A stretch of 64,000 nt of DNA. Origin: Oscillospiraceae bacterium (GTDB taxonomy: Bacteria > Bacillota > Clostridia > Oscillospirales > Oscillospiraceae). The notes below the pieces were generated by a model, which was not told the DNA's origin, did not search any database, and saw only the letters and a program-made list of their open reading frames with translations. Below, one piece after another: positions 1 through 64,000 of this stretch. The stretch is from positions 1-64,000 of the forward strand of contig JAETSB010000004.1 of the NCBI GenBank assembly GCA_021769865.1. Direction: 5' to 3'. The first letter of the stretch is position 1, and every line of letters begins with the position of its first letter. Both the position numbers and the translations under genes were made by a program.

Positions 1-1
1 C

Positions 2-115
2 GACGGCTACGAGTCCTGGTGGAACGTCGGGCTTGCCGACGTGTCTGAGAAGGAGAGCGTCCGCAAGGCCTGGGAAGGCGTGAAGGAAGGCCGGAACGAG
101 GCCCGAAAATATTGA
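2..115 (+). CDS. iolD: 3' end of a CDS, likely IolD (trihydroxycyclohexane-dione hydrolase) C-terminus
   Basis: Open frame from the window edge: DGYESWWNVGLADVSEKESVRKAWEGVKEGRNEARKY*; resembles the IolD C-terminus and is followed by iolG-like gene. Confidence 0.6.
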   Translation, partial: DGYESWWNVGLADVSEKESVRKAWEGVKEGRNEARKY

Positions 116-153
116 TTTCTCCCCATTATGAACATAAAGGAAGGTTGATTATT

Positions 154-1191
154 ATGGATAAGGTTCTGAAAATCGGCATCATCGGCTGCGGCGCCATCGG
201 CAAGGACCACTGCCGCCGCATCATCGAGACCGTCCCCGGCGCCACCGTCGTGGCCGTCTCGGACTACGTGGCCGCCGCGGCCGATGAGACCGCCGCCAAA
301 TACGGCATCCGCTCCTTTGGAAACGACTGCGACGGCATGATCAAGGACCCCGAGGTCGAGGCCGTGGTCATCACCTCCATCGATCCCACCCACCACGACT
401 ACGTCATGAAGACCCTGGCCGAGGAGAAGTGGTGCTTCTGCGAGAAGCCGCTGAGCCAGAACGCCAAGGACTGCGAGGAGATCATCAACCGGGAGCTGGA
501 AATCGGCAGGCGGCTGGTGCAGGTGGGCTTCATGCGCCACTACGACCGGGGCTACGCGGAGATGAAGCGCATCATCGACTCCGGCGAGATCGGCGCTCCC
601 CTGGTCATCAAGGCCTGCCACCGCAATGTGGCCCAGGGCCCGGGCTTCAAGACCGAGAACGGCGTGACCAACGTGGCCATCCACGAGCTGGACATCTGCC
701 GCTGGCTGCTGGACGACGAGTACGAGGACGTCCAGTGCGTCAAGGTCCGCCAGTCCGCCAACTCCGACAAGGGCTATGACAACCCCCAGGTCATGCTGAT
801 GCGCACCAAGAAGGGCTGCTTCATCGACGTGGAGGTCCAGGTGGCCGACGGCTACGGCTATGACATCCAGTGCGAAGTGGTCTGCGAAAACGGCACCGTG
901 AAGCTGCCCGACCCCTACGCCGTGGTCCGCCGCTCCCGTCCCGCCGGTTGGGATTCCCTGAATCCCGCCGAGTCCATGCCCATCATGACCGACTGGAAGG
1001 AGCGCTTCATCGAGGCGTACGACATCGAGTTCTGCAAGTGGGTGGAGTCCGTCCACGCCGGCAAGCTCACCGGCCCCTCCTCTTGGGACGGATATGTGGC
1101 CTGCGTGGCGGGCGACGCGCTGAACGCCTCCCGCGGCACCTCCCAGTTCCTCAAGGTGGAGACCATGGAGAAGCCTGAGCTTTACAAGTGA
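154..1191 (+). CDS. iolG: Gfo/Idh/MocA family oxidoreductase, probable inositol 2-dehydrogenase
   Basis: Rossmann GIIGCGAIGKDH, CEKPLSQ motif, VGFMRHYDRGYAEMK; RBS aaggttg upstream of ATG at 154. Confidence 0.85.
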   Translation: MDKVLKIGIIGCGAIGKDHCRRIIETVPGATVVAVSDYVAAAADETAAKYGIRSFGNDCDGMIKDPEVEAVVITSIDPTHHDYVMKTLAEEKWCFCEKPLSQNAKDCEEIINRELEIGRRLVQVGFMRHYDRGYAEMKRIIDSGEIGAPLVIKACHRNVAQGPGFKTENGVTNVAIHELDICRWLLDDEYEDVQCVKVRQSANSDKGYDNPQVMLMRTKKGCFIDVEVQVADGYGYDIQCEVVCENGTVKLPDPYAVVRRSRPAGWDSLNPAESMPIMTDWKERFIEAYDIEFCKWVESVHAGKLTGPSSWDGYVACVAGDALNASRGTSQFLKVETMEKPELYK

Positions 1192-1228
1192 TCCCTCGGA
1201 TCTGAACCATTCATCTCCCCAAAATGGC

Positions 1229-1255
1229 GGAGGGCCGGCGTAAGCCGGTCCTCCG
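1229..1255 (+). terminator. Rho-independent-like hairpin after iolG
   Basis: ggagggccggcgtaagccggtcctcc stem-loop. Confidence 0.45.
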
Positions 1256-1308
1256 TCCCCCTATAGAAACGGCGCCAGGAACTCCACCTTCGAGACGCCG
1301 GTCCTATC

Positions 1309-2226
1309 TCATTTTTCCCGCCACTGCTCCATTTTCTCATTGGTCCAAACCACCTGGTTCCGTCCCAGGCGCTTGGCGTCGTAGAGCATGGCGTCCGCCA
1401 TTTTCAGATAAGTGTCAAAGCTGAAGCCGACCTTGGGAATCACGGTGATGCCGCCGATGCTGATGGTCACCCAGGGGGAGACCTCCGGATTGTGGGGGAT
1501 GTGCAGATTCTCCACCGCCTGGCGGACCTTTTGCAGGTGCTGAAAGTTCACCGCGGATTCACCGCCCAGGATCAGGGCCACAAATTCCTCCCCGCCGTAA
1601 CGGGCGAAGAAGTCCGTACCCCGCTGAAGGTAAGAGGACGCCGTCTGGGCCACGGCCTTGATGACCTTATCCCCGGCGGGGTGGCCGAAGGTGTCGTTGT
1701 AGACCTTGAACTTGTCGATGTCGAACATGCAGATGGAGATGGGCACCCCCAGGCGGATGGCGTCCTGCCAGCGCTTGCCGCTGACGGCGTCGTAGCGCCG
1801 CCGGTTAGGCACGCCGGTGAGCTGGTCCACGGCGGCCTCCCGTTCAATATGGGTCCGGTATTGGTAGAGCTTGATGTGGGTATGTACCCGGGCCCGGACG
1901 ATGGCGGGGTGGAAGGGCTTCGTGATATAGTCCACGGCTCCCAGAGTCAGGCCCTGCTCCTCGTGCTGGGTGTCGTTGAGGCTGGTGATGAGGATGACCG
2001 GCGTATGCCGGAGGATGACCTCCTCCTGAAGCATCTTCAAAAGCTGAAACCCGTCGATACCGGGCATGATCACGTCCAGGAGGATAAGAGAATACTCCTC
2101 GGCCTTGGCTTCCTTTAAACCCTCCTCGGCGGAGTTGACCACGGTGATCTCATACTCATCGGTCAGGATGGAGCTGAGGAAGTTGGCCTGGACGGGGCTG
2201 TCGTCAATGATCAAAATTTTCTCCAC
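1309..2226 (-). CDS. Response regulator receiver plus GGDEF diguanylate cyclase (PleD-like)
   Basis: N-terminal IIDDSPVQ...LLDVIMPGIDG receiver; C-terminal RYGGEEF GGDEF-type motif. Confidence 0.9.
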   Translation of the reverse strand: MEKILIIDDSPVQANFLSSILTDEYEITVVNSAEEGLKEAKAEEYSLILLDVIMPGIDGFQLLKMLQEEVILRHTPVILITSLNDTQHEEQGLTLGAVDYITKPFHPAIVRARVHTHIKLYQYRTHIEREAAVDQLTGVPNRRRYDAVSGKRWQDAIRLGVPISICMFDIDKFKVYNDTFGHPAGDKVIKAVAQTASSYLQRGTDFFARYGGEEFVALILGGESAVNFQHLQKVRQAVENLHIPHNPEVSPWVTISIGGITVIPKVGFSFDTYLKMADAMLYDAKRLGRNQVVWTNEKMEQWREK

Positions 2227-2451
2227 AGCGGGTTCCTCCCATCATGGCTGCGGCCGCGCGGAACGGGAGTCGCCGCGGTGGAAGACAGCCGGATATTCTT
2301 ACTAGAACGTCATTATATCAAATATTTCCCAAAGAAGGAAGGGCTAACTTGTCAAAATTTGAAAATATTTTTCCAGAAAAGTGGTAAGACAGAAGTTGGC
2401 TCGCTCTTGGCGAAAAAAAGCCCGGCGGTTTTGAGGACCGCCGGGCGGTTC

Positions 2452-3102
2452 TTATGTTTCGGTGGGATCGGCCTCCGTGGGGCTGGGGACGGGGTGCTCC
2501 TTGTGCTCCACCATGGCCCGGATGAGCTCCACGGTGCCGCCGAGCCCCAGGAAGCTGCTGTTGATGCAGAAGTCATAGCTGTCCACGGCGCCCCAGCGCT
2601 GGGAGGAATAATACTCGTAGTAGGAGGCCCGGCGCTTGTCGGTTTTGCTGATGAGGGCCTTGGCCTTCTCGGGGGTCAAATTCTGCCGCTTGGCCACCCG
2701 GCGGACCCGGTCCTCCAGAGGGGCGTGGATAAAGATGCTCAGGTGGTCGGGGTTTTCCGACAGGGCATAGTCCGCGCAGCGGCCGATGATGACGCAGGGG
2801 CCCTGCTCCGCGATCTGGCGGATGGTGTTGAAGGTGGCAAGATAGACCTGCTGCTCCAGGGACTCTCCCGCGCCGGTGCCGGGGAGGGCGAACATGTAAG
2901 AATCCATGGCGATGGAGTAGAGCAGGCTCTTGGGCCGCTCGTCGAAGTTCTCCAGGATCTTCTCGCACAGTCCGCTCTTCTTGGCGGCCTCCTGGAGGAT
3001 CTCCTTATCGTAAAAGGGAATGCCCAGCTCCTTGGCCACGCGGATGCCGACTTCCTTGCCGCCGCTGCCGAACTGTCTTCCAATGGTGATGATGGTCTTC
3101 AT
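2452..3102 (-). CDS. Cytidylate kinase-like family protein
   Basis: MKTIITIGRQFGSGGKEVGIRVAKELGIPFYDKEIL P-loop typical of the family; RBS aggaggt upstream; the longer ORF extension is not needed. Confidence 0.85.
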   Translation of the reverse strand: MKTIITIGRQFGSGGKEVGIRVAKELGIPFYDKEILQEAAKKSGLCEKILENFDERPKSLLYSIAMDSYMFALPGTGAGESLEQQVYLATFNTIRQIAEQGPCVIIGRCADYALSENPDHLSIFIHAPLEDRVRRVAKRQNLTPEKAKALISKTDKRRASYYEYYSSQRWGAVDSYDFCINSSFLGLGGTVELIRAMVEHKEHPVPSPTEADPTET

Positions 3103-3129
3103 AGCGGGACCTCCTTTCCGGTCCTCTTC

Positions 3130-3158
3130 ATTATACTCCGGTTTTGGGGAATCGTCAA
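3130..3158 (-). promoter_or_regulatory. Sigma-70-type promoter for the cytidylate kinase-like gene
   Basis: minus strand TTGACG-N17-TATAAT. Confidence 0.65.
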
Positions 3159-3169
3159 ATAAAAAACAA

Positions 3170-3198
3170 TTGACTTTCTCCATCTCCCAGGGTACAAT
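3170..3198 (+). promoter_or_regulatory. Sigma-70-type promoter for a short plus-strand RNA (candidate antitoxin RNA)
   Basis: TTGACT-N17-TACAAT, no ORF downstream on this strand. Confidence 0.65.
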
Positions 3199-3204
3199 AG
3201 GAGT

Positions 3205-3280
3205 GACCAAAAAGTGAGAGTAGATCCCGATGTACACCAAAGCGGAGCGCCCGGAAGCTGCAACTTCCGGGCGCTCCATT
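3205..3280 (+). ncRNA. Candidate antitoxin small RNA (RNA II-like), about 75 nt
   Basis: Starts just after the 3170-3198 promoter, ends at hairpin 3244-3277; contains AAAGTGAGAGTAGATCCC and TACACC that also occur at 3362-3392 as antisense to the small peptide's start region. Confidence 0.6.
3244..3277. terminator. Bidirectional hairpin shared by convergent toxin mRNA and small RNA
   Basis: GGAGCGCCCGGAAG-ctgcaa-CTTCCGGGCGCTCC, 14-bp perfect stem; U-tracts are weak on both strands. Confidence 0.6.
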
Positions 3281-3294
3281 TCAGGCTGCCGCTG

Positions 3295-3381
3295 TCATTT
3301 CTTCCCATCCAGCCATTTGCAAACGAGATGACCAATCACGTTCGCCGTGAGGGAAGCAAATAAAGTGAGAATAAATCCCAT
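3295..3381 (-). CDS. 28-aa small hydrophobic peptide, Fst/Ldr-like type I toxin candidate
   Basis: MGFILTLFASLTANVIGHLVCKWLDGKK*; RBS GGGAGGAGGTG just upstream; single TM helix followed by KWLDGKK charged tail; below the 60-aa cut-off of the ORF track. Confidence 0.7.
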   Translation of the reverse strand: MGFILTLFASLTANVIGHLVCKWLDGKK

Positions 3382-3424
3382 GGATATACACCTCCTCCCA
3401 CTGTGGAGGACCGACAGCAGTTCG

Positions 3425-3433
3425 ATTATAGCA
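3425..3433 (-). promoter_or_regulatory. Extended -10 promoter for the small peptide mRNA
   Basis: minus strand TGCTATAAT. Confidence 0.55.
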
Positions 3434-3464
3434 TATCATTTGACAAAAATCGACCGCCTGAGCG

Positions 3465-3500
3465 AAAAATCCCCGGAGTGTAAATACTCCGGGGATTTTT
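3465..3500. terminator. Bidirectional intrinsic terminator after the GGGtGRT gene
   Basis: AAAAATCCCCGGAGT-gtaaat-ACTCCGGGGATTTTT. Confidence 0.85.
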
Positions 3501-3522
3501 CCAGTCCGATATTGCGATTTGT

Positions 3523-4521
3523 TTACTTTTTGCTCTCAGACACGGCAACCGCCACGGCGACCGTCGCGCCCACCATGGGGTTGTTGCCCATCCCTAAGAA
3601 GCCCATCATCTCCACGTGGGCGGGGACGGAGCTGGAGCCGGCGAACTGGGCGTCGGAGTGCATCCGGCCCATGGTGTCGGTCATGCCGTAGGAGGCCGGG
3701 CCGGCGGCCATGTTGTCCGGGTGCAGGGTCCGGCCCGTGCCGCCGCCGGAGGCCACGGAGAAGTACTTCTTCCCCTGCTCGTAGCACTCCTTCTTATAGG
3801 TGCCCGCCACGGGGTGCTGGAATCGGGTGGGGTTGGTGGAGTTGCCGGTGATGGAGACGTCCACGCCCTCCAGGTGCATGATGGCCACGCCCTCCCGGAC
3901 GTCGTCCGCGCCGTAGCAGCGGACATTGGCCCGCTCGCCCTCGGAGTAGCGGGTCTCCTTGACCATCTTCACCTCGCCGGTGCCGTAGTCAAACTGGGTC
4001 TGGACATAGGTGAAGCCGTTGATGCGGCTGATGATCTGGGCGGCGTCCTTGCCCAGGCCGTTCAGGATGACCCGCAGGGGCTCCTTGCGGGCCTTGTTGG
4101 CGTTGCGGACGATGCCGATGGCGCCCTCGGCGGCGGCGAAGGACTCGTGGCCCGCCAGGAAGGCGAAGCACTTGGTCTCGTCCCGGAGGAGCATGGCGCC
4201 CAGGTTCCCGTGGCCCAGGCCCACCTTGCGGTCGTCGGCCACGGACCCGGGGATGCAGAAGGCCTGGAGGCCCTCGCCGATGGCCTCCGCAGCCTCGGCG
4301 GCGGTGGCCACGTTCTTCTTCAGCGCGATGGCCGCGCCCACGCAGTAGGCCCAGCAGGCGTTCTCAAAGCAGATGGGCTGGATGCCCTTGACGATCTCAT
4401 AGGGGTCGAAGCCGGCGGCCTGGCAGATCTCCCGGCACTCCTCCACAGACTTGATTCCGTACTGAGACAGGACGGAATTGATCTTGTCGATTCTTCTCTC
4501 GTAGCTTTCAAACAGAGCCAT
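3523..4521 (-). CDS. GGGtGRT protein
   Basis: Signature SGGGTGRTLHPDNMAAGPASYGMTDTMGRMHSDAQFAGSSSVPAHVEMMGFLGMGNNPMVGATVAVAVAV. Confidence 0.85.
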   Translation of the reverse strand: MALFESYERRIDKINSVLSQYGIKSVEECREICQAAGFDPYEIVKGIQPICFENACWAYCVGAAIALKKNVATAAEAAEAIGEGLQAFCIPGSVADDRKVGLGHGNLGAMLLRDETKCFAFLAGHESFAAAEGAIGIVRNANKARKEPLRVILNGLGKDAAQIISRINGFTYVQTQFDYGTGEVKMVKETRYSEGERANVRCYGADDVREGVAIMHLEGVDVSITGNSTNPTRFQHPVAGTYKKECYEQGKKYFSVASGGGTGRTLHPDNMAAGPASYGMTDTMGRMHSDAQFAGSSSVPAHVEMMGFLGMGNNPMVGATVAVAVAVSESKK

Positions 4522-4540
4522 TTCTCAATTCCTCCTTTTC

Positions 4541-5233
4541 TTACTCGTGACGGGGGTCGATATACTTGGCGGCCCCGTCGAACTGGCCGTAGTGGCCCTT
4601 GGCCTTTTCCAGGGCCTCGTTGGCGTCCGTGCCCTTCTTGATGGCGTCCATCATCTTGCCCAGGTTCACGAACTCATAGCCGATGATTTCGTCATCCTTG
4701 TTCAGGGCGATGCGGGTGACGTAGCCCTCCGCCATTTCCAGGTACCGGGGGCCCTTGGCCTTGGTGCCGAACATGGTGCCCACCTGGGACCGCAGGCCCT
4801 TGCCCAGGTCCTCCAGGGACGCGCCGACAGGCAGGCCGCCCTCGGAGAAGGCCGTCTGGGTCCGGCCGTAGACGATCTGGAGGAACAGCTCCCGCATGGC
4901 GGTGTTGATGGCGTCGCAGACCAGGTCGGTGTTCAGGGCCTCCAGCAGGGTCTTGCCGATGAGGATTTCAGAGGCCATGGCGGCGGAGTGGGTCATGCCG
5001 GAACAGCCCAGGGTCTCCACCAGGGCCTCCTCGATGATGCCGTCCTTGACGTTGAGGGTCAGCTTGCACGCGCCCTGCTGGGGGGCGCACCAGCCCACGC
5101 CGTGGGTGAGGCCGGAAATGTCTTTGATCTCCTTGGCCTGGACCCACTTGCCCTCCTCGGGGATGGGGGCGGGACCGTGGTACGCGCCCTTGGCCACGGG
5201 GCACATGTTCTGCACTTCGGTGGAATAGATCAT
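4541..5233 (-). CDS. NifU-like iron-sulfur cluster assembly scaffold-type protein
   Basis: CAPQQGACKLTLNVKDGIIEEALVETLGCSGMTHSAAMASEILIGKT; next to GGGtGRT gene. Confidence 0.8.
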   Translation of the reverse strand: MIYSTEVQNMCPVAKGAYHGPAPIPEEGKWVQAKEIKDISGLTHGVGWCAPQQGACKLTLNVKDGIIEEALVETLGCSGMTHSAAMASEILIGKTLLEALNTDLVCDAINTAMRELFLQIVYGRTQTAFSEGGLPVGASLEDLGKGLRSQVGTMFGTKAKGPRYLEMAEGYVTRIALNKDDEIIGYEFVNLGKMMDAIKKGTDANEALEKAKGHYGQFDGAAKYIDPRHE

Positions 5234-5312
5234 AGTCGTCCAATCCTTTCCTTTTTGTATTTTTTCGGGGACCCGCCGGAGGGCGGGCCTCCCGGAGCTT
5301 CGCGCGCCTCAT

Positions 5313-5341
5313 ATTATATCGGTAAACGATTACCTTGTCAA
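5313..5341 (-). promoter_or_regulatory. Promoter with embedded palindrome upstream of the NifU-like/GGGtGRT operon
   Basis: minus TTGACA-N17-TATAAT; spacer holds GGTAAACGATTACC (5321-5334, plus orientation). Confidence 0.6.
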
Positions 5342-5448
5342 GGAGGGAGGAGGGGACTTTCTGTTCCCGGCGGCGAAAGAAAAAGAAAGTGTGAAGAAAG
5401 GGCTTGACAAATGAAGGAACTTCGTGTATCTTATACATGTTCTGTTTC

Positions 5449-5525
5449 GGACGATTAGCTCAGCTGGCTAGAGCACCTGCTTGACGTGCAGGGGGTCACA
5501 GGTTCGAGTCCTGTATCGTCCACCA
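5449..5525 (+). tRNA. tRNA-Val (anticodon GAC), CCA encoded
   Basis: GGACGAT acceptor pairs with ATCGTCC; CCTGC-TTGACGT-GCAGG anticodon arm; GGTTCGAGTCC T arm; ends ACCA. Confidence 0.9.
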
Positions 5526-5637
5526 CTTTCTAGCCTTAGAGCCGCAATGGTTCTAGGGCTTTTTTCTATTGACCCGCGTCTGTCCGTCCCGGCGGACCGC
5601 CGGGGGACCATATTTTTTCATGAGGGAGAGGATTTTT

Positions 5638-6897
5638 ATGAAACGACTGGCTTCTCTAGTTCTGGCCCTGGCGCTCTGCGCCGGTCTCGCCGTCCCCGCG
5701 CTGGCGGCGGAGGGGGGCTTTTCGGACGTGCCGGAGACCCACACGTTTTACGCGGCGGTCATGGACTGCGCCGCCAAGGGGATCACCAGCGGCTACTCCG
5801 ACGGGACCTTCAAGCCCGCGAACTCCGTGACCAGGGCCCAGTTCTGCGTCATGCTGTCCCGGGCGTTCTACCCCGGCGAGGTCGAGAAGTACAACACCAA
5901 GGTCTACACGGATCAGGGCTGGTTTGTCCCCAATACCCGCGCGCTCTATATGGCCGGTGTGCTCACGGACACCAGCTTCGTGAGCTCCTTCGCCACCGCC
6001 GACGTGATGGGCCAAACGATCAGCCGCTACGACATGGCCCAGCTCATCACCAACATCATGACCAACAAGGGGTTCAGCGCGGCGGAGGCGCAAAAGTCCG
6101 AGGCCCAGGGAAACATCGCCGATTACAAGTCTATCCCGGCACAGTACCAGGAGGCTGTGAAGAACGTGTTCGCCCTGGGGATCATCACGGGCTATTCCGA
6201 CGGCACGTTCGGCGGGGAGAACGTCATGAACCGGGGCCAGGGCTGCGTGGTGATTTACCGCATGGCGCAGTACACCCCGGCGGCGGATGGGCCCGTGACG
6301 CCCGACGCCGACGTTCCCCCAGCTACGGAACCTGAGACACCCGCCCAACCCGAACAGCCCGAGACCCCGGCGGGCGGCACGCTCACCAACGGCGAGCCTG
6401 TCACGGAGGAAAACGTCCTGGCGCTGCTCGACGAGCTCAAGGCTAAGTATCCGAATGCTTCCAGCTTCGCCGCAGGCTATCCCGCAGGAGCCAACAGCAC
6501 CGATGTTCGCAAGGCCCTCTGGAAGTATCCCAGACAACAAGGCGGCCAAACCAGTATCACGGCCGGCTGCGGCGGATGGGCAACCCTCGTCAGCGACTAT
6601 ATCTTCGGCCAGACCGGCTTCCCCGCGCGCCAGGTAAACTACAAAGACACACGCCCCGGCGACATCATCGTCGAACTCAACAGCGACAAACGTCTCGTGC
6701 ACGTCTTAATCGCCACCGGCCATCCGTTCCACGACGCTGAATGCGAAAATACCAAAGTCACTGTAACCGACAGCACCGGCGGTATCAAAAACGGTATCAA
6801 TAACTACGAAGTTAACTGGATTGGCCATTCTATCCTCACATACGACGACGGTTTCCTCGAAGACCAAACTATCATCTTCACCCGCTACCCCGACTAA
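5638..6897 (+). CDS. Secreted SLH-domain protein with C-terminal NlpC/P60- or CHAP-like domain
   Basis: Signal peptide MKRLASLVLALALCAGLAVPALA; SLH repeats (GITSGYSDGTFKPANSVTRAQF); C-terminal CGGWATLVSDYIFG...PGDIIVEL...HVLIATG. Confidence 0.75.
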   Translation: MKRLASLVLALALCAGLAVPALAAEGGFSDVPETHTFYAAVMDCAAKGITSGYSDGTFKPANSVTRAQFCVMLSRAFYPGEVEKYNTKVYTDQGWFVPNTRALYMAGVLTDTSFVSSFATADVMGQTISRYDMAQLITNIMTNKGFSAAEAQKSEAQGNIADYKSIPAQYQEAVKNVFALGIITGYSDGTFGGENVMNRGQGCVVIYRMAQYTPAADGPVTPDADVPPATEPETPAQPEQPETPAGGTLTNGEPVTEENVLALLDELKAKYPNASSFAAGYPAGANSTDVRKALWKYPRQQGGQTSITAGCGGWATLVSDYIFGQTGFPARQVNYKDTRPGDIIVELNSDKRLVHVLIATGHPFHDAECENTKVTVTDSTGGIKNGINNYEVNWIGHSILTYDDGFLEDQTIIFTRYPD

Positions 6898-6936
6898 AAG
6901 CAACCGCACACCCAACACCACAAAGGAGATCATCCC

Positions 6937-7671
6937 ATGAGAAAATCCGCCTTAGTCACCGGGGCCTCCCGGGGCATCGGACGGGCCGTCGCCGCCGTCC
7001 TGGCCCGGGAGGGCTGGCCGGTGTGCGTCAACTACCTGGAGCGCCGGGACGCCGCCGAGAGCCTGGTCCGGGAGCTCCGGGCCCAGGGCCGGGCCGCCAT
7101 GGCCTTCCAGGCCGACGTGGCGGACCGGGAAGCGGTCCGCGCCTGCGTCCGGGCCGCGTCGGAGGAGCTGGGCCCCGTGGAGCTGCTGGTGAACAACGCG
7201 GGCATCTCCCGCCAGGGGCTCTTTCAGGACCTGGACGACGGGGACTGGAACCGCCTCCTGGCGGTGAACCTCACCGGGCCCCGGAACGCCGTCCTGGCGG
7301 TGCTGCCCCACATGCTCCGCGAGAAGCGGGGGTGCATTGTGAACATCTCCTCCATGTGGGGCCTCCGGGGGGCCAGCTGCGAGGCGGCCTACGCCGCCAC
7401 AAAGGCGGGGGTCATCGGCCTCACCCGCTCCCTGGCCCTGGAGCTGGCCCCGTCGGGCATCCGGGTGAACGGCGTGGCCCCGGGGTGCGTGGAGACGGAC
7501 ATGGTGCGGGTCCTGGGGGAGGACACCCGCCGGATGCTGGAGGAGGAGACCCCCCTGGGCCGCCTGGGAAAACCGGAGGACATCGCCGAGGCCGTGGCCT
7601 TCCTGGCCTCGGAAAAGGCGTCGTTCATCACCGGGCAGGTGCTGACCGCCGACGGGGGGTTTATCGTGTAA
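6937..7671 (+). CDS. SDR family 3-oxoacyl-ACP reductase-like protein
   Basis: TGASRGIGRAVA, NNAGIS, YAATKAGVIGLTRSLA, ADGGFIV. Confidence 0.88.
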   Translation: MRKSALVTGASRGIGRAVAAVLAREGWPVCVNYLERRDAAESLVRELRAQGRAAMAFQADVADREAVRACVRAASEELGPVELLVNNAGISRQGLFQDLDDGDWNRLLAVNLTGPRNAVLAVLPHMLREKRGCIVNISSMWGLRGASCEAAYAATKAGVIGLTRSLALELAPSGIRVNGVAPGCVETDMVRVLGEDTRRMLEEETPLGRLGKPEDIAEAVAFLASEKASFITGQVLTADGGFIV

Positions 7672-7709
7672 GAAGCAAGGGACCGCCCTGGAGGGCGGTC
7701 CTTCTCTGT

Positions 7710-8774
7710 TTATTGCCGGGTAATGAAGTGTTCCCGCAGCAGTGTCACCATGCGCTGATACTCCAGGGGGCTCTCCGCGTACTCCTTGATGCTCTCGTGG
7801 ACGGGCCAGTCGGTGTGATGAAGCTCGTTGTATTTTTTCGTCAGCACCGCCAGAAGCCGCGTGGCGGATTCCACGCTGACACCGCCCGACCGAGTCCGGT
7901 CCTCTGCGGTCCTGCCCTGGGCGTCGCTGGGCTGATAGGTGTAGGCTACCTTGTCCAGATTCTCTACCAACGCCAGCATCTGATACAGGTAGAACCGCAG
8001 CACCAGCCAGTCCTGGGTATCCAGAGACTGCTGAAACTCCAGCGTCCAGGTATAGGGCCGGGCACCAGTTTCCAGGGACATGGTGTAGGGCCCGTACCCG
8101 GCTTCGATCTGCAATAGCGCCGCGATGTTTCCCAAGGCAGGGGCGTCCCCGCAGTAGGGGGTCTTTGCCTCCAGCAGGTCCAGGGTCTGCTGGGAAATCA
8201 CCAGGCCCTCCTGCCAGAGAAGCCTGCCGCTTTTGGGACCGCCCAGCCAGACCTCCCGAACGCCCTCCAGGGGAACGGATACTTCCCCGTGGCCGGAGGA
8301 ATAGAGAGCCGATACCAGCACGTCTCTCGCGTAAATCGACGCCACGCCGTCTACCGTCTCCACCTTCCAGCCGTGGAAGGCGTTGCCGGACCCTGTGGAA
8401 CTCACGGAAACATACAGGGAGTTGTACCCAGGCTGGACCGCCGCAATGACCGCCAGTCCGTTTGGCTGGAGGGGCGTGCCGATCACGAAGAGTTTCAGCC
8501 CCGCCGCCGCCAGCAGCACCGCCGCCGTACACACCACCGCCAGGACGATTTTCTTAGCCGTCCCCTTCTTCACCCGTTTGAGGAAGTCCACCTCTTTGGC
8601 GGCCTCTTCCGGCTCGGTCTCCGTCCGGGCGGCCATGGCCTCCTTTTGGGCGGTACAGGCGGGGCAGGCCGCCAGGTGCCGGTCCACCGCCTTCCGGGAG
8701 TCCTCTCCCAGCAGGCCCTCGATATAGCTTGGCAGCAGGTCCCGCACCACGCCGCAGGTCAAATCATTCTTCAT
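7710..8774 (-). CDS. Anti-sigma factor with N-terminal zinc finger (zf-HC2) and TM helix
   Basis: CGVVRDLLPSYIEGLLGEDSRKAVDRHLAACPACTAQ; overlaps upstream ECF sigma gene. Confidence 0.8.
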   Translation of the reverse strand: MKNDLTCGVVRDLLPSYIEGLLGEDSRKAVDRHLAACPACTAQKEAMAARTETEPEEAAKEVDFLKRVKKGTAKKIVLAVVCTAAVLLAAAGLKLFVIGTPLQPNGLAVIAAVQPGYNSLYVSVSSTGSGNAFHGWKVETVDGVASIYARDVLVSALYSSGHGEVSVPLEGVREVWLGGPKSGRLLWQEGLVISQQTLDLLEAKTPYCGDAPALGNIAALLQIEAGYGPYTMSLETGARPYTWTLEFQQSLDTQDWLVLRFYLYQMLALVENLDKVAYTYQPSDAQGRTAEDRTRSGGVSVESATRLLAVLTKKYNELHHTDWPVHESIKEYAESPLEYQRMVTLLREHFITRQ

Positions 8775-9249
8775 CGCTCGCGCCTCCGTTCCTGAGTTTC
8801 TCCTTGCTCCGGTAAAAGGTCACCCGGGCCCAGGTTTCTGTCTTTCCCATTACATCCCCGATCTCCCGGAAGCTCAGTCCCCCGAAGGCCCGGAGGTACA
8901 CCACCTCCCGCTGGGGCTCCGGCAGGCGGTGGACCAGACGGAGAAGGTCCAATTGACCCTCCTTCTCCAAAAGGCCCTCCTCAGCCGAGGGGCCGGGGGC
9001 CTCGGGCAGGTCCTCCGCCGGGACCTCCCGCTTCCGCTTGCGCAGATGCTGGTACCACAGGTGCTTGGCAATCTGGCAGAGCCAGACGGAGACCTTGCAG
9101 GACCCGTCAAAGCGGTCCACGGACTTGACCGCCTGGTAAAAGGTCTCCTGGGTCAGCTCCTCCGCCAGGGCGGGGTCACGGCACTGGGCCAGGAGGAACT
9201 TATAGACCGTCTGGGCATGCCGCTGATAAACCTTCTCCATGTCCTCCAC
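8764..9249 (-). CDS. ECF RNA polymerase sigma factor
   Basis: LTQETFYQAVKSVDRFDGSCKVSVWLCQIAKHLWYQ...REVVYLRAFGGLSFREIGDVMGKTETWARVTFYRSKEKL. Confidence 0.9.
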   Translation of the reverse strand: MEDMEKVYQRHAQTVYKFLLAQCRDPALAEELTQETFYQAVKSVDRFDGSCKVSVWLCQIAKHLWYQHLRKRKREVPAEDLPEAPGPSAEEGLLEKEGQLDLLRLVHRLPEPQREVVYLRAFGGLSFREIGDVMGKTETWARVTFYRSKEKLRNGGASDEE

Positions 9250-9432
9250 GGTTCGATTCCCCCTTCCTTCTGTTCTTATATCCCCCGGACGGGAGAAACG
9301 TTACAGAAAGCATTCGATTTTTTACAGGGTGATTGAAAAAGGACCCGCTCCTTCCGGAGCGGGTCCCTTTGTAAACGTTTGGCTCAAGCCTTTTCAAAGG
9401 CTTGCGGGGTCCAGGGGCAGAGCCCCTGGGGC

Positions 9433-11514
9433 TTACGCCTCCGCCATGGCCTTCGCCTCGGCGATGGCCTTCTCCTGGGCGGCGGGGGGGCAGTCCTGAT
9501 AGCGCACAAAGTGGAAGGTAAAGCTGCCCCGGCTCTGGGTCATGGCCCGGAGATCAATGGCATAGGTGCCCATCTCCGCCATGGGGACCTCGGCGGTGAT
9601 GACCTGGGTGCCGTCGCCCACGGGGTCCATACCCATGGGGGTGCCCCGGCGCTTGGAGATGTCGCCCATCACGTCGCCGGTGTAGTTCTCGGGCACCGTC
9701 ACCTTCAGCTCGCCAATGGGCTCCAGCAGAACGGGGTTCGCCTCCGGCATGGCGGCCTTGTAGGCCAGCTGCGCCGCCGTCTTAAAGGCGATTTCGGAGG
9801 AGTCCACCGGGTGATAGGAGCCGTCGTACAGCACGGCCTTGAGGTTCACCAGGGGATAGCCCGCCAGAGGCCCGTGGAGGCACGCCTCCCGGAGGCCCTT
9901 TTCCACCGCCGGGAAGAAGTTCCGGGGCACGGAGCCGCCGAAGACCTCCTCGGCAAAGACCATGTCCTCCTCGTCGGGGTTGTACTCAAACCGGACCCAC
10001 ACGTCGCCGAACTGGCCGCTGCCGCCGGTCTGCTTCTTGTGGCGGCCCTGCTTCTGGACCGTCTTGCGGATCTTCTCCCGGTAGGGAACCCGGGTGGGTT
10101 TCAGCTCCGCCTCCACGTTGAAGCGGCTCTTGAGCTTGCTGACCAGCACGTCCATCTGCATGTCGCCCGCGCCGGACACCACCATCTGGTGGGTCTCGGC
10201 GTTGTTCACCACGGTAAAGGTGGGGTCCTCCTCGTTCAGGCGGGTGAGGCCCTGGGCGATCTTGTCCTCCTGGCCCCGGGTCTTGGGCTGGATGGCCACG
10301 GAGTAGCAGGGCTCGGCAAAGGGAATGTTTTTCAGGCTGACCACCTTCCGCTCGTCGCAGAGGGTGTCCCCGGTCTTGATGTCCATTTTGGCAATGGCCC
10401 CGATGTCGCCGCAGACCAGCTCCTTGACCTCGCTGTTCTTCTTGCCCCGGATCATATAGAGCCGTCCCAGCTTCACCTTCTCGCCGGTGCGGGCGTTCAC
10501 CATGGGCATGTCCGGCGTGATGGTGCCGGAGAGGACCTTCACGAAGGAGTACTTGCCGTACTGGTCGGAGATGGTCTTGAACACAAAGGCGGTCGGCACG
10601 CCGCCGGGGGAGACCACGAACTCCTCGGTCTCGCCGTCGGCCTTGGTGGCCTTGTGGTAGTTGCCCTCCACGGGGTTGGGCAGCAGGTCCACAATGTTGT
10701 CCATCAGCATCAGGGAGCCCAGGCAGTTGATGGCGGAGCCGCAGAGGACGGGGAACAGGCTCAGCTCCCGCACGCCCTGGCGCAGGCCCTGGATCATCTC
10801 GGCGTAGGTGAAGTCCTCGCCGCCGAAGAATTTCTCCATCAGCTCTTCGCTGGTCTCGGCTACGGACTCCTTAAGGGCGTCGTTGAACTCGGCGACGACG
10901 TCGGCCTTGTCCGCCGGGACCTCGATCTCCACCCGCTTGAGCTTCTGCATCTCATAGGCCCGCTTGTTCAGCACGTCAATGATGCCGGTGACCTTCTTGT
11001 CGCCGTCCCAGATGGGGACCACCACCGGGGCGATCTTCTTGCCGAAGCGCTCCCGCAGGGCCTCGAAGGTGGCGTTGTAGTCGGAGTTGTCCTCGTCGGT
11101 CTTGGAGATGTAGATGAAGCGGGGCATGTTCCGCTCCTCGCAGTACTTCCAGGCCTTCTCCAGGCCCACGGACACGCCGTCCTTGGCGGAGCAGACGATG
11201 ATGGCGGCGTCGGCGGCCCGGAGGGCGGCCATGGCCTCCCCGGCGAAGTCGAAGGCGCCGGGGGTGTCCATCAGGTTGATGCGGCTGCCCTTGTAGTCCA
11301 GGGGGGCCAGGGAGAGGGACAGGGAGATCTGGCGCTTGGTCTCCTCGGGATCGTAGTCGCAGACGGTGTTGCCGTCGGCGGCCCGGCCCATTCTATCGAT
11401 GACGCCGGTCATGTAGAGCAGGCTCTCGGCCAGGGCGGTCTTGCCGCTGCCGCTGTGCCCCAGCAGACAGACGTTGCGGATGTTCTGTACAGAATAGCTC
11501 ATGATTCGTTCCAC
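9433..11514 (-). CDS. Elongation factor G-like translational GTPase
   Basis: GHSGSGKTALAESLL, DTPGAFDF, SKTDEDN and EF-G C-terminal domains. Confidence 0.9.
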   Translation of the reverse strand: MERIMSYSVQNIRNVCLLGHSGSGKTALAESLLYMTGVIDRMGRAADGNTVCDYDPEETKRQISLSLSLAPLDYKGSRINLMDTPGAFDFAGEAMAALRAADAAIIVCSAKDGVSVGLEKAWKYCEERNMPRFIYISKTDEDNSDYNATFEALRERFGKKIAPVVVPIWDGDKKVTGIIDVLNKRAYEMQKLKRVEIEVPADKADVVAEFNDALKESVAETSEELMEKFFGGEDFTYAEMIQGLRQGVRELSLFPVLCGSAINCLGSLMLMDNIVDLLPNPVEGNYHKATKADGETEEFVVSPGGVPTAFVFKTISDQYGKYSFVKVLSGTITPDMPMVNARTGEKVKLGRLYMIRGKKNSEVKELVCGDIGAIAKMDIKTGDTLCDERKVVSLKNIPFAEPCYSVAIQPKTRGQEDKIAQGLTRLNEEDPTFTVVNNAETHQMVVSGAGDMQMDVLVSKLKSRFNVEAELKPTRVPYREKIRKTVQKQGRHKKQTGGSGQFGDVWVRFEYNPDEEDMVFAEEVFGGSVPRNFFPAVEKGLREACLHGPLAGYPLVNLKAVLYDGSYHPVDSSEIAFKTAAQLAYKAAMPEANPVLLEPIGELKVTVPENYTGDVMGDISKRRGTPMGMDPVGDGTQVITAEVPMAEMGTYAIDLRAMTQSRGSFTFHFVRYQDCPPAAQEKAIAEAKAMAEA

Positions 11515-11691
11515 TCCTTATTTTTGCTGTCCATGCGGCCGCCGGCCGCAAGCGTCCAATATATGAATTATACAACACTCAATTCGGGATTACAACAAAA
11601 ATTTTGGTGAAAATCACATTTATGCTTCACTGCCAAATTGATGGTTAAATTTTCGTCAAATTACATATGGCAAAAGCAGGAAGGGGGAACG

Positions 11692-13179
11692 TTATTCAAT
11701 AAACCACTTTCCCACTCCGGAGGGGTCGTTCCAGCAGTCCAGACAAACATGTCTGGCGAAGTCGTCGCTATAGACATAGTTGTCGCTTACTTTTCCACAA
11801 ACTCCGCAGGGGGAGTCAGTATCGACATGAATGCCGCTTGGGATCGGAGTGCTCCCACTGGACGAGTTCCCGGAGCTGACCCCTTCGCCGGGCTCAGATT
11901 CGGGATCAGAACTGATATTTAGTGCGCTGTGGTTACGAGACGCCTTTGATCCGCTAGGCGCATGGGACGAGGCATGCAAGGGAGGAGGCGCATCCTTGAC
12001 AATTTGGGACGGGCTGTCATCCGGATAACGGGTAATTACCGTTATATCCGCATTCCAACTGCTGTAACCAGAAGGAGTACCCATTAAACTTCCCATACTG
12101 CCGGGTTCAAAATCCCAGCCCCAGTCTACTTCATGGGACGAGCCAGAGTCTGTTGTCAGGTACATTAAAACTTGGCCCTGCGTACTATCTTTCATGTAAA
12201 TTGCATCAATGACAACGGATTTATGTCCCTCAGCGTATAAAATATCTCCGGGCTTTGCATTGTAGTAATTCTTATGTGCTCGAGAGGGAGCGTCTTTTCC
12301 AAAAATATAATCGCTTACAAAAGCGGCCCACCCTGCGCACTCCCGCGCATTCACGACCGTGTCGCCAAAAATGGGGGTATATACTTTTGTGGGAATTGCC
12401 TGTCCTACCGGAGTATAGGTTCTGCTATTGGGGTCCGTGCTGCCAGGATACTGCTCATATAGCTCATAAAGCATGGCGAGCACATTTTCCTCAGTGATGG
12501 GCTTCCCATTTGCCAGCGTCCCGCTCCCGGCAGCGGGGGTCTGTTCCCTCGGGGTCTCCGCCGGAGCCGTGACGCTTCCTCCTAACGCCCGATACAGGAA
12601 TGTCACAATCTGTCCCCGGGTGCAGACAGCCTCCGGGCTGAACGCGCCGCCGCCCGTCCCGTTGGTCACCCCGGCCTCCACGGCCCAGCTCACCGCCCCG
12701 GCATAGGGGGCCGAGGGGGCTACGTCCGTAAAAGAAGCCGCCTCTTTGGCGGCGGGGCTTCCCTGGGCCTTCCAGATGTCCATTACCGCCGCCGCCCGGG
12801 TGCAGGGGGTGCTGAGGTCCGAGACGTTGATCCCCAGGCCGAAGGCCCAGGCGGAGACGGCGGCCCGTTCTTCTCCCGCGTCTCCGGGCCTCCCGGCGGC
12901 GCGCCAGAGAAAGGTCAGGATGTGGGAGGTGGTGCAGGTGTTCCCCGGGCCGAAGGTGGTGGGCGTGGTCCCCTTGGTGATATTGTTTTCCACTGCCCAG
13001 GCGACGGCCGGGGCAAAGGGGGAGGACAAGGGCACGTCGGAGATTCCGGCGGCCTCCAGAGTCCGATGAATCGCATCGATGGCGGCAGCGGTCGGGTCTT
13101 CGTATACGTCGGCCAAGGCCGGGACCCCCAGCCCCGCGCACAGCGCCAGGGCCAGGAGCAGGGAGAGAATCTTTTTCAT
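11692..13179 (-). CDS. Secreted SLH-domain protein, paralog of 5638-6897, with extra C-terminal CxxC...CxxC region
   Basis: MKKILSLLLALALCAGLGVPALA; ANGKPITEENVLAMLYEL...ECAGWAAFVSDYIFG...KPGDILYAEGHKSVVI; C-terminus CGVCGKVSDNYVYSDDFARHVCLDCW. Confidence 0.75.
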   Translation of the reverse strand: MKKILSLLLALALCAGLGVPALADVYEDPTAAAIDAIHRTLEAAGISDVPLSSPFAPAVAWAVENNITKGTTPTTFGPGNTCTTSHILTFLWRAAGRPGDAGEERAAVSAWAFGLGINVSDLSTPCTRAAAVMDIWKAQGSPAAKEAASFTDVAPSAPYAGAVSWAVEAGVTNGTGGGAFSPEAVCTRGQIVTFLYRALGGSVTAPAETPREQTPAAGSGTLANGKPITEENVLAMLYELYEQYPGSTDPNSRTYTPVGQAIPTKVYTPIFGDTVVNARECAGWAAFVSDYIFGKDAPSRAHKNYYNAKPGDILYAEGHKSVVIDAIYMKDSTQGQVLMYLTTDSGSSHEVDWGWDFEPGSMGSLMGTPSGYSSWNADITVITRYPDDSPSQIVKDAPPPLHASSHAPSGSKASRNHSALNISSDPESEPGEGVSSGNSSSGSTPIPSGIHVDTDSPCGVCGKVSDNYVYSDDFARHVCLDCWNDPSGVGKWFIE

Positions 13180-13264
13180 GGGGAAGCGCTCCTTTCTCGA
13201 TGAAGAAGGACCCGCCGGGACGCGGCGGGTCCTTCTCATTCCGGAATCTTTTTATGAAACGCGG

Positions 13265-14992
13265 TTACTTTTGCAGGGACTTCACCCACACGCCGTACTT
13301 CTCCACATTGGCCTTGGCGTCGGCGGCGTCCTTGCCCTGGGTGAGGATGTAGACCTTGATCTTGGGCTCCGTGCCGGAGGGCCGGACGATGACGCTGGTG
13401 CCGTCGGCCATCTCGAAGCGGAGGACGTTGGATCCGGAGAGCTCCATGGCGCTCTTCGCCCCGGTGGCGCAGTCGGTGACGCTGCCGTCGGAGTAGTCCT
13501 TGAACTGGACCACCTTCACGCCGGAGATCTCCGCCGGGGGATTCTCCCGGAGGCCCTTCATCAGGTTCGCCATGTCCTTCAGGCCGTCCAGGCCGGGCAT
13601 GACCAGGTTGTACGTGTGCTCGGCGTAGTAGCCGTACTTCTCATAGAGCTCCGCCAGGGCGTCGGCCAGGGTCTTGCCCTGGTCGGCGTACCAGGCGGCC
13701 ATCTCCGTCAGCGCCAGGGCGGCGGTGACGGCGTCCTTGTCCCGGACGTAGTCGCCCAGCATGTAGCCGTAGCTCTCCTCGTAGGAGAAAATCACTCTGC
13801 CCTCGCCGGTGGACTCCAGCTTGTCTTTTTTCTCCGCCAGGAACTTGAAGCCGGTGAAGGTGTCGAAGCACTGGAGGCCGTTGACCTCCGCCACCTTCCG
13901 GGCCATCTCCGTGGTGACGATGGTTTTCAGGGCCGTGGCCTTCTCCGGCAGGGTGTCCGCCCGCTTCTTCGCGCCGATGAGGTAGTCCAGCAGCAGCACG
14001 CCGGTCTGGTTGCCGGTGATGACCTTGAACTCGCCGTCCTTGTCCCGGATCATGATGCCCACCCGGTCCGCGTCGGGGTCGGAGCCCAGGATGAAGTCCG
14101 CGCCCTCTTTCTTGGCCAGGTCCACCGCCAGGTAGAAGCCCTCGGGATTCTCCGGGTTGGGGGAGACCACGGTGGGGAAGTCGCCGTCAATGACCATCTG
14201 CTCGGGCACGCAGATCAAATGCTTCACACCCAGGCGGCGCAAAGCCTCGGGAATCAGCTTGTGGCCGGTGCCGTGGAAGGGGGTGTAGACCATCTTGAAG
14301 CGGTCCGCCACCTTGGCGACGGTCTCCTTGTCGTTCACCTGGCCCATGACGTTGGCGAGGAATTTCTCGTCGGTCTCAGCCCCCAGGACCTCGATGATCC
14401 CGGCCCGGACCGCCTCGTCGTAGTCCATGCGCTTGACGTCGTTGAAGATGTCGATCTCGCCCAGGCGCTTGGCGATGGCGTCGGCGTGGTGGGGGGGCAG
14501 CTGGGCGCCGTCCTGCCAGTAGACCTTATAGCCGTTGTACTCCTTGGGGTTGTGGCTGGCGGTGACGTTGATGCCCGCCTGGCAGTGGTACTCCCGGACG
14601 GCGAAGCTCAGCTCCGGCGTGGGGCGGAGGGACTCGAAGATGCGCACGTGGATGCCGTTGGCGGCGCAGACCTCGGCGGCGGCCCGGGCGAACTCCATGG
14701 AGTGGTTCCGGCAGTCCATGCAGATGGCCACGCCCCGCCGCTTGCCCTCTTCGCCCTCGGCGCAGATGACGTCGGCAAAGCCCTGGGTGGCCCAGCGGAT
14801 CACGTGGATGTTCATGTTGTGGAGCCCTGTGTACATGGTGCCCCGGAGGCCGGCGGTGCCGAATTCCAGGGGGCCGTAGAACCGGGACTCGATCTCCTTG
14901 GGGTCGTTCCGGATGGCCTCCAGCTCGGCCCGCTCCGCCTCGCTCAGGGCGGGGCTGGACAGCCATTTCTCATATTCCTTCATGAAGTCCAT
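13265..14992 (-). CDS. Phospho-sugar mutase (phosphoglucomutase/phosphomannomutase family)
   Basis: GPLEFGTAGLRGTMYTG, TASHNPKEYNGYKVYW, GSDPDADRVG, RPSGTEPKIK; true start MDFMKEYEKW at 14992. Confidence 0.92.
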   Translation of the reverse strand: MDFMKEYEKWLSSPALSEAERAELEAIRNDPKEIESRFYGPLEFGTAGLRGTMYTGLHNMNIHVIRWATQGFADVICAEGEEGKRRGVAICMDCRNHSMEFARAAAEVCAANGIHVRIFESLRPTPELSFAVREYHCQAGINVTASHNPKEYNGYKVYWQDGAQLPPHHADAIAKRLGEIDIFNDVKRMDYDEAVRAGIIEVLGAETDEKFLANVMGQVNDKETVAKVADRFKMVYTPFHGTGHKLIPEALRRLGVKHLICVPEQMVIDGDFPTVVSPNPENPEGFYLAVDLAKKEGADFILGSDPDADRVGIMIRDKDGEFKVITGNQTGVLLLDYLIGAKKRADTLPEKATALKTIVTTEMARKVAEVNGLQCFDTFTGFKFLAEKKDKLESTGEGRVIFSYEESYGYMLGDYVRDKDAVTAALALTEMAAWYADQGKTLADALAELYEKYGYYAEHTYNLVMPGLDGLKDMANLMKGLRENPPAEISGVKVVQFKDYSDGSVTDCATGAKSAMELSGSNVLRFEMADGTSVIVRPSGTEPKIKVYILTQGKDAADAKANVEKYGVWVKSLQK

Positions 14993-15144
14993 AGCGATGC
15001 TCCTCCTTTTGTAAACGCCGTCCTCGCTTTTTTGACGGATTTTGACAACGTTTGATTGCTTGCGTCCGGAAAAATTATCCATGCCGCACAAAAATATTAT
15101 AAGAGAATCTCCCCTTGATGTCAAGCGGCGGTTCCCCCGGGATT

Positions 15145-15153
15145 GTTTCCACA
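15145..15153 (+). promoter_or_regulatory. Near-consensus DnaA box upstream of dnaA
   Basis: GTTTCCACA. Confidence 0.4.
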
Positions 15154-15253
15154 GCCTGTTTAAAACCTGCCGCTTATTATTAGAATAAGTATTGCCATCC
15201 GTTTCCTTTTCTGCTATAATAAAAAAATGTTTTGAAAGAGAGGTGTTTCCTTT

Positions 15254-16573
15254 TTGAATTCCGTCACCGACATTTGGGAGAATGTCCTGCGCCAGCTTCG
15301 GGGGACGCTCTCCGAGACCACCATCGCCACCTGGTTCGATGAGCTGCGCATTGTGGACATCAAGGGCAATACCTGCTACCTCCACTGCGCCAGCGATTTC
15401 AAAAGGGGATACCTGGAGTCCCTGTTTGTAAACAACATCAAGGCCGCCCTCCACGACATCTTCTCCACGGACTTCGAGGTGAAGATCCTGGACGACGCGG
15501 GCCTGCTGGAGTTTCAGGGCGCCGCCGCGCCGAAGCGCCAGTCCGAGCGGTTCACCTACGCGGAGTTCACCTTTGAGAACTTCGTGGTGGGCCCCTCCAA
15601 CAAGCTGGCCCACGCCGCCTCCATGGCCGTGGCGGAGCACCCCGCCCAGAATTACAATCCCCTCCTCATTTACGGGGACTCCGGCCTGGGAAAGACCCAC
15701 CTGCTCTATGCCATCGCCAACGTCATCCGGAAAAACGACCCCGCCTCCAAGATCGTCTACATCAAGGGCGACGAGTTCATCAACGAGTTCGTGGAGCTGG
15801 TCCGGGCCAACCGGGGCAGCGAGTTCCGGGCCAAGTACCGGGAGGCGGACCTGCTGCTGGTGGACGACGTGCAGTTCGTGGCGGGGAAGGAGCAGGTGCA
15901 GAACGAGTTTTTCCACACCTTCAACACCCTCTACGAGTCCGGGCGGCAGATCGTGCTGACCTCGGACCGGCCGCCCTCTGAAATGACTCTGCTGGACGAC
16001 CGGCTCCGGACCCGCTTCGAGTGGGGCCTTTTGGCCGACGTGACGCCGCCGGACTTCGAGACCCGGCTTGCCATCGTGAAAAACAAGGCGGCCCTGCTGG
16101 GTATGGACCTTCCCGACACGATCGCCGTCATGATCGCCCAGAAGGTCACCGCCAACGTCCGCCAGCTGGAGGGCACCGTCAACAAGGTCCTGGCCTATAA
16201 GGAGCTCTTAGACAAGGAGACGGACGAGGTCACCGTGAACCGGGCCATGCAGGATATCTTGAAGGGGAGCAACGAGTACATCCCCACGCCGGAGGGCATC
16301 TTGTCCTACGTCAGCCGGTACTATCAGCTGGACGAATCCGTGGTAAAGGGCCAGCAGCGGGTCCGCGCGGCGGTGGAGGCCCGGCAAATCGCCATGTACC
16401 TGATCCGGGTCATGACGAACCTGTCCCAGGACAACATCGGCCAGCTCTTTGACAACCGGGACCATTCCACCGTCATCCACTCCATCCGTCAGGTGGAGCA
16501 GAAGATGAAAAAGGACCCGGCCTTCGCCGAAACGGTAAAGGAGTTAAAGACCAACATCACCTCAAGACATTAA
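15254..16573 (+). CDS. dnaA: Chromosomal replication initiator DnaA
   Basis: GDSGLGKTHLLYAIAN, LLVDDVQFVAGKEQVQNEFFHTFN, DNRDHSTVIHSI; TTG start. Confidence 0.98.
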   Translation: MNSVTDIWENVLRQLRGTLSETTIATWFDELRIVDIKGNTCYLHCASDFKRGYLESLFVNNIKAALHDIFSTDFEVKILDDAGLLEFQGAAAPKRQSERFTYAEFTFENFVVGPSNKLAHAASMAVAEHPAQNYNPLLIYGDSGLGKTHLLYAIANVIRKNDPASKIVYIKGDEFINEFVELVRANRGSEFRAKYREADLLLVDDVQFVAGKEQVQNEFFHTFNTLYESGRQIVLTSDRPPSEMTLLDDRLRTRFEWGLLADVTPPDFETRLAIVKNKAALLGMDLPDTIAVMIAQKVTANVRQLEGTVNKVLAYKELLDKETDEVTVNRAMQDILKGSNEYIPTPEGILSYVSRYYQLDESVVKGQQRVRAAVEARQIAMYLIRVMTNLSQDNIGQLFDNRDHSTVIHSIRQVEQKMKKDPAFAETVKELKTNITSRH

Positions 16574-16821
16574 CCGGAGGGAAAAAATTCTTTCCACAGT
16601 ATCTGGTGGAAAAGGAAAACGTTTCTGTGGAAAAACATCCCTTCGACAAGAGACGTGGAGAAGCGCCCTGTTTTTCAACAGAGCTTGTGGAGGCGGAAAA
16701 CCCTGGGATTCCTGGGAAACTTCTCTTTTTCCACAAAACCGCCCTCCTACGACTACTTCTCCTAAAACATATTTCTTTTCTTTTTTAAAAAGAGCGCGTT
16801 CCAGCGCAAGGAGGTCACCTT
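16574..16821. other. oriC: Putative oriC between dnaA and dnaN (DnaA boxes, trio-like track, AT-rich tract)
   Basis: DnaA-box-like CTTTCCACA (16590-16598), TGTGGAAAA (16626-16634), TTTTCCACA (16727-16735); CTA CGA CTA CTT CTC CTA (16747-16764); AT-rich 16765-16792. Confidence 0.75.
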
Positions 16822-17937
16822 ATGAAATTCAGCTGTGAAAAAGCCCTGCTGCAAAACGCCATCGCCGTCACCAGCCGCGCCGTCGCTCAAAAGAGTTCCA
16901 TTCCCGCCCTGGAAGGACTGCTGCTTCAGGCGGGAAACGAGGGCCTCACCGTCTCCGGCTACAACATGCAGACCGGCATCCGGGCGAAAGTCTCCGCCGG
17001 AGTGGAGGAGCCCGGCGAGATCGTGCTGAATGCCCGCCTGTTCGGGGATATCATCCGGCGGATGCCCGACGATATCGTCACCTTTACCACCAATGAGAAA
17101 TGTCAGGTCCGCCTGCTCTGCGGAGACGCGGACTTCGAGATTCCCGGCCTGTCCGCCGCGGATTACCCGGATCTTCCGGAAGTAGAGGACGAGTATGCCG
17201 TCTCCATCCAGCGGAAGGTCCTCCGGGCCATGATCGAGGAGGTGGCCTTCGCCGTCTCCACCAATGAGAGCCGCCCGGTACACACCGGCGCCCTGTTTGA
17301 GATCGGGGAGGGTGTCCTGACCATGGCCGCCGTGGACGGCTTCCGCCTGGCGGTGCGGAAGGAGCCCCTGGAAAAGCTGGAGGGCGGCGCCTTCTCCTTC
17401 GTGGCCCCCGGCTCCGCCCTGAACGAGGTCAAGGGCATCTGCGGCGACGTGGAGGAGCTGGCGGAGATTACCCTGGGCAAGCGGCACATCCTCTTCACCG
17501 TGGGCGGCGTGGAGCTCATCTGCCGCCGCCTGGAGGGAGAGTTTTTGGATTACCGCAACGCCATTCCCAAACAGAACCCCATCGCTGTCACCGTGGAGGC
17601 CAAGGCCCTGATGGAGAGCATCGACCGGGTGTCCGTGGTGATCTCCGACAAGCTGAAAAGCCCGGTGCGCTGCCGGTTTGAGGAGGGGCGGGTGCTTCTC
17701 TCCGCCAAGACCGGCAACGGCGAGGCCAAGGACGTCTGCCGCCTGGAGGGGGACGGCGAGGGCCTGGAGATCGGCTTCAACAACCGCTATCTGATGGAGG
17801 CGCTGCGCTACGCCCCGGCGGACACGGTGCGGATCGAGCTGAACACCGGTGTGTCTCCCGCCATCCTGGTGCCCACGGACGAGAAGGATCACTTCCTCTA
17901 TATGGTCTTGCCCGTGCGGCTGAAGAACGCGGAGTGA
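16822..17937 (+). CDS. dnaN: DNA polymerase III beta clamp
   Basis: [37 protein letters not shown]-terminal [19 protein letters not shown]; directly after dnaA. Confidence 0.97.
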
Positions 17938-17944
17938 GGCGGCC

Positions 17945-18160
17945 ATGAGGGAAATTGCCATCACAACGGAGTTCATCAAGCTCCAGGATCTGCTGAAATT
18001 CGCGGGGCTGGTGGAGACCGGCGGCGAGGCCAAGGAGCGCATCCAGGCCGGAGAGGCCCTGGTCAACGGCGAGCCCTGCCTTCAAAGGGGAAAGAAGCTC
18101 CGGCCCGGCGACAGCGTGCAGTTCGCCGGGGAAGAGCTGACCGTGGGCTATGCGGATTGA
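17945..18160 (+). CDS. S4-domain RNA-binding protein (YaaA/RlbA-like)
   Basis: [38 protein letters not shown]. Confidence 0.9.
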
Positions 18161-19253
18161 CCGCCTGGAGCTGGAGGGCTTTCGGAACTATATCCGGGAG
18201 GCCGCGGAGTTCGACCCCCGGTGCAATGTGATCTGCGGAGAGAACGCCCAGGGGAAGACGAATCTGCTGGAGGCCGTCGTCTATCTCTCCCGGGGGAAGT
18301 CCCCCCGGGCCCGGACGGACCGGGAGATGATCGGCTTTCAGGAGGATTCCGCCCGGCTGCTGGCACAGGTGAGCGCCCGGGAACGGGAGTTCCGGGTCCA
18401 GGCGGACTTATACCGGGGCCGGCGGCGAAAGATCACGGTGAATCAGGTTCCCATCAAGACCAACGCGGCCCTGGGGGACGTGTACCACACGGTTTTGTTC
18501 CAGCCGGAAGACTTGTATCTCATCCGGGAGGGGGCCGCCGCCCGGCGGCGGTTTCTGGATACGGCCCTCTGCCAGCTCCGGCCCCGGTACGCCGCCGCCC
18601 TGGCGGGCTACGAGCGGGCCCGAGAGCAGAAGACCCGGATTCTGCGGGATTTCAGCGAGCGGCCGGACCTTCTGTCCGCCCTGCCGGAGTTCAATGAGCA
18701 GATGATCCGCTTTGGAGCGGTGCTGATCCAGTACCGGCACCAGTTCTGCCTCCGGCTGGCGGAAGCTGCCGCCGTCCATCACCGGGAGTGCTCCGGCGGA
18801 AGGGAACGGCTGGAGCTTCACTATCAGACGGTCTCCTCCATAGAGGACCCCGGCGCGGAAACCGGCGCGCTGGCGGACGGCCTCCGGCGGCACATGGAGC
18901 GCCACCGGGAAGCGGAACTGGCCTCCCGGCTGTGCCTCTCCGGGCCTCACAAGGATGATCTTCTCGTCGCCATCGACGGCCGGGAGGCGAAAACCTATTC
19001 CTCCCAGGGCCAGACCCGGACCGCCGCCCTGGCCCTGAAGCTGGCGGAGCGGGAGATTTACAAGAGCGCGGCGGGGGAGTATCCGGTGCTTCTTCTGGAC
19101 GACGTGCTTTCCGAGCTGGACCCGAAGCGCCAGGAGTTTGTCCTGAACCGCATCGCGGGGGGACAGGTGTTTATTACCTGCTGTGAGGAGGACCGATTGC
19201 CGGATCTCTTGGGCGGCAAGGTGTTTCACGTGGAACAGGGGAGGATTTCGTGA
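18150..19253 (+). CDS. recF: DNA replication/repair protein RecF
   Basis: [48 protein letters not shown]. Confidence 0.96.
19222..19237. promoter_or_regulatory. parS: parS-like site inside the recF 3' end (1 mismatch)
   Basis: TGTTTCACGTGGAACA versus TGTTTCACGTGAAACA. Confidence 0.7.
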
Positions 19254-19801
19254 TGGATAAGAAATTAGCAGGAAAGAGAATTTTAATTGTCCTGCTGCTG
19301 GTCCTGCTGGGAGTGGAGGTCCGCATGGAGCTCCGCTATCCCTGCGACGAGCTCTCCGTCACCTCCAGGGACACGGAGAAGATTCTCCGCCAGGCGCCGG
19401 AGGTTGTCATCACGGAGGAAGACAAAGCCCTGATGGCGGAGCTGCTGGCGGTCCCTTCCGTCCAGGCGCTTGTGGAGAGCGGGGAAAACGGGAACGTCCA
19501 CGCCTGGGAGGAACCCGGCGCAGCGGAGGCGGCGGGGAAGTACCTGAACGCGGAAAGCGCCGAATCCCTGACTGTCAGCGCCTTATTTGATGAGGGCGGG
19601 TCTGTCGTCTTTGCGGGCTGGCGGGAGGAGGGCGTCTTTTATCTCCAGGAGGGCCCGGAGGAGGGGGCGTATTACAAGCTCTATTCCCCCAAGAGGGGAA
19701 GGACCTATGAAAACTGGGACAACGAACAGGCCCAGAAGAGCGAGGTTCACCGCCGGTGGTTTGCCTGGCTCCGGGACGGTTTGTGGAAGGAGGGAGCGTG
19801 A
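19250..19801 (+). CDS. Hypothetical protein with N-terminal TM segment
   Basis: Overlaps recF stop; ILIVLLLVLLGVEV hydrophobic segment. Confidence 0.7.
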   Translation: MMDKKLAGKRILIVLLLVLLGVEVRMELRYPCDELSVTSRDTEKILRQAPEVVITEEDKALMAELLAVPSVQALVESGENGNVHAWEEPGAAEAAGKYLNAESAESLTVSALFDEGGSVVFAGWREEGVFYLQEGPEEGAYYKLYSPKRGRTYENWDNEQAQKSEVHRRWFAWLRDGLWKEGA

Positions 19802-20067
19802 CGGTGTACCTGCACCTGGGACAAAACGAGATCATCCCCCAGCGCCGTATTCTCGGCATTTTTGACCTGGACAAATGCAGCTATGAAAAGCGGACCCGGG
19901 ACTATCTAGCCGCCGCTGAAAAAGAGGGAGTGGTTCTGGACGTCTCCGGGGACCTGCCCCGGTCCTTTGTGGTCTGCGACCACCCGTATCATGAGCAGAT
20001 CGTCTATCTGAGCCAGCTGAGCCCTGCCGCCTTGCGAAAGCGGGCGGAGAGCGGCCGGCTGGAATGA
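19798..20067 (+). CDS. DUF370/RemB (YaaB)-like extracellular matrix regulator
   Basis: VYLHLGQNEIIPQRRILGIFDLDKCSYEKRTRDYL; position between recF and gyrB. Confidence 0.8.
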   Translation: MTVYLHLGQNEIIPQRRILGIFDLDKCSYEKRTRDYLAAAEKEGVVLDVSGDLPRSFVVCDHPYHEQIVYLSQLSPAALRKRAESGRLE

Positions 20068-20202
20068 TGGGACATCCTATGCGGCTTTCACTGTAAGTAT
20101 TCCAACATTTTATCTGGAGCGGGGAAAGGCGGGCTGGAGAAAATGGCCTGGAAACTGTTCCAACCCGGCTTTTTCCGCTCTGAGCGTGTAAAGGAGAAGC
20201 AT

Positions 20203-22152
20203 ATGGCAGACAACGAGATTTTAAATTCTACCGCCGTGGACGCGGGCAACGAATACGACGCGTCGGAGATCCAGGTTCTGGAGGGTCTGGAGGCCGTGCG
20301 GAAGCGGCCCGGCATGTATATCGGCTCCACCTCCGCCTCGGGCCTCCACCACCTGGTCTATGAGATCGTGGACAACGCCATCGATGAGGCCCTGGCGGGC
20401 TTCTGCACGGAGATTCTGGTCCAGATCAACGAGGGGGACACCATCACGGTGGTGGACAATGGCCGTGGCATCCCCGTGGACATCCAGGCCCAGACCGGCA
20501 AGCCCGCCCTGGAGGTGGTATACACCATCCTCCACGCCGGCGGCAAGTTCGGCGGCGGCGGCTATAAAGTCTCCGGCGGCCTCCACGGCGTGGGCGCGTC
20601 GGTGGTCAACGCCCTCAGCGAGTGGCTGACAGTTCAGGTCCATAAAAACGGCGAGATCTACGAAATGAAATTCTCCCGGGGCCAGATCACCCAGGAGATG
20701 ACCGTGGTGGGCAAAACGGACCGCACCGGCACCACCGTCACCTTTAAGCCGGACCCCGAGATGTTCGAGGACACGGTTTATAACTACGACACTCTCCACA
20801 CCCGCATGCGGGAGGAAGCGTTCCTGAATGCGGGCCTTCGCATCAAAACCGTGGACCTCCGCCCCGGCAGGGAGCAGGAGGACTCCATGTGCTACGAGGG
20901 CGGCATCCGGGAGTTTGTCACCTGGCTGAACAAGAACAAGGACGCCCTTCACCCCGGAGTCATCTACATGTCCGGCCAGCGGGACGACTCCGTGGCGGAA
21001 GTAGCCCTCCAATATAACGACGGCTATAACGAGACGATCTTGTCCTTTGCCAACAACGTCCATACTCCGGAGGGTGGCATGCACGAGGAGGGATTCAAGC
21101 GGGCCCTGACCACCGTGCTGAACAACTACGGCAGGAAAATCAAACTGCTGAAGGACGACGAGAAGGTCTCCGGCGAGGACTGCCGGGAGGGTCTCACCTG
21201 CGTCATCTCCGTCAAGCTCACCGACGCCCAGTTTGAAGGCCAGACGAAGGCGAAGCTGGGCAACAGCGAGATCCGGACCCTGGTGAACAACATCGTGGCG
21301 GAGAAGCTGGATATTTTCCTGGAGGAGAATCCCCAGGTGGGCCGGATGATTCTGGACAAGGCCCTCACCGCCAGCCGGGCACGGGAGGCCGCCAAGAAGG
21401 CCCGGGAATCCATCCGCCGTAAGACGGCTCTCGGCGGTGCGGCCATGCCCGACAAGCTCCGGGACTGCAACGAGAACAACCCCGAACTGACGGAAATTTA
21501 TATCGTCGAGGGCGACTCCGCCGGAGGCTCCGCTACTCAGGGCCGGGACTCTCGATTCCAGGCCATTCTCCCCCTGTGGGGCAAGATGCTGAACGTGGAA
21601 AAGGCCCGGGTGGATAAGGTCTATGGGAACGACAAGCTCCAGCCGGTGATCACCGCCCTGGGGGCGGGCATCGGGGACGAGTTCGACGCCAACAAGCTCC
21701 GGTATCACAAGGTCATCATCATGGCGGATGCCGACGTGGACGGGTCCCATATCCGGACGTTGCTTTTGACCTTCTTCTTCCGCTTCATGCGGCCCCTCAT
21801 TGAGCAGGGCTATGTATACTCCGCCGTGCCGCCCCTCTTCAAGCTGACCCGGGGCAAGACCACAAGGGTTGCCTACGACGACATAGAGCGGGAGCGCATC
21901 GCCGCCGAGCTGCGGGGGGACAATCCCAACGCCAAGGTGGAGATCAGCCGCTTCAAGGGCCTGGGCGAGATGAATCCCCACGAGCTCTGGGAGACCACCA
22001 TGGACCCCGCCACCCGGACCCTCCGCCGCATTACCTTGGATGATGCGGTAAGGGCGGACGAGACCTTCACGATCCTCATGGGGGAGAAGGTGGAGCCCCG
22101 AAAGGAGTTCATCGAGAAGAACGCCAAGTATGTGGTGAACCTGGACTATTGA
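20203..22152 (+). CDS. gyrB: DNA gyrase subunit B
   Basis: [52 protein letters not shown]. Confidence 0.97.
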
Positions 22153-22162
22153 GGAGACAGCT

Positions 22163-22687
22163 ATGAAACGAATCACAAGCGTACTTTTGCTCCTGGCCCT
22201 GCTGCTGACAGGTTGCGGCGGCGTTTCAAAAGAAGATTACGACGCGGTGGTCCAGGAGCGGGACGCCCTCCTGGCGGAGGCGGAGCTCCAGGAGCTGCAA
22301 GCACAGGAGGCAGCTCCAAGTACGGTTTCAGTCAAGGTCAAGCTCAAGGGCGACTTTACAGCCACGGTGTGGGCCCTGATTCCCGATTATGTAACGGATT
22401 ATGAGACGCCGCGCATGGCGGTGGTCTCCCTGTTCCAAAGCACGCCCTTTACCATTTATACCGGAGAATTTACGGAACAGCTGGAGGTAGGGGAGACCTA
22501 CGTCTTTGAAGTTGAGATGCGGTCTTTTGAGGAAATCTCCAGGGAGGAGTACGAGTCCGGTTCTCTTCTGGACCCCGAGGTGGCGCTTTCCGTGTATCAT
22601 CTCCGGGTATCCGGCTTTCGTCCGGCGGAGGAAAAGGACTGCGGGCTGGATTCTGTCCACCTGGAATATGAATTGTATGAAAGCTGA
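22163..22687 (+). CDS. Putative lipoprotein
   Basis: MKRITSVLLLLALLLTGCGG lipobox; lies between gyrB and gyrA. Confidence 0.75.
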   Translation: MKRITSVLLLLALLLTGCGGVSKEDYDAVVQERDALLAEAELQELQAQEAAPSTVSVKVKLKGDFTATVWALIPDYVTDYETPRMAVVSLFQSTPFTIYTGEFTEQLEVGETYVFEVEMRSFEEISREEYESGSLLDPEVALSVYHLRVSGFRPAEEKDCGLDSVHLEYELYES

Positions 22688-22713
22688 TGTAAGGAAAGGC
22701 TGGGAAACAGCAG

Positions 22714-25208
<2,495 letters not shown>

Positions 25209-25212
<4 letters not shown>

Positions 25213-25646
25213 AAACCGTCACCATCTACACCGACGGCGCTTGCAGCGGCAACCCCGGCCCCGGGGGCTGGGGAGCCATCCTGATGTACGGGGAGCACAA
25301 AAAGGAGCTCTCCGGCGGCGAGGCCCAAACCACCAACAACCGCATGGAGCTCACCGCCGTCATCACCGCTCTGGAGGCCCTGCGGGAGCCCTGTGTGGTG
25401 GAGCTGTGGTCCGACAGTAAGTATGTCATTGACGGGCTCAGCAAGGGCTGGGCGAAAAGCTGGCGGGCTAAGGGCTGGGTGAAGTCCGACAAAAAGCCCG
25501 CCCTGAACCCGGACCTGTGGGGCCGTCTGCTGGACCTGACGGAAACGCATGAACTTCATTACCATTGGGTCAAGGGCCACGCTGAGAACGCGTTCAACAA
25601 CCGCTGCGACGAGCTGGCCGTGGCGGAGAGCCGGAAGTTCCAGTAA
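25209..25646 (+). CDS. rnhA: Ribonuclease HI
   Basis: [41 protein letters not shown]. Confidence 0.95.
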
Positions 25647-25777
25647 AGCTTCAACATTCACAAACTGTTTACACTCACCTCATAATTCCGCAAAAACCTT
25701 CGGGTACAGTAAGAATCAGCAAAGGGTACTCCCAGCCCGATGCGTTTTCTCCCTCCTAAAATAAACACACACGGAAG

Positions 25778-25802
25778 ACGGACCGCCTGGCGGTCCGTTT
25801 TT
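25778..25802 (+). terminator. Intrinsic terminator
   Basis: acggaccgcctggcggtccgttttt. Confidence 0.8.
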
Positions 25803-25909
25803 CGTTTCCCCTGTTATCTTTTTTCGCTCCCCCGTCGATAGAAATATTTGTAAGGGATTACAAAATTGAACAGTGAGGGAGCACGGAAGACACAAGGAGA
25901 CGAATTAGA

Positions 25910-26587
25910 ATGAGAGTGTCTGGATGCAATTCGGTTTTGGCAAACTGGGCGAGGGGGATTTCCTTGCCGCGGGGCCGGGGTTCCGGGTCCGGCTTTCTGG
26001 AGCAGCTGAAAAGCGCCTCGGACGCCGCCGCCTCGGAGAAAGCGGCGGCTACCCTGGACCTGACGAAAACCGACGGCGAACTGCGGACCCTCCTCCACAA
26101 GCTGACCCCCGGGTCCAGGGACGTGCTGGACCGGATGAAGTCGGGAAAGGCCGACGTCACCGAGAATGAGTGGACCGCCCTCTGCGAGGAGCTGGAGGCC
26201 CTGGGGGCCATCTCCAAGGACGACTTCCAGTACACCCGGGCCGGATTGCGCGTGATTCCCCTGGGCTATTGGGGCGAGGACGGGGAGTTTGTCAAATACG
26301 ACACGGTGTCCATTATGAAGAACAAGCTTCCGGACCCGCTCCACAGCCAGGGAGGACAGTGGATCTGCCCGGATGAGTATGCCTGGAAAGGGGACCCCCT
26401 GGCTTACCTGGACAACTGGATGAATTCCCTCTACAGCTGGCGCAGCGATATGGCGCGGGCGCGGAATGAGGACGGGTCCCCGAAGTATGACAACTTTTCC
26501 CCAATCACGAACCAGATGAACTCCTGCCAAAAGGTTACGGATCTGGTGCGGGCGCTGTGGAAGTGCGAAGAGGGGGTGGGCCTGTGA
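25910..26587 (+). CDS. Uncharacterised protein, paralog of the next gene
   Basis: Shares W..L..EL.A.GAIS..D.Q.....VIPLG and GDPLAYLDNW...NEDGSPKYDNFSPI with 26584-27180; GTGA overlap. Confidence 0.7.
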   Translation: MRVSGCNSVLANWARGISLPRGRGSGSGFLEQLKSASDAAASEKAAATLDLTKTDGELRTLLHKLTPGSRDVLDRMKSGKADVTENEWTALCEELEALGAISKDDFQYTRAGLRVIPLGYWGEDGEFVKYDTVSIMKNKLPDPLHSQGGQWICPDEYAWKGDPLAYLDNWMNSLYSWRSDMARARNEDGSPKYDNFSPITNQMNSCQKVTDLVRALWKCEEGVGL

Positions 26588-27180
26588 GCGGCGGAGTCGA
26601 TTATATCGTCAACAACACGGGCATCCCCACCTCGGAGTGGGGAAAATACAAGCCCGCGGGTATCAACCCGGACGGCCCCTCGGTGGACTTCTCGGACCTT
26701 CTGTCGGGCAAGAATCAAGAGATTGCTGACAAACTCACCGACGGGGCGAAGAGGACCTTACAGCGGCTGAAGGCCAACCCCAATTCCATTTCCAAGAGGG
26801 ACTGGATGGACCTGACGCATGAGCTGAACGCCATGGGGGCCATCAGCGATAAAGATTACCAGGGAACCAATATGATGTTCCATCTGGTGCCCCTGGGGGA
26901 TATGGACAACCCCTACCCAACCTCGGCGGACATGCGGGATACGCTGGACCGCATCAACCAGTGGCCGGGAAATCCTTTGGACTATCTGGACCAGTGGGCC
27001 TTCTCCCTGCGAAAGTGGGGCGCGGAGCTGTCCTGGGAACGGAATCCCGACGGGACTCCCAAATACAAGGACGTCTCCCCGGTCTACGATCAGGCGTCCG
27101 CCTGCGGCCGGGTGTCCAGCCTGATCAAGGGCCTGCTGTCGGCGGACCTGTTTGCCGCTAAACAGGGAGAGCGTTCATGA
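26584..27180 (+). CDS. Uncharacterised protein, paralog of the previous gene (GTG start)
   Basis: GNPLDYLDQW...NPDGTPKYKDVSPVYDQASACGRVSSLIKGLL; overlaps both neighbours by 4 nt. Confidence 0.7.
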   Translation: MSGGVDYIVNNTGIPTSEWGKYKPAGINPDGPSVDFSDLLSGKNQEIADKLTDGAKRTLQRLKANPNSISKRDWMDLTHELNAMGAISDKDYQGTNMMFHLVPLGDMDNPYPTSADMRDTLDRINQWPGNPLDYLDQWAFSLRKWGAELSWERNPDGTPKYKDVSPVYDQASACGRVSSLIKGLLSADLFAAKQGERS

Positions 27181-27788
27181 ATATTGGGACACATTTCGAT
27201 TTGACGGCGGCGAACGATACCGCGCTCCTGCGGCGGTCCCGCCCGGCCTCCGATTCCTCTGCCTTTGCGGAAAATCTGGCGGTGGAACGGGAGGGCTTCA
27301 CCCACCGCTACATTCAGGGACCGGGATTTTCTTTGCGGATGGGGGAAAATATTCTTTGCAGCGGCGGCGTGGGCGGCGCGGACGTACAGAACTATGAAGC
27401 GGAATTTACCGCCGATTCCACAGATGAGGACCCTGTCGTCCGCATGAGAGGTACGGCGAACAGCGGAGAATTCGACTTCACCTGCCATATCCGGGACATC
27501 GACCCTCACAACGCCTCCTATGTGGAACTGGCGGCGCTGAACCGCTGGCTCTGCCGTACCGGGGCGTATCAGACGAAGCTCCCCGGTCAGGCCGGGAGCG
27601 TGCTGCCCTGCGGGATGGACTGCGGGGACATCTCGAAAAAGCGGGATTTTATCGGCGGAATCCAGGACTTTATCGCTTCCGCCGCCAACTCTTCTCACTA
27701 TCCGAAGTACGGGCCGGAGATCTACGCCCACGCCCGTGAGCTGCTGGAGGTGTATCAGGAGTTTTCCAAAGGACCTGCTTTGAATTGA
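27177..27788 (+). CDS. Uncharacterised protein, third gene of the operon
   Basis: ATGA overlap with the upstream gene; no domain recognised. Confidence 0.7.
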   Translation: MNIGTHFDLTAANDTALLRRSRPASDSSAFAENLAVEREGFTHRYIQGPGFSLRMGENILCSGGVGGADVQNYEAEFTADSTDEDPVVRMRGTANSGEFDFTCHIRDIDPHNASYVELAALNRWLCRTGAYQTKLPGQAGSVLPCGMDCGDISKKRDFIGGIQDFIASAANSSHYPKYGPEIYAHARELLEVYQEFSKGPALN

Positions 27789-27902
27789 CAACCAGCGGGA
27801 CGGCGCTTGCCGTCCCGCTTTTCCTGTCCCCGCCCCTTGATAAACGGGGCCAAACAGTATAAAATAGACCCGTCAAAACATCCACACAGGAGGTTTGGAA
27901 AC

Positions 27903-29816
27903 ATGAAGGATGGATTTATCTCCGTGGCCTGCGGCGCGCCGAAGCTGCGGCTGGCGGACTGCGCCTACAACGCTGAGCAGACCTTTCAGATGATGCGTTC
28001 CGCCGAGAAGGCGGGGGTCAAGGTTCTGGTCCTGCCGGAGCTGGGCCTGACGGGCTACACCTGCGGCGACCTTTTCTATCAGGACGCCCTGCTCCGGGAG
28101 GCGGAGGAGGCATTGAAAACCGTTCTGGAGGCCACCCGGAACCTGGAGGTGGTCACCGCTTTGGGAATGCCCTTGCGGGTCCACAACAAATTGTATAATT
28201 GCGCGGTTGTGATACAAAAAGGACGAATTTTAGGCGTGGTCCCCAAGACCCACCTGCCCAATTACGGCGAGTTCTACGAAAAGCGCTGGTTTGCCCCCGC
28301 ACCGGAGGAGCCGGAGAACCTCCCTCTGCTGGGGCAGGAATTCGTGACCTTTGGGGCGGGGCAGGTGTTCCGCTGTGAGAACCTCCCGGAGCTGGTTCTG
28401 GGCTTTGAAATCTGCGAGGACCTCTGGTCTCCGGACTCTCCGTCGGTGCAGATGGCCAAGGATGGGGCGGTGATCATCGGCAACCTCTCCGCCAGCAACG
28501 ACCTGGTGGGGAAGGACGCCTACCGCCGCCAGCTGGTGACCACCCAGAGCGCCAAGCTCCTCTGCGGCTATGTCTACGCCGGCGCCGGGGCGGGGGAGTC
28601 CACCGCCGACCTGGTGTTCGGGGCCCATCAGCTCATCGCGGAGAACGGGACGCTGCTGGCGGAGCGGCGTTTCGACGGCGGGCTGCTGGTGTCGGAGATC
28701 GACGTCCAGCGCCTCAGCTATGAGCGCCGCCGGACCCAGGCCCTGGGGGAGGGAACGGGAGCCGGCGGCTGTGAGGAGACCTTCACCCTGACGGAGGGGA
28801 AGACGAAGCTGACCCGTTATATCTCTCCCATGCCTTTCATCCCCGAGGGGAAGGAGGACCGGGACGCCCGCTGCCGGGAAATTCTGCTTCTGGCCTCCCT
28901 GGGCCTCAAGCGGCGGCTGGAGCACACCGGGGCGAAGACCGCCGTGGTGGGCCTCTCCGGCGGGCTGGACTCCACCCTGGCGGTGCTGATCACGGGCCTT
29001 GCCATGAAGATGATGGACCGCTCCCTGACGGACATCATTGCCGTCACCATGCCCTGCTTCGGCACCACGGACCGGACGAAGAACAACGCCGTGCTCCTGG
29101 CGGAGCAGATGGGGACCACCCTGCGGACCGTGGACATCTCCCAGTCCGTCCGCAGCCACTTCCGGGACATCGGCCACGACCCGGAGGACCACTCCGTCAC
29201 CTACGAGAACGCCCAGGCCCGGGAGCGGACCCAGGTCCTCATGGACATTGCCAACGAGAGCGGCGGCCTGGTCATCGGCACCGGGGACCTCAGCGAGCTG
29301 GCCCTGGGCTGGTGCACCTACAACGGAGACCATATGAGCATGTACGGCGTCAACGCCTCCATTCCCAAGACCCTGGTCCGGCACCTGGTGGGCTATCTCT
29401 CCCGGGACGAGGAGGAGCCAGAGCTTCACGACGTGCTGGAAGACATCCTAGACACCCCGGTCTCCCCGGAGCTGCTGCCCGCAGTCAAGGGGGAAATCAG
29501 CCAGCGGACGGAGGATCTGGTGGGACCCTATGAGCTCCACGACTTCTTCCTGTACTATATCATCCGCTGGGGCTTCGCCCCGGGAAAGGTGTTCCGCCTG
29601 GCCCAGCACGCCCTGGGGCGGAAGTACAGCCAGGAGGTCATTTTGAAGTGGCTGAAGTCCTTCTACCGCCGCTTCTTTACCCAGCAGTTCAAGCGGGACT
29701 GCGTCCCCAACGGGCCGAAGATCGGCACCGTGTCCCTGTCCCCCCGGGGCGACTGGCGGATGCCCAGCGACGCCCAGGCGGCGCTGTGGCTGGCGGAAGT
29801 GGAGCGTTTGAAATGA
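27903..29816 (+). CDS. nadE: Glutamine-dependent NAD+ synthetase
   Basis: N-terminal nitrilase domain ([31 protein letters not shown]), [35 protein letters not shown]. Confidence 0.95.
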
Positions 29817-31075
29817 GGAAGGGACGGGCCTTTTTTGCGCTGCTGCTGATTCTGCTGCCCCTCGCCGCCTGCGGCGGGAAAATGATTCCCCCGCCGCCGG
29901 AGGAGCCGGAGACTTCCCCGGTGGAGACTCCCGAGGCCCCGCCGGAGCCGGAGGAGGAGCCAAAAACACCGGAGGAGCTGGAAGAAGCCGCCCTCCAGAC
30001 CCTTCTGGAAGACATGACTCTGGAGGAAAAGACGGGCCAGCTCTTCTTCGTCCGGGTTCCGGCGGAAAACGCCCTGGAGGACGTGACCACCTATCACCTG
30101 GGGGGCTACCTCCTCTTTGGCCGGGACACCCAGGACAGGACCGCCAATGAGCTGATTCAGACCATCGCCTCCTGGCAGGCCCAGGCGGTGGATTATGATA
30201 CCGGAATTCCCATGCTCATCGGTGTGGACGAGGAAGGCGGGTCCGTGGTCCGGGTCAGCGCCAACCCCCACCTGCGGAGCAGAAAATTCTCCAGTCCCCG
30301 GAAGCTTTGGGAAGAGGGTCTGGATGCCCTGATCCGGGAGACCCGGGAAAAGACCATTTTGTTGAGGACCCTGGGCTTCAACGTAAATCTGGCCCCGGTG
30401 GCGGACGTGTCCACCGACCCGAGCGATTTCATTTACGACCGGACCACCGGCAAGGGCGCGGAGGAGGCTGCGAACTATGTGGCGCGCGTGACGGAGACCC
30501 AGTCCTATAACCACCTGGGCAGCGTCTTAAAACATTTCCCCGGCTACGGGAATAACAAGGACACCCACACCGGCGTGGCCGTGGACGAGCGGCCCATGGA
30601 GACCTTCCTGGAACAGGACTTTCTCCCCTTCCAGGCGGGCATCGCCGTGGAAGAGACGGTCTGGTCCTCCGAGGAGCTCCGCCGCCTCCGGCCCGCCGTG
30701 CTGGTGAGCCACAATATCGTAAACTGCATGGACCCGGACCTGCCCGCCTCCCTCTCGCCGGAAGTTCACCGGATTCTCCGGGAGGACCTGGGCTTTGACG
30801 GAGTGGTCATGACCGACGACCTGGCCATGGAGGCCGTGGCGGCCTATGCCAAGGACGGAAACGTGGCAGTACTGTCTCTCCAGGCAGGAAACGACCTGGT
30901 GGTGACCACGGACTACCGGACCCAGATTCCCCGGGTGATCCAGGCCGTGAAGGACGGGGCGCTGGATGAGGAGACCATCGACGCCGCCTGCCTCCGGGTG
31001 CTCCGGTGGAAGCTGGAGCTGGGCCTCCTGGAGCTGACGGAGGAGGGAACGCTGGTATCCGCCCTGCTGCCCTGA
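29813..31075 (+). CDS. Glycoside hydrolase family 3 lipoprotein (beta-N-acetylhexosaminidase-like)
   Basis: Lipobox LLPLAACGG; GVDEEGGSVVR, KHFPGYGNNKDTHTG, VVMTDDLAMEAV. Confidence 0.9.
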   Translation: MRKGRAFFALLLILLPLAACGGKMIPPPPEEPETSPVETPEAPPEPEEEPKTPEELEEAALQTLLEDMTLEEKTGQLFFVRVPAENALEDVTTYHLGGYLLFGRDTQDRTANELIQTIASWQAQAVDYDTGIPMLIGVDEEGGSVVRVSANPHLRSRKFSSPRKLWEEGLDALIRETREKTILLRTLGFNVNLAPVADVSTDPSDFIYDRTTGKGAEEAANYVARVTETQSYNHLGSVLKHFPGYGNNKDTHTGVAVDERPMETFLEQDFLPFQAGIAVEETVWSSEELRRLRPAVLVSHNIVNCMDPDLPASLSPEVHRILREDLGFDGVVMTDDLAMEAVAAYAKDGNVAVLSLQAGNDLVVTTDYRTQIPRVIQAVKDGALDEETIDAACLRVLRWKLELGLLELTEEGTLVSALLP

Positions 31076-31094
31076 CGCTGGGGAAGGCGGTTTG

Positions 31095-32033
31095 ATGAAA
31101 AGGAGTGGTTTGATGAGGCGCAGGCTGCTGTTGTTCCTTCTGGCGGCGGCCCTGCTGACGGTCCCGGTGTTCGCGGACTTCGGCCCCAAGCCCCAGCTCA
31201 CCGTCCGGGTAGAAAACGCCCCGGAGGAGCTTTATTACCTGGACCTCCTGGCGGAGGGGCCTCCATCCCCCTACGCAGAGGGAAGCTCCGGCGGTCTGCC
31301 GGAAGAGGAGCGGACTGCTTTGGACCAGGCGCTTCTGGCGGCGCTAACCGCCGCCGTGCCGGAGGGGTGGCACTGCTGTGTGGTCCAGGATACGCTGATT
31401 TGGGGGAACATCGTCAGTGACGAGGACCTTTTCCAGTTTGGGTATGGCCTGCCGGACGTCTGCCGCATTCTGATCGTCACGAAATCCGGGGATACCTTCC
31501 TCTCGGAGCCTATAGAGCGCCAAGTCCTCCAGTCCTCCGCCACGGTGGACTGGGCGGCGAAGACCGTGAAGACCCCGCCGGTCTCCCTGGGCTATGCCGC
31601 ACAGTTTCTGGCGACCTTCCTGCCCACCCTGGCCATCGAGGGGATTCTGCTTCTGCTGTTCCGGCTGTGGTCCCGGCGGAACGCCCTGGTATTCCTGGGC
31701 GTAAACCTTGTGACCCAGGGCGGGCTGACCCTTTGGACAAGCCTGCGGACGGTCCGCTATGGGTGGCTTTGGGCCTGGATGATTAGGGATGCGCTCCGGT
31801 ATTTTGACCCGGAAACGCTGCTGTACCGGCTGCGTGTGTTTCCCTTTTATTGGCTGCTTCCGGCGGAGCTTCTGATTCTCTTGGCGGAGGCGGCGCTGTA
31901 CATGTGGCTGTTCCGGGACTGCTCCAAAAAGCGGGCGGCCCTCTGCGCCCTGACGGGTAACCTTGCCTCCTTCCTGCTGGGACTCTATCTGGCGGAACCG
32001 GTTTGGAGGGTGGTTGTCCGAACGATGTTATGA
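31095..32033 (+). CDS. Membrane protein of unknown function
   Basis: Signal peptide, several hydrophobic segments, colinear with operon. Confidence 0.65.
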   Translation: MKRSGLMRRRLLLFLLAAALLTVPVFADFGPKPQLTVRVENAPEELYYLDLLAEGPPSPYAEGSSGGLPEEERTALDQALLAALTAAVPEGWHCCVVQDTLIWGNIVSDEDLFQFGYGLPDVCRILIVTKSGDTFLSEPIERQVLQSSATVDWAAKTVKTPPVSLGYAAQFLATFLPTLAIEGILLLLFRLWSRRNALVFLGVNLVTQGGLTLWTSLRTVRYGWLWAWMIRDALRYFDPETLLYRLRVFPFYWLLPAELLILLAEAALYMWLFRDCSKKRAALCALTGNLASFLLGLYLAEPVWRVVVRTML

Positions 32034-32051
32034 CGAAAGGCGAAGAATCAA

Positions 32052-33212
32052 ATGGAAACACAAAAGCTTTACTATGAGGACCCCACTCTCCGGGAATTCC
32101 CCGCCACGGTCCTCTCCTGCGAGCCCGCCGGGGAGGTCTGGAAGGTGGTTCTGGACCAGACGGCCTTTTACCCCGAGGGGGGCGGTCAGCCGGCGGACCA
32201 CGGCGTTTTGAAAACCGCCGGAGGGGAAATTGCTGTCACGGACGTACATGAAAAAGACGGCGCGGTGATCCACACCTGCGCCGCCCCCGTGGAGCCCGGC
32301 GCGGTGGTCACCGGGGCCCTGGACTGGGCCTGCCGCTTTGACCACATGCAGCAGCACTCCGGAGAGCATATGATCAGCGGCATTCTCTGCCGCCTGTACC
32401 ACTGTGACAACGTGGGCTTCCACCTGGGGGCGGAGACCGTCACCATCGACTACAACGCGGAGATTTCCTGGGAGCAGGCCCTGGAGGCGGAGCGCCTGGC
32501 CAACGAAGCCGTCTGGGCGGACCGGGAGGTGGAGATCACCTACCCCTCCCGGGAGGAGCTGGCGGCCCTGGACTACCGGAGCAAGAAGGAGATCGCCGGG
32601 CAGGTCCGCATTGTGGAGTTCCCGGAGGCGGACCGCTGCGCCTGCTGCGGCACCCACGTGGCCTCGGCGGGGCAGGTGGGCCTTGTGAAGGTTCTCTCCT
32701 GCCAGAAGTTCCGGGAGGGAGTCCGGATGGAGATTCTCTGCGGGGCCCGGGCCCTCCGCTATCTCTCCGGGACCTACGACCAGGCCAGGGCCATTGGCCA
32801 GCGCCTCAGCGTGAAGCCCCTGGAGACTCTGGCGGCGGTGGAGCGCCTGGAGGACGAGCTCTCCGCCGCCAAAGCCCGCATCGCGGACTTGGAGCAGACC
32901 GCCTTTGCCGCCATCGCGGCGGAACAGGCGGGGAGGGGAGACGTGCTGCTGTTCCAGTCCCCCATGCGCCCGGACAGCCTCCGCCGTCTGGCGGACGCCG
33001 TGGGGAAGTCCTGCGGGGGCCTGGCAGCGGTGTTCTCCGGAGAGGGGGAGACGTGGAGTTACGCCCTGGTTCGGGCGGACGGGGCGGACATTGCCCCCCT
33101 GGTGAAGGAGCTGAACCAGACCCTTCACGGCCGGGGCGGAGGCCGGAACGGCTTCGCCCAGGGCAGCGCTGCGGCGGCCCGGGAGGACATTGAACGGTTT
33201 TTTGAGAGGTGA
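32052..33212 (+). CDS. Alanyl-tRNA editing protein (AlaX-like, with DHHA1-like C-terminus)
   Basis: AFYPEGGGQPADHG, HMQQHSGEHMISG, CCGTHVASAGQVG. Confidence 0.9.
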   Translation: METQKLYYEDPTLREFPATVLSCEPAGEVWKVVLDQTAFYPEGGGQPADHGVLKTAGGEIAVTDVHEKDGAVIHTCAAPVEPGAVVTGALDWACRFDHMQQHSGEHMISGILCRLYHCDNVGFHLGAETVTIDYNAEISWEQALEAERLANEAVWADREVEITYPSREELAALDYRSKKEIAGQVRIVEFPEADRCACCGTHVASAGQVGLVKVLSCQKFREGVRMEILCGARALRYLSGTYDQARAIGQRLSVKPLETLAAVERLEDELSAAKARIADLEQTAFAAIAAEQAGRGDVLLFQSPMRPDSLRRLADAVGKSCGGLAAVFSGEGETWSYALVRADGADIAPLVKELNQTLHGRGGGRNGFAQGSAAAAREDIERFFER

Positions 33213-33216
33213 GCCG

Positions 33217-33531
33217 ATGAGGTATATACTGGCGGAGTGGGACCATGACCTGGACGACGAGCCCTATCTGATTTACTCCGAACTGGACGACGGCCGCCGG
33301 GAGACCCGCCGGGTGGAGTTCTACCGGAACGGAATTACCTTCTCCTACGGCGCCGAGCGGGGCAACGAGGGGGCCTTGACCCAGGAGCCTTTCCCGGAGG
33401 ACCCGCGGGACCTCCCGGCGCCGGACGGGGAGGGGGACTTCTCCGCCCGGGAGATTTCGCCGGGGCTGTTCTATGAGATTTGGAACCAGGCCCAGGAGCG
33501 GCCCGACGGGTTTATGGGCCTTTTTATGTGA
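33217..33531 (+). CDS. Small protein, possibly DUF6881-like
   Basis: MRYILAEWDHDLDDEPYLIYSELDDGRRETRRVEFYRNG. Confidence 0.6.
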   Translation: MRYILAEWDHDLDDEPYLIYSELDDGRRETRRVEFYRNGITFSYGAERGNEGALTQEPFPEDPRDLPAPDGEGDFSAREISPGLFYEIWNQAQERPDGFMGLFM

Positions 33532-33715
33532 GTCGATTTGTGGGACCCGGTCCCCTGACCGGGCCATTAGGAGGGGGAGAGGCATGGCCTGACCTGGCCC
33601 CCGCAAGGGGGATGCGATAGCCGTAAGCGGCAAAGCCGCTAACGGCTATCCAAGGGTCAGGCCCCACAGGGTGTTCTATTGGAAAAAAGGACGGACCAAA
33701 CGGTCCGCCCTTTTC

Positions 33716-35671
33716 TCATGCCCCCGGGGGCAGGTTCATCTGTTCCGTAATATACCGTTTTCCATACACCGCGTCGTAGACCACCGCGTCCCGCAACTCC
33801 AGCAGCTCCAGCGCCTCGGGGCTCAGGCCCGCCTCCTCCCGGGTGAAGCTGGCATTGCCCTCGCCGTCCACGAAGTAGAGGTCCGTTTGAGTTAAGCAGA
33901 CTTCGCTGACCTTCTCCAGCAGCGCCCAGTACCGGGACACGGGCCGCCCGGTCAGCTCCAGAAGCTGGGGCCCCAGGGCGGTGATGCTGCTGTCCCGCCG
34001 GGTGCCTGCCAGCCCCTCCAGGAGGGACGGGTCGTTGGCCCAGATGAGATAATCTGTGGAGTACAGGTCGTTGATTTGCTCCTCGGTCCAGTTCAGGGTG
34101 TCGTTCTCCGGGCAGAGCCCCAGGAGCGTGTACACCGTGTCCCCGCCGGGCATGAAGAGATTGGGCCGGTGGTCCCCGAAGAAGACCACGATGGTGGGTT
34201 CCCCGCTCTCCCGCAGGTAGTCCGTCAGCTCTCCCAGGGCCTGGTCCGCCCGGGTGACGCCCTCCAGCATGACCCGGATGATGTCCCGCTGGGCGGGGGT
34301 GAAGTCCGGGGCGTCCAGAGGAATCTGACACTCATAGTTGAACTTCTGGGGCTCGAAGGGCTGGTGGTTCTCCATGGTGATGCCGAAGAGGAAGGCCCGC
34401 TTTCCGGTCTCGTTCACCGCTCGCATCCGCTCCAGCATTCCCTGGAAGAAGTAGCCGTCCCGCATGTAAAAGCCGCCGTAGGCCCCGTCCTCCCGTTCGA
34501 TGCCCATTTGTTGAATATCGTCGGAAAAATACAGATTGTTGAAACCAAGCAGAGGATAGGTCACGGTGCGGTTATACAATGTGTTATCATAGGCGTGGAG
34601 CATTTCGGCGGTGTAATCACCGGTTTTGGTAAACTGCTCCGCCAGGGCGTCGAAGCGCTCATAGACCGCCTCGTCCTGGAAGCAGATATTGGTTCCCGGC
34701 GGCAGGTCCAGGGCGTTCAGCCCGTAGAGCATGGGAATCTCCAGATAGCCGGTGCCGTAGCCCAGGTAGTGGCTGTGGAAGGTGCCGCTGATACTCTCCG
34801 CCTCCAGGGCGTGGAAGTGCTCCAGGGGGTCCCCCTCGTACCGGAGCACCGGCAGGCGGGTCAGGTCGTAAAAGGACTCGGAGAGGATGAACAGGACGTT
34901 GGGCTTTGCCTCCGGGTCCGGCCGGGCTTCCGTCAGCTGGTCGACGCGCTCCAGCACTTCCAGCATGTAGTCCCGGTCATAGCCCTCCGGCGGGGTTTTG
35001 GGCTGGGGGTAGGCGTCCCGCCAGAGGCTGAGGGTCAGGCCGTGGAGGCTGTGATTTTCCGCCGGGTCCATCCGGGTGTAGAAGTCCACCCCCAGCCAGC
35101 CCCCCACGGTCCGGGCGCCCGTGCCGGTGAGGAGGATCCCCGCCAGGGTCAGGGAGAGCAGGCAGGTCCGTCCCCGGGCCGTTCCCTCCAGGGCGGTGAG
35201 CCGCCGGGTGAGGAACAGGAGCAGGGCGCAGAAGAGAAGCCCCGCCGCCGCCAGCCAGAAGTCCTCCGGCGGCGTCAGGTCCCCCGCCAGGCCCGCCACG
35301 TTTCCCGCCGCCCCGGCCAGGCCGAAGTCTGCCAGCTCCAGGGGCGTGCCATTGATGGCGGTTTTGAAGTAGTCCACCAGGGCCAGGATCAGCCCCGCCG
35401 CCCCTACGGGCAGGGCGGCGATCCACAGCCGTCCCGTCAGCGTCCCCAGGATGCAGACGGGCACGGCCCAGAGCAGGGCGGTCATGGCCAGATGGCCGGG
35501 GTAGTCCCGGACCCACTCCAGCACGCCGGGGAGGGTCCCAATGGAGATCCACTGCATGGCCCCGGTCATGGCCAGCCCCAGGCAGAGGGCGGCGGCGGTG
35601 AAGAGGCACCAGCGGAGCCAGGCGGGGCCGATGGGCCCCCGGTTTTGTTTTCTTGCAAACAGTTTTTTCAT
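33716..35671 (-). CDS. LTA synthase family (sulfatase-like) membrane protein
   Basis: N-terminal TM helices; NVLFILSESFYDLTRL, FLFGITMENHQPF, VVFFGDHRPN. Confidence 0.9.
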   Translation of the reverse strand: MKKLFARKQNRGPIGPAWLRWCLFTAAALCLGLAMTGAMQWISIGTLPGVLEWVRDYPGHLAMTALLWAVPVCILGTLTGRLWIAALPVGAAGLILALVDYFKTAINGTPLELADFGLAGAAGNVAGLAGDLTPPEDFWLAAAGLLFCALLLFLTRRLTALEGTARGRTCLLSLTLAGILLTGTGARTVGGWLGVDFYTRMDPAENHSLHGLTLSLWRDAYPQPKTPPEGYDRDYMLEVLERVDQLTEARPDPEAKPNVLFILSESFYDLTRLPVLRYEGDPLEHFHALEAESISGTFHSHYLGYGTGYLEIPMLYGLNALDLPPGTNICFQDEAVYERFDALAEQFTKTGDYTAEMLHAYDNTLYNRTVTYPLLGFNNLYFSDDIQQMGIEREDGAYGGFYMRDGYFFQGMLERMRAVNETGKRAFLFGITMENHQPFEPQKFNYECQIPLDAPDFTPAQRDIIRVMLEGVTRADQALGELTDYLRESGEPTIVVFFGDHRPNLFMPGGDTVYTLLGLCPENDTLNWTEEQINDLYSTDYLIWANDPSLLEGLAGTRRDSSITALGPQLLELTGRPVSRYWALLEKVSEVCLTQTDLYFVDGEGNASFTREEAGLSPEALELLELRDAVVYDAVYGKRYITEQMNLPPGA

Positions 35672-35726
35672 TCGTCATAAAAGCCCAGGGGCCGTGGGGA
35701 ATTCCCCCACGGCCCGAATGGTTTGC

Positions 35727-37148
35727 TTAATAAGCCAGCTTCTCGGTGAGATAGGCCTTCAGCTCGCCGATGGGAATGCGGACCTGGGCCATGGAGTCCC
35801 GCTCCCGGACGGTGACGCAGTTGTCCCCGGCCTTGTCCCCGTCGCCCACGGTGTCGAAGTCCACGGTGACGCAGTAGGGAGTGCCGATCTCGTCCTCCCG
35901 GCGGTAGCGCTTGCCGATGGAGCCGGTCTCGTCGAAGTCCACCATCCAGTCCCTGGAGAGCTCCTGCTGAATCTCCTGGGCCTTGGCGCTGAGCTTCTTG
36001 GAGAGGGGCAGGACGGCGACCTTGAAGGGGGCAATGGCGGGGTGGAAGCGCATGACGGTGCGGACGTCGTTCTTCTCCGCGTCCACCACCTCTTCGTCGT
36101 AGGCCTCCACCAGCAGGGCCAGAGTCATCCGGTCCGCGCCGAGAGACGGTTCGATGACGTAGGGGACGTAGTGCTCGTTCTTCTCCTGGTCGAAGTAGGT
36201 CAGGTCCTGGCTGGAGAATTTCTGATGCTGGCTCAGGTCGTAATCGGTGCGGTCCGCCACGCCCCAGAGCTCGCCCCAGCCGAAGGGGAAGAGGTACTCG
36301 AAGTCGGTCGTCGCCTTGGAGTAGAAGGCCAGCTCCTCGGGCTCGTGGTCCCGGAGCCGGAGGTTCTCCTCCTTGACGTTCAGGCCAATCAGCCAGTCGT
36401 GGCAGTAGGTCCGCCAGTACTGGAACCACTCCAGGTCCGTGTCGGGCTTGCAGAAGAACTCCAGCTCCATCTGCTCAAACTCCCGGATGCGGAAGATAAA
36501 GTTGCCCGGGGTGATCTCATTGCGGAAGCTCTTGCCCACCTGGCACACGCCGAAGGGGAGCTTCCGACGGGTGGTCCGCTGGATGGCGGGGAAGTTGACA
36601 AAGATGCCCTGGGCGGTCTCGGGACGGAGATAGACCTCGTTGGCGGAATCTTCCGTGACGCCCTGGTGGGTCTTGAACATCAGGTTGAACTTGCGGATGT
36701 CGGTGAAGTCATGCTTGCCGCAGCCGGGGCAGGGGACCTCCTTCTCCCGGATGAAGGCCACCAGGTCCTCCTGGGTCATGGCCTCCACGTTCACGTCCAG
36801 GTTGTTCTCCTGGACGAAGCCCTCCACCAGCTTGTCGGCCCGGTGGCGCATCTTGCAGGCCTTGCAGTCGATGAGGGGGTCATTGAAGGTGGACACGTGG
36901 CCGGAGGCCACCCAGACTTGGGGGTTCATGAGGATGGCGGCGTCCAGGCCGACGTTGTAGGGGTTCTCCTGGACGAATTTCTTCCACCAGGCCCGCTTCA
37001 CGTTGTTCTTGAGCTCCACGCCCAGGGGGCCGTAGTCCCAGCTGTTGGCGAGGCCGCCGTAGATCTCGCTGCCGGGGAAGACAAAGCCCCGGCCCTTACA
37101 GAGGGCGACGATTTTGTCCATGGTTTTCTGCCGGTTGTCCATAGTCAT
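35727..37148 (-). CDS. glyS: Glycine--tRNA ligase
   Basis: [71 protein letters not shown]. Confidence 0.95.
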
Positions 37149-37159
37149 TCTCTCCTTAA

Positions 37160-37393
37160 AAATAAAATGCCCCGAGCCGAAGCTCAGGGCGAACTTACGT
37201 CCGCGGTTCCACCTGAATTTCCCCCGGAGACGGGGGACGCTCTGCCCGGTAACGGCGGGAAGCCGGCGGGGCATTGCCTCCCCGCGGCGAAAAAGGGGCG
37301 CCAAGCGGTCTCCCTCCCGGAAGGGCTCGCACCAAGATGCCCTCTCTCTTCGCCGGGATGGGGGAGGCTCCTCCCCTTTGTGGCCTTTGAACG
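37160..37393 (-). promoter_or_regulatory. T-box leader upstream of glyS
   Basis: minus strand GGTGGAACCGCGG T-box sequence; terminator GCCCTGAGC-ttcg-GCTCGGGGC plus T-rich tail; promoter TTGACA-N17-TAAAGT just upstream. Confidence 0.85.
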
Positions 37394-37451
37394 TTTGACA
37401 CTTTATCATGTTTTGGGAAACTTGTCAAGGGGGCCCCTTGGTGGGCTTTTT

Positions 37452-37714
37452 CCGGCCCTTCGGGCGGGGAGGATTGGATACCAGCGATGGCTGGTCCATT
37501 GCACCCCCCATTCTCTCTTTTTCTCACCGGAGAAAAAGAGAGAATGCGCCGTGCACGGTGGAAGAGAGAAAAAGACGGGGACGCGTTACGGGGGCGCGGC
37601 ATAGTACGGACTTCCGGATACGCAAGTCCCTGCCCGCGGCGTGGTGCGGGCGGGGGTTTTGGAGGGTGACGCAAGGACTGTCCGCCTCTCCTCGCTGCCG
37701 CTAATCTGGTGCTT
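37452..37714. repeat. Left arm of long imperfect inverted repeat flanking XRE/small-ORF cassette
   Basis: Segments 37455-37575 and 37625-37714 match the reverse complement of the right arm at high identity. Confidence 0.8.
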
Positions 37715-37746
37715 GCGGCGGAGAACGGCCCCATCCCCTGGCTGGG

Positions 37747-37989
37747 TTATTCTCCGGGGCCGTCTCGCCGTGTGGGATCATCAGTGACGCCCAGCAGATA
37801 GTCTGTGGAGACGTGAAAATACTCCGCCAGAAGTACCAGTTTTTCAAAGGTGGTTTCTCTTGTCCCGTTTTCCATCGTGCAGATTGCTTTGTTGGAAAGA
37901 CCTATGACCTCTCCCAACTGCTTCTGGCTGATACCCGCCTGCTTGCGTAACAGAGAAAGCCGCTTATCAAATAAAATAAGTTTTTTCAT
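37747..37989 (-). CDS. XRE-family HTH transcriptional regulator
   Basis: LSLLRKQAGISQKQLGEVIGLSNKAICTMENGTRETTFEKLVLLAEYFHVSTDYLLG. Confidence 0.9.
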   Translation of the reverse strand: MKKLILFDKRLSLLRKQAGISQKQLGEVIGLSNKAICTMENGTRETTFEKLVLLAEYFHVSTDYLLGVTDDPTRRDGPGE

Positions 37990-37998
37990 AAAAACCCC

Positions 37999-38039
37999 TT
38001 GACATTTTACGATTAGTAGATTATCATAAAATCTACTAA
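37999..38039 (+). promoter_or_regulatory. Promoter with overlapping operator-like inverted repeat
   Basis: TTGACA (37999-38004)-N17-TATCAT; TTAGTAGAT (38013-38021) N9 ATCTACTAA (38031-38039). Confidence 0.7.
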
Positions 38040-38068
38040 AAGTAAATGGCGGAAAGGATAACTAAACG

Positions 38069-38317
38069 ATGCTTGATATTTTAACTGCTATCCAGTATGG
38101 TGAACTCACCGGTCTGCGGGGGAAGGGACCGATGGAAGAGCCGTATACAACAGCGGAGGAGCACATCCTGCGGCAGCTGCACACGCTGGAGCCGAAGACG
38201 GCTGATGCTTTTCAGCATGAAATACGGGTTTTGGCCCTGGAGCAGAGAGACGCGGCCTTTCACACGGGCATCCGTTTTGGCGCGCAGCTGATGATGCAGC
38301 TGTTAGAAGATTTTTAA
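38069..38317 (+). CDS. Small protein of unknown function, divergent from XRE regulator
   Basis: 82 aa, helical, ATG preceded by promoter/operator. Confidence 0.65.
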   Translation: MLDILTAIQYGELTGLRGKGPMEEPYTTAEEHILRQLHTLEPKTADAFQHEIRVLALEQRDAAFHTGIRFGAQLMMQLLEDF

Positions 38318-38340
38318 TCTTCATCTTGTATCGCTTTCCC

Positions 38341-38695
38341 CAACCGCCAGGTTAGCGGCAGCGAGGAGAGGCGGACGGGCCTTGCGTCAACCTCCAAAAC
38401 CCCCGCTTGCACCGCGCTGCGGGCAGGGACATGCGTGAAACCAGAAGCACTGCTGCGCGGAGGAATGGCCTGACCAGGGGGTCAGGCCCCACAAGAGAAT
38501 GCAAGCTCCTACCCAGGAATCAGCATTGCAAAGTCTGCCCCACAAGGTGCTCTTCCGATAGAAGGCATAAATACTTCCTTTTCTCTTTTGGACCGTGCAC
38601 GGCCCGTTTTCTCTTTTCCTTCTGGAAGGAAAAGAGAAAATGGGGGGTGCAATGAACCAGCCATCGCTGGTCACCAATCCGCCCCGCCCGTCAGG
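38341..38695. repeat. Right arm of the long imperfect inverted repeat
   Basis: Reverse complement of 37452-37714; includes extra GGCCTGACCAGGGGGTCAGGCCCCACA repeat. Confidence 0.8.
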
Positions 38696-39347
38696 GCGAG
38701 TATACCCTCCCCCGCCGGGGGACCAAAAACACCGCCGGTGGAACCAGCAGGGGCAGGCACCCATAAATCCCAGGGATCGCCCACCGCCCCACGCACCACC
38801 ACCCCCAGGCCGCCCCCAGGTGGAAGCACAGCAGGGTCCCGCCGTAAAAGGTCAGCTTCCGCAGCTGCTCCGGGTCCCGGCCGCAGAGGTACTCCGTGAC
38901 CCCCTCGGTGAACTGCCGGAGGTTGTTGGTGGAAAAGATAGTGGCGCAGTTGAACCCCGCCGCCTGGGAATAGGCCACCCACTGTACCGCCGTGGCGAAA
39001 AACATGGGATAAAGGGAGAGAATCGGGTCCGTCTCCGCCGGAATGAAAGCAAGCAGCAGACAGGCCGTGAAGTCAATTCCGATGACTCCCCAGCGGAGCC
39101 GGGACAGCTTCCCGGCCCGCCGGAACAGCACGGCAAAGACGATTCCCGCAATATAACACGCGGTGCCTCCCAGCCGGATCAGGGCGGGACCCCAGGTCCC
39201 GTCCAGTCCGGACACCACCAGATAGATGAGGTTTGAGGTTTCCGAGGAGCCGAAGGTCCCGCCCCGGGTCAGCAGGGCGTAGACGCCGAAGAAGCCGCCC
39301 ACCGCCGCCATGGCGTGATGGGCCCGGGTTTCTCGACGGACGTCCAT
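38691..39347 (-). CDS. DUF1275 (YoaK-like) family membrane protein
   Basis: NLIYLVVSGLDGTW, QWVAYSQAAGFNCATIFSTNNLRQFTEG. Confidence 0.8.
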   Translation of the reverse strand: MDVRRETRAHHAMAAVGGFFGVYALLTRGGTFGSSETSNLIYLVVSGLDGTWGPALIRLGGTACYIAGIVFAVLFRRAGKLSRLRWGVIGIDFTACLLLAFIPAETDPILSLYPMFFATAVQWVAYSQAAGFNCATIFSTNNLRQFTEGVTEYLCGRDPEQLRKLTFYGGTLLCFHLGAAWGWWCVGRWAIPGIYGCLPLLVPPAVFLVPRRGRVYSP

Positions 39348-41122
39348 TAGGCTTCCGGCTTCACCAGGGCGATGTGAAGCTCGTCCAGCTGCTTCTGGGT
39401 CACCTCGCTGGGGGCGCTCATCATCGGGTCCTGTGCGTTCTTGTTCATGGGGAAGGGGATGATCTCCCGGATGGAGTCCTCCCCCGCCAGCAGCATGACC
39501 ATCCGGTCGATGCCCGGGGCGATGCCCGCGTGAGGCGGCGCGCCGTAGGTGAAGGCGTTGTACATGGCGGGGAACTTGGCCTTTACGTCCTCCTCGCCCA
39601 GCCGGACCATCTCAAAGGCCTTTACCATGATCTCGGGGTCGTGGTTCCGCACCGCGCCGGAGGAGAGCTCCACGCCGTTGCAGACCAGATCGTACTGGTC
39701 GGCGGTGATGCTCAGGGGATCGATCTCGCCCCGCTCCGCCTTCAGCAGGACCTCCAGCCCGCCGGAGGGCATGGAGAAGGGATTGTGACAGAACTCCAGC
39801 TCCCCGGATTCCTCCCCGATCTCGTACATGGGGAAGTCCACGATCCAGCAGAAGGCGTACTGCTCGCGGTCCATATGGCCGGGGACGGCGGCGCCCAGGG
39901 TCTTTACCAGCACGCCGGCGGTCTTCTGGGCCGCCCCCAGCTTTCCGGCGGAGAGGGCCACGAAGTCGTTGGGCTTCAGCCCCAGGGCGGACACCACCTG
40001 GTCCTTGATGGGCTGGACGAACTTGGCGATGCCGCCCACGATCTCTCCGTTCTCGTCCAAACGGAACCAGTAGGGCTTTCCGCCGGAGACTACCTCCACG
40101 TCCGCCAGGGTCTTGTCGATGAACTTCCGGGTTTCATGGAAGCCGCTGACCACCACAGCCTTGACCACGTTCCCCTCAAAGGGCCCAAAGCCGCAGCCGG
40201 CCAGGACGGAGGTGGCGTCCTGAACCGTCAGGTCGATCCGGAGGTCCGGCTTGTCGGTGCCGTAGGTCTCCATGGCCTCGGTGTAGGGAATCCGCAGGAA
40301 GGGCGCGCCGCTGGCCCGGTCATACTTGCCGTACTGGGCAAAGATGGGGGGCAGCACGTCCTCGATGACGGCGAACACGTCCTCCTGGGTGGCGAAGGCC
40401 ATCTCCATGTCCAGCTGGTAGAACTCGCCGGGGGAGCGGTCCGCCCGGGCGTCCTCGTCCCGGAAGCAGGGGGCGATCTGGAAATAGCGGTCAAAGCCGG
40501 AGGTCATGAGGAGCTGCTTGAACTGCTGGGGGGCCTGGGGCAGGGCGTAGAACTTCCCGGGGTGGTTCCGGGCGGGGACCAGGTAGTCCCGGGCCCCCTC
40601 GGGGGAGGAGGCGGTCAGAATCGGTGTGGTGATCTCCAGGAAGCCGTGGTCCGTCATGGCCTTGCGGATGGCGGAGACCACCTGGCACCGCAGGACGATG
40701 TTGTTCTTCACCTCCGGGTTCCGCAGGTCCAGATAGCGGTACTTGAGGCGCTGGGCCTCGTCGGCCTCCCGGCTGCGGTTCACCTGGAAGGGCAGCTCAT
40801 TGTGGCGGCAGCGGCCCAGGACCTCCACCTTCGCGGGGACGACCTCGACGTCGCCGGTGGGGAGCTTGGGGTTTTTGCTGGCCCGTTCCCGGACCGTTCC
40901 CTCCACGGAAATGGTGGACTCCTTGTTGATGGCCTTGAACTGGGACACCATCTCCGGCGTCTCGGCGATGATCTGGGTGGTGCCGTAGAAGTCCCGGAGG
41001 ACGACGAAGGCCAGCTCGGCGCCGACCTCCCGGATGTTCTCCATCCAGCCGGAGAGCTTGACGGTCTTCCCTGCGTCGGCGGCGCGGAGCTCGCCGCAGG
41101 TGTGGGTGCGGTTTTGTGTCAT
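39347..41122 (-). CDS. aspS: Aspartate--tRNA ligase
   Basis: RYLDLRNPEVKNNIVLRCQV, GARDYLVPARNHPGKFYALPQAPQQFKQLLM, PPHAGIAPGIDRMVMLL. Confidence 0.96.
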   Translation of the reverse strand: MTQNRTHTCGELRAADAGKTVKLSGWMENIREVGAELAFVVLRDFYGTTQIIAETPEMVSQFKAINKESTISVEGTVRERASKNPKLPTGDVEVVPAKVEVLGRCRHNELPFQVNRSREADEAQRLKYRYLDLRNPEVKNNIVLRCQVVSAIRKAMTDHGFLEITTPILTASSPEGARDYLVPARNHPGKFYALPQAPQQFKQLLMTSGFDRYFQIAPCFRDEDARADRSPGEFYQLDMEMAFATQEDVFAVIEDVLPPIFAQYGKYDRASGAPFLRIPYTEAMETYGTDKPDLRIDLTVQDATSVLAGCGFGPFEGNVVKAVVVSGFHETRKFIDKTLADVEVVSGGKPYWFRLDENGEIVGGIAKFVQPIKDQVVSALGLKPNDFVALSAGKLGAAQKTAGVLVKTLGAAVPGHMDREQYAFCWIVDFPMYEIGEESGELEFCHNPFSMPSGGLEVLLKAERGEIDPLSITADQYDLVCNGVELSSGAVRNHDPEIMVKAFEMVRLGEEDVKAKFPAMYNAFTYGAPPHAGIAPGIDRMVMLLAGEDSIREIIPFPMNKNAQDPMMSAPSEVTQKQLDELHIALVKPEA

Positions 41123-41188
41123 GGTGTTGGCTTCCTTTCCCATAAAATGACGAATATTGAATACAGACTGAAATTATTGTTAAAAACA

Positions 41189-41737
41189 TTACGATTTGGA
41201 ATCTTCCGCAAAGGGAGATTCCATTAAGAAAGCCCCCAGCTCCCGGCTCTCTTCCCGCCCGTGGGAGACGTAGAGGGGGAGGTTGAGATAGGGCCCGTAG
41301 GTCCACCGGCCGATCCAGACCTGCATGGCCAGGAGGGTGTCCCATTCCTCTTCGGACGTTGCATTGTAAAAATAGAGGTAAAGGTTGTAGTCTTTTTTCC
41401 CGTCTTCCCCGTAGCGGGTGGCGCCTCTTCCTATAGGGGGCAGGAGGCGGAGCAGGGGCTCCAGAGGGGAGCGGTGAAAACGGAGGTCCTCCAGCTTTGC
41501 GATGAGCTCCGCTGTCAGCTCCGCCGCCTCCTGACCGTTCCCGGGGTCCAGCGTCCGGGACTGGCGGCTGTAGGCGGAGGTCGAGTCGATAACCAGCCCG
41601 CTGGACCAGTTCGGCGTGGTGTCCCCCAGCAGGAAATGGATGTCCACCGGCCGGGCGTACCAGGCGGCCCAGAGGACCAGTAGGGCCGGCAGTCCCCAGC
41701 GGAGGACCTTCTGATATTTTTTAAAAAATGCCTTCAT
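41189..41737 (-). CDS. Hypothetical membrane-anchored protein, paralog of 48510-49013
   Basis: VLWAAWYARPVDIHFL motif shared with the other copy; between hisS and aspS. Confidence 0.7.
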   Translation of the reverse strand: MKAFFKKYQKVLRWGLPALLVLWAAWYARPVDIHFLLGDTTPNWSSGLVIDSTSAYSRQSRTLDPGNGQEAAELTAELIAKLEDLRFHRSPLEPLLRLLPPIGRGATRYGEDGKKDYNLYLYFYNATSEEEWDTLLAMQVWIGRWTYGPYLNLPLYVSHGREESRELGAFLMESPFAEDSKS

Positions 41738-41750
41738 CGGTTCTCTCCTC

Positions 41751-41777
41751 TGTGGGGCCTGCCCCCCTGGTCAGGCC
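41751..41777. repeat. Dispersed GTCAGGCCCCAC palindromic repeat copy
   Basis: tgtggggcctgcccccctggtcaggcc, near-reverse complement of 38467-38493. Confidence 0.6.
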
Positions 41778-41787
41778 TTTCTCTTTT

Positions 41788-43143
41788 TCACTCCCGGATG
41801 ACCGTCCCCCGATTCCGGGCGTCCAGCCCCGCCTTGATGCGGTAAATCGTGGCCTTAGAGTCCAGCTTCGTCTGCTCACCGGTAGCCATGTCCTTGCAGG
41901 CCACCACTCCGGCGCTGATCTCATCCTCCCCCAGGAACACCACATAGGGAATCCCCAGCTTGTCCGCGTAGGAGATCTTCTGCTTGAACTTCTTCTCCTC
42001 ACAGTGGAGCTGGGCCCGGACGCCGTTGTCCCGCAGCTGAGTCGCGAAGGCGATGGCGGCGCCCAGGTCCTCCGTCATAGGCAAAATCAGCACGTCCGCC
42101 GGGGCGGTGGGCAGCTCCGGGTTCAGCATGCCCTGTTCTCCCAGAACGTAAAACAAGCGGGTCAGTCCGATGGAAATTCCGACTCCGGGCAGTTGTTTAT
42201 CCGTGTAATATTCCGCTAAGTTATCATATCGTCCGCCGGAACAGACGGAACCGATCTCCGGGTGATCCAGCAGCACCGTTTCATAGACCGTCCCGGTGTA
42301 GTAATCCAGTCCCCGGGCGATGGTCAGGTCCACGGCAAAGTTCTCCGCCGGGACGCCGAAGTCTCCCAGGTACTTCACTACGGTCTTCAGCTCCTCCAGG
42401 CCCTGGTCAAAAGTCTCGTTCCGGCCCCGCCGGGCCTCCAGGGCGGAGAGGACCGCTTGGGTGCCGCCGGCGATGGAGATAAAGTCGATGATCTCTCGGG
42501 CGTGTTCCGGGCTGACGGTAAAGTCTCCGGTGAGAATAGCCTGAACCTTCTCCGGGCCGATCTTCTCCAGCTTGTCCACCGTCCGCATGATGTCCCCGGC
42601 CTGCTCGCTGAGGCCCAGGGAGGCGTAAAACCCGTTCAAAATCTTCCGGTTGTTCACCCGGATGCGGAAGCGCTTCAGCCCCAGGGCGGAAAAGGTCTTA
42701 TAGATGATCGCGGGAATCTCCGCCTCGTTGAGAATGGACAGTTTCCCGTCTCCGATGACGTCAATGTCCGCCTGATAGAATTCCCGGAAGCGGCCCCGCT
42801 GAGCCCGCTCGCCCCGGTAGACCTTGCCGATCTGGAAGCGCCGGAAGGGGAAGGTCAGGTCGTTGTAGTGCAGAGCCACGTACTTGGCCAGGGGGACTGT
42901 CAGGTCAAAGCGGAGGGAGAGGTCCGCGTCTCCCTTCTGAAAGCGGTAGATCTGCTTCTCCGTCTCGCCGCCGCCCTTGGCCAGCAGCACCTCGCTGGAT
43001 TCAATGATGGGGGTGTCCAGAGGGGTGAAGCCGTAGAGGCTGTAAGTCTCCCGGAGAATTTCCATGATGCGCTCCATCTGCCGCTGGGGGGCGGGGAGGA
43101 GCTCCATAAAGCCGGAGAGGGTACGGGGGGTCTGTTTTGCCAT
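41788..43143 (-). CDS. hisS: Histidine--tRNA ligase
   Basis: GFMELLPAPQRQMERIMEILRETYSLYGFTPLDTPIIESSEVL, ARGLDYYTGTVYE, CSGGRYDNL. Confidence 0.95.
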   Translation of the reverse strand: MAKQTPRTLSGFMELLPAPQRQMERIMEILRETYSLYGFTPLDTPIIESSEVLLAKGGGETEKQIYRFQKGDADLSLRFDLTVPLAKYVALHYNDLTFPFRRFQIGKVYRGERAQRGRFREFYQADIDVIGDGKLSILNEAEIPAIIYKTFSALGLKRFRIRVNNRKILNGFYASLGLSEQAGDIMRTVDKLEKIGPEKVQAILTGDFTVSPEHAREIIDFISIAGGTQAVLSALEARRGRNETFDQGLEELKTVVKYLGDFGVPAENFAVDLTIARGLDYYTGTVYETVLLDHPEIGSVCSGGRYDNLAEYYTDKQLPGVGISIGLTRLFYVLGEQGMLNPELPTAPADVLILPMTEDLGAAIAFATQLRDNGVRAQLHCEEKKFKQKISYADKLGIPYVVFLGEDEISAGVVACKDMATGEQTKLDSKATIYRIKAGLDARNRGTVIRE

Positions 43144-43197
43144 AACGCTGCTCCTTTTCTTCAAGTTCCACACGGGGGCGTTCAGGGGAGGATTGCT

Positions 43198-43441
43198 GAA
43201 AAAGAGCGCCGTCCTCCCAAAATTAGCTTTGGGACGATAGCGCTCATCGCTTCGTGGTGCCACCCAAATTCAAGGCTTGCGCCTCCTTTTTGCCTCCTGG
43301 TACGGGGAGGGAGCCGTGGGCGTTTCCGCCCCCGCTCCGCCGCTGTCCTTCCTCCGGGCCGGACGGGACCCTTTCAGCCAGGGGGTCCCTCTCTGAGGAG
43401 CGGCGCGTGGAGTACTGCTGCGGCGTCATCGCGGTGAAATC
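43198..43441 (-). promoter_or_regulatory. T-box leader upstream of hisS(-X-aspS)
   Basis: minus strand GGGTGGCACCACGA; terminator GCGCTATCGTCCCAAA...TTTGGGAGGACGGCGCTCTTTTT. Confidence 0.85.
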
Positions 43442-43447
43442 GCTGTG

Positions 43448-43476
43448 ATTATATGCGTTATTTCCGCAATTGTCAA
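43448..43476 (-). promoter_or_regulatory. Consensus sigma-70 promoter of the hisS T-box transcript
   Basis: TTGACA-N17-TATAAT on minus strand. Confidence 0.85.
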
Positions 43477-43570
43477 GCCGTCTGTCCGGCCCGGCAAGAA
43501 TTATCCATTTTTTGGGAATGTTGCTTTAAGGCGCAATGATACAGGGAACGCTCAGAGAACGAAAAAAGCA

Positions 43571-43987
43571 TCAAGCTAAAGGCCGGGAGGTGGAGGGATT
43601 GACGATCAGGCGCCAGTCCAGGTCGCCCCGGGCCAGGCCCAGGACCAGCATTTCCGCTGTGGCGATGTTGCTGGCAAAGGGAACCCGATTCTGGTCGCAG
43701 AGGCGGGAGATGTAGGGGATATCCTGGGCCCGCTCCTCATTGGCGGGGTCGTTGAAGAACAGCACCAGGTCAAACTCATTATAAGAGATGCGGGCGCCGA
43801 TCTGCTGGCTGCCGCCGTGGGCATAGGTCAGGAAGCAGTGGACATCCAGGCCCGTGGAGTCCGCAATCATGTGGCCGGTGGTGTTGGTGGCGTAGAGCTG
43901 GTGCCGGGCCAGAATGCCGGCATAAGCGGTGCAGAATTGGACCATCAGCTCCTTCTTGTTGTCATGGGCCATCAGGGCGATGTTCAT
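43571..43987 (-). CDS. mgsA: Methylglyoxal synthase
   Basis: IALMAHDNKKELMVQFC, ATNTTGHMI, AHGGSQQIGARI, LVLFFNDP. Confidence 0.92.
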   Translation of the reverse strand: MNIALMAHDNKKELMVQFCTAYAGILARHQLYATNTTGHMIADSTGLDVHCFLTYAHGGSQQIGARISYNEFDLVLFFNDPANEERAQDIPYISRLCDQNRVPFASNIATAEMLVLGLARGDLDWRLIVNPSTSRPLA

Positions 43988-44038
43988 GTCGTGCTCCTTT
44001 CTGTATTCATGACCGGCGGAGTCCGCCGGCGCGTGTTG

Positions 44039-44785
44039 TTATCGAATCCGCAGCAGGGGAACCTTCTGCCCCTGGAGGCGTTTGGCGATGTTCCGGTAGG
44101 CTGCCGCCGCCCCCTGATTGCCGCTGAGCAGCAGGGGAATTCCCCGGTTCAGGGAGAGGGGGAGGGCGTCATCCTCCGGGATGACGCCGATGAGGGGCAG
44201 GCCCGCCCGGTCGATGGCGTCGTCGATGGTGGCGTGCATGCTGCGGAGCATTTTCTTCCGCACCCGGTTTACCGCCAGGTGCAGCCGCCCGGTGGGGAAG
44301 CGGTGGAGCTCCATCACCGTGTGCTGGGCGTCCCGGAGGGAGGAGGCGTCCGCCGTGGCCACCACCACGCAGCGGTCCGCGGCGCAGGTGGCCAGCTGGA
44401 AGCCGCTGTCCAGCCCCGCCGGCGCGTCCAAAAAGCAGTAGTCGAACCGCTCCCGGGCGGCGTCCAGCATGGCGGTCATCTGTTCCTCCGTCACCGGGCG
44501 GCCCCGGTGACCGGTGGGGGCCGTCAGCAGGAAGAGCCCCGGAATGTCCGGATGCTCTACCGCCGCCATGTCCAGGGAACAGCGCTCCTGGGCCACGTCG
44601 GTGAAGTCCATGATGGCCCGGTCCGTCAGCCCCAGCGCCAGATCCAGATTCCGCAGGGCCACGTCGCAGTCCACGCACAGCACTGTTTGCCCCAGCTGGG
44701 CCAGGGCGGAGCCCACTCCGGCAGTGAAGGAGGTCTTGCCCGTGCCCCCCTTGCCGGAGACCACGGCGACGCACTGGCCGGCCAT
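44039..44785 (-). CDS. MinD-like ParA-family ATPase
   Basis: VVSGKGGTGKTSFTAGVGSALAQLGQTVLCVDCDVALRNLDLALGL. Confidence 0.88.
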   Translation of the reverse strand: MAGQCVAVVSGKGGTGKTSFTAGVGSALAQLGQTVLCVDCDVALRNLDLALGLTDRAIMDFTDVAQERCSLDMAAVEHPDIPGLFLLTAPTGHRGRPVTEEQMTAMLDAARERFDYCFLDAPAGLDSGFQLATCAADRCVVVATADASSLRDAQHTVMELHRFPTGRLHLAVNRVRKKMLRSMHATIDDAIDRAGLPLIGVIPEDDALPLSLNRGIPLLLSGNQGAAAAYRNIAKRLQGQKVPLLRIR

Positions 44786-44826
44786 GGAACGCGCCTCCCT
44801 TCCAAACGCTGATTTCGCACCCTCTA

Positions 44827-45525
44827 TTATAGCGGATTCTTCTTGATCTTTGCAAACATTCTGGGATATTTTTTTGGCGTCTCTCCAATTTTTGTGAGAA
44901 TTACCAGCCGGCGGGGGATCTCCGTGCCGGAAATACCATAATCGACGGGCTTTTCCAGCCGCCCCCCCAGCACATTGACGGCCCGCCCGGCGGCGTTCAG
45001 CTCCTCATTGCTGTCTATGGACTTCATGGCGAGGAAGCTGCCACCTGGCTTCACCAGGGGGAGGCACAGCTCCGCCAGCACCGGCAGGGCCGCCACCGCC
45101 CGGCTCACCGCGATGTCAAAGCCCTCCCGCCGCGCCTGGGCGAACTCCTCCGCCCGGCCGTGGACGCACTCCACGTCCTCCAGGCCCAATTCCCCGCAGA
45201 CCTCCCGGAGAAAGTCCACCCGCTTCCGCTGGGCGTCCAGCAGGGTCAGGCGGATAGAGGGCTCCAGGATTTTCAGCGGCAGGCCCGGGAAGCCCGCCCC
45301 GGTGCCCACGTCCACCACGGACTTCCCCCGGAGGTCCGCCAGGACCAGGAGGGCGGCGCTGTCCAGAAAGTGGAGCCGGGCCGCCTCGGCGGGGTCCGTG
45401 ATGGCGGTGAGGTTCATCACCTTGTTTTTTTCCGCCAGCAGCGCCCAATAGCGGAGCAGGGCCGGAATTCCCTCCGTGGGGAGGGAGAGGGCCGTCAGCC
45501 CCTCCCGGAGGATGGCTTCCATCAT
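44827..45525 (-). CDS. rsmG: 16S rRNA (guanine527-N7)-methyltransferase
   Basis: NKVMNLTAITDPAEAARLHFLDSAALL, VDVGTGAGFPGLPLKI. Confidence 0.93.
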   Translation of the reverse strand: MMEAILREGLTALSLPTEGIPALLRYWALLAEKNKVMNLTAITDPAEAARLHFLDSAALLVLADLRGKSVVDVGTGAGFPGLPLKILEPSIRLTLLDAQRKRVDFLREVCGELGLEDVECVHGRAEEFAQARREGFDIAVSRAVAALPVLAELCLPLVKPGGSFLAMKSIDSNEELNAAGRAVNVLGGRLEKPVDYGISGTEIPRRLVILTKIGETPKKYPRMFAKIKKNPL

Positions 45526-45920
45526 TTGTCTTTCAGCAGGTCCCGGATCTCCGTCAGGAGCTGTTCCTCAGCAGAGGGGCCGGGAGGCGGGGGAGGGGGG
45601 GCCTCCTCCTTTTTTCTGTGGAAGGAGTTGATGGCCTTCACCAGGCAGAACACCACAAAGGCCATGATCAGGAAATTCAGTACGGCCTGGATGAAGTTTC
45701 CGTAGGTGATGACGGCGGGTCCCACCTCCAAAGCCAGGTCGGCGAAGGAGACGGAGCTGGTGAAGACGCCCAGGACGGGCATGACGATGTCGTTGATCAG
45801 GGAGTTGGTGATGTTGGAGAAGGCCCCGCCGATGATGACGCCCACCGCCATGTCCATCACGTTTCCCCGGGCGATGAAGGTCTTGAATTCCGCGAGGAAA
45901 CCGGAGGCTTTGTTCGACAT
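45522..45920 (-). CDS. mscL: Large-conductance mechanosensitive channel
   Basis: EFKTFIARGNVMDMAVGVIIGGAFSNITNSLINDIVMPVLG. Confidence 0.95.
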   Translation of the reverse strand: MSNKASGFLAEFKTFIARGNVMDMAVGVIIGGAFSNITNSLINDIVMPVLGVFTSSVSFADLALEVGPAVITYGNFIQAVLNFLIMAFVVFCLVKAINSFHRKKEEAPPPPPPGPSAEEQLLTEIRDLLKDK

Positions 45921-45974
45921 AATTCGATTCCCTTTCGTATAAATTTTGATTGCCAATACAAATCGGAACGGAAA

Positions 45975-47006
45975 TCAGGCGCTTTTCACCCGCAGGGAGG
46001 GCTCCAGCACCCGGGCCAGCATGATGGCGGCCTGGGCCCGGGTCAGCTCACCGGACCCGTTGAAGCTTCCGGCGGCATCCACACCGGTAAGGATACCCGC
46101 CTGATAGAGGCGGAGGATGGCGGCGGCGTCCAGGGTTTCATCGGGGGTTACGTCGGGAACGTTTACCGCCTCATTGAGGATCGGCAGTTCCCCGGCGGTC
46201 CGGTCCACCAGCCAGGCGAACAGGGCCCGGGAGGCGTTGTCCTTGGAGAAGCGGACCGCCGGGTCATAGCCGCTGTCGTCTCCGTTATTCCCTACGATGG
46301 CCCGGTAGACCAGTTCGCCGTCAAAGGCCATGACCCCCTCGCTGCCCAGGTAGAAGACGGCGGGGAACCACCAGGCTTCCTTGTACCGCTCCACGTACTG
46401 ACTGCCGGGGAGGGTGGTGAAGCGGCCTCCGTCAAAACGGTAGCCCGTTCCCACAAAACCCTGGTGCATGAAGCCCCCGGCGCTCCCGTAGGATTCCTTC
46501 ACACCCTCGAAGACCTTGATATGATTATAGCCCTCAAAGCCGATTTCCAACCGACAGCTCTCAGGCAGGCCGGGGTCGTCGGGGCCGTCGCTGAGAGAGA
46601 TGTAAGGACGCTCCCCGGCGTTGAACTGGAGCTCCTCCGGCCTGGAGTAGGACGCGAAGAGCGTCCCCTCGCTGTCGTAGAACCGAAGATAGGGCTGACT
46701 CAGGTCCGGAAGATCCGGAACCGTGCCCTCGCCGCCGTTCTGCAAATCATACAGCCGCACCGCCAGGACCACCAGCTGGGCGATGGTCAGCTTGCCCTGG
46801 GGGTTGAAGGCGGTATCCGACGTGCCGTTCATCAATCCCCGCTCATAGCAGAGCTTCACGGCCTCATAGGAGGCGCTTCCCTCCGCCACGTCGGAAAAAC
46901 CGGGATATTCACGAGATGCTGTGGTTTCTGTACCCGTTGCGCCGCAAGGGATTGAGAGCGCAGACAGGAATACAGCCGTTAAAATTAGTCCGAGGATACG
47001 TCTCAT
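45975..47006 (-). CDS. Secreted SLH-domain protein (SLH-like segments at both ends)
   Basis: Signal peptide; SYEAVKLCYERGLMNGTSDTAFNPQGKLTIAQLVVLAVRL; LYQAGILTGVDAAGSFNGSGELTRAQAAIMLARVL. Confidence 0.8.
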   Translation of the reverse strand: MRRILGLILTAVFLSALSIPCGATGTETTASREYPGFSDVAEGSASYEAVKLCYERGLMNGTSDTAFNPQGKLTIAQLVVLAVRLYDLQNGGEGTVPDLPDLSQPYLRFYDSEGTLFASYSRPEELQFNAGERPYISLSDGPDDPGLPESCRLEIGFEGYNHIKVFEGVKESYGSAGGFMHQGFVGTGYRFDGGRFTTLPGSQYVERYKEAWWFPAVFYLGSEGVMAFDGELVYRAIVGNNGDDSGYDPAVRFSKDNASRALFAWLVDRTAGELPILNEAVNVPDVTPDETLDAAAILRLYQAGILTGVDAAGSFNGSGELTRAQAAIMLARVLEPSLRVKSA

Positions 47007-47040
47007 CGTTTCGATCCTTTCTATTGGCTGGAAACCGGTC

Positions 47041-48345
47041 TTACTTTTGAGGGATCAGCTTCTCTGTTCCGCCCATGTAGGGGCGCAGGACCGCGGGGAT
47101 GACCACGGTGCCGTCGGCCTGCAAATTATTCTCCAGGAAGGCGATCAGCATCCGGGGCGGGGCGACGCAGGTATTGTTCAGCGTATGGCACAGCTGAGTC
47201 TTGCCGGACTCATCCTTGTAGCGGATCCGCAGCCGCCGGGCCTGGGCGTCGCCCAGATTGGAGCAGGAGCAGACCTCGAAGTATTTCTGCTGCCGGGGAG
47301 ACCAGGCCTCAATGTCGCAGCTCTTGACCTTCAAATCCGCCAGGTCGCCGGAGCAGCACTCCAGCTGCCGGACGGGGATGTCCAGGGAGCGGAACAGCTC
47401 CACGGAGTACTGCCACAGCTTTTCGTACCAGTCCTTGGAGTCCTCGGGCTTGCAGACCACGATCATCTCCTGCTTCTCGAACTGGTGGATGCGGTACACG
47501 CCCCGCTCCTCGATGCCGTGGGCGCCCTTCTCCTTGCGGAAGCAGGGGGAGTAGGAGGTCAGGGTCTGAGGGAGCTTTTCGGCGGGGAGGATCTGGTCGA
47601 TGAACCGGCCGATCATGGAGTGCTCGCTGGTGCCGATTAGGTACAGGTCCTCGCCCTCGATCTTGTACATCATGCCGTCCATGTCCGTCTGGCTCATGAC
47701 GCCCTCCACCACGTTGCCGTGGATCATGAAGGGGGGGATGCAGTACGTAAAGCCCTTGCCGATCATGAAGTCTCGGCCGTAGGCCAGCACGGCCTCGTGG
47801 AGCCGGGCGATATCGCCCAGGAGGTAGTAAAACCCGTTGCCGGAGACCCGGCCCGCGGCGTCCAGGTCGATGCCGCCGAAGGACTCCATAATCTCCGTGT
47901 GGTAGGGGATGGGGAAGTCCGGGTTTTTCGCCTCGCCGAAGCGCTGAACCTCTACGTTCTCGCTGTCATCCTTGCCGATGGGGACGGAGGGGTCGATGAT
48001 CTGGGGGATGAGGAGCATCCGCTTGTGGAGCTCCGCCTCCAGCTCGTTCTCCTGCTTCTCCAGCTCCGCCAGGCGGTCTGCCTGCTCCTTTACCTGGGCC
48101 TTGACGGCCTCGGCCTCCTGGAGCTTGGAGGGGTCCTTCTTGCTCTGGCCCATCAGCACGCCGATCTGCTTGGAGAGGGTGTTCCGGTTGGAGCGGAGCT
48201 GGTCCGCCTCGGCGATGGCGGAACGGCGCTTCGCGTCCAGGTCGATGACCTCGTCTACCAGGGGGAGCTTATCGTCCTGGAATTTCTTTTTGATGTTTTC
48301 CTTGACGGTCTCGGGGTTCTCCCGGATGAAACGGATGTCAAGCAT
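47041..48345 (-). CDS. serS: Serine--tRNA ligase
   Basis: MLDIRFIRENPETVKENIKKKF, LIGTSEHSM, CFRKEKGAHGIEERGVYRIHQFEKQEM. Confidence 0.96.
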   Translation of the reverse strand: MLDIRFIRENPETVKENIKKKFQDDKLPLVDEVIDLDAKRRSAIAEADQLRSNRNTLSKQIGVLMGQSKKDPSKLQEAEAVKAQVKEQADRLAELEKQENELEAELHKRMLLIPQIIDPSVPIGKDDSENVEVQRFGEAKNPDFPIPYHTEIMESFGGIDLDAAGRVSGNGFYYLLGDIARLHEAVLAYGRDFMIGKGFTYCIPPFMIHGNVVEGVMSQTDMDGMMYKIEGEDLYLIGTSEHSMIGRFIDQILPAEKLPQTLTSYSPCFRKEKGAHGIEERGVYRIHQFEKQEMIVVCKPEDSKDWYEKLWQYSVELFRSLDIPVRQLECCSGDLADLKVKSCDIEAWSPRQQKYFEVCSCSNLGDAQARRLRIRYKDESGKTQLCHTLNNTCVAPPRMLIAFLENNLQADGTVVIPAVLRPYMGGTEKLIPQK

Positions 48346-48385
48346 GATGATTTCCTTCTTTCGTTTAAATGTAACTTGGTTGGAG

Positions 48386-48401
48386 TGTTTCACGTGAAAC
48401 G
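48386..48401. promoter_or_regulatory. parS: parS site (1 mismatch) upstream of serS
   Basis: TGTTTCACGTGAAACG. Confidence 0.85.
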
Positions 48402-48410
48402 AGGGGGGTG

Positions 48411-48490
48411 GTGCTCGCCCTTCGGGCGGGGGCTTTGGCGGTCGAAGTAAGGACTGTCCTCCTCTCCTCGCTGCCGCTAACCTGGTGCTT
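48411..48490. repeat. Third partial copy of the inverted-repeat arm
   Basis: gggcgggggctttggcggtcgaagtaaggactgtcctcctctcctcgctgccgctaacctggtgctt resembles 37650-37714. Confidence 0.7.
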
Positions 48491-48509
48491 TATAGGGCCT
48501 GTCCTTCCC

Positions 48510-49013
48510 TCAATTAGGCTCCAGCAATGGCCGGAACACCTCTGCCAATGTCTCCCCGGCCTGCCTGGAGTCCTCCACCCAGAGGGTGAGGTTCCGGGTG
48601 GAGTAGGAAGAGTGGTACATCCACTCGTCAATGAAAAACTGCACCTGAATGTTGCCCTTACCCTGTCTGCCCAGGTAAAACATAATGTGAAAATCCCCGT
48701 CGTGGGTAGCGCGCCCGGTGATGGTGCGTTCCGGGATGAACTGCAAAACCGCGTTCCACGGCGGGCGGCGGAACCGCAGGGCTTCCACCGCCTCCAGGGC
48801 AGGGCCCCACTCCGGGTCCTCCGGGGAACTGTTTTTGATGGGGTAGTCCTTGTGGTTCTCCCCCAGATCGGACAGGACAAAATCCATGAAATCGGGCTCT
48901 CTGGTTTTGGGAGCCAGGGTGTAGATGTCCACGGGCCGGGAATACCACGCCGCCCACAGGACCAAGGCTAAAATGACAGCCAGGGCTTTCCAATGGGCCT
49001 TCATCCAGTTCAC
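48510..49013 (-). CDS. Hypothetical membrane-anchored protein, paralog of 41189-41737
   Basis: LVLWAAWYSRPVDIYTL motif; GTGA overlap with upstream gene. Confidence 0.7.
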   Translation of the reverse strand: MNWMKAHWKALAVILALVLWAAWYSRPVDIYTLAPKTREPDFMDFVLSDLGENHKDYPIKNSSPEDPEWGPALEAVEALRFRRPPWNAVLQFIPERTITGRATHDGDFHIMFYLGRQGKGNIQVQFFIDEWMYHSSYSTRNLTLWVEDSRQAGETLAEVFRPLLEPN

Positions 49014-49579
49014 GGCTCCACCTCCCCCGGCGCTTCCGCAGCCTCTGCCTCCCGGGTCTCTACCGCCTCTTTCAGCTGGCAATAGCGCTCCCGAACGGAG
49101 ACGGTGATGCCAAGCTCTTTTTCCGAGTCCGAAATATGATCACTGAGGCAGACCACCAGATCGTTTTCCTCCATATCGTCGATAACTTTCCGACAGCCCT
49201 CCAGATTTTCCTGGCGGTAGAGCCGCTCCAGGGAATAGAGGCCCTCCAGGGCTTGGTAGTGCCGGCTGCTGGCCTCCAGCTCATATTCCTGCAGATCAGC
49301 TTCTCGTTCCTGCTCCTGGAGTCTGTCTTGGGTCGTCTTTAGCTCCTTTTCGAGGCTGACGACCCGGTCCTGCACGCCCTGCATCGCCGTGACGGAGCTT
49401 TGCAGCCGCCCGATCGCCTCGGTATTGCTTCGCTGATGGGAGGCAAAGGACCAGGCCATCAGCAGAAAGGCGGCGATGAACAGAACCATGATATAGACCA
49501 CCACGGGCTTTTTCCCCTTGGGGGTCAGATCCTCCTCCGGCTCAATGGGGCCGCCTTCGCTTCGTTTTTCCAACTTCAT
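49010..49579 (-). CDS. Hypothetical TM plus coiled-coil protein
   Basis: VVYIMVLFIAAFLLMAWSFA TM; long heptad-like region LEKELKTTQDRLQEQEREADLQEYELEA; overlaps parB. Confidence 0.7.
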   Translation of the reverse strand: MKLEKRSEGGPIEPEEDLTPKGKKPVVVYIMVLFIAAFLLMAWSFASHQRSNTEAIGRLQSSVTAMQGVQDRVVSLEKELKTTQDRLQEQEREADLQEYELEASSRHYQALEGLYSLERLYRQENLEGCRKVIDDMEENDLVVCLSDHISDSEKELGITVSVRERYCQLKEAVETREAEAAEAPGEVEP

Positions 49580-50466
49580 GCCTCCGGTCCTTTCCGGTTG
49601 GTTTTCAGGAGGGCCAGCGCCTCCAGCAGGTCGTTCAGGTCGTCCAGGCCGTAATACTCCAATTCGATCCGTCCCTTTTTCCGGCCCGTGACGATGCGCA
49701 CGCCCCGGCCTAAGCGGGAGGCCAGGGACTGCTGGGCCTCGGCGGCGTAGTCCACCTCCTTCGGCGGCTCCGGGAGTTCCGGCTCCTCCTTGGGTTCGGT
49801 CAGCATCCGCTTGGACAGGGCCTCCGTCTGGCGGACGGAGAGCTGGCCCTGGACCACGGCGTCCGCCGCCTTCGCCTGGAGGGCGGGGGAGAGGGGCAGC
49901 AGAGCCCGGGCGTGCCCGGCGGAGAGGGTTCCCTCCTCCACCAGCTTCCGCACGCCGGGCTGGAGGCCCAGCAGGCGCATGGCGTTGGCTACGGCGCTGC
50001 GGGACTTGCCCACCCGCTTGGCGGCCTCCTCCTGGGTCATGTGATAGGTTTGGATCAGGGATTGATACCCGGCGGCCTCCTCCATGGGGTTCAAATCCTC
50101 CCGCTGGAGGTTCTCCACCAGGGCCAGTTCCGCCGCCTTCTGGTCGTCGGCTTCGATGACCACGGCGGGGACTTCCGTCAGGCCCGCCATCCGGGCGGCC
50201 CGCCAGCGGCGTTCCCCGGCGATGATCTGATAATAGCCGGAAGACAGCTTCCGCACCGTCAGAGGCTGAATCACCCCGTGCTCCCGGATGGAATCCGCCA
50301 GCTCCGCCAGGGCGTCCTCGTCAAAGAGCTTCCGGGGCTGGGCGGAATAGCTCTCCACCTGCGAAATGGGCAAATACAGGTTCCCCGCCGCTTCGGGTTT
50401 TAATACGTCGTCCCCCAGCAGCGCGCCCAAACCCCGGCCCAGGCCGGAGGGCTTTTTGTTTGCCAT
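49576..50466 (-). CDS. parB: Chromosome partitioning protein ParB
   Basis: LGRGLGALLGD, AGERRWRAARMAGL, LVENLQREDLNPMEEA, HTH RVGKSRSAVANAMRLLGL. Confidence 0.95.
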   Translation of the reverse strand: MANKKPSGLGRGLGALLGDDVLKPEAAGNLYLPISQVESYSAQPRKLFDEDALAELADSIREHGVIQPLTVRKLSSGYYQIIAGERRWRAARMAGLTEVPAVVIEADDQKAAELALVENLQREDLNPMEEAAGYQSLIQTYHMTQEEAAKRVGKSRSAVANAMRLLGLQPGVRKLVEEGTLSAGHARALLPLSPALQAKAADAVVQGQLSVRQTEALSKRMLTEPKEEPELPEPPKEVDYAAEAQQSLASRLGRGVRIVTGRKKGRIELEYYGLDDLNDLLEALALLKTNRKGPEA

Positions 50467-50493
50467 GAAATGCACTCCTTTCAGAGAGATGGT

Positions 50494-51240
50494 TTATTTC
50501 AGGAATTCTGCCGCGAAAGCCGCGTAGGCGTCGGCTCCTCGGGACGCCCGGTCATAGGCGGTGATGGGCTTGCCGTGGCTGGGAGCCTCGGAGAGGCGGA
50601 TGTTCCGGGGAATCACCGAGGCGTAGACCTTGCCGGGGAAGTAGTGCTTCACTTCCTCCGCCACCTGGAGGGAGAGGTTCGTCCTCCCGTCGAACATGGT
50701 CAGCAGGACCCCCTCCAGCTCCAGGGACGGGTTCAGGGACCGCCGCACCAGCCGGACGGTGTTCATGAGATCGGAGAGGCCCTCCAGGGCGAAGTACTCG
50801 CACTGGACCGGCACCAGGATGGAGTCCGCCGCGCACAGGGCGTTCAGCGTCAGCAGCTCCAAGGAGGGCGGACAGTCGATGAGAATGAAGTCATAGGTCT
50901 CCCGCAGCGGCTCCAGGGCGTCTTTCAGCAAAAACTCCCGCCGCTCCATGCCGATCAGCTCCACGCCCGCGCCGGCCAGGGCCTTGTTGGAGGGCAGTAC
51001 GTCCCCATAGCGGGTGTGGGACACCGCCTCGGCGGCGGGCAGCTCCTCAATAATGGCGGAATAGACCCCCTTGGAGACGGTCTTGTCCACGCCCATGCCG
51101 GAGGTGGCGTTGGCCTGGGGGTCGAAGTCGCAGAGAAGCACCTTCTTTCCCGCCTCCGTCAGGGCGGCCGCCAGGTTGACGCAGGTGGTGGTTTTTCCCA
51201 CGCCGCCCTTTTGATTCACAACAGCGATGATCTTAGACAC
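50494..51240 (-). CDS. parA: Chromosome partitioning ATPase ParA/Soj
   Basis: MSKIIAVVNQKGGVGKTTTCVNLAAAL, DFDPQANATSG. Confidence 0.95.
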   Translation of the reverse strand: MSKIIAVVNQKGGVGKTTTCVNLAAALTEAGKKVLLCDFDPQANATSGMGVDKTVSKGVYSAIIEELPAAEAVSHTRYGDVLPSNKALAGAGVELIGMERREFLLKDALEPLRETYDFILIDCPPSLELLTLNALCAADSILVPVQCEYFALEGLSDLMNTVRLVRRSLNPSLELEGVLLTMFDGRTNLSLQVAEEVKHYFPGKVYASVIPRNIRLSEAPSHGKPITAYDRASRGADAYAAFAAEFLK

Positions 51241-51457
51241 AAAAGCACCTACTTTCTGTTCTTTTTCTTGAGAGAAAAAGAACCAAAAAGAACTTTAGCG
51301 CGCTACCGGCCCCGGCAGTGCACCAAAATTTGCGCACGGTAACGTAGGCCCAGTCAGATAGGAAAGTTTTTTGCAGTAAAAATCATTATAGCAAGGCCGG
51401 GACAGGCTTGCAAGGTCTAAGGCCACAATTTTCAGAAAATTTGGGAAGAAAGAAAAA

Positions 51458-51473
51458 AGTTTCACGTGAAACA
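51458..51473. promoter_or_regulatory. parS: parS site (1 mismatch)
   Basis: AGTTTCACGTGAAACA. Confidence 0.85.
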
Positions 51474-51504
51474 GCAAGGCCCGCCGTTCTCGGCGGGCCC
51501 GCGG

Positions 51505-51520
51505 TGTTTCACGTGAAACA
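51505..51520. promoter_or_regulatory. parS: parS site (perfect)
   Basis: TGTTTCACGTGAAACA. Confidence 0.95.
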
Positions 51521-51536
51521 AATTTCTGGAAAACTC

Positions 51537-53390
51537 TCAGCCCCGGCCCAGAAGCCGGACGCTGTAGGGCGGGACGGAAGCCGTCTCACCAGAGACCATC
51601 TCGCCGGTGCGGAGGTCACGGAAGCCCTCGTCCGGCAGGGAGACGGTCCGTTCCTCCGGACCGGCGTTCACCAGGACGGCGGTGGCCTCCTCGGGGACTT
51701 CCCGCAGATAGGCCAGCAAGGGGCCTTTGGCCTCCAGCCAGCGGAGGGAGCCCCGGCGAAGGGAGGCCCGGTTCTTCCGCAGCTGCCCCAGCCAGCGGAA
51801 CCAGGCCAGCAGCTCCCGGTCCTCGTTCCCCCAGGGGTAGGTCCTGCGGTTGAAGGGGTCTGCCGCGCCCTCCATACCGGTCTCGTCGCCGTAGTAGATC
51901 ATGGGAGAGCCGGGGAAGGTGAACAGGATGGCCGCCGCCACATGGAGCCGCTCCAAGCCGGCCTCCCGCTGGTCGGGCGTGAGGCGGAAGGTGGACTGGG
52001 CGTCTCTGCCCTCCGGGAGGGGAACGCCGCCCAGCACCGTGAGAACCCGGGGAGTGTCGTGGGTACCCAGGAAATTCATAGCAGAATAGAAGGTGGCGGG
52101 GGGATAGTTCTCCCGGATGGTCTCCATGGCCTCTTGGAACTCCTCCGCCGGACCGTCCAGCAGATAGTTCAGCAAAGCGGTGCGGAAGGGGTAGTTCATG
52201 ACCCCGTGGAGCTCCCGGCCCTGGAAGTACTTGCGGCGGCGGGAATAGGAGATCTTATTGCTGGCGTCCTCCCAGACTTCCCCCAACAGCAGGGCGTCGG
52301 GGTCCGTCTCCTCCACGGCGGAGCGGAGCTGTTCAATGAACTCGTCGGGGAGCTCATCCGCCACGTCCAGCCGCCAGCCGGAGGCCCCGGCTCGAAGCCA
52401 GCGCTTCACGATGGAGTTCTCCCCCGTAATGATATAGTCCACATAGCCCGGGCAGTCCTCCCGGACGTTGGGCAGAGTACTGATGCCCCACCAGGCGTCA
52501 TAGGACCCGGGCCAGTCGCTGAACTGAAACCAGTCATAATAGGGACTGTCCTTGCTCTGGGCCGCGCCCAGGGTGGGGTAGAAGCCGTCGGCGTTGAAAT
52601 AGACGCTCTGAGAGCCGGTGTGGTTGAACACGCCGTCCAGCAGGACGCGGATGCCCTTCTCCCTGGCTTTGGCACAGAGGTTCCGGAAATCCTCTTCCGT
52701 GCCCAGCATGGGGTCGATCTTTGTGTAATCCGCTGTGTTGTAGCGGTGATTGGAGGCGGACTCAAAAATGGGACAGAAGTAGAGGGTGGAGACCCCCAGG
52801 GCCGCCAGATCGTCCAGGTGAGCGGCGACTCCCGCCAGGGACCCGCCGAAGAAATCCCGGTTTTTCACCTCGCCGCCCTCCGGCTGCCAAACGGGGCCGT
52901 CGTTCCAGTCCTCGTGGACCCAGCGATCGCCGATGAGCCCCGAGGGGTCCGGGAGCTCCAGGCGGCAGTACCGGTCCGGGAAGATCTGGTAGGTCACGCC
53001 CTCGCCGAACCACGAGGGGGTATGACTCTCCTCGTAGACGGTGAGCTGCCAGGGGACCGGCTCTCCCTCGCTGCGGTAGCCGGTCTTGTCCAGAAGGCAG
53101 CCGGTGCCGTCGTCCCGCCAGAAGCGGAACCAGTACCACACCAGCTCCGGCGTCTGGAAGGGGATCAGGGAGAGAGAGAAGCAGGCCCGGTCCTCCTGAA
53201 ACCCGGAGAAGGGCATCTCCGCCTCCATCTCATGGCCGGCAAACTCCCGGCGGAGGATGACGGAGCAGTGGGTAAAGCCCTCGCTGGCGAGGGGGCGGCA
53301 GGTGAGGGACCACTCCTTCCCGCAGGGAAGGGCGCCGTAGGGCTTCTTGTATTGAGCGTCGCGGGAGTCAAAGACAGCAGAAACGTTCAT
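51537..53390 (-). CDS. Glycoside hydrolase family 13 (neopullulanase/cyclomaltodextrinase-like)
   Basis: VTYQIFPDRYCR, GIRVLLDGVFNHTG, GWRLDVADELP, FLGTHDTPRVLT. Confidence 0.92.
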   Translation of the reverse strand: MNVSAVFDSRDAQYKKPYGALPCGKEWSLTCRPLASEGFTHCSVILRREFAGHEMEAEMPFSGFQEDRACFSLSLIPFQTPELVWYWFRFWRDDGTGCLLDKTGYRSEGEPVPWQLTVYEESHTPSWFGEGVTYQIFPDRYCRLELPDPSGLIGDRWVHEDWNDGPVWQPEGGEVKNRDFFGGSLAGVAAHLDDLAALGVSTLYFCPIFESASNHRYNTADYTKIDPMLGTEEDFRNLCAKAREKGIRVLLDGVFNHTGSQSVYFNADGFYPTLGAAQSKDSPYYDWFQFSDWPGSYDAWWGISTLPNVREDCPGYVDYIITGENSIVKRWLRAGASGWRLDVADELPDEFIEQLRSAVEETDPDALLLGEVWEDASNKISYSRRRKYFQGRELHGVMNYPFRTALLNYLLDGPAEEFQEAMETIRENYPPATFYSAMNFLGTHDTPRVLTVLGGVPLPEGRDAQSTFRLTPDQREAGLERLHVAAAILFTFPGSPMIYYGDETGMEGAADPFNRRTYPWGNEDRELLAWFRWLGQLRKNRASLRRGSLRWLEAKGPLLAYLREVPEEATAVLVNAGPEERTVSLPDEGFRDLRTGEMVSGETASVPPYSVRLLGRG

Positions 53391-53508
53391 TCAAAAAACT
53401 CCTTGTTTGTTGAAATAGGGACTTCCTAAAAATTACATTTTTTACTGCCTGTTTTTAGGGAGGAAAAAGCCGGGAGGGACCCGGCTTGACGCGCGGGAAG
53501 GGGGCGGC

Positions 53509-53524
53509 TGTTTCACGTGAAACG
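53509..53524. promoter_or_regulatory. parS: parS site (1 mismatch)
   Basis: TGTTTCACGTGAAACG. Confidence 0.85.
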
Positions 53525-53543
53525 CCCCGGGGCAGTGCTCCGG

Positions 53544-55730
53544 TCAGGGCAGAAGCTGATTTTCCCCGGTGACGGCGCCGCCGTCCTCGCCGGGGGTGAA
53601 GTAGGCGTTGAGAATGTTGACGGCGGTGGAGGCCAGGGCCGCGCCGGCGTCCGCCCGCTCGATGGCGATGGCCACGGCGATTTCCGGGTCGTCGTAAGGG
53701 GCGAAGCAGACGAAGACGCCGTGGTTCTTGGTGTCCGCCCGGACCTGGGAGGTGCCGGTCTTCGCGCCGGCACTGACCACGCAGTTGCGGAAGTAGGGGG
53801 AGAGGGTGCCCTCTACCAGGCCCTTCATACCCAGCTTCACAGCGTTCAGGTTTTCGTCGCTGATGTCGATTTGGTTGACGGGTTCTGTGTTCCCTGTGGC
53901 CACTACGGAGGAGTTGTCGTAAGCCTTGGCGGTTTTCAGCAGGTGGGCCTGGCAGTGCTTTCCTCCGGAGACCAGAGTGGCAATGTAATTGGCCAGCTGG
54001 AGGGGGGAGTAGAGCTGGTTGGACTGGCCGAAGGCCGCCCAGGGGGCCTGGTTCTGGCCTTGGGGGTTCTCCGGCAGGAGCCCGGCGGTCTCGGGAATCT
54101 CGATGCCGGTCTTCTCTCCCAGTCCGAATTTGAGCAGGTATTCCCGAAGCCCCTCCATGGTCAGCCGGAAGCCCATCTCGGCAAAGAAGTAGTTGCAGGA
54201 GTTGGTAATGGCCCCGGTGACGTTCAGAAGCCCGTGGCCGGAGCGCTTCCAGCAGTTGGCGTAGCTGTTGGCCTCGTCTCCGGGGTAACGCCAGGAGCCG
54301 GTGTCCCGAATCTTCTCGGTCAAGGTCACCTTCCCGTCCAGCAGGGCCGCCATGGCGGTGAAGGGCTTCAGGGTGGAGCCAGGGGGATACCGGCCTTCCG
54401 CCGCCCGGTTGAAGAGAGGCGCTTGGGGATCATTGCTGACAGCGGCGTAGTTCTCCGGCTGGCGGAAGGTTGCCAAATCGTAGGAGGGATAGGAGGCCAG
54501 GGCCAGCACCTCTCCGGTGCCCACCTGAATTACCGCCGCCCCCGCGCCGCGCTTCTCGTCGCCGTCGGCGTTCAGGCGGGTGACGGTTTCCTCCAGGAAT
54601 CCCTCCACCTGGGCCTGGAAGTCCAGATCAATGGTCAGCTCCACGGTGTTTCCGGGGACGGGTTCCGTTTTATAGTATTCCCCGGTGATCTTGCCTTCGT
54701 CGTTGGTGGCCACGATGCGGAGGCCGTCCTGGCCCTTCAGGTAGTCCTCAAAGGCCAACTCGGCCCCTACTTTTCCAATGAGGTCGTCATAGTCATAGCC
54801 CTTCTTTTTCAGGGAGGGGTAGTCGTCCTCAATGCCGATCTTGCCCACGTAGCCCAGGATGTGGGCGGCGTAAGTGGTCTCGTACTCCCGGACGGAGGAG
54901 AGGGTCACCTTGGCCCCGGCATAGTTCCCGTCGCTGAGAAGGGAGATAAAGGGCGTGTCGATGTCCTGGGCCAGGACGTAGGCGGCGTAGTTGTCCAGCT
55001 TGCGGACGGACAGCTCGTACTGGACCCCCAGCACCATCCGGGCCTGGGTCATGGTGTAGTTCTCGGGAATGTCCAGCTCCTCCCGCATGGCGCCCATCAG
55101 CTGGGCGGGGGTGACGCCGGAGTCCATCAGCAGGTCCTCCGTCAGGTCGGCGGGAACCAGGCGCTCCAGCAGGGCCTCGGCCCGCTTCTTGGGGGAGAGC
55201 TCCTCCGCGGGGGCGGAGCCCTCCTCCGGTTCCGGCTCGGGGGTGGAGACCGCCTCCGGGTGGCGGAGCAGGTACTGGCCCAGCGCGTCCGCACAGGGAC
55301 TCAGGCTCTTGAGGTAGGCCAGGAAGAGCTTTTTCTGCTGTCCGTCCAGCTGATCCACGGTGTAGCGGTAGGGGGCCAGCCGGGAGATGGGCAGGTTGTC
55401 GCTCCAGGCGACGCCCTCCTGCTGGCAGAGCTGGACGAGGCGCAGGATGGCCTCGTTGCTGTCCTCGCCCGGGGCGAGGAGGGCGGCGTCGAAGGTCAGG
55501 TCGTAGGTGGAGCGGTTGCTGACCAGGGGCCTTCCGTTGCGGTCGGTGATGATGCCCCGGGAGGCCTCCACCTTCTCCGGCCGCACGATGGAGCGGATGG
55601 CCTGGGCGGCATACTTCTCGTGATGAATGACCTGTATATCATAAAGCACGAAGAGGTAAACCACCAGCGCCAGCACCAGGAAGGCGGCCAGCAGGTAGAG
55701 CCGGGTATTTTGCATTTCCTTGCGGTCCAT
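53544..55730 (-). CDS. mrdA: Class B penicillin-binding protein (PBP2/MrdA-like)
   Basis: N-terminal TM; RGIITDRNGRPLVSN; PPGSTLKPFTAMAALL; SGAKTGTSQV. Confidence 0.9.
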   Translation of the reverse strand: MDRKEMQNTRLYLLAAFLVLALVVYLFVLYDIQVIHHEKYAAQAIRSIVRPEKVEASRGIITDRNGRPLVSNRSTYDLTFDAALLAPGEDSNEAILRLVQLCQQEGVAWSDNLPISRLAPYRYTVDQLDGQQKKLFLAYLKSLSPCADALGQYLLRHPEAVSTPEPEPEEGSAPAEELSPKKRAEALLERLVPADLTEDLLMDSGVTPAQLMGAMREELDIPENYTMTQARMVLGVQYELSVRKLDNYAAYVLAQDIDTPFISLLSDGNYAGAKVTLSSVREYETTYAAHILGYVGKIGIEDDYPSLKKKGYDYDDLIGKVGAELAFEDYLKGQDGLRIVATNDEGKITGEYYKTEPVPGNTVELTIDLDFQAQVEGFLEETVTRLNADGDEKRGAGAAVIQVGTGEVLALASYPSYDLATFRQPENYAAVSNDPQAPLFNRAAEGRYPPGSTLKPFTAMAALLDGKVTLTEKIRDTGSWRYPGDEANSYANCWKRSGHGLLNVTGAITNSCNYFFAEMGFRLTMEGLREYLLKFGLGEKTGIEIPETAGLLPENPQGQNQAPWAAFGQSNQLYSPLQLANYIATLVSGGKHCQAHLLKTAKAYDNSSVVATGNTEPVNQIDISDENLNAVKLGMKGLVEGTLSPYFRNCVVSAGAKTGTSQVRADTKNHGVFVCFAPYDDPEIAVAIAIERADAGAALASTAVNILNAYFTPGEDGGAVTGENQLLP

Positions 55731-55751
55731 AGGATGCCTTTCTATTGGAAA

Positions 55752-56264
55752 TCAGTCGTCCAGCTGCGTTCGCCGGAAGACGGAGCGGTAAAGCAGGGTC
55801 AGAGGAATGATGAAGGGGGCCGCCACGCAGAACTCCCGGACCATGACCAGGGCCCCGGCCTCCCAGGCGGCGCGGCCCCGCATCCAGAGGATCAGGCAGC
55901 GAAAGCTGTCCGTAAGCAAAAAGGCGGCGGCGGCGGAGACCAGGGAACAGAGGAAGCCGGCGGGGAGCCAGCTCTGGGACAGCAGCCCGGCGCAGAGCCC
56001 CGCCAGGGGGAACACCAGGGTGTACAGGCAGGGGATGGGCCCGGGAAGGAACAGGTCGCAGACCACCCCCACGCACAGGGAGAAGATGGTCCCCGCCAGG
56101 GGCCCCTGAAAGGTGGCGGGAATGGCCGCCAGGAGGGGGTAGAGAAAGGGGAGGACCCCCCAGAACTCCAGCCGCTGCAAAAGCCCCGTCTGCACCAGCA
56201 GGCAGAGGAGCGTGGCGGCGGCGTAAAGGGACCATTTGAAGATGGTTTCGTTTCTGGCAATCAT
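55752..56264 (-). CDS. mreD: Rod-shape determining protein MreD
   Basis: Hydrophobic, located between mreC and PBP2 gene. Confidence 0.8.
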   Translation of the reverse strand: MIARNETIFKWSLYAAATLLCLLVQTGLLQRLEFWGVLPFLYPLLAAIPATFQGPLAGTIFSLCVGVVCDLFLPGPIPCLYTLVFPLAGLCAGLLSQSWLPAGFLCSLVSAAAAFLLTDSFRCLILWMRGRAAWEAGALVMVREFCVAAPFIIPLTLLYRSVFRRTQLDD

Positions 56265-56278
56265 AAGGGCCTCCGGCG

Positions 56279-57130
56279 TCAGGTGACGATCTCAAAGGAT
56301 TTGATGACAAAGACCTCCGTCAGGGAATCCAGGTCCGCTTCCGGGGCCAGGATGGCGTAGGAGGACGCGCCGGAGTCGTCCTTCTGGACCTCCTCCACGG
56401 AGCCGATGACCAGCCCCGAGGGATAGTAGCCGCCCAGGCCGGAGGTCACCACCACGTCCCCGGGCAGCAGGGCGCAGTCCGCCGGAAGGTAGTCCAGCCG
56501 CAGACGGTTCTCCCGCATGAGGGAGAAGTCCCCCTGGGCCACGCCCAGGTCCTTGGTCCGGAACACCTGGGCGCCCAGGGAGGTGTCCGTGTCCACCAGG
56601 GTCAGCACCGTGGACCAATTGGTCCCCGCCCGGTCGACGACCCCCACCAGGTTTCCGCACTCGTCGGTGACACAGTCCCCCACCTCAATGCCCAGGGAGG
56701 TGCCCTTGTTCAGCGTCAGGGAGGAGGTCCAGTTGCTCACCGCGTGCTCCGTGACCATGGCGGACTCGAAGTCCGTGAGATCCCGGCGCTGCTTTGTCAG
56801 GTTCATCAGCTCCCGGAGCTTGGCGTTCTCCTCCACGTCCGCCTTGGCCTGGCGGATGGTCTCCTCCATTTGGGCGATCTGCTGGCGGAGGGCGGCGTTT
56901 TCCGCCTGGAGGTCCGTGGTGTCCTTATAGTAATTCTGCAAGTCGTTGAACCAATTGGCGATGGCCGTATAGCCCGCCCGGAAGGGCGAGGCCAGGATCC
57001 CCGTCAGGTTGGCCAGGGGGGAGGAATTGGCGCTGAGCACCGACATCACCGCCATGGCAACCGACAGGACGGCGGCGGCGAAGAGGACCCAGAGCCCGTG
57101 CTGTTTCAGGAAATTTTTCAAACCGATCAC
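56279..57130 (-). CDS. mreC: Rod-shape determining protein MreC
   Basis: TM, coiled coil, NWTSSLTLNKGTSLGIEVGDCVTDECGNLVGVV. Confidence 0.92.
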   Translation of the reverse strand: MIGLKNFLKQHGLWVLFAAAVLSVAMAVMSVLSANSSPLANLTGILASPFRAGYTAIANWFNDLQNYYKDTTDLQAENAALRQQIAQMEETIRQAKADVEENAKLRELMNLTKQRRDLTDFESAMVTEHAVSNWTSSLTLNKGTSLGIEVGDCVTDECGNLVGVVDRAGTNWSTVLTLVDTDTSLGAQVFRTKDLGVAQGDFSLMRENRLRLDYLPADCALLPGDVVVTSGLGGYYPSGLVIGSVEEVQKDDSGASSYAILAPEADLDSLTEVFVIKSFEIVT

Positions 57131-57162
57131 CTATATGAGGTCGAAGATAACAGGAGCGGGGG

Positions 57163-57738
57163 TCACAGCAGGAAGACGCCGAACGCCTCCAGCATCCGGG
57201 CCAGCCGGAGGACCGGCAGGCCCATCACATTGAAGAAGTCCCCCTCCAGCCGCTCCACCAGCAGGGCCCCCCGGCCCTGGACGCCGTAGGCCCCGGCCTT
57301 GTCCATGGGCTCGCCGGTGGCGATGTAGCGGCGAAGCTGCGCCTCCGTGGCGGGGCGGAAAAACACGTCGGTGGACTCGCACTCCGTGAGGCGCTTGGTT
57401 CCCCGGCAGACGGAGACGCCGGTGCAGACGGTGTGCTTCCGCCCCTGGAGGGCGGTGAGCATTTCCAGGGCATGGGCCTCGTCCCGGGGCTTGCCCAGCC
57501 GGGCCTGGTCCAGAAAGACCATGGTGTCGGCGGTGATGACAATGTCGTCGGGCCCGCAGAGCTTCGCCGCGGCCTCCGCCTTCTCCCGGGAGATATAGGA
57601 CACCACCTCCGGCGGCGTCAGTCCCTCGGGGAAGACCTCCTCCACCTCCGGCACCCGGACCACAAAGTCCGTCACGCCGATGCGCTCCAGGAGCTCCCGC
57701 CTCCGGGGGGACCCGGAGGCCAGTACAATTTGTGCCAT
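57163..57738 (-). CDS. Maf family nucleoside triphosphate pyrophosphatase
   Basis: IVLASGSPRRRELLERIG, ITADTMVFLD, DKAGAYGVQGRGALLVERLEGDFFNVMGLPV. Confidence 0.93.
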   Translation of the reverse strand: MAQIVLASGSPRRRELLERIGVTDFVVRVPEVEEVFPEGLTPPEVVSYISREKAEAAAKLCGPDDIVITADTMVFLDQARLGKPRDEAHALEMLTALQGRKHTVCTGVSVCRGTKRLTECESTDVFFRPATEAQLRRYIATGEPMDKAGAYGVQGRGALLVERLEGDFFNVMGLPVLRLARMLEAFGVFLL

Positions 57739-57747
57739 ACGCCCTCC

Positions 57748-58185
57748 TTATTTGCCGGTGGAGCCGAAGCCGCCCCGGTCCGGGCCCTCCAGCCGCTCCA
57801 CCCGGGTGAAGACCAGGGGAGGCTGGTTCTCCACAATGCGGAACTGGCAGAGCCGGGTGTTTTTGGAAATCTCCACGTCCCGGGTGGCGCAGGCGGGCCA
57901 GCGCCACTGGTCCCCGTCTCCCCGGTAGGAGCCGTCCACCACCCCCATGGAGTTGGCCTGCAAAAGCCCGTAGTTTTTAAAGGTGGAGCTCCGAGGCACC
58001 ACATGGGCCTCGTACCCCTCCGGCAGGGCCACAGCGATGCCAAGGGGGATCAGACGGAACTCCCCGGCCTTTAGGACAATATCTTCCGCCGCCCGCAGGT
58101 CCACCCAGTCGGACCCAGGGACGCAGCGGAGCTCTTCCAGGTCCTCTACAAAGTATTTCACCTTTAACTCGGTTGTCTCTCTCAT
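57748..58185 (-). CDS. dut: dUTP diphosphatase
   Basis: WVDLRAAEDIVLKAGEFRLIPLGIAVALPEGYEAHVVPRSSTFKNYGL, GGFGSTGK. Confidence 0.9.
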   Translation of the reverse strand: MRETTELKVKYFVEDLEELRCVPGSDWVDLRAAEDIVLKAGEFRLIPLGIAVALPEGYEAHVVPRSSTFKNYGLLQANSMGVVDGSYRGDGDQWRWPACATRDVEISKNTRLCQFRIVENQPPLVFTRVERLEGPDRGGFGSTGK

Positions 58186-58243
58186 AATAGGCTCCTATGC
58201 AATGAAATGTTGTATAAATCTGTCGAAACAGTACGATTTGTAT

Positions 58244-60313
58244 TTATTCCACGCCCCGCAGATAGAGCCCCCGGGTAAATTCCCCGGCGGGGGCGGCGTG
58301 CTCCCGATAGTCCCGGCAGACCCGGGCGCATTCCCCCGGCGTCTCCGTGGTGAAGCGCAGGCGGGCATAGCAAAGGCCCAGCCGCCGCCAATCCGGCCGG
58401 TCCGCCAGATAGAGGGGGCGGCTGTTTTCCACCTCCGTCCGGTGCCCGAAGGCGGGGAGGAGGGGGAAGGCCGCGCCGGTGCGGTCGTTCAAGAAATTGG
58501 GCTGGTCACAGCGGCAGTCCCCGGCGTTTTGAATCAGGCAGTTTTCCGTGATCATCAGGGGCAGCCGCCCGTAGACAATGGCCTCGGCGGGGAGGACCTT
58601 CTTCATATCCCGGATCTGGGAAAAACGGAGCTCGAAGGAAAGGCAGACGGATTCCAGCCCCTTCTCCCGGAGCCAGGCCAGGGAACGGCTGTTGAAGACG
58701 TTGAGCCCATAGTCCCCATAGAGCCTCCACCCGCCACCCCGGGCCAGGGGAAAGTGGCCGAGATTGCCCAAAAGCAGTCCGGCGGCCCCCAGGCTCCGGG
58801 CCTTCCCCAGCCAGCGGCGGAGCAGGTCCTCGTCTTTGTCCCGCCAGACCCGAGGGAGAATGGCGCAGTACTCCGTCTCCGCCTCCGGCAGGGAGGGGAG
58901 ATCCGCCAAGAGCTCCAAGGGCACATACACCCGGGCGGGCCGAAGGTCCAAAACGCCGCTCGTCAGCTGGGCGGCGCTGGTCACGGAGACCGTAAAGGCC
59001 GGCTCCGCCGCCGAACAGTCGACGTCCGGCAGGGGCGGCGCGTCCAGCTCCCGCCGCTCCGGCGGCTGGGACCGGGCGGCGCTGAGGTCCTCCAGGGCCG
59101 TCCGCCGCAAGGCGTTGACGGCGGCGGCGGAGAGGGACAGGCCGGGGTCCACGGCAACTTCCACACGCTCACAGCGGTAGGGGGTCCCGCCGGTCTTGCC
59201 CAGCCGGGCGGCCAGATCCTCGCCGGTCAGCGGCCGGTTCCGGGCGGCCTCCGGCACGGGGCCGGAGACGGTGACGGCGTGTCCGGCCCCATCCTCCGCC
59301 GTGAGAAGGCAGGGCGCTCCCGCCTCCACCCGGCAGGTGAAGGAGACCGGGACCCGCCGGTCCGCTTCCGAGGGGGCGGGCTCTTCCGCCGGAGCGGAAT
59401 TTTCCGGGCGGAAGCCCAGCATCCCGGGCCCCTTCTCCCCCCGCCAATAGGCGTCGGTAAAGCCGGAGCGGGAAAAGGCCCGCTCCAGGGTCTCCCGCTC
59501 CCGGGGAGTAGGCCCGCGGCCCTCCTCCAGAAGGCGGGCGTAAATCTCGGTCACGGCGGCCACGTAGCCGGGGCGGCGCATCCGCCCCTCGATTTTCAGG
59601 CAGGAGACTCCCATCTCCGCCAGCTCTCCCAGGTGGTCCGCCATGCAGGAGTCCTTCAGGCTCAGGGGCCGTTTGTCCTTCGCCGCCTCGTTGACCCCGT
59701 AAGGCAGGCGGCAGGGCTGGGCGCAGCGCCCCCGGTTTCCGGAGCGCCCGCCGATCAGCGCGCTCATGGCGCACTGCCCGGAATAGCACATGCACAGCGC
59801 CCCGTGGACGAAGGACTCCACCTCCGCCGGGCAGTGACCGCAGATGGCCGCCGTCTCGTCCCGGCCGCACTCCCGGGCAATCACCACCCGTTCACAGCCG
59901 TCCCCGGCGATCTCACAGGCGCCGCCGGAGGTAAAAATGCTCATTTGGGTGCTGGCGTGGAGGGGCAGGTCCGGCAGGCTCCGCCGGAGCAGGTCAAAGA
60001 GGCCCCAGTCCTGGACCAGCACTGCGTCCACCCCCAGCCGGGAGGCGATACGGGCGGTTTCCAGGGCCTCGGGCAGCTCCCGGTCCGACAGGAGGATGTT
60101 TAAGGTGAGGAAGACCCGCGCGCCCCGGACATGGCAGTAAGCCAAAGCCTGGGCGAACTCCTCCTCCGAGAAGTTCTGAGCCCCCCGGCGGGCGTTGAAG
60201 GTCCCCCAGCCCAGATACACGGCGTCCGCGCCGTGCTCCACGGCGGCCCGCAGGGCCTCCGGGGACCCGGCGGGGGACAGCAGCTCCGGAGCGCCCGGGC
60301 GGCGGAGGCTCAC
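58244..60313 (-). CDS. Peptidase U32 family protein
   Basis: ELLSPAGSPEALRAAVEHGADAVYLG; ESFVHGALCMCYSGQCAMSALIGGRSGNRGRCAQPCRLPY. Confidence 0.93.
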   Translation of the reverse strand: MSLRRPGAPELLSPAGSPEALRAAVEHGADAVYLGWGTFNARRGAQNFSEEEFAQALAYCHVRGARVFLTLNILLSDRELPEALETARIASRLGVDAVLVQDWGLFDLLRRSLPDLPLHASTQMSIFTSGGACEIAGDGCERVVIARECGRDETAAICGHCPAEVESFVHGALCMCYSGQCAMSALIGGRSGNRGRCAQPCRLPYGVNEAAKDKRPLSLKDSCMADHLGELAEMGVSCLKIEGRMRRPGYVAAVTEIYARLLEEGRGPTPRERETLERAFSRSGFTDAYWRGEKGPGMLGFRPENSAPAEEPAPSEADRRVPVSFTCRVEAGAPCLLTAEDGAGHAVTVSGPVPEAARNRPLTGEDLAARLGKTGGTPYRCERVEVAVDPGLSLSAAAVNALRRTALEDLSAARSQPPERRELDAPPLPDVDCSAAEPAFTVSVTSAAQLTSGVLDLRPARVYVPLELLADLPSLPEAETEYCAILPRVWRDKDEDLLRRWLGKARSLGAAGLLLGNLGHFPLARGGGWRLYGDYGLNVFNSRSLAWLREKGLESVCLSFELRFSQIRDMKKVLPAEAIVYGRLPLMITENCLIQNAGDCRCDQPNFLNDRTGAAFPLLPAFGHRTEVENSRPLYLADRPDWRRLGLCYARLRFTTETPGECARVCRDYREHAAPAGEFTRGLYLRGVE

Positions 60314-60642
60314 TTGGAGCCCCGGCTGTCCAGCCGCTGCTGGAGGCGGACGACCTCCCGCTTCAGCTCGCTGACCTGGCTCTGGGCCTTGCCGGCCTCG
60401 TCCAGGTAGCCCTTGATCTGGCGGCGGAGCTGCTCGGCGGCGGCTTGGGCCTTGAAGAGCTCGTCGGCGATGTTGGCGGCGGTGAGGACGGCGGCGTCGG
60501 TTTTGCCCACCCGGGTGCTGTTCAGCACCTCGTCCATCTTGTCTCCAACGTAAGCGCCCACCTTCTGCATGTAGGAGGGGGACTCCTCCGCCACGAAGGT
60601 GTAGTCCTCTCCGCAGATGGTAACGACCACCCGGTTCGTCAT
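60310..60642 (-). CDS. zapA: Cell division protein ZapA
   Basis: NRVVVTICGEDYTFVAEESPSYMQKVGAYVGDKMDEVLN; coiled-coil C-terminus. Confidence 0.88.
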   Translation of the reverse strand: MTNRVVVTICGEDYTFVAEESPSYMQKVGAYVGDKMDEVLNSTRVGKTDAAVLTAANIADELFKAQAAAEQLRRQIKGYLDEAGKAQSQVSELKREVVRLQQRLDSRGSK

Positions 60643-60839
60643 AAAAAAACCTCCTTCGGCCCCGGAGAGCGGGCTCCGGGAGCGGACTGCGTAATTTTAC
60701 AGCGTACAGTATAGCACACCCGGCGGAGGTACGCCAGAAGAATTTCGGCAGAATCGAAAAAATTTACAAAACCGGAAATTGGTTGTGATTTTCGCCACTC
60801 TGTGCTATCATAAAAGGCGGTCCGGCGGACCGGGGAGGG

Positions 60840-61256
60840 ATGAAAATGAGAGTGCTGTCCTATGATCCGGAGCACGATTTCTTCTTTGTGGACGTGACCT
60901 GGGACGAGTACCGCCAACTGGCCGCGGAATATGAGATCGACGCGGGAGGCGCGGACGCCGAGGAGGTCATTGAAATCCAAAAGGACTACCGGAGGGAACT
61001 GGCGGAAGAGGTGTTTGACGCGTCTTATCCCTTCCAGCAGTATCTCAGGGACCTGTACGGCATTGACGACATGCCGGAGGTCTGCCTGGTCGTGAAACGG
61101 GATTTATCCGACTTGTGGGTGGACCAATACGACCACCCCTTTCATCACCTGTGGAACGGGGAGAGTCCGTGGATCAAAATAAAGCCCGCCGCCATCCGGG
61201 ATTTGACGGAGCTGGCGGCGCTGGAGCCGGCAGAGAGGGAGCGGAAGGATGTATAA
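60840..61256 (+). CDS. Hypothetical acidic protein, first gene of a two-gene unit
   Basis: Own promoter TTGTGA-N17-TATCAT upstream; overlaps next gene by 8 nt. Confidence 0.7.
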   Translation: MKMRVLSYDPEHDFFFVDVTWDEYRQLAAEYEIDAGGADAEEVIEIQKDYRRELAEEVFDASYPFQQYLRDLYGIDDMPEVCLVVKRDLSDLWVDQYDHPFHHLWNGESPWIKIKPAAIRDLTELAALEPAERERKDV

Positions 61257-61704
61257 TTTACAGTGGTCCAGAGCGAATCTGACCCCGCAGAAGGTGGGGG
61301 CTTTCTGCGAGTACTACGCCAAAATGGCGTTGATTTCTTATGGAGTGAATGTCTACACGTCTGAGATCGACGACCACGGAATCGACTTTGTGGCGGAGTG
61401 CCGGAAGGGCTTTTTGAAATTCCAGGTGAAGGGCGTCCGGGGACTTTCCCAGGTCTTTATGGAGAAGGAAAAGTTTGACGTGGAGGACGACGCCATGTTT
61501 TTGATCCTGCTTCTGCTGGTGGACGGGGAGGAGCCGGACATGTACGTCATTCCAGCCTCCGCCTGGCGGCGGGAGAGCCCGGTGTTTGTCTCCCATGATT
61601 ACCCGGAAAAGAAGTCCAGGCCGGATTACACCGTCAATGTCTCTAAGAAGAACCTGCCGGAGCTTGAGAAGTACAGGGTGGAAAACATGCTGTCGCTGTT
61701 CTAA
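61249..61704 (+). CDS. Hypothetical PD-(D/E)XK nuclease-like protein
   Basis: FCEYYAKMALISYGVNVYTSEIDDHGIDFVAECRKGFLKFQVKGV, E...D-GIDF...QVK arrangement. Confidence 0.55.
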   Translation: MYNLQWSRANLTPQKVGAFCEYYAKMALISYGVNVYTSEIDDHGIDFVAECRKGFLKFQVKGVRGLSQVFMEKEKFDVEDDAMFLILLLLVDGEEPDMYVIPASAWRRESPVFVSHDYPEKKSRPDYTVNVSKKNLPELEKYRVENMLSLF

Positions 61705-61772
61705 GGCACAAAAAAGGAAGGACAGAGCGCGTCTGTCCTTCCTCTTCATTTTTAGCGCACCCTCCGGCGGGC

Positions 61773-62612
61773 TCAGTACCCGACGATCAGCCCCTTCTCC
61801 ATGGCGTAGAAGCTGGTGAGCCCCCGGCAGGAGAACAGCTCCACGCTCTTCACCGGCAAATCCTTTAAAATCTGCTCCTTCAGTTTCATAGCCCCCGGCA
61901 GGTTCTCGCAGTGGCAGAGGATGACCTCCGCCCCGGTGCAGTCCTTGCTGTCCCGCATCAGGGCCGTGATGGTCTGGTAGGTCTTAGCCTCTCCCCGGGC
62001 CTTGCCCGCCACGTGGATGGTGCCCTGGGGCGTGGCGTCGGCAATGACGTGGATGCCCAGGGAGTGGAGCAGCGTCCCCACCAGCGGGCGCATCCGCCCG
62101 TTCTTAATGAGGTTGTCGAAGTTCTCCAGGGTGAAGCAGGTCCGCAGCGCCGCCTGGTACAGGCGCAGCTGGGCGCAGATGTCCTCGAAGTCCCCGCCCG
62201 CCTCCAGCAGCGCCTTGGCCCGGCGGACAAGAAGGATCATGGCCCCCGCCGTGGCCTTGGAGTCGATGACGCAAATCTCCTTCTCCGGGTGCTCCTCCAG
62301 CGCCATGTCCCGGCCCAGGACGGCGGCGTTGTAGGTCCCGGAGAGATTGGCGGAGATGGTGAAGCACACCACCCGGTCTCCCTCCTCAAAGGACTTCGCG
62401 AAGGCGGCGGGGGAGGGGCAGGCGGTGGAGGCGGCGGTCTTCTCCTGGGCCATGGCCCCCAAGAGCTGGGGAACCTCCAAAGCGTCATTGTCGAGGAACT
62501 CCCGCTCTCCCACCTGGAGCCGCAGGGGTACCGTTTCAAATAAGATGTCCCCGCCGTCAAATTCGCTCATTCGCAGGTCACAGCTGCTGTCGCTCACAAT
62601 TTTACAAATCAT
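61773..62612 (-). CDS. DegV family fatty-acid-binding protein
   Basis: KIVSDSSCDL, TACPSPAAFAKSFEEGDRVVCFTISANLSGTYNAAV. Confidence 0.9.
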   Translation of the reverse strand: MICKIVSDSSCDLRMSEFDGGDILFETVPLRLQVGEREFLDNDALEVPQLLGAMAQEKTAASTACPSPAAFAKSFEEGDRVVCFTISANLSGTYNAAVLGRDMALEEHPEKEICVIDSKATAGAMILLVRRAKALLEAGGDFEDICAQLRLYQAALRTCFTLENFDNLIKNGRMRPLVGTLLHSLGIHVIADATPQGTIHVAGKARGEAKTYQTITALMRDSKDCTGAEVILCHCENLPGAMKLKEQILKDLPVKSVELFSCRGLTSFYAMEKGLIVGY

Positions 62613-62779
62613 ACGTCACACCCCGCAATGTGGTTTTCAATATCACGTCTTCTGTTATCATACAGGATTCCCGCCGGGTTGTCAACCGCAAAAGGAACAT
62701 TCCCCCGGGAAATTTTGCCGAGGAGGGAATGGGAATTTTTTTGAGAAATCCACGGTTGACATAACGGCGTGGAAAACTC

Positions 62780-62788
62780 TGTGGATAA
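62780..62788 (-). promoter_or_regulatory. Isolated consensus DnaA box
   Basis: TGTGGATAA (reverse complement TTATCCACA). Confidence 0.55.
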
Positions 62789-63063
62789 TGTGCAAAACTC
62801 TCTCCCCGGAAGGGCTTCCGGGGGGTGACGGAGCCGTTATGAAAAAGTAACAAAAGTAACATTTTTCAGAAAAACGGCGGGCCGGGCCGGGAAAGGGCGG
62901 GAAAAGGCCCCGTTGCCGGGAGGGGGTTGAACCTGGGAAATTCTTGTGATATAATCGAACCGTTTCAAAATCCTGGGCAAAACCGGGGCTTTTCCCCCTA
63001 TATGCTGTGCCAGGAGGCGAAAAAGAGACATTCCCGGCGGACGCCGCCGGTTTTGGAGGAACT

Positions 63064-64000
63064 ATGGCGAAGAAACAGGATTACGGCAACGAGAGCATTT
63101 CCGCCCTGAAGGGCGCGGACCGGGTGCGGAAGCGGCCCGGCGTCATTTTCGGCTCCGACGGCCTGGACGGCTGCGAGCACGCGGTGTTTGAAATCCTCTC
63201 CAACTCCATCGACGAGGCCCGGGAGGGCCACGGCAGGTCCATCACCGTCACCCGCTTTTTGGACCACAGCGTGGAGGTGGAGGACGCGGGCCGTGGCTGC
63301 CCGGTGGACTGGAACGAGAAGGAGCAGCGGTGGAACTGGGAGCTGGTGTTCTGCGAGCTGTACGCCGGCGGCAAATACGACAACGTGTCCGGGGACAACT
63401 ACGAGTTCTCCCTGGGGCTCAACGGCCTGGGCTCCTGCGCCACCCAGTACGCCTCCCGCTACATGGACGTCACCGTCTGGCGGGACGGCTTCGAGTACCG
63501 CCTCCGCTTCGAGCGGGGGGAGATCGTGGGGGAGCTCCAGAAGACGCCCCTGCCCAGGTCCCAGGCGAAAAAGACCGGCACCCGCACCCGGTGGCTTCCC
63601 GACCTGGACGTGTTCACCGACATCGCCATTCCGGCGGAGTACTTCTCCGGCGTGATGAAGCGCCAGGCGGTGGTGAACGCCGGGATCACCTTCCACTTCC
63701 GCAGCGAGACGGAGCCGGGACAGTTTGAGGAGACGGAGTTCGTCTATGAAAACGGCATCGCCGACTACGTCGCCGAGCTGGCGGGGGAGACCAGCCTGAC
63801 CTCCCCGGCCTTCTGGCAGGCGGAGAAGAGAGGCCGGGACCGGGAGGACAAGCCGGAGTACAAGGTGAAGCTGTCGGCGGCCTTCTGCTTCTCCAACCGG
63901 GTGAACGTGGTGGAGCACTACCACAACTCCAGCTGGCTGGAGCACGGCGGCAGCCCCGAGAAGGCCAGCCGGTCCGCCTTTGTCTCCGCCATCGACAAGT
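63064..64000 (+). CDS. Second GyrB/ParE-type (type IIA topoisomerase) subunit B, truncated by window end
   Basis: Read directly (absent from ORF track): MAKKQDYGNESISALKGADRVRKRPGVIFGSDGLDGCEHAVFEILSNSIDEAREGHGRSI...LNGLGSCATQYASRYMDVTVWRDGFEYRLRFERGE. Confidence 0.9.
   Translation, partial: MAKKQDYGNESISALKGADRVRKRPGVIFGSDGLDGCEHAVFEILSNSIDEAREGHGRSITVTRFLDHSVEVEDAGRGCPVDWNEKEQRWNWELVFCELYAGGKYDNVSGDNYEFSLGLNGLGSCATQYASRYMDVTVWRDGFEYRLRFERGEIVGELQKTPLPRSQAKKTGTRTRWLPDLDVFTDIAIPAEYFSGVMKRQAVVNAGITFHFRSETEPGQFEETEFVYENGIADYVAELAGETSLTSPAFWQAEKRGRDREDKPEYKVKLSAAFCFSNRVNVVEHYHNSSWLEHGGSPEKASRSAFVSAIDK

Follow-up and report, generated by a model that had tools for sequence, protein, structure and literature searches.

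Among described type I toxin-antitoxin systems, the closest to the locus studied here are par-pAD1 of Enterococcus (toxin Fst, RNA I and RNA II) and its homologues in pneumococci. F66, a 239-nt RNA detected by Northern blot, whose mutant is attenuated in nasopharyngeal colonisation (PMC3395615), is the same RNA as srn502 and Spd_sr109 (PMC12323649). spd_sr109 is in turn described as the toxin mRNA in one of two tandem Fst-like systems homologous to par, with both RNAs detected in Northern blots (PMC9812572; annotation PMC6212727). An earlier in silico search, as cited in a review (PMC6563280), found Fst-like sequences in only C. bolteae and C. asparagiforme among Clostridia.

Parts and predicted pairing of the window locus

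The locus lies in a 64-kb stretch of a gut Oscillospiraceae genome (the window), as a module of about 240 bp sitting between two minus-strand genes, one cytidylate-kinase-like (2452-3102) and one of the GGGtGRT type (3523-4521). Its minus strand carries a predicted-toxin ORF (3295-3381) for a hydrophobic peptide of 28 amino acids, MGFILTLFASLTANVIGHLVCKWLDGKK, ending in CKWLDGKK. Upstream are a Shine-Dalgarno region, GGGAGGAGGTG (3389-3399), contained in a leader of 37 nt, and a toxin promoter with an extended -10 element, TGCTATAAT (3425-3433, first base 3433). The predicted toxin mRNA, RNA I, would start near 3418 and measure about 175-185 nt (3234-3418). On the plus strand, the sequence TTGACT-N17-TACAAT (3170-3198) provides a convergent promoter for a predicted antisense antitoxin, RNA II, of about 75-83 nt (3205-3283, start near 3205). 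Downstream of this promoter one reads GACCAAAAAGTGAGAGTAGATCCCGATGTACACC and then a G+C-rich hairpin (3244-3277), a putative bidirectional terminator common to the 3′ ends of both RNAs. The runs of T beside the hairpin are short, and a terminator scan was passed on the minus strand only. The ORF, the ribosome binding site (RBS), the extended -10, the plus-strand promoter and the hairpin had been described in an earlier note on this DNA, and all of them were recovered base for base at the positions given there.

A perfect inverted repeat of 16 bp, flanked by A/T, occupies 3464-3501 in the interval that separates the GGGtGRT gene from the toxin promoter, and is probably the terminator of the GGGtGRT gene. 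An Rfam search of the window returned a tRNA (5449-5522) as the sole gathering-level match and none at the module.

RNA II contains two repeats of sequences found on the antisense strand of the toxin start. The longer, of 18 nt, pairs a DRb-like copy (3211-3228) with a copy opposite the toxin start (3362-3379, both on the plus strand). This pair is unique in the 64 kb at up to 3 mismatches (expected number, 0.05), none of 100 shuffled windows contained two matches to it, and no other direct repeat was found in 3100-3520. The second is a DRa-like copy, GATGTACACC (3229-3238, plus strand), which corresponds to GATATACACC (3383-3392, plus strand) opposite the RBS-proximal leader and has as its pairing partner GGUGUAUAUC, beside the RBS. 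The earlier note had recognised the 18-nt pair and had made the second repeat too short; it extends over 10 bp, with one further G-U. The note's reading of the two differences within the 18-nt block, namely that both keep RNA pairing as G-U wobbles, proved correct.

The predicted duplex between RNA II and RNA I comprises 10 bp beside the toxin RBS, a 3-nt bulge at the start codon and 18 bp (including 2 G-U) running from the last base of AUG to codon 7, the first AUG bases being bulged. Its energy is about -49 kcal/mol. In the predicted fold of RNA I by itself, the 5′ end forms a helix with the stop region and a stem-loop hides most of the Shine-Dalgarno sequence, with pairing probabilities at the RBS mostly 0.75-1.0.

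Repeats and toxin starts across the family

Homologues were collected by peptide match alone, leaving RNA features unused, and yielded 154 non-redundant loci. In each of them, the locus's own toxin start (-25 to +40) was sought again downstream of the stop codon, and almost every locus proved to have such a second copy. Cognate repeats scored a median of 31, against a median of 14 and a 99th percentile of 23 for non-cognate combinations, and the own toxin ranked first for the downstream repeat in 126 of the 154 loci. Coverage by the repeat is maximal from -10 to +22 relative to the start codon. Following the peptide into relatives while checking the repeats was a check proposed with the original description; its outcome is that the repeats co-vary with the toxin starts. 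A chance origin of the repeat was rejected on these cognate matches together with the repeat statistics in the 64 kb.

The differences between the two copies are strongly skewed: 198 keep a G-U pair versus 48 that give A-C clashes (p = 8e-23) and, counted by locus in the same test, 88 versus 9. Non-cognate control pairs of similar score gave 317 wobble-compatible versus 227 incompatible differences, so that base composition accounts for only part of the bias. The pattern of substitutions indicates that selection acts on RNA pairing rather than on DNA identity. When RNA duplex energies were used instead, the own partner came first in 55% of cases, a less clean separation of cognate from non-cognate pairs than sequence matching gave, because G+C content dominates the energies.

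The remaining anatomy is conserved as well. A TTG at -23 and the element TGnTATAAT are common to toxin-side and antisense-side promoters (138 and 114 loci, respectively), and the antisense -10 is perfect in 65% of the family versus 10% in shuffles. Half of the loci have a toxin leader of 39-43 nt. Beyond the stop codon, 146 of 154 loci have a hairpin whose stem is 7 bp or longer, and toxin RNAs pair through their 5′ end with their own stop region better than with those of other loci (z = 18 versus permutations). The YUNR U-turn motif, with which pairing begins in par-pAD1, is absent from the window terminator loop (UUGCAG) and present in 18% of the family hairpin loops; by inspection, it is not universal among Fst control loci either. 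Eight annotated or near-annotated Fst plasmid loci, put through the same analysis, have the same arrangement, with repeat scores of 31-42 in all except L200. In this annotated locus, which adjoins an ISL3 transposase, the repeat score is 18 and the antisense repeat region looks disrupted.

Peptide, distribution and copies

Over 17 codons anchored on W-L-D, the family pN/pS is about 0.25, a value that indicates protein-level purifying selection on the ORF and by which a non-coding decoy ORF was rejected. The peptides have a short transmembrane (TM) helix, a W that is invariant in the alignment (A2) and a charged tail, DGKK in the window and varied in relatives. The TM motif P/D/S/T-xxx-G is found in the majority, not all, of Fst toxins (PMC7472228); 51 of 140 family peptides have it, and in the window peptide the corresponding residues are S-xxx-N.

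The window peptide matches neither of the Fst models, NCBIfam NF033608 and Pfam PF13955. The best family member reaches E values of 2.9e-5 and 0.0015 in the two models, and the NF033608 matches displayed with bit scores lie at 12-16 bits versus a cut-off of 26. Comparison of the family profile with the Fst profile by hhalign gave 94%, and controls with shuffled TM columns still reached 93%, so that the similarity rests mostly on the W-L-D tail. Among solved structures, LdrD matches the family profile best (E 0.33), in a stretch covering the W-L tail. The CKWLD motif was also looked for in the literature, where nothing pertinent turned up. Judged by its sequence, the toxin is thus not a typical Fst, having no P-xxx-G and falling below the Fst models. 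The peptides can be grouped as a divergent subfamily with the pattern SxxA[G/S/N]…CKWLD, which scores under the cut-offs of the Fst models and is common among Clostridia. Given a par-like anatomy, Fst models that are not reached and a similarity confined mostly to the tail, we limit the claim to this: the locus probably works like par, and its peptide probably belongs to a divergent branch of the Fst/Ldr superfamily.

Peptide homologues occur in 7 of 60 relatives. An alignment-profile search found homologues in 28 of 394 genomes of the order, and they occur in 15 of 399 genomes of the phylum. GTDB species genomes hold at least 541 confirmed matches. (The profile search of genome contigs used A3, a tighter sub-alignment of A2.) A matching ORF is present in 225 plasmid records (L029, L032 and L033 included), 178 of them from Enterococcus and 112 of the total conjugative; none of the 30 plasmid matches listed is annotated at the ORF. 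One S. suis plasmid has the matching ORF near a tet(O/W/32/O) gene. IMG/VR contains 45 viral contigs with a homologue. The 8.5-kb Inoviridae record bajarodino virus 15 carries an unannotated full module with its own matching repeat (L034, 1501-1575). By these matches the subfamily is large, mostly unannotated and widely distributed among gut Firmicutes as well as plasmids and phages.

Around the GGGtGRT gene of relatives gene order is not kept, and the module and the kinase-like gene are absent beside it in all of them. The window module itself is 79% identical over 240 bp to a locus in another genome of the genus (L003) that has different neighbours. A module kept between genomes while its flanks differ behaves as a unit.

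The genome of the window locus harbors three copies of the module, and family genomes contain up to nine. In five genomes with 3-6 copies, each of the 21 antisense regions finds its best match in its own toxin. Copies may also stand in tandem arrays of two to four modules, spaced by about 350-400 bp in L236 (1500-2700), L234 (1154-1900) and L009, and by 430-620 in L230. Each antisense region in these arrays best fits its own toxin start, with the exception of the edge copy of L230, for which the start region is incomplete.

Interpretation and comparison with known systems

The window locus is, with high probability, a type I toxin-antitoxin module of the par/Fst kind. The anatomy of the locus, the conservation of that anatomy, the selection on RNA pairing and the constraint on the peptide were all computed here. 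On this reading, the minus strand would give rise to an mRNA of about 180 nt encoding a membrane peptide of 28 aa with a single helix, whose predicted effect is to damage or perturb the membrane of its own cell, and the convergent plus-strand promoter to an RNA of about 80 nt. Both RNAs would finish at one hairpin, where they are mutually complementary, and the small RNA would bear two short repeats as complements of the RBS-proximal leader and of the initial codons. Once paired at the hairpin and through both repeats, it would cover the RBS and start region and block translation; the 5′ fold of the mRNA would mask the RBS and protect the mRNA end. Analogy with par-pAD1 and the pneumococcal relatives suggests that the locus is transcribed, that translation is blocked, that the peptide is toxic and that the module may have a stabilising or stress-related role. 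The par-like module put forward in the earlier note is upheld by repeats, G-U bias, promoters, peptide constraint, folds and Fst controls. Two points need correcting: the toxin is not a typical Fst, and the family has known members, the pneumococcal homologues taken up below.

Antisense control could be genuine and the peptide not a toxin: a small membrane regulator or accessory protein might have its translation tuned by the antisense RNA. Toxicity of family members is a prediction, there is no agreement on what Fst-like systems do in chromosomes (PMC7472228), and in the pneumococcal relatives toxin mRNA exceeds antitoxin with no evident harm (PMC9812572). We nevertheless regard this alternative as unlikely, as the size of the peptide, its TM helix, W and charged tail, the occurrence on many plasmids and phages, the multi-copy orthogonal pairs and the par anatomy are what one would expect of toxin modules. 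The notion that the repeats and the small ORF are chance intergenic features draws on the ease with which short ORFs and promoter-like hexamers arise by chance. It fails on an 18-nt repeat not expected by chance, and on a module that hundreds of genomes keep, with co-varying repeats and constrained codons; its probability is negligible, and cognate repeat ranking, G-U bias and pN/pS refute it.

A third view would place the module in the C. difficile type I group (CD0956.2/RCd10-like, NF047374) instead of the par group. Both comprise short TM peptides with a convergent antisense RNA in Clostridia (PMC6563280), and 10 of 29 members match NF047374 weakly (up to 20 bits, E 0.0003-0.08). These scores, and the 13.4 bits of the window peptide, lie far under the 60-bit cut-off, and phage phiC2 (L036) offers a useful negative control: its ORF passes that cut-off, yet its toxin start is not repeated (score 15, ranking 68 of 154) and it has no W-L-D tail, unlike the CKWLD and Fst loci, which have both features. 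Membership in the C. difficile group therefore seems highly improbable.

Returning to the par-type reading, we tentatively propose that gut Clostridia harbor a hyper-abundant, unannotated par-type branch, in multiple and tandem copies, in which each antisense code has changed to fit its own toxin alone. Such insulated RNA pairs would form a natural set that is still evolving, and might persist because selection disfavours cross-protection, whether among copies or against plasmids and phages that bring in the module. The hundreds of natural antisense pairs are material for studying how RNA specificity changes without loss of toxin control, and the family offers a means to ask what chromosomal par systems do.

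Compared with known systems, the family shares with Ldr/rdl of Enterobacteria the superfamily signature and the W-L tail; Ldr differs in its regulation, which is hok/sok-like (PMC7472228) and does not work through shared-terminator repeats. The C. difficile systems (CD0956.2-RCd10 and relatives) are alike in the clostridial traits cited above but have longer peptides with a lysine-rich tail and a different profile, and the 5′ part of the phiC2 antisense RNA has no repeat copy. Likeness to par-pAD1 extends to the convergent promoters, the common hairpin, two direct repeats at the toxin start and the position of W-L-D, with S or T replacing the P of Fst at identical spacing to L-D; the RNA I 5′ stem-loop over the RBS and the 5′ helix (PMC7472228) are here predicted. 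The family toxin differs in having no P-xxx-G, a conserved CKWLD and scores below the Fst HMM cut-offs, while in the window the YUNR loop is missing and the ORF starts with AUG.

The pneumococcal srf-27/spd_sr109 and srf-28/spd_sr111 resemble the family in their convergent RNAs and in a tandem layout like that of several family loci (PMC9812572); comparison of their proteins with the window family rests on the RNA model RF02442 (SpF66_sRNA). RNA I of family members aligns to the whole length of this model, with scores of up to 127.5 bits. The cut-off of the model (42 bits) is reached on the toxin strand by eight loci (L024, L025, L028, L029, L030, L032, L033 and L035), all of them Lactobacillales members; the window locus and most clostridial members fall below it, Waltera L031 scoring 38.6 bits and Blautia L148 32 bits. 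From these matches, the RF02442 "sRNA" appears to be a toxin mRNA, which would explain the entry. Nor is the family wholly new in principle, given that the pneumococcal par homologues fall within its Lactobacillales branch. Taken with the Rfam matches and the earlier search, as far as the review relates it, this means that the kind of system was already known and that its extent in Clostridia appears to be new. What the present analysis adds to the known par systems is the scale (at least 541 matches in GTDB), as many as nine copies in one genome, tandem arrays in which each antisense RNA matches its own toxin alone, and evidence of selection on pairing.
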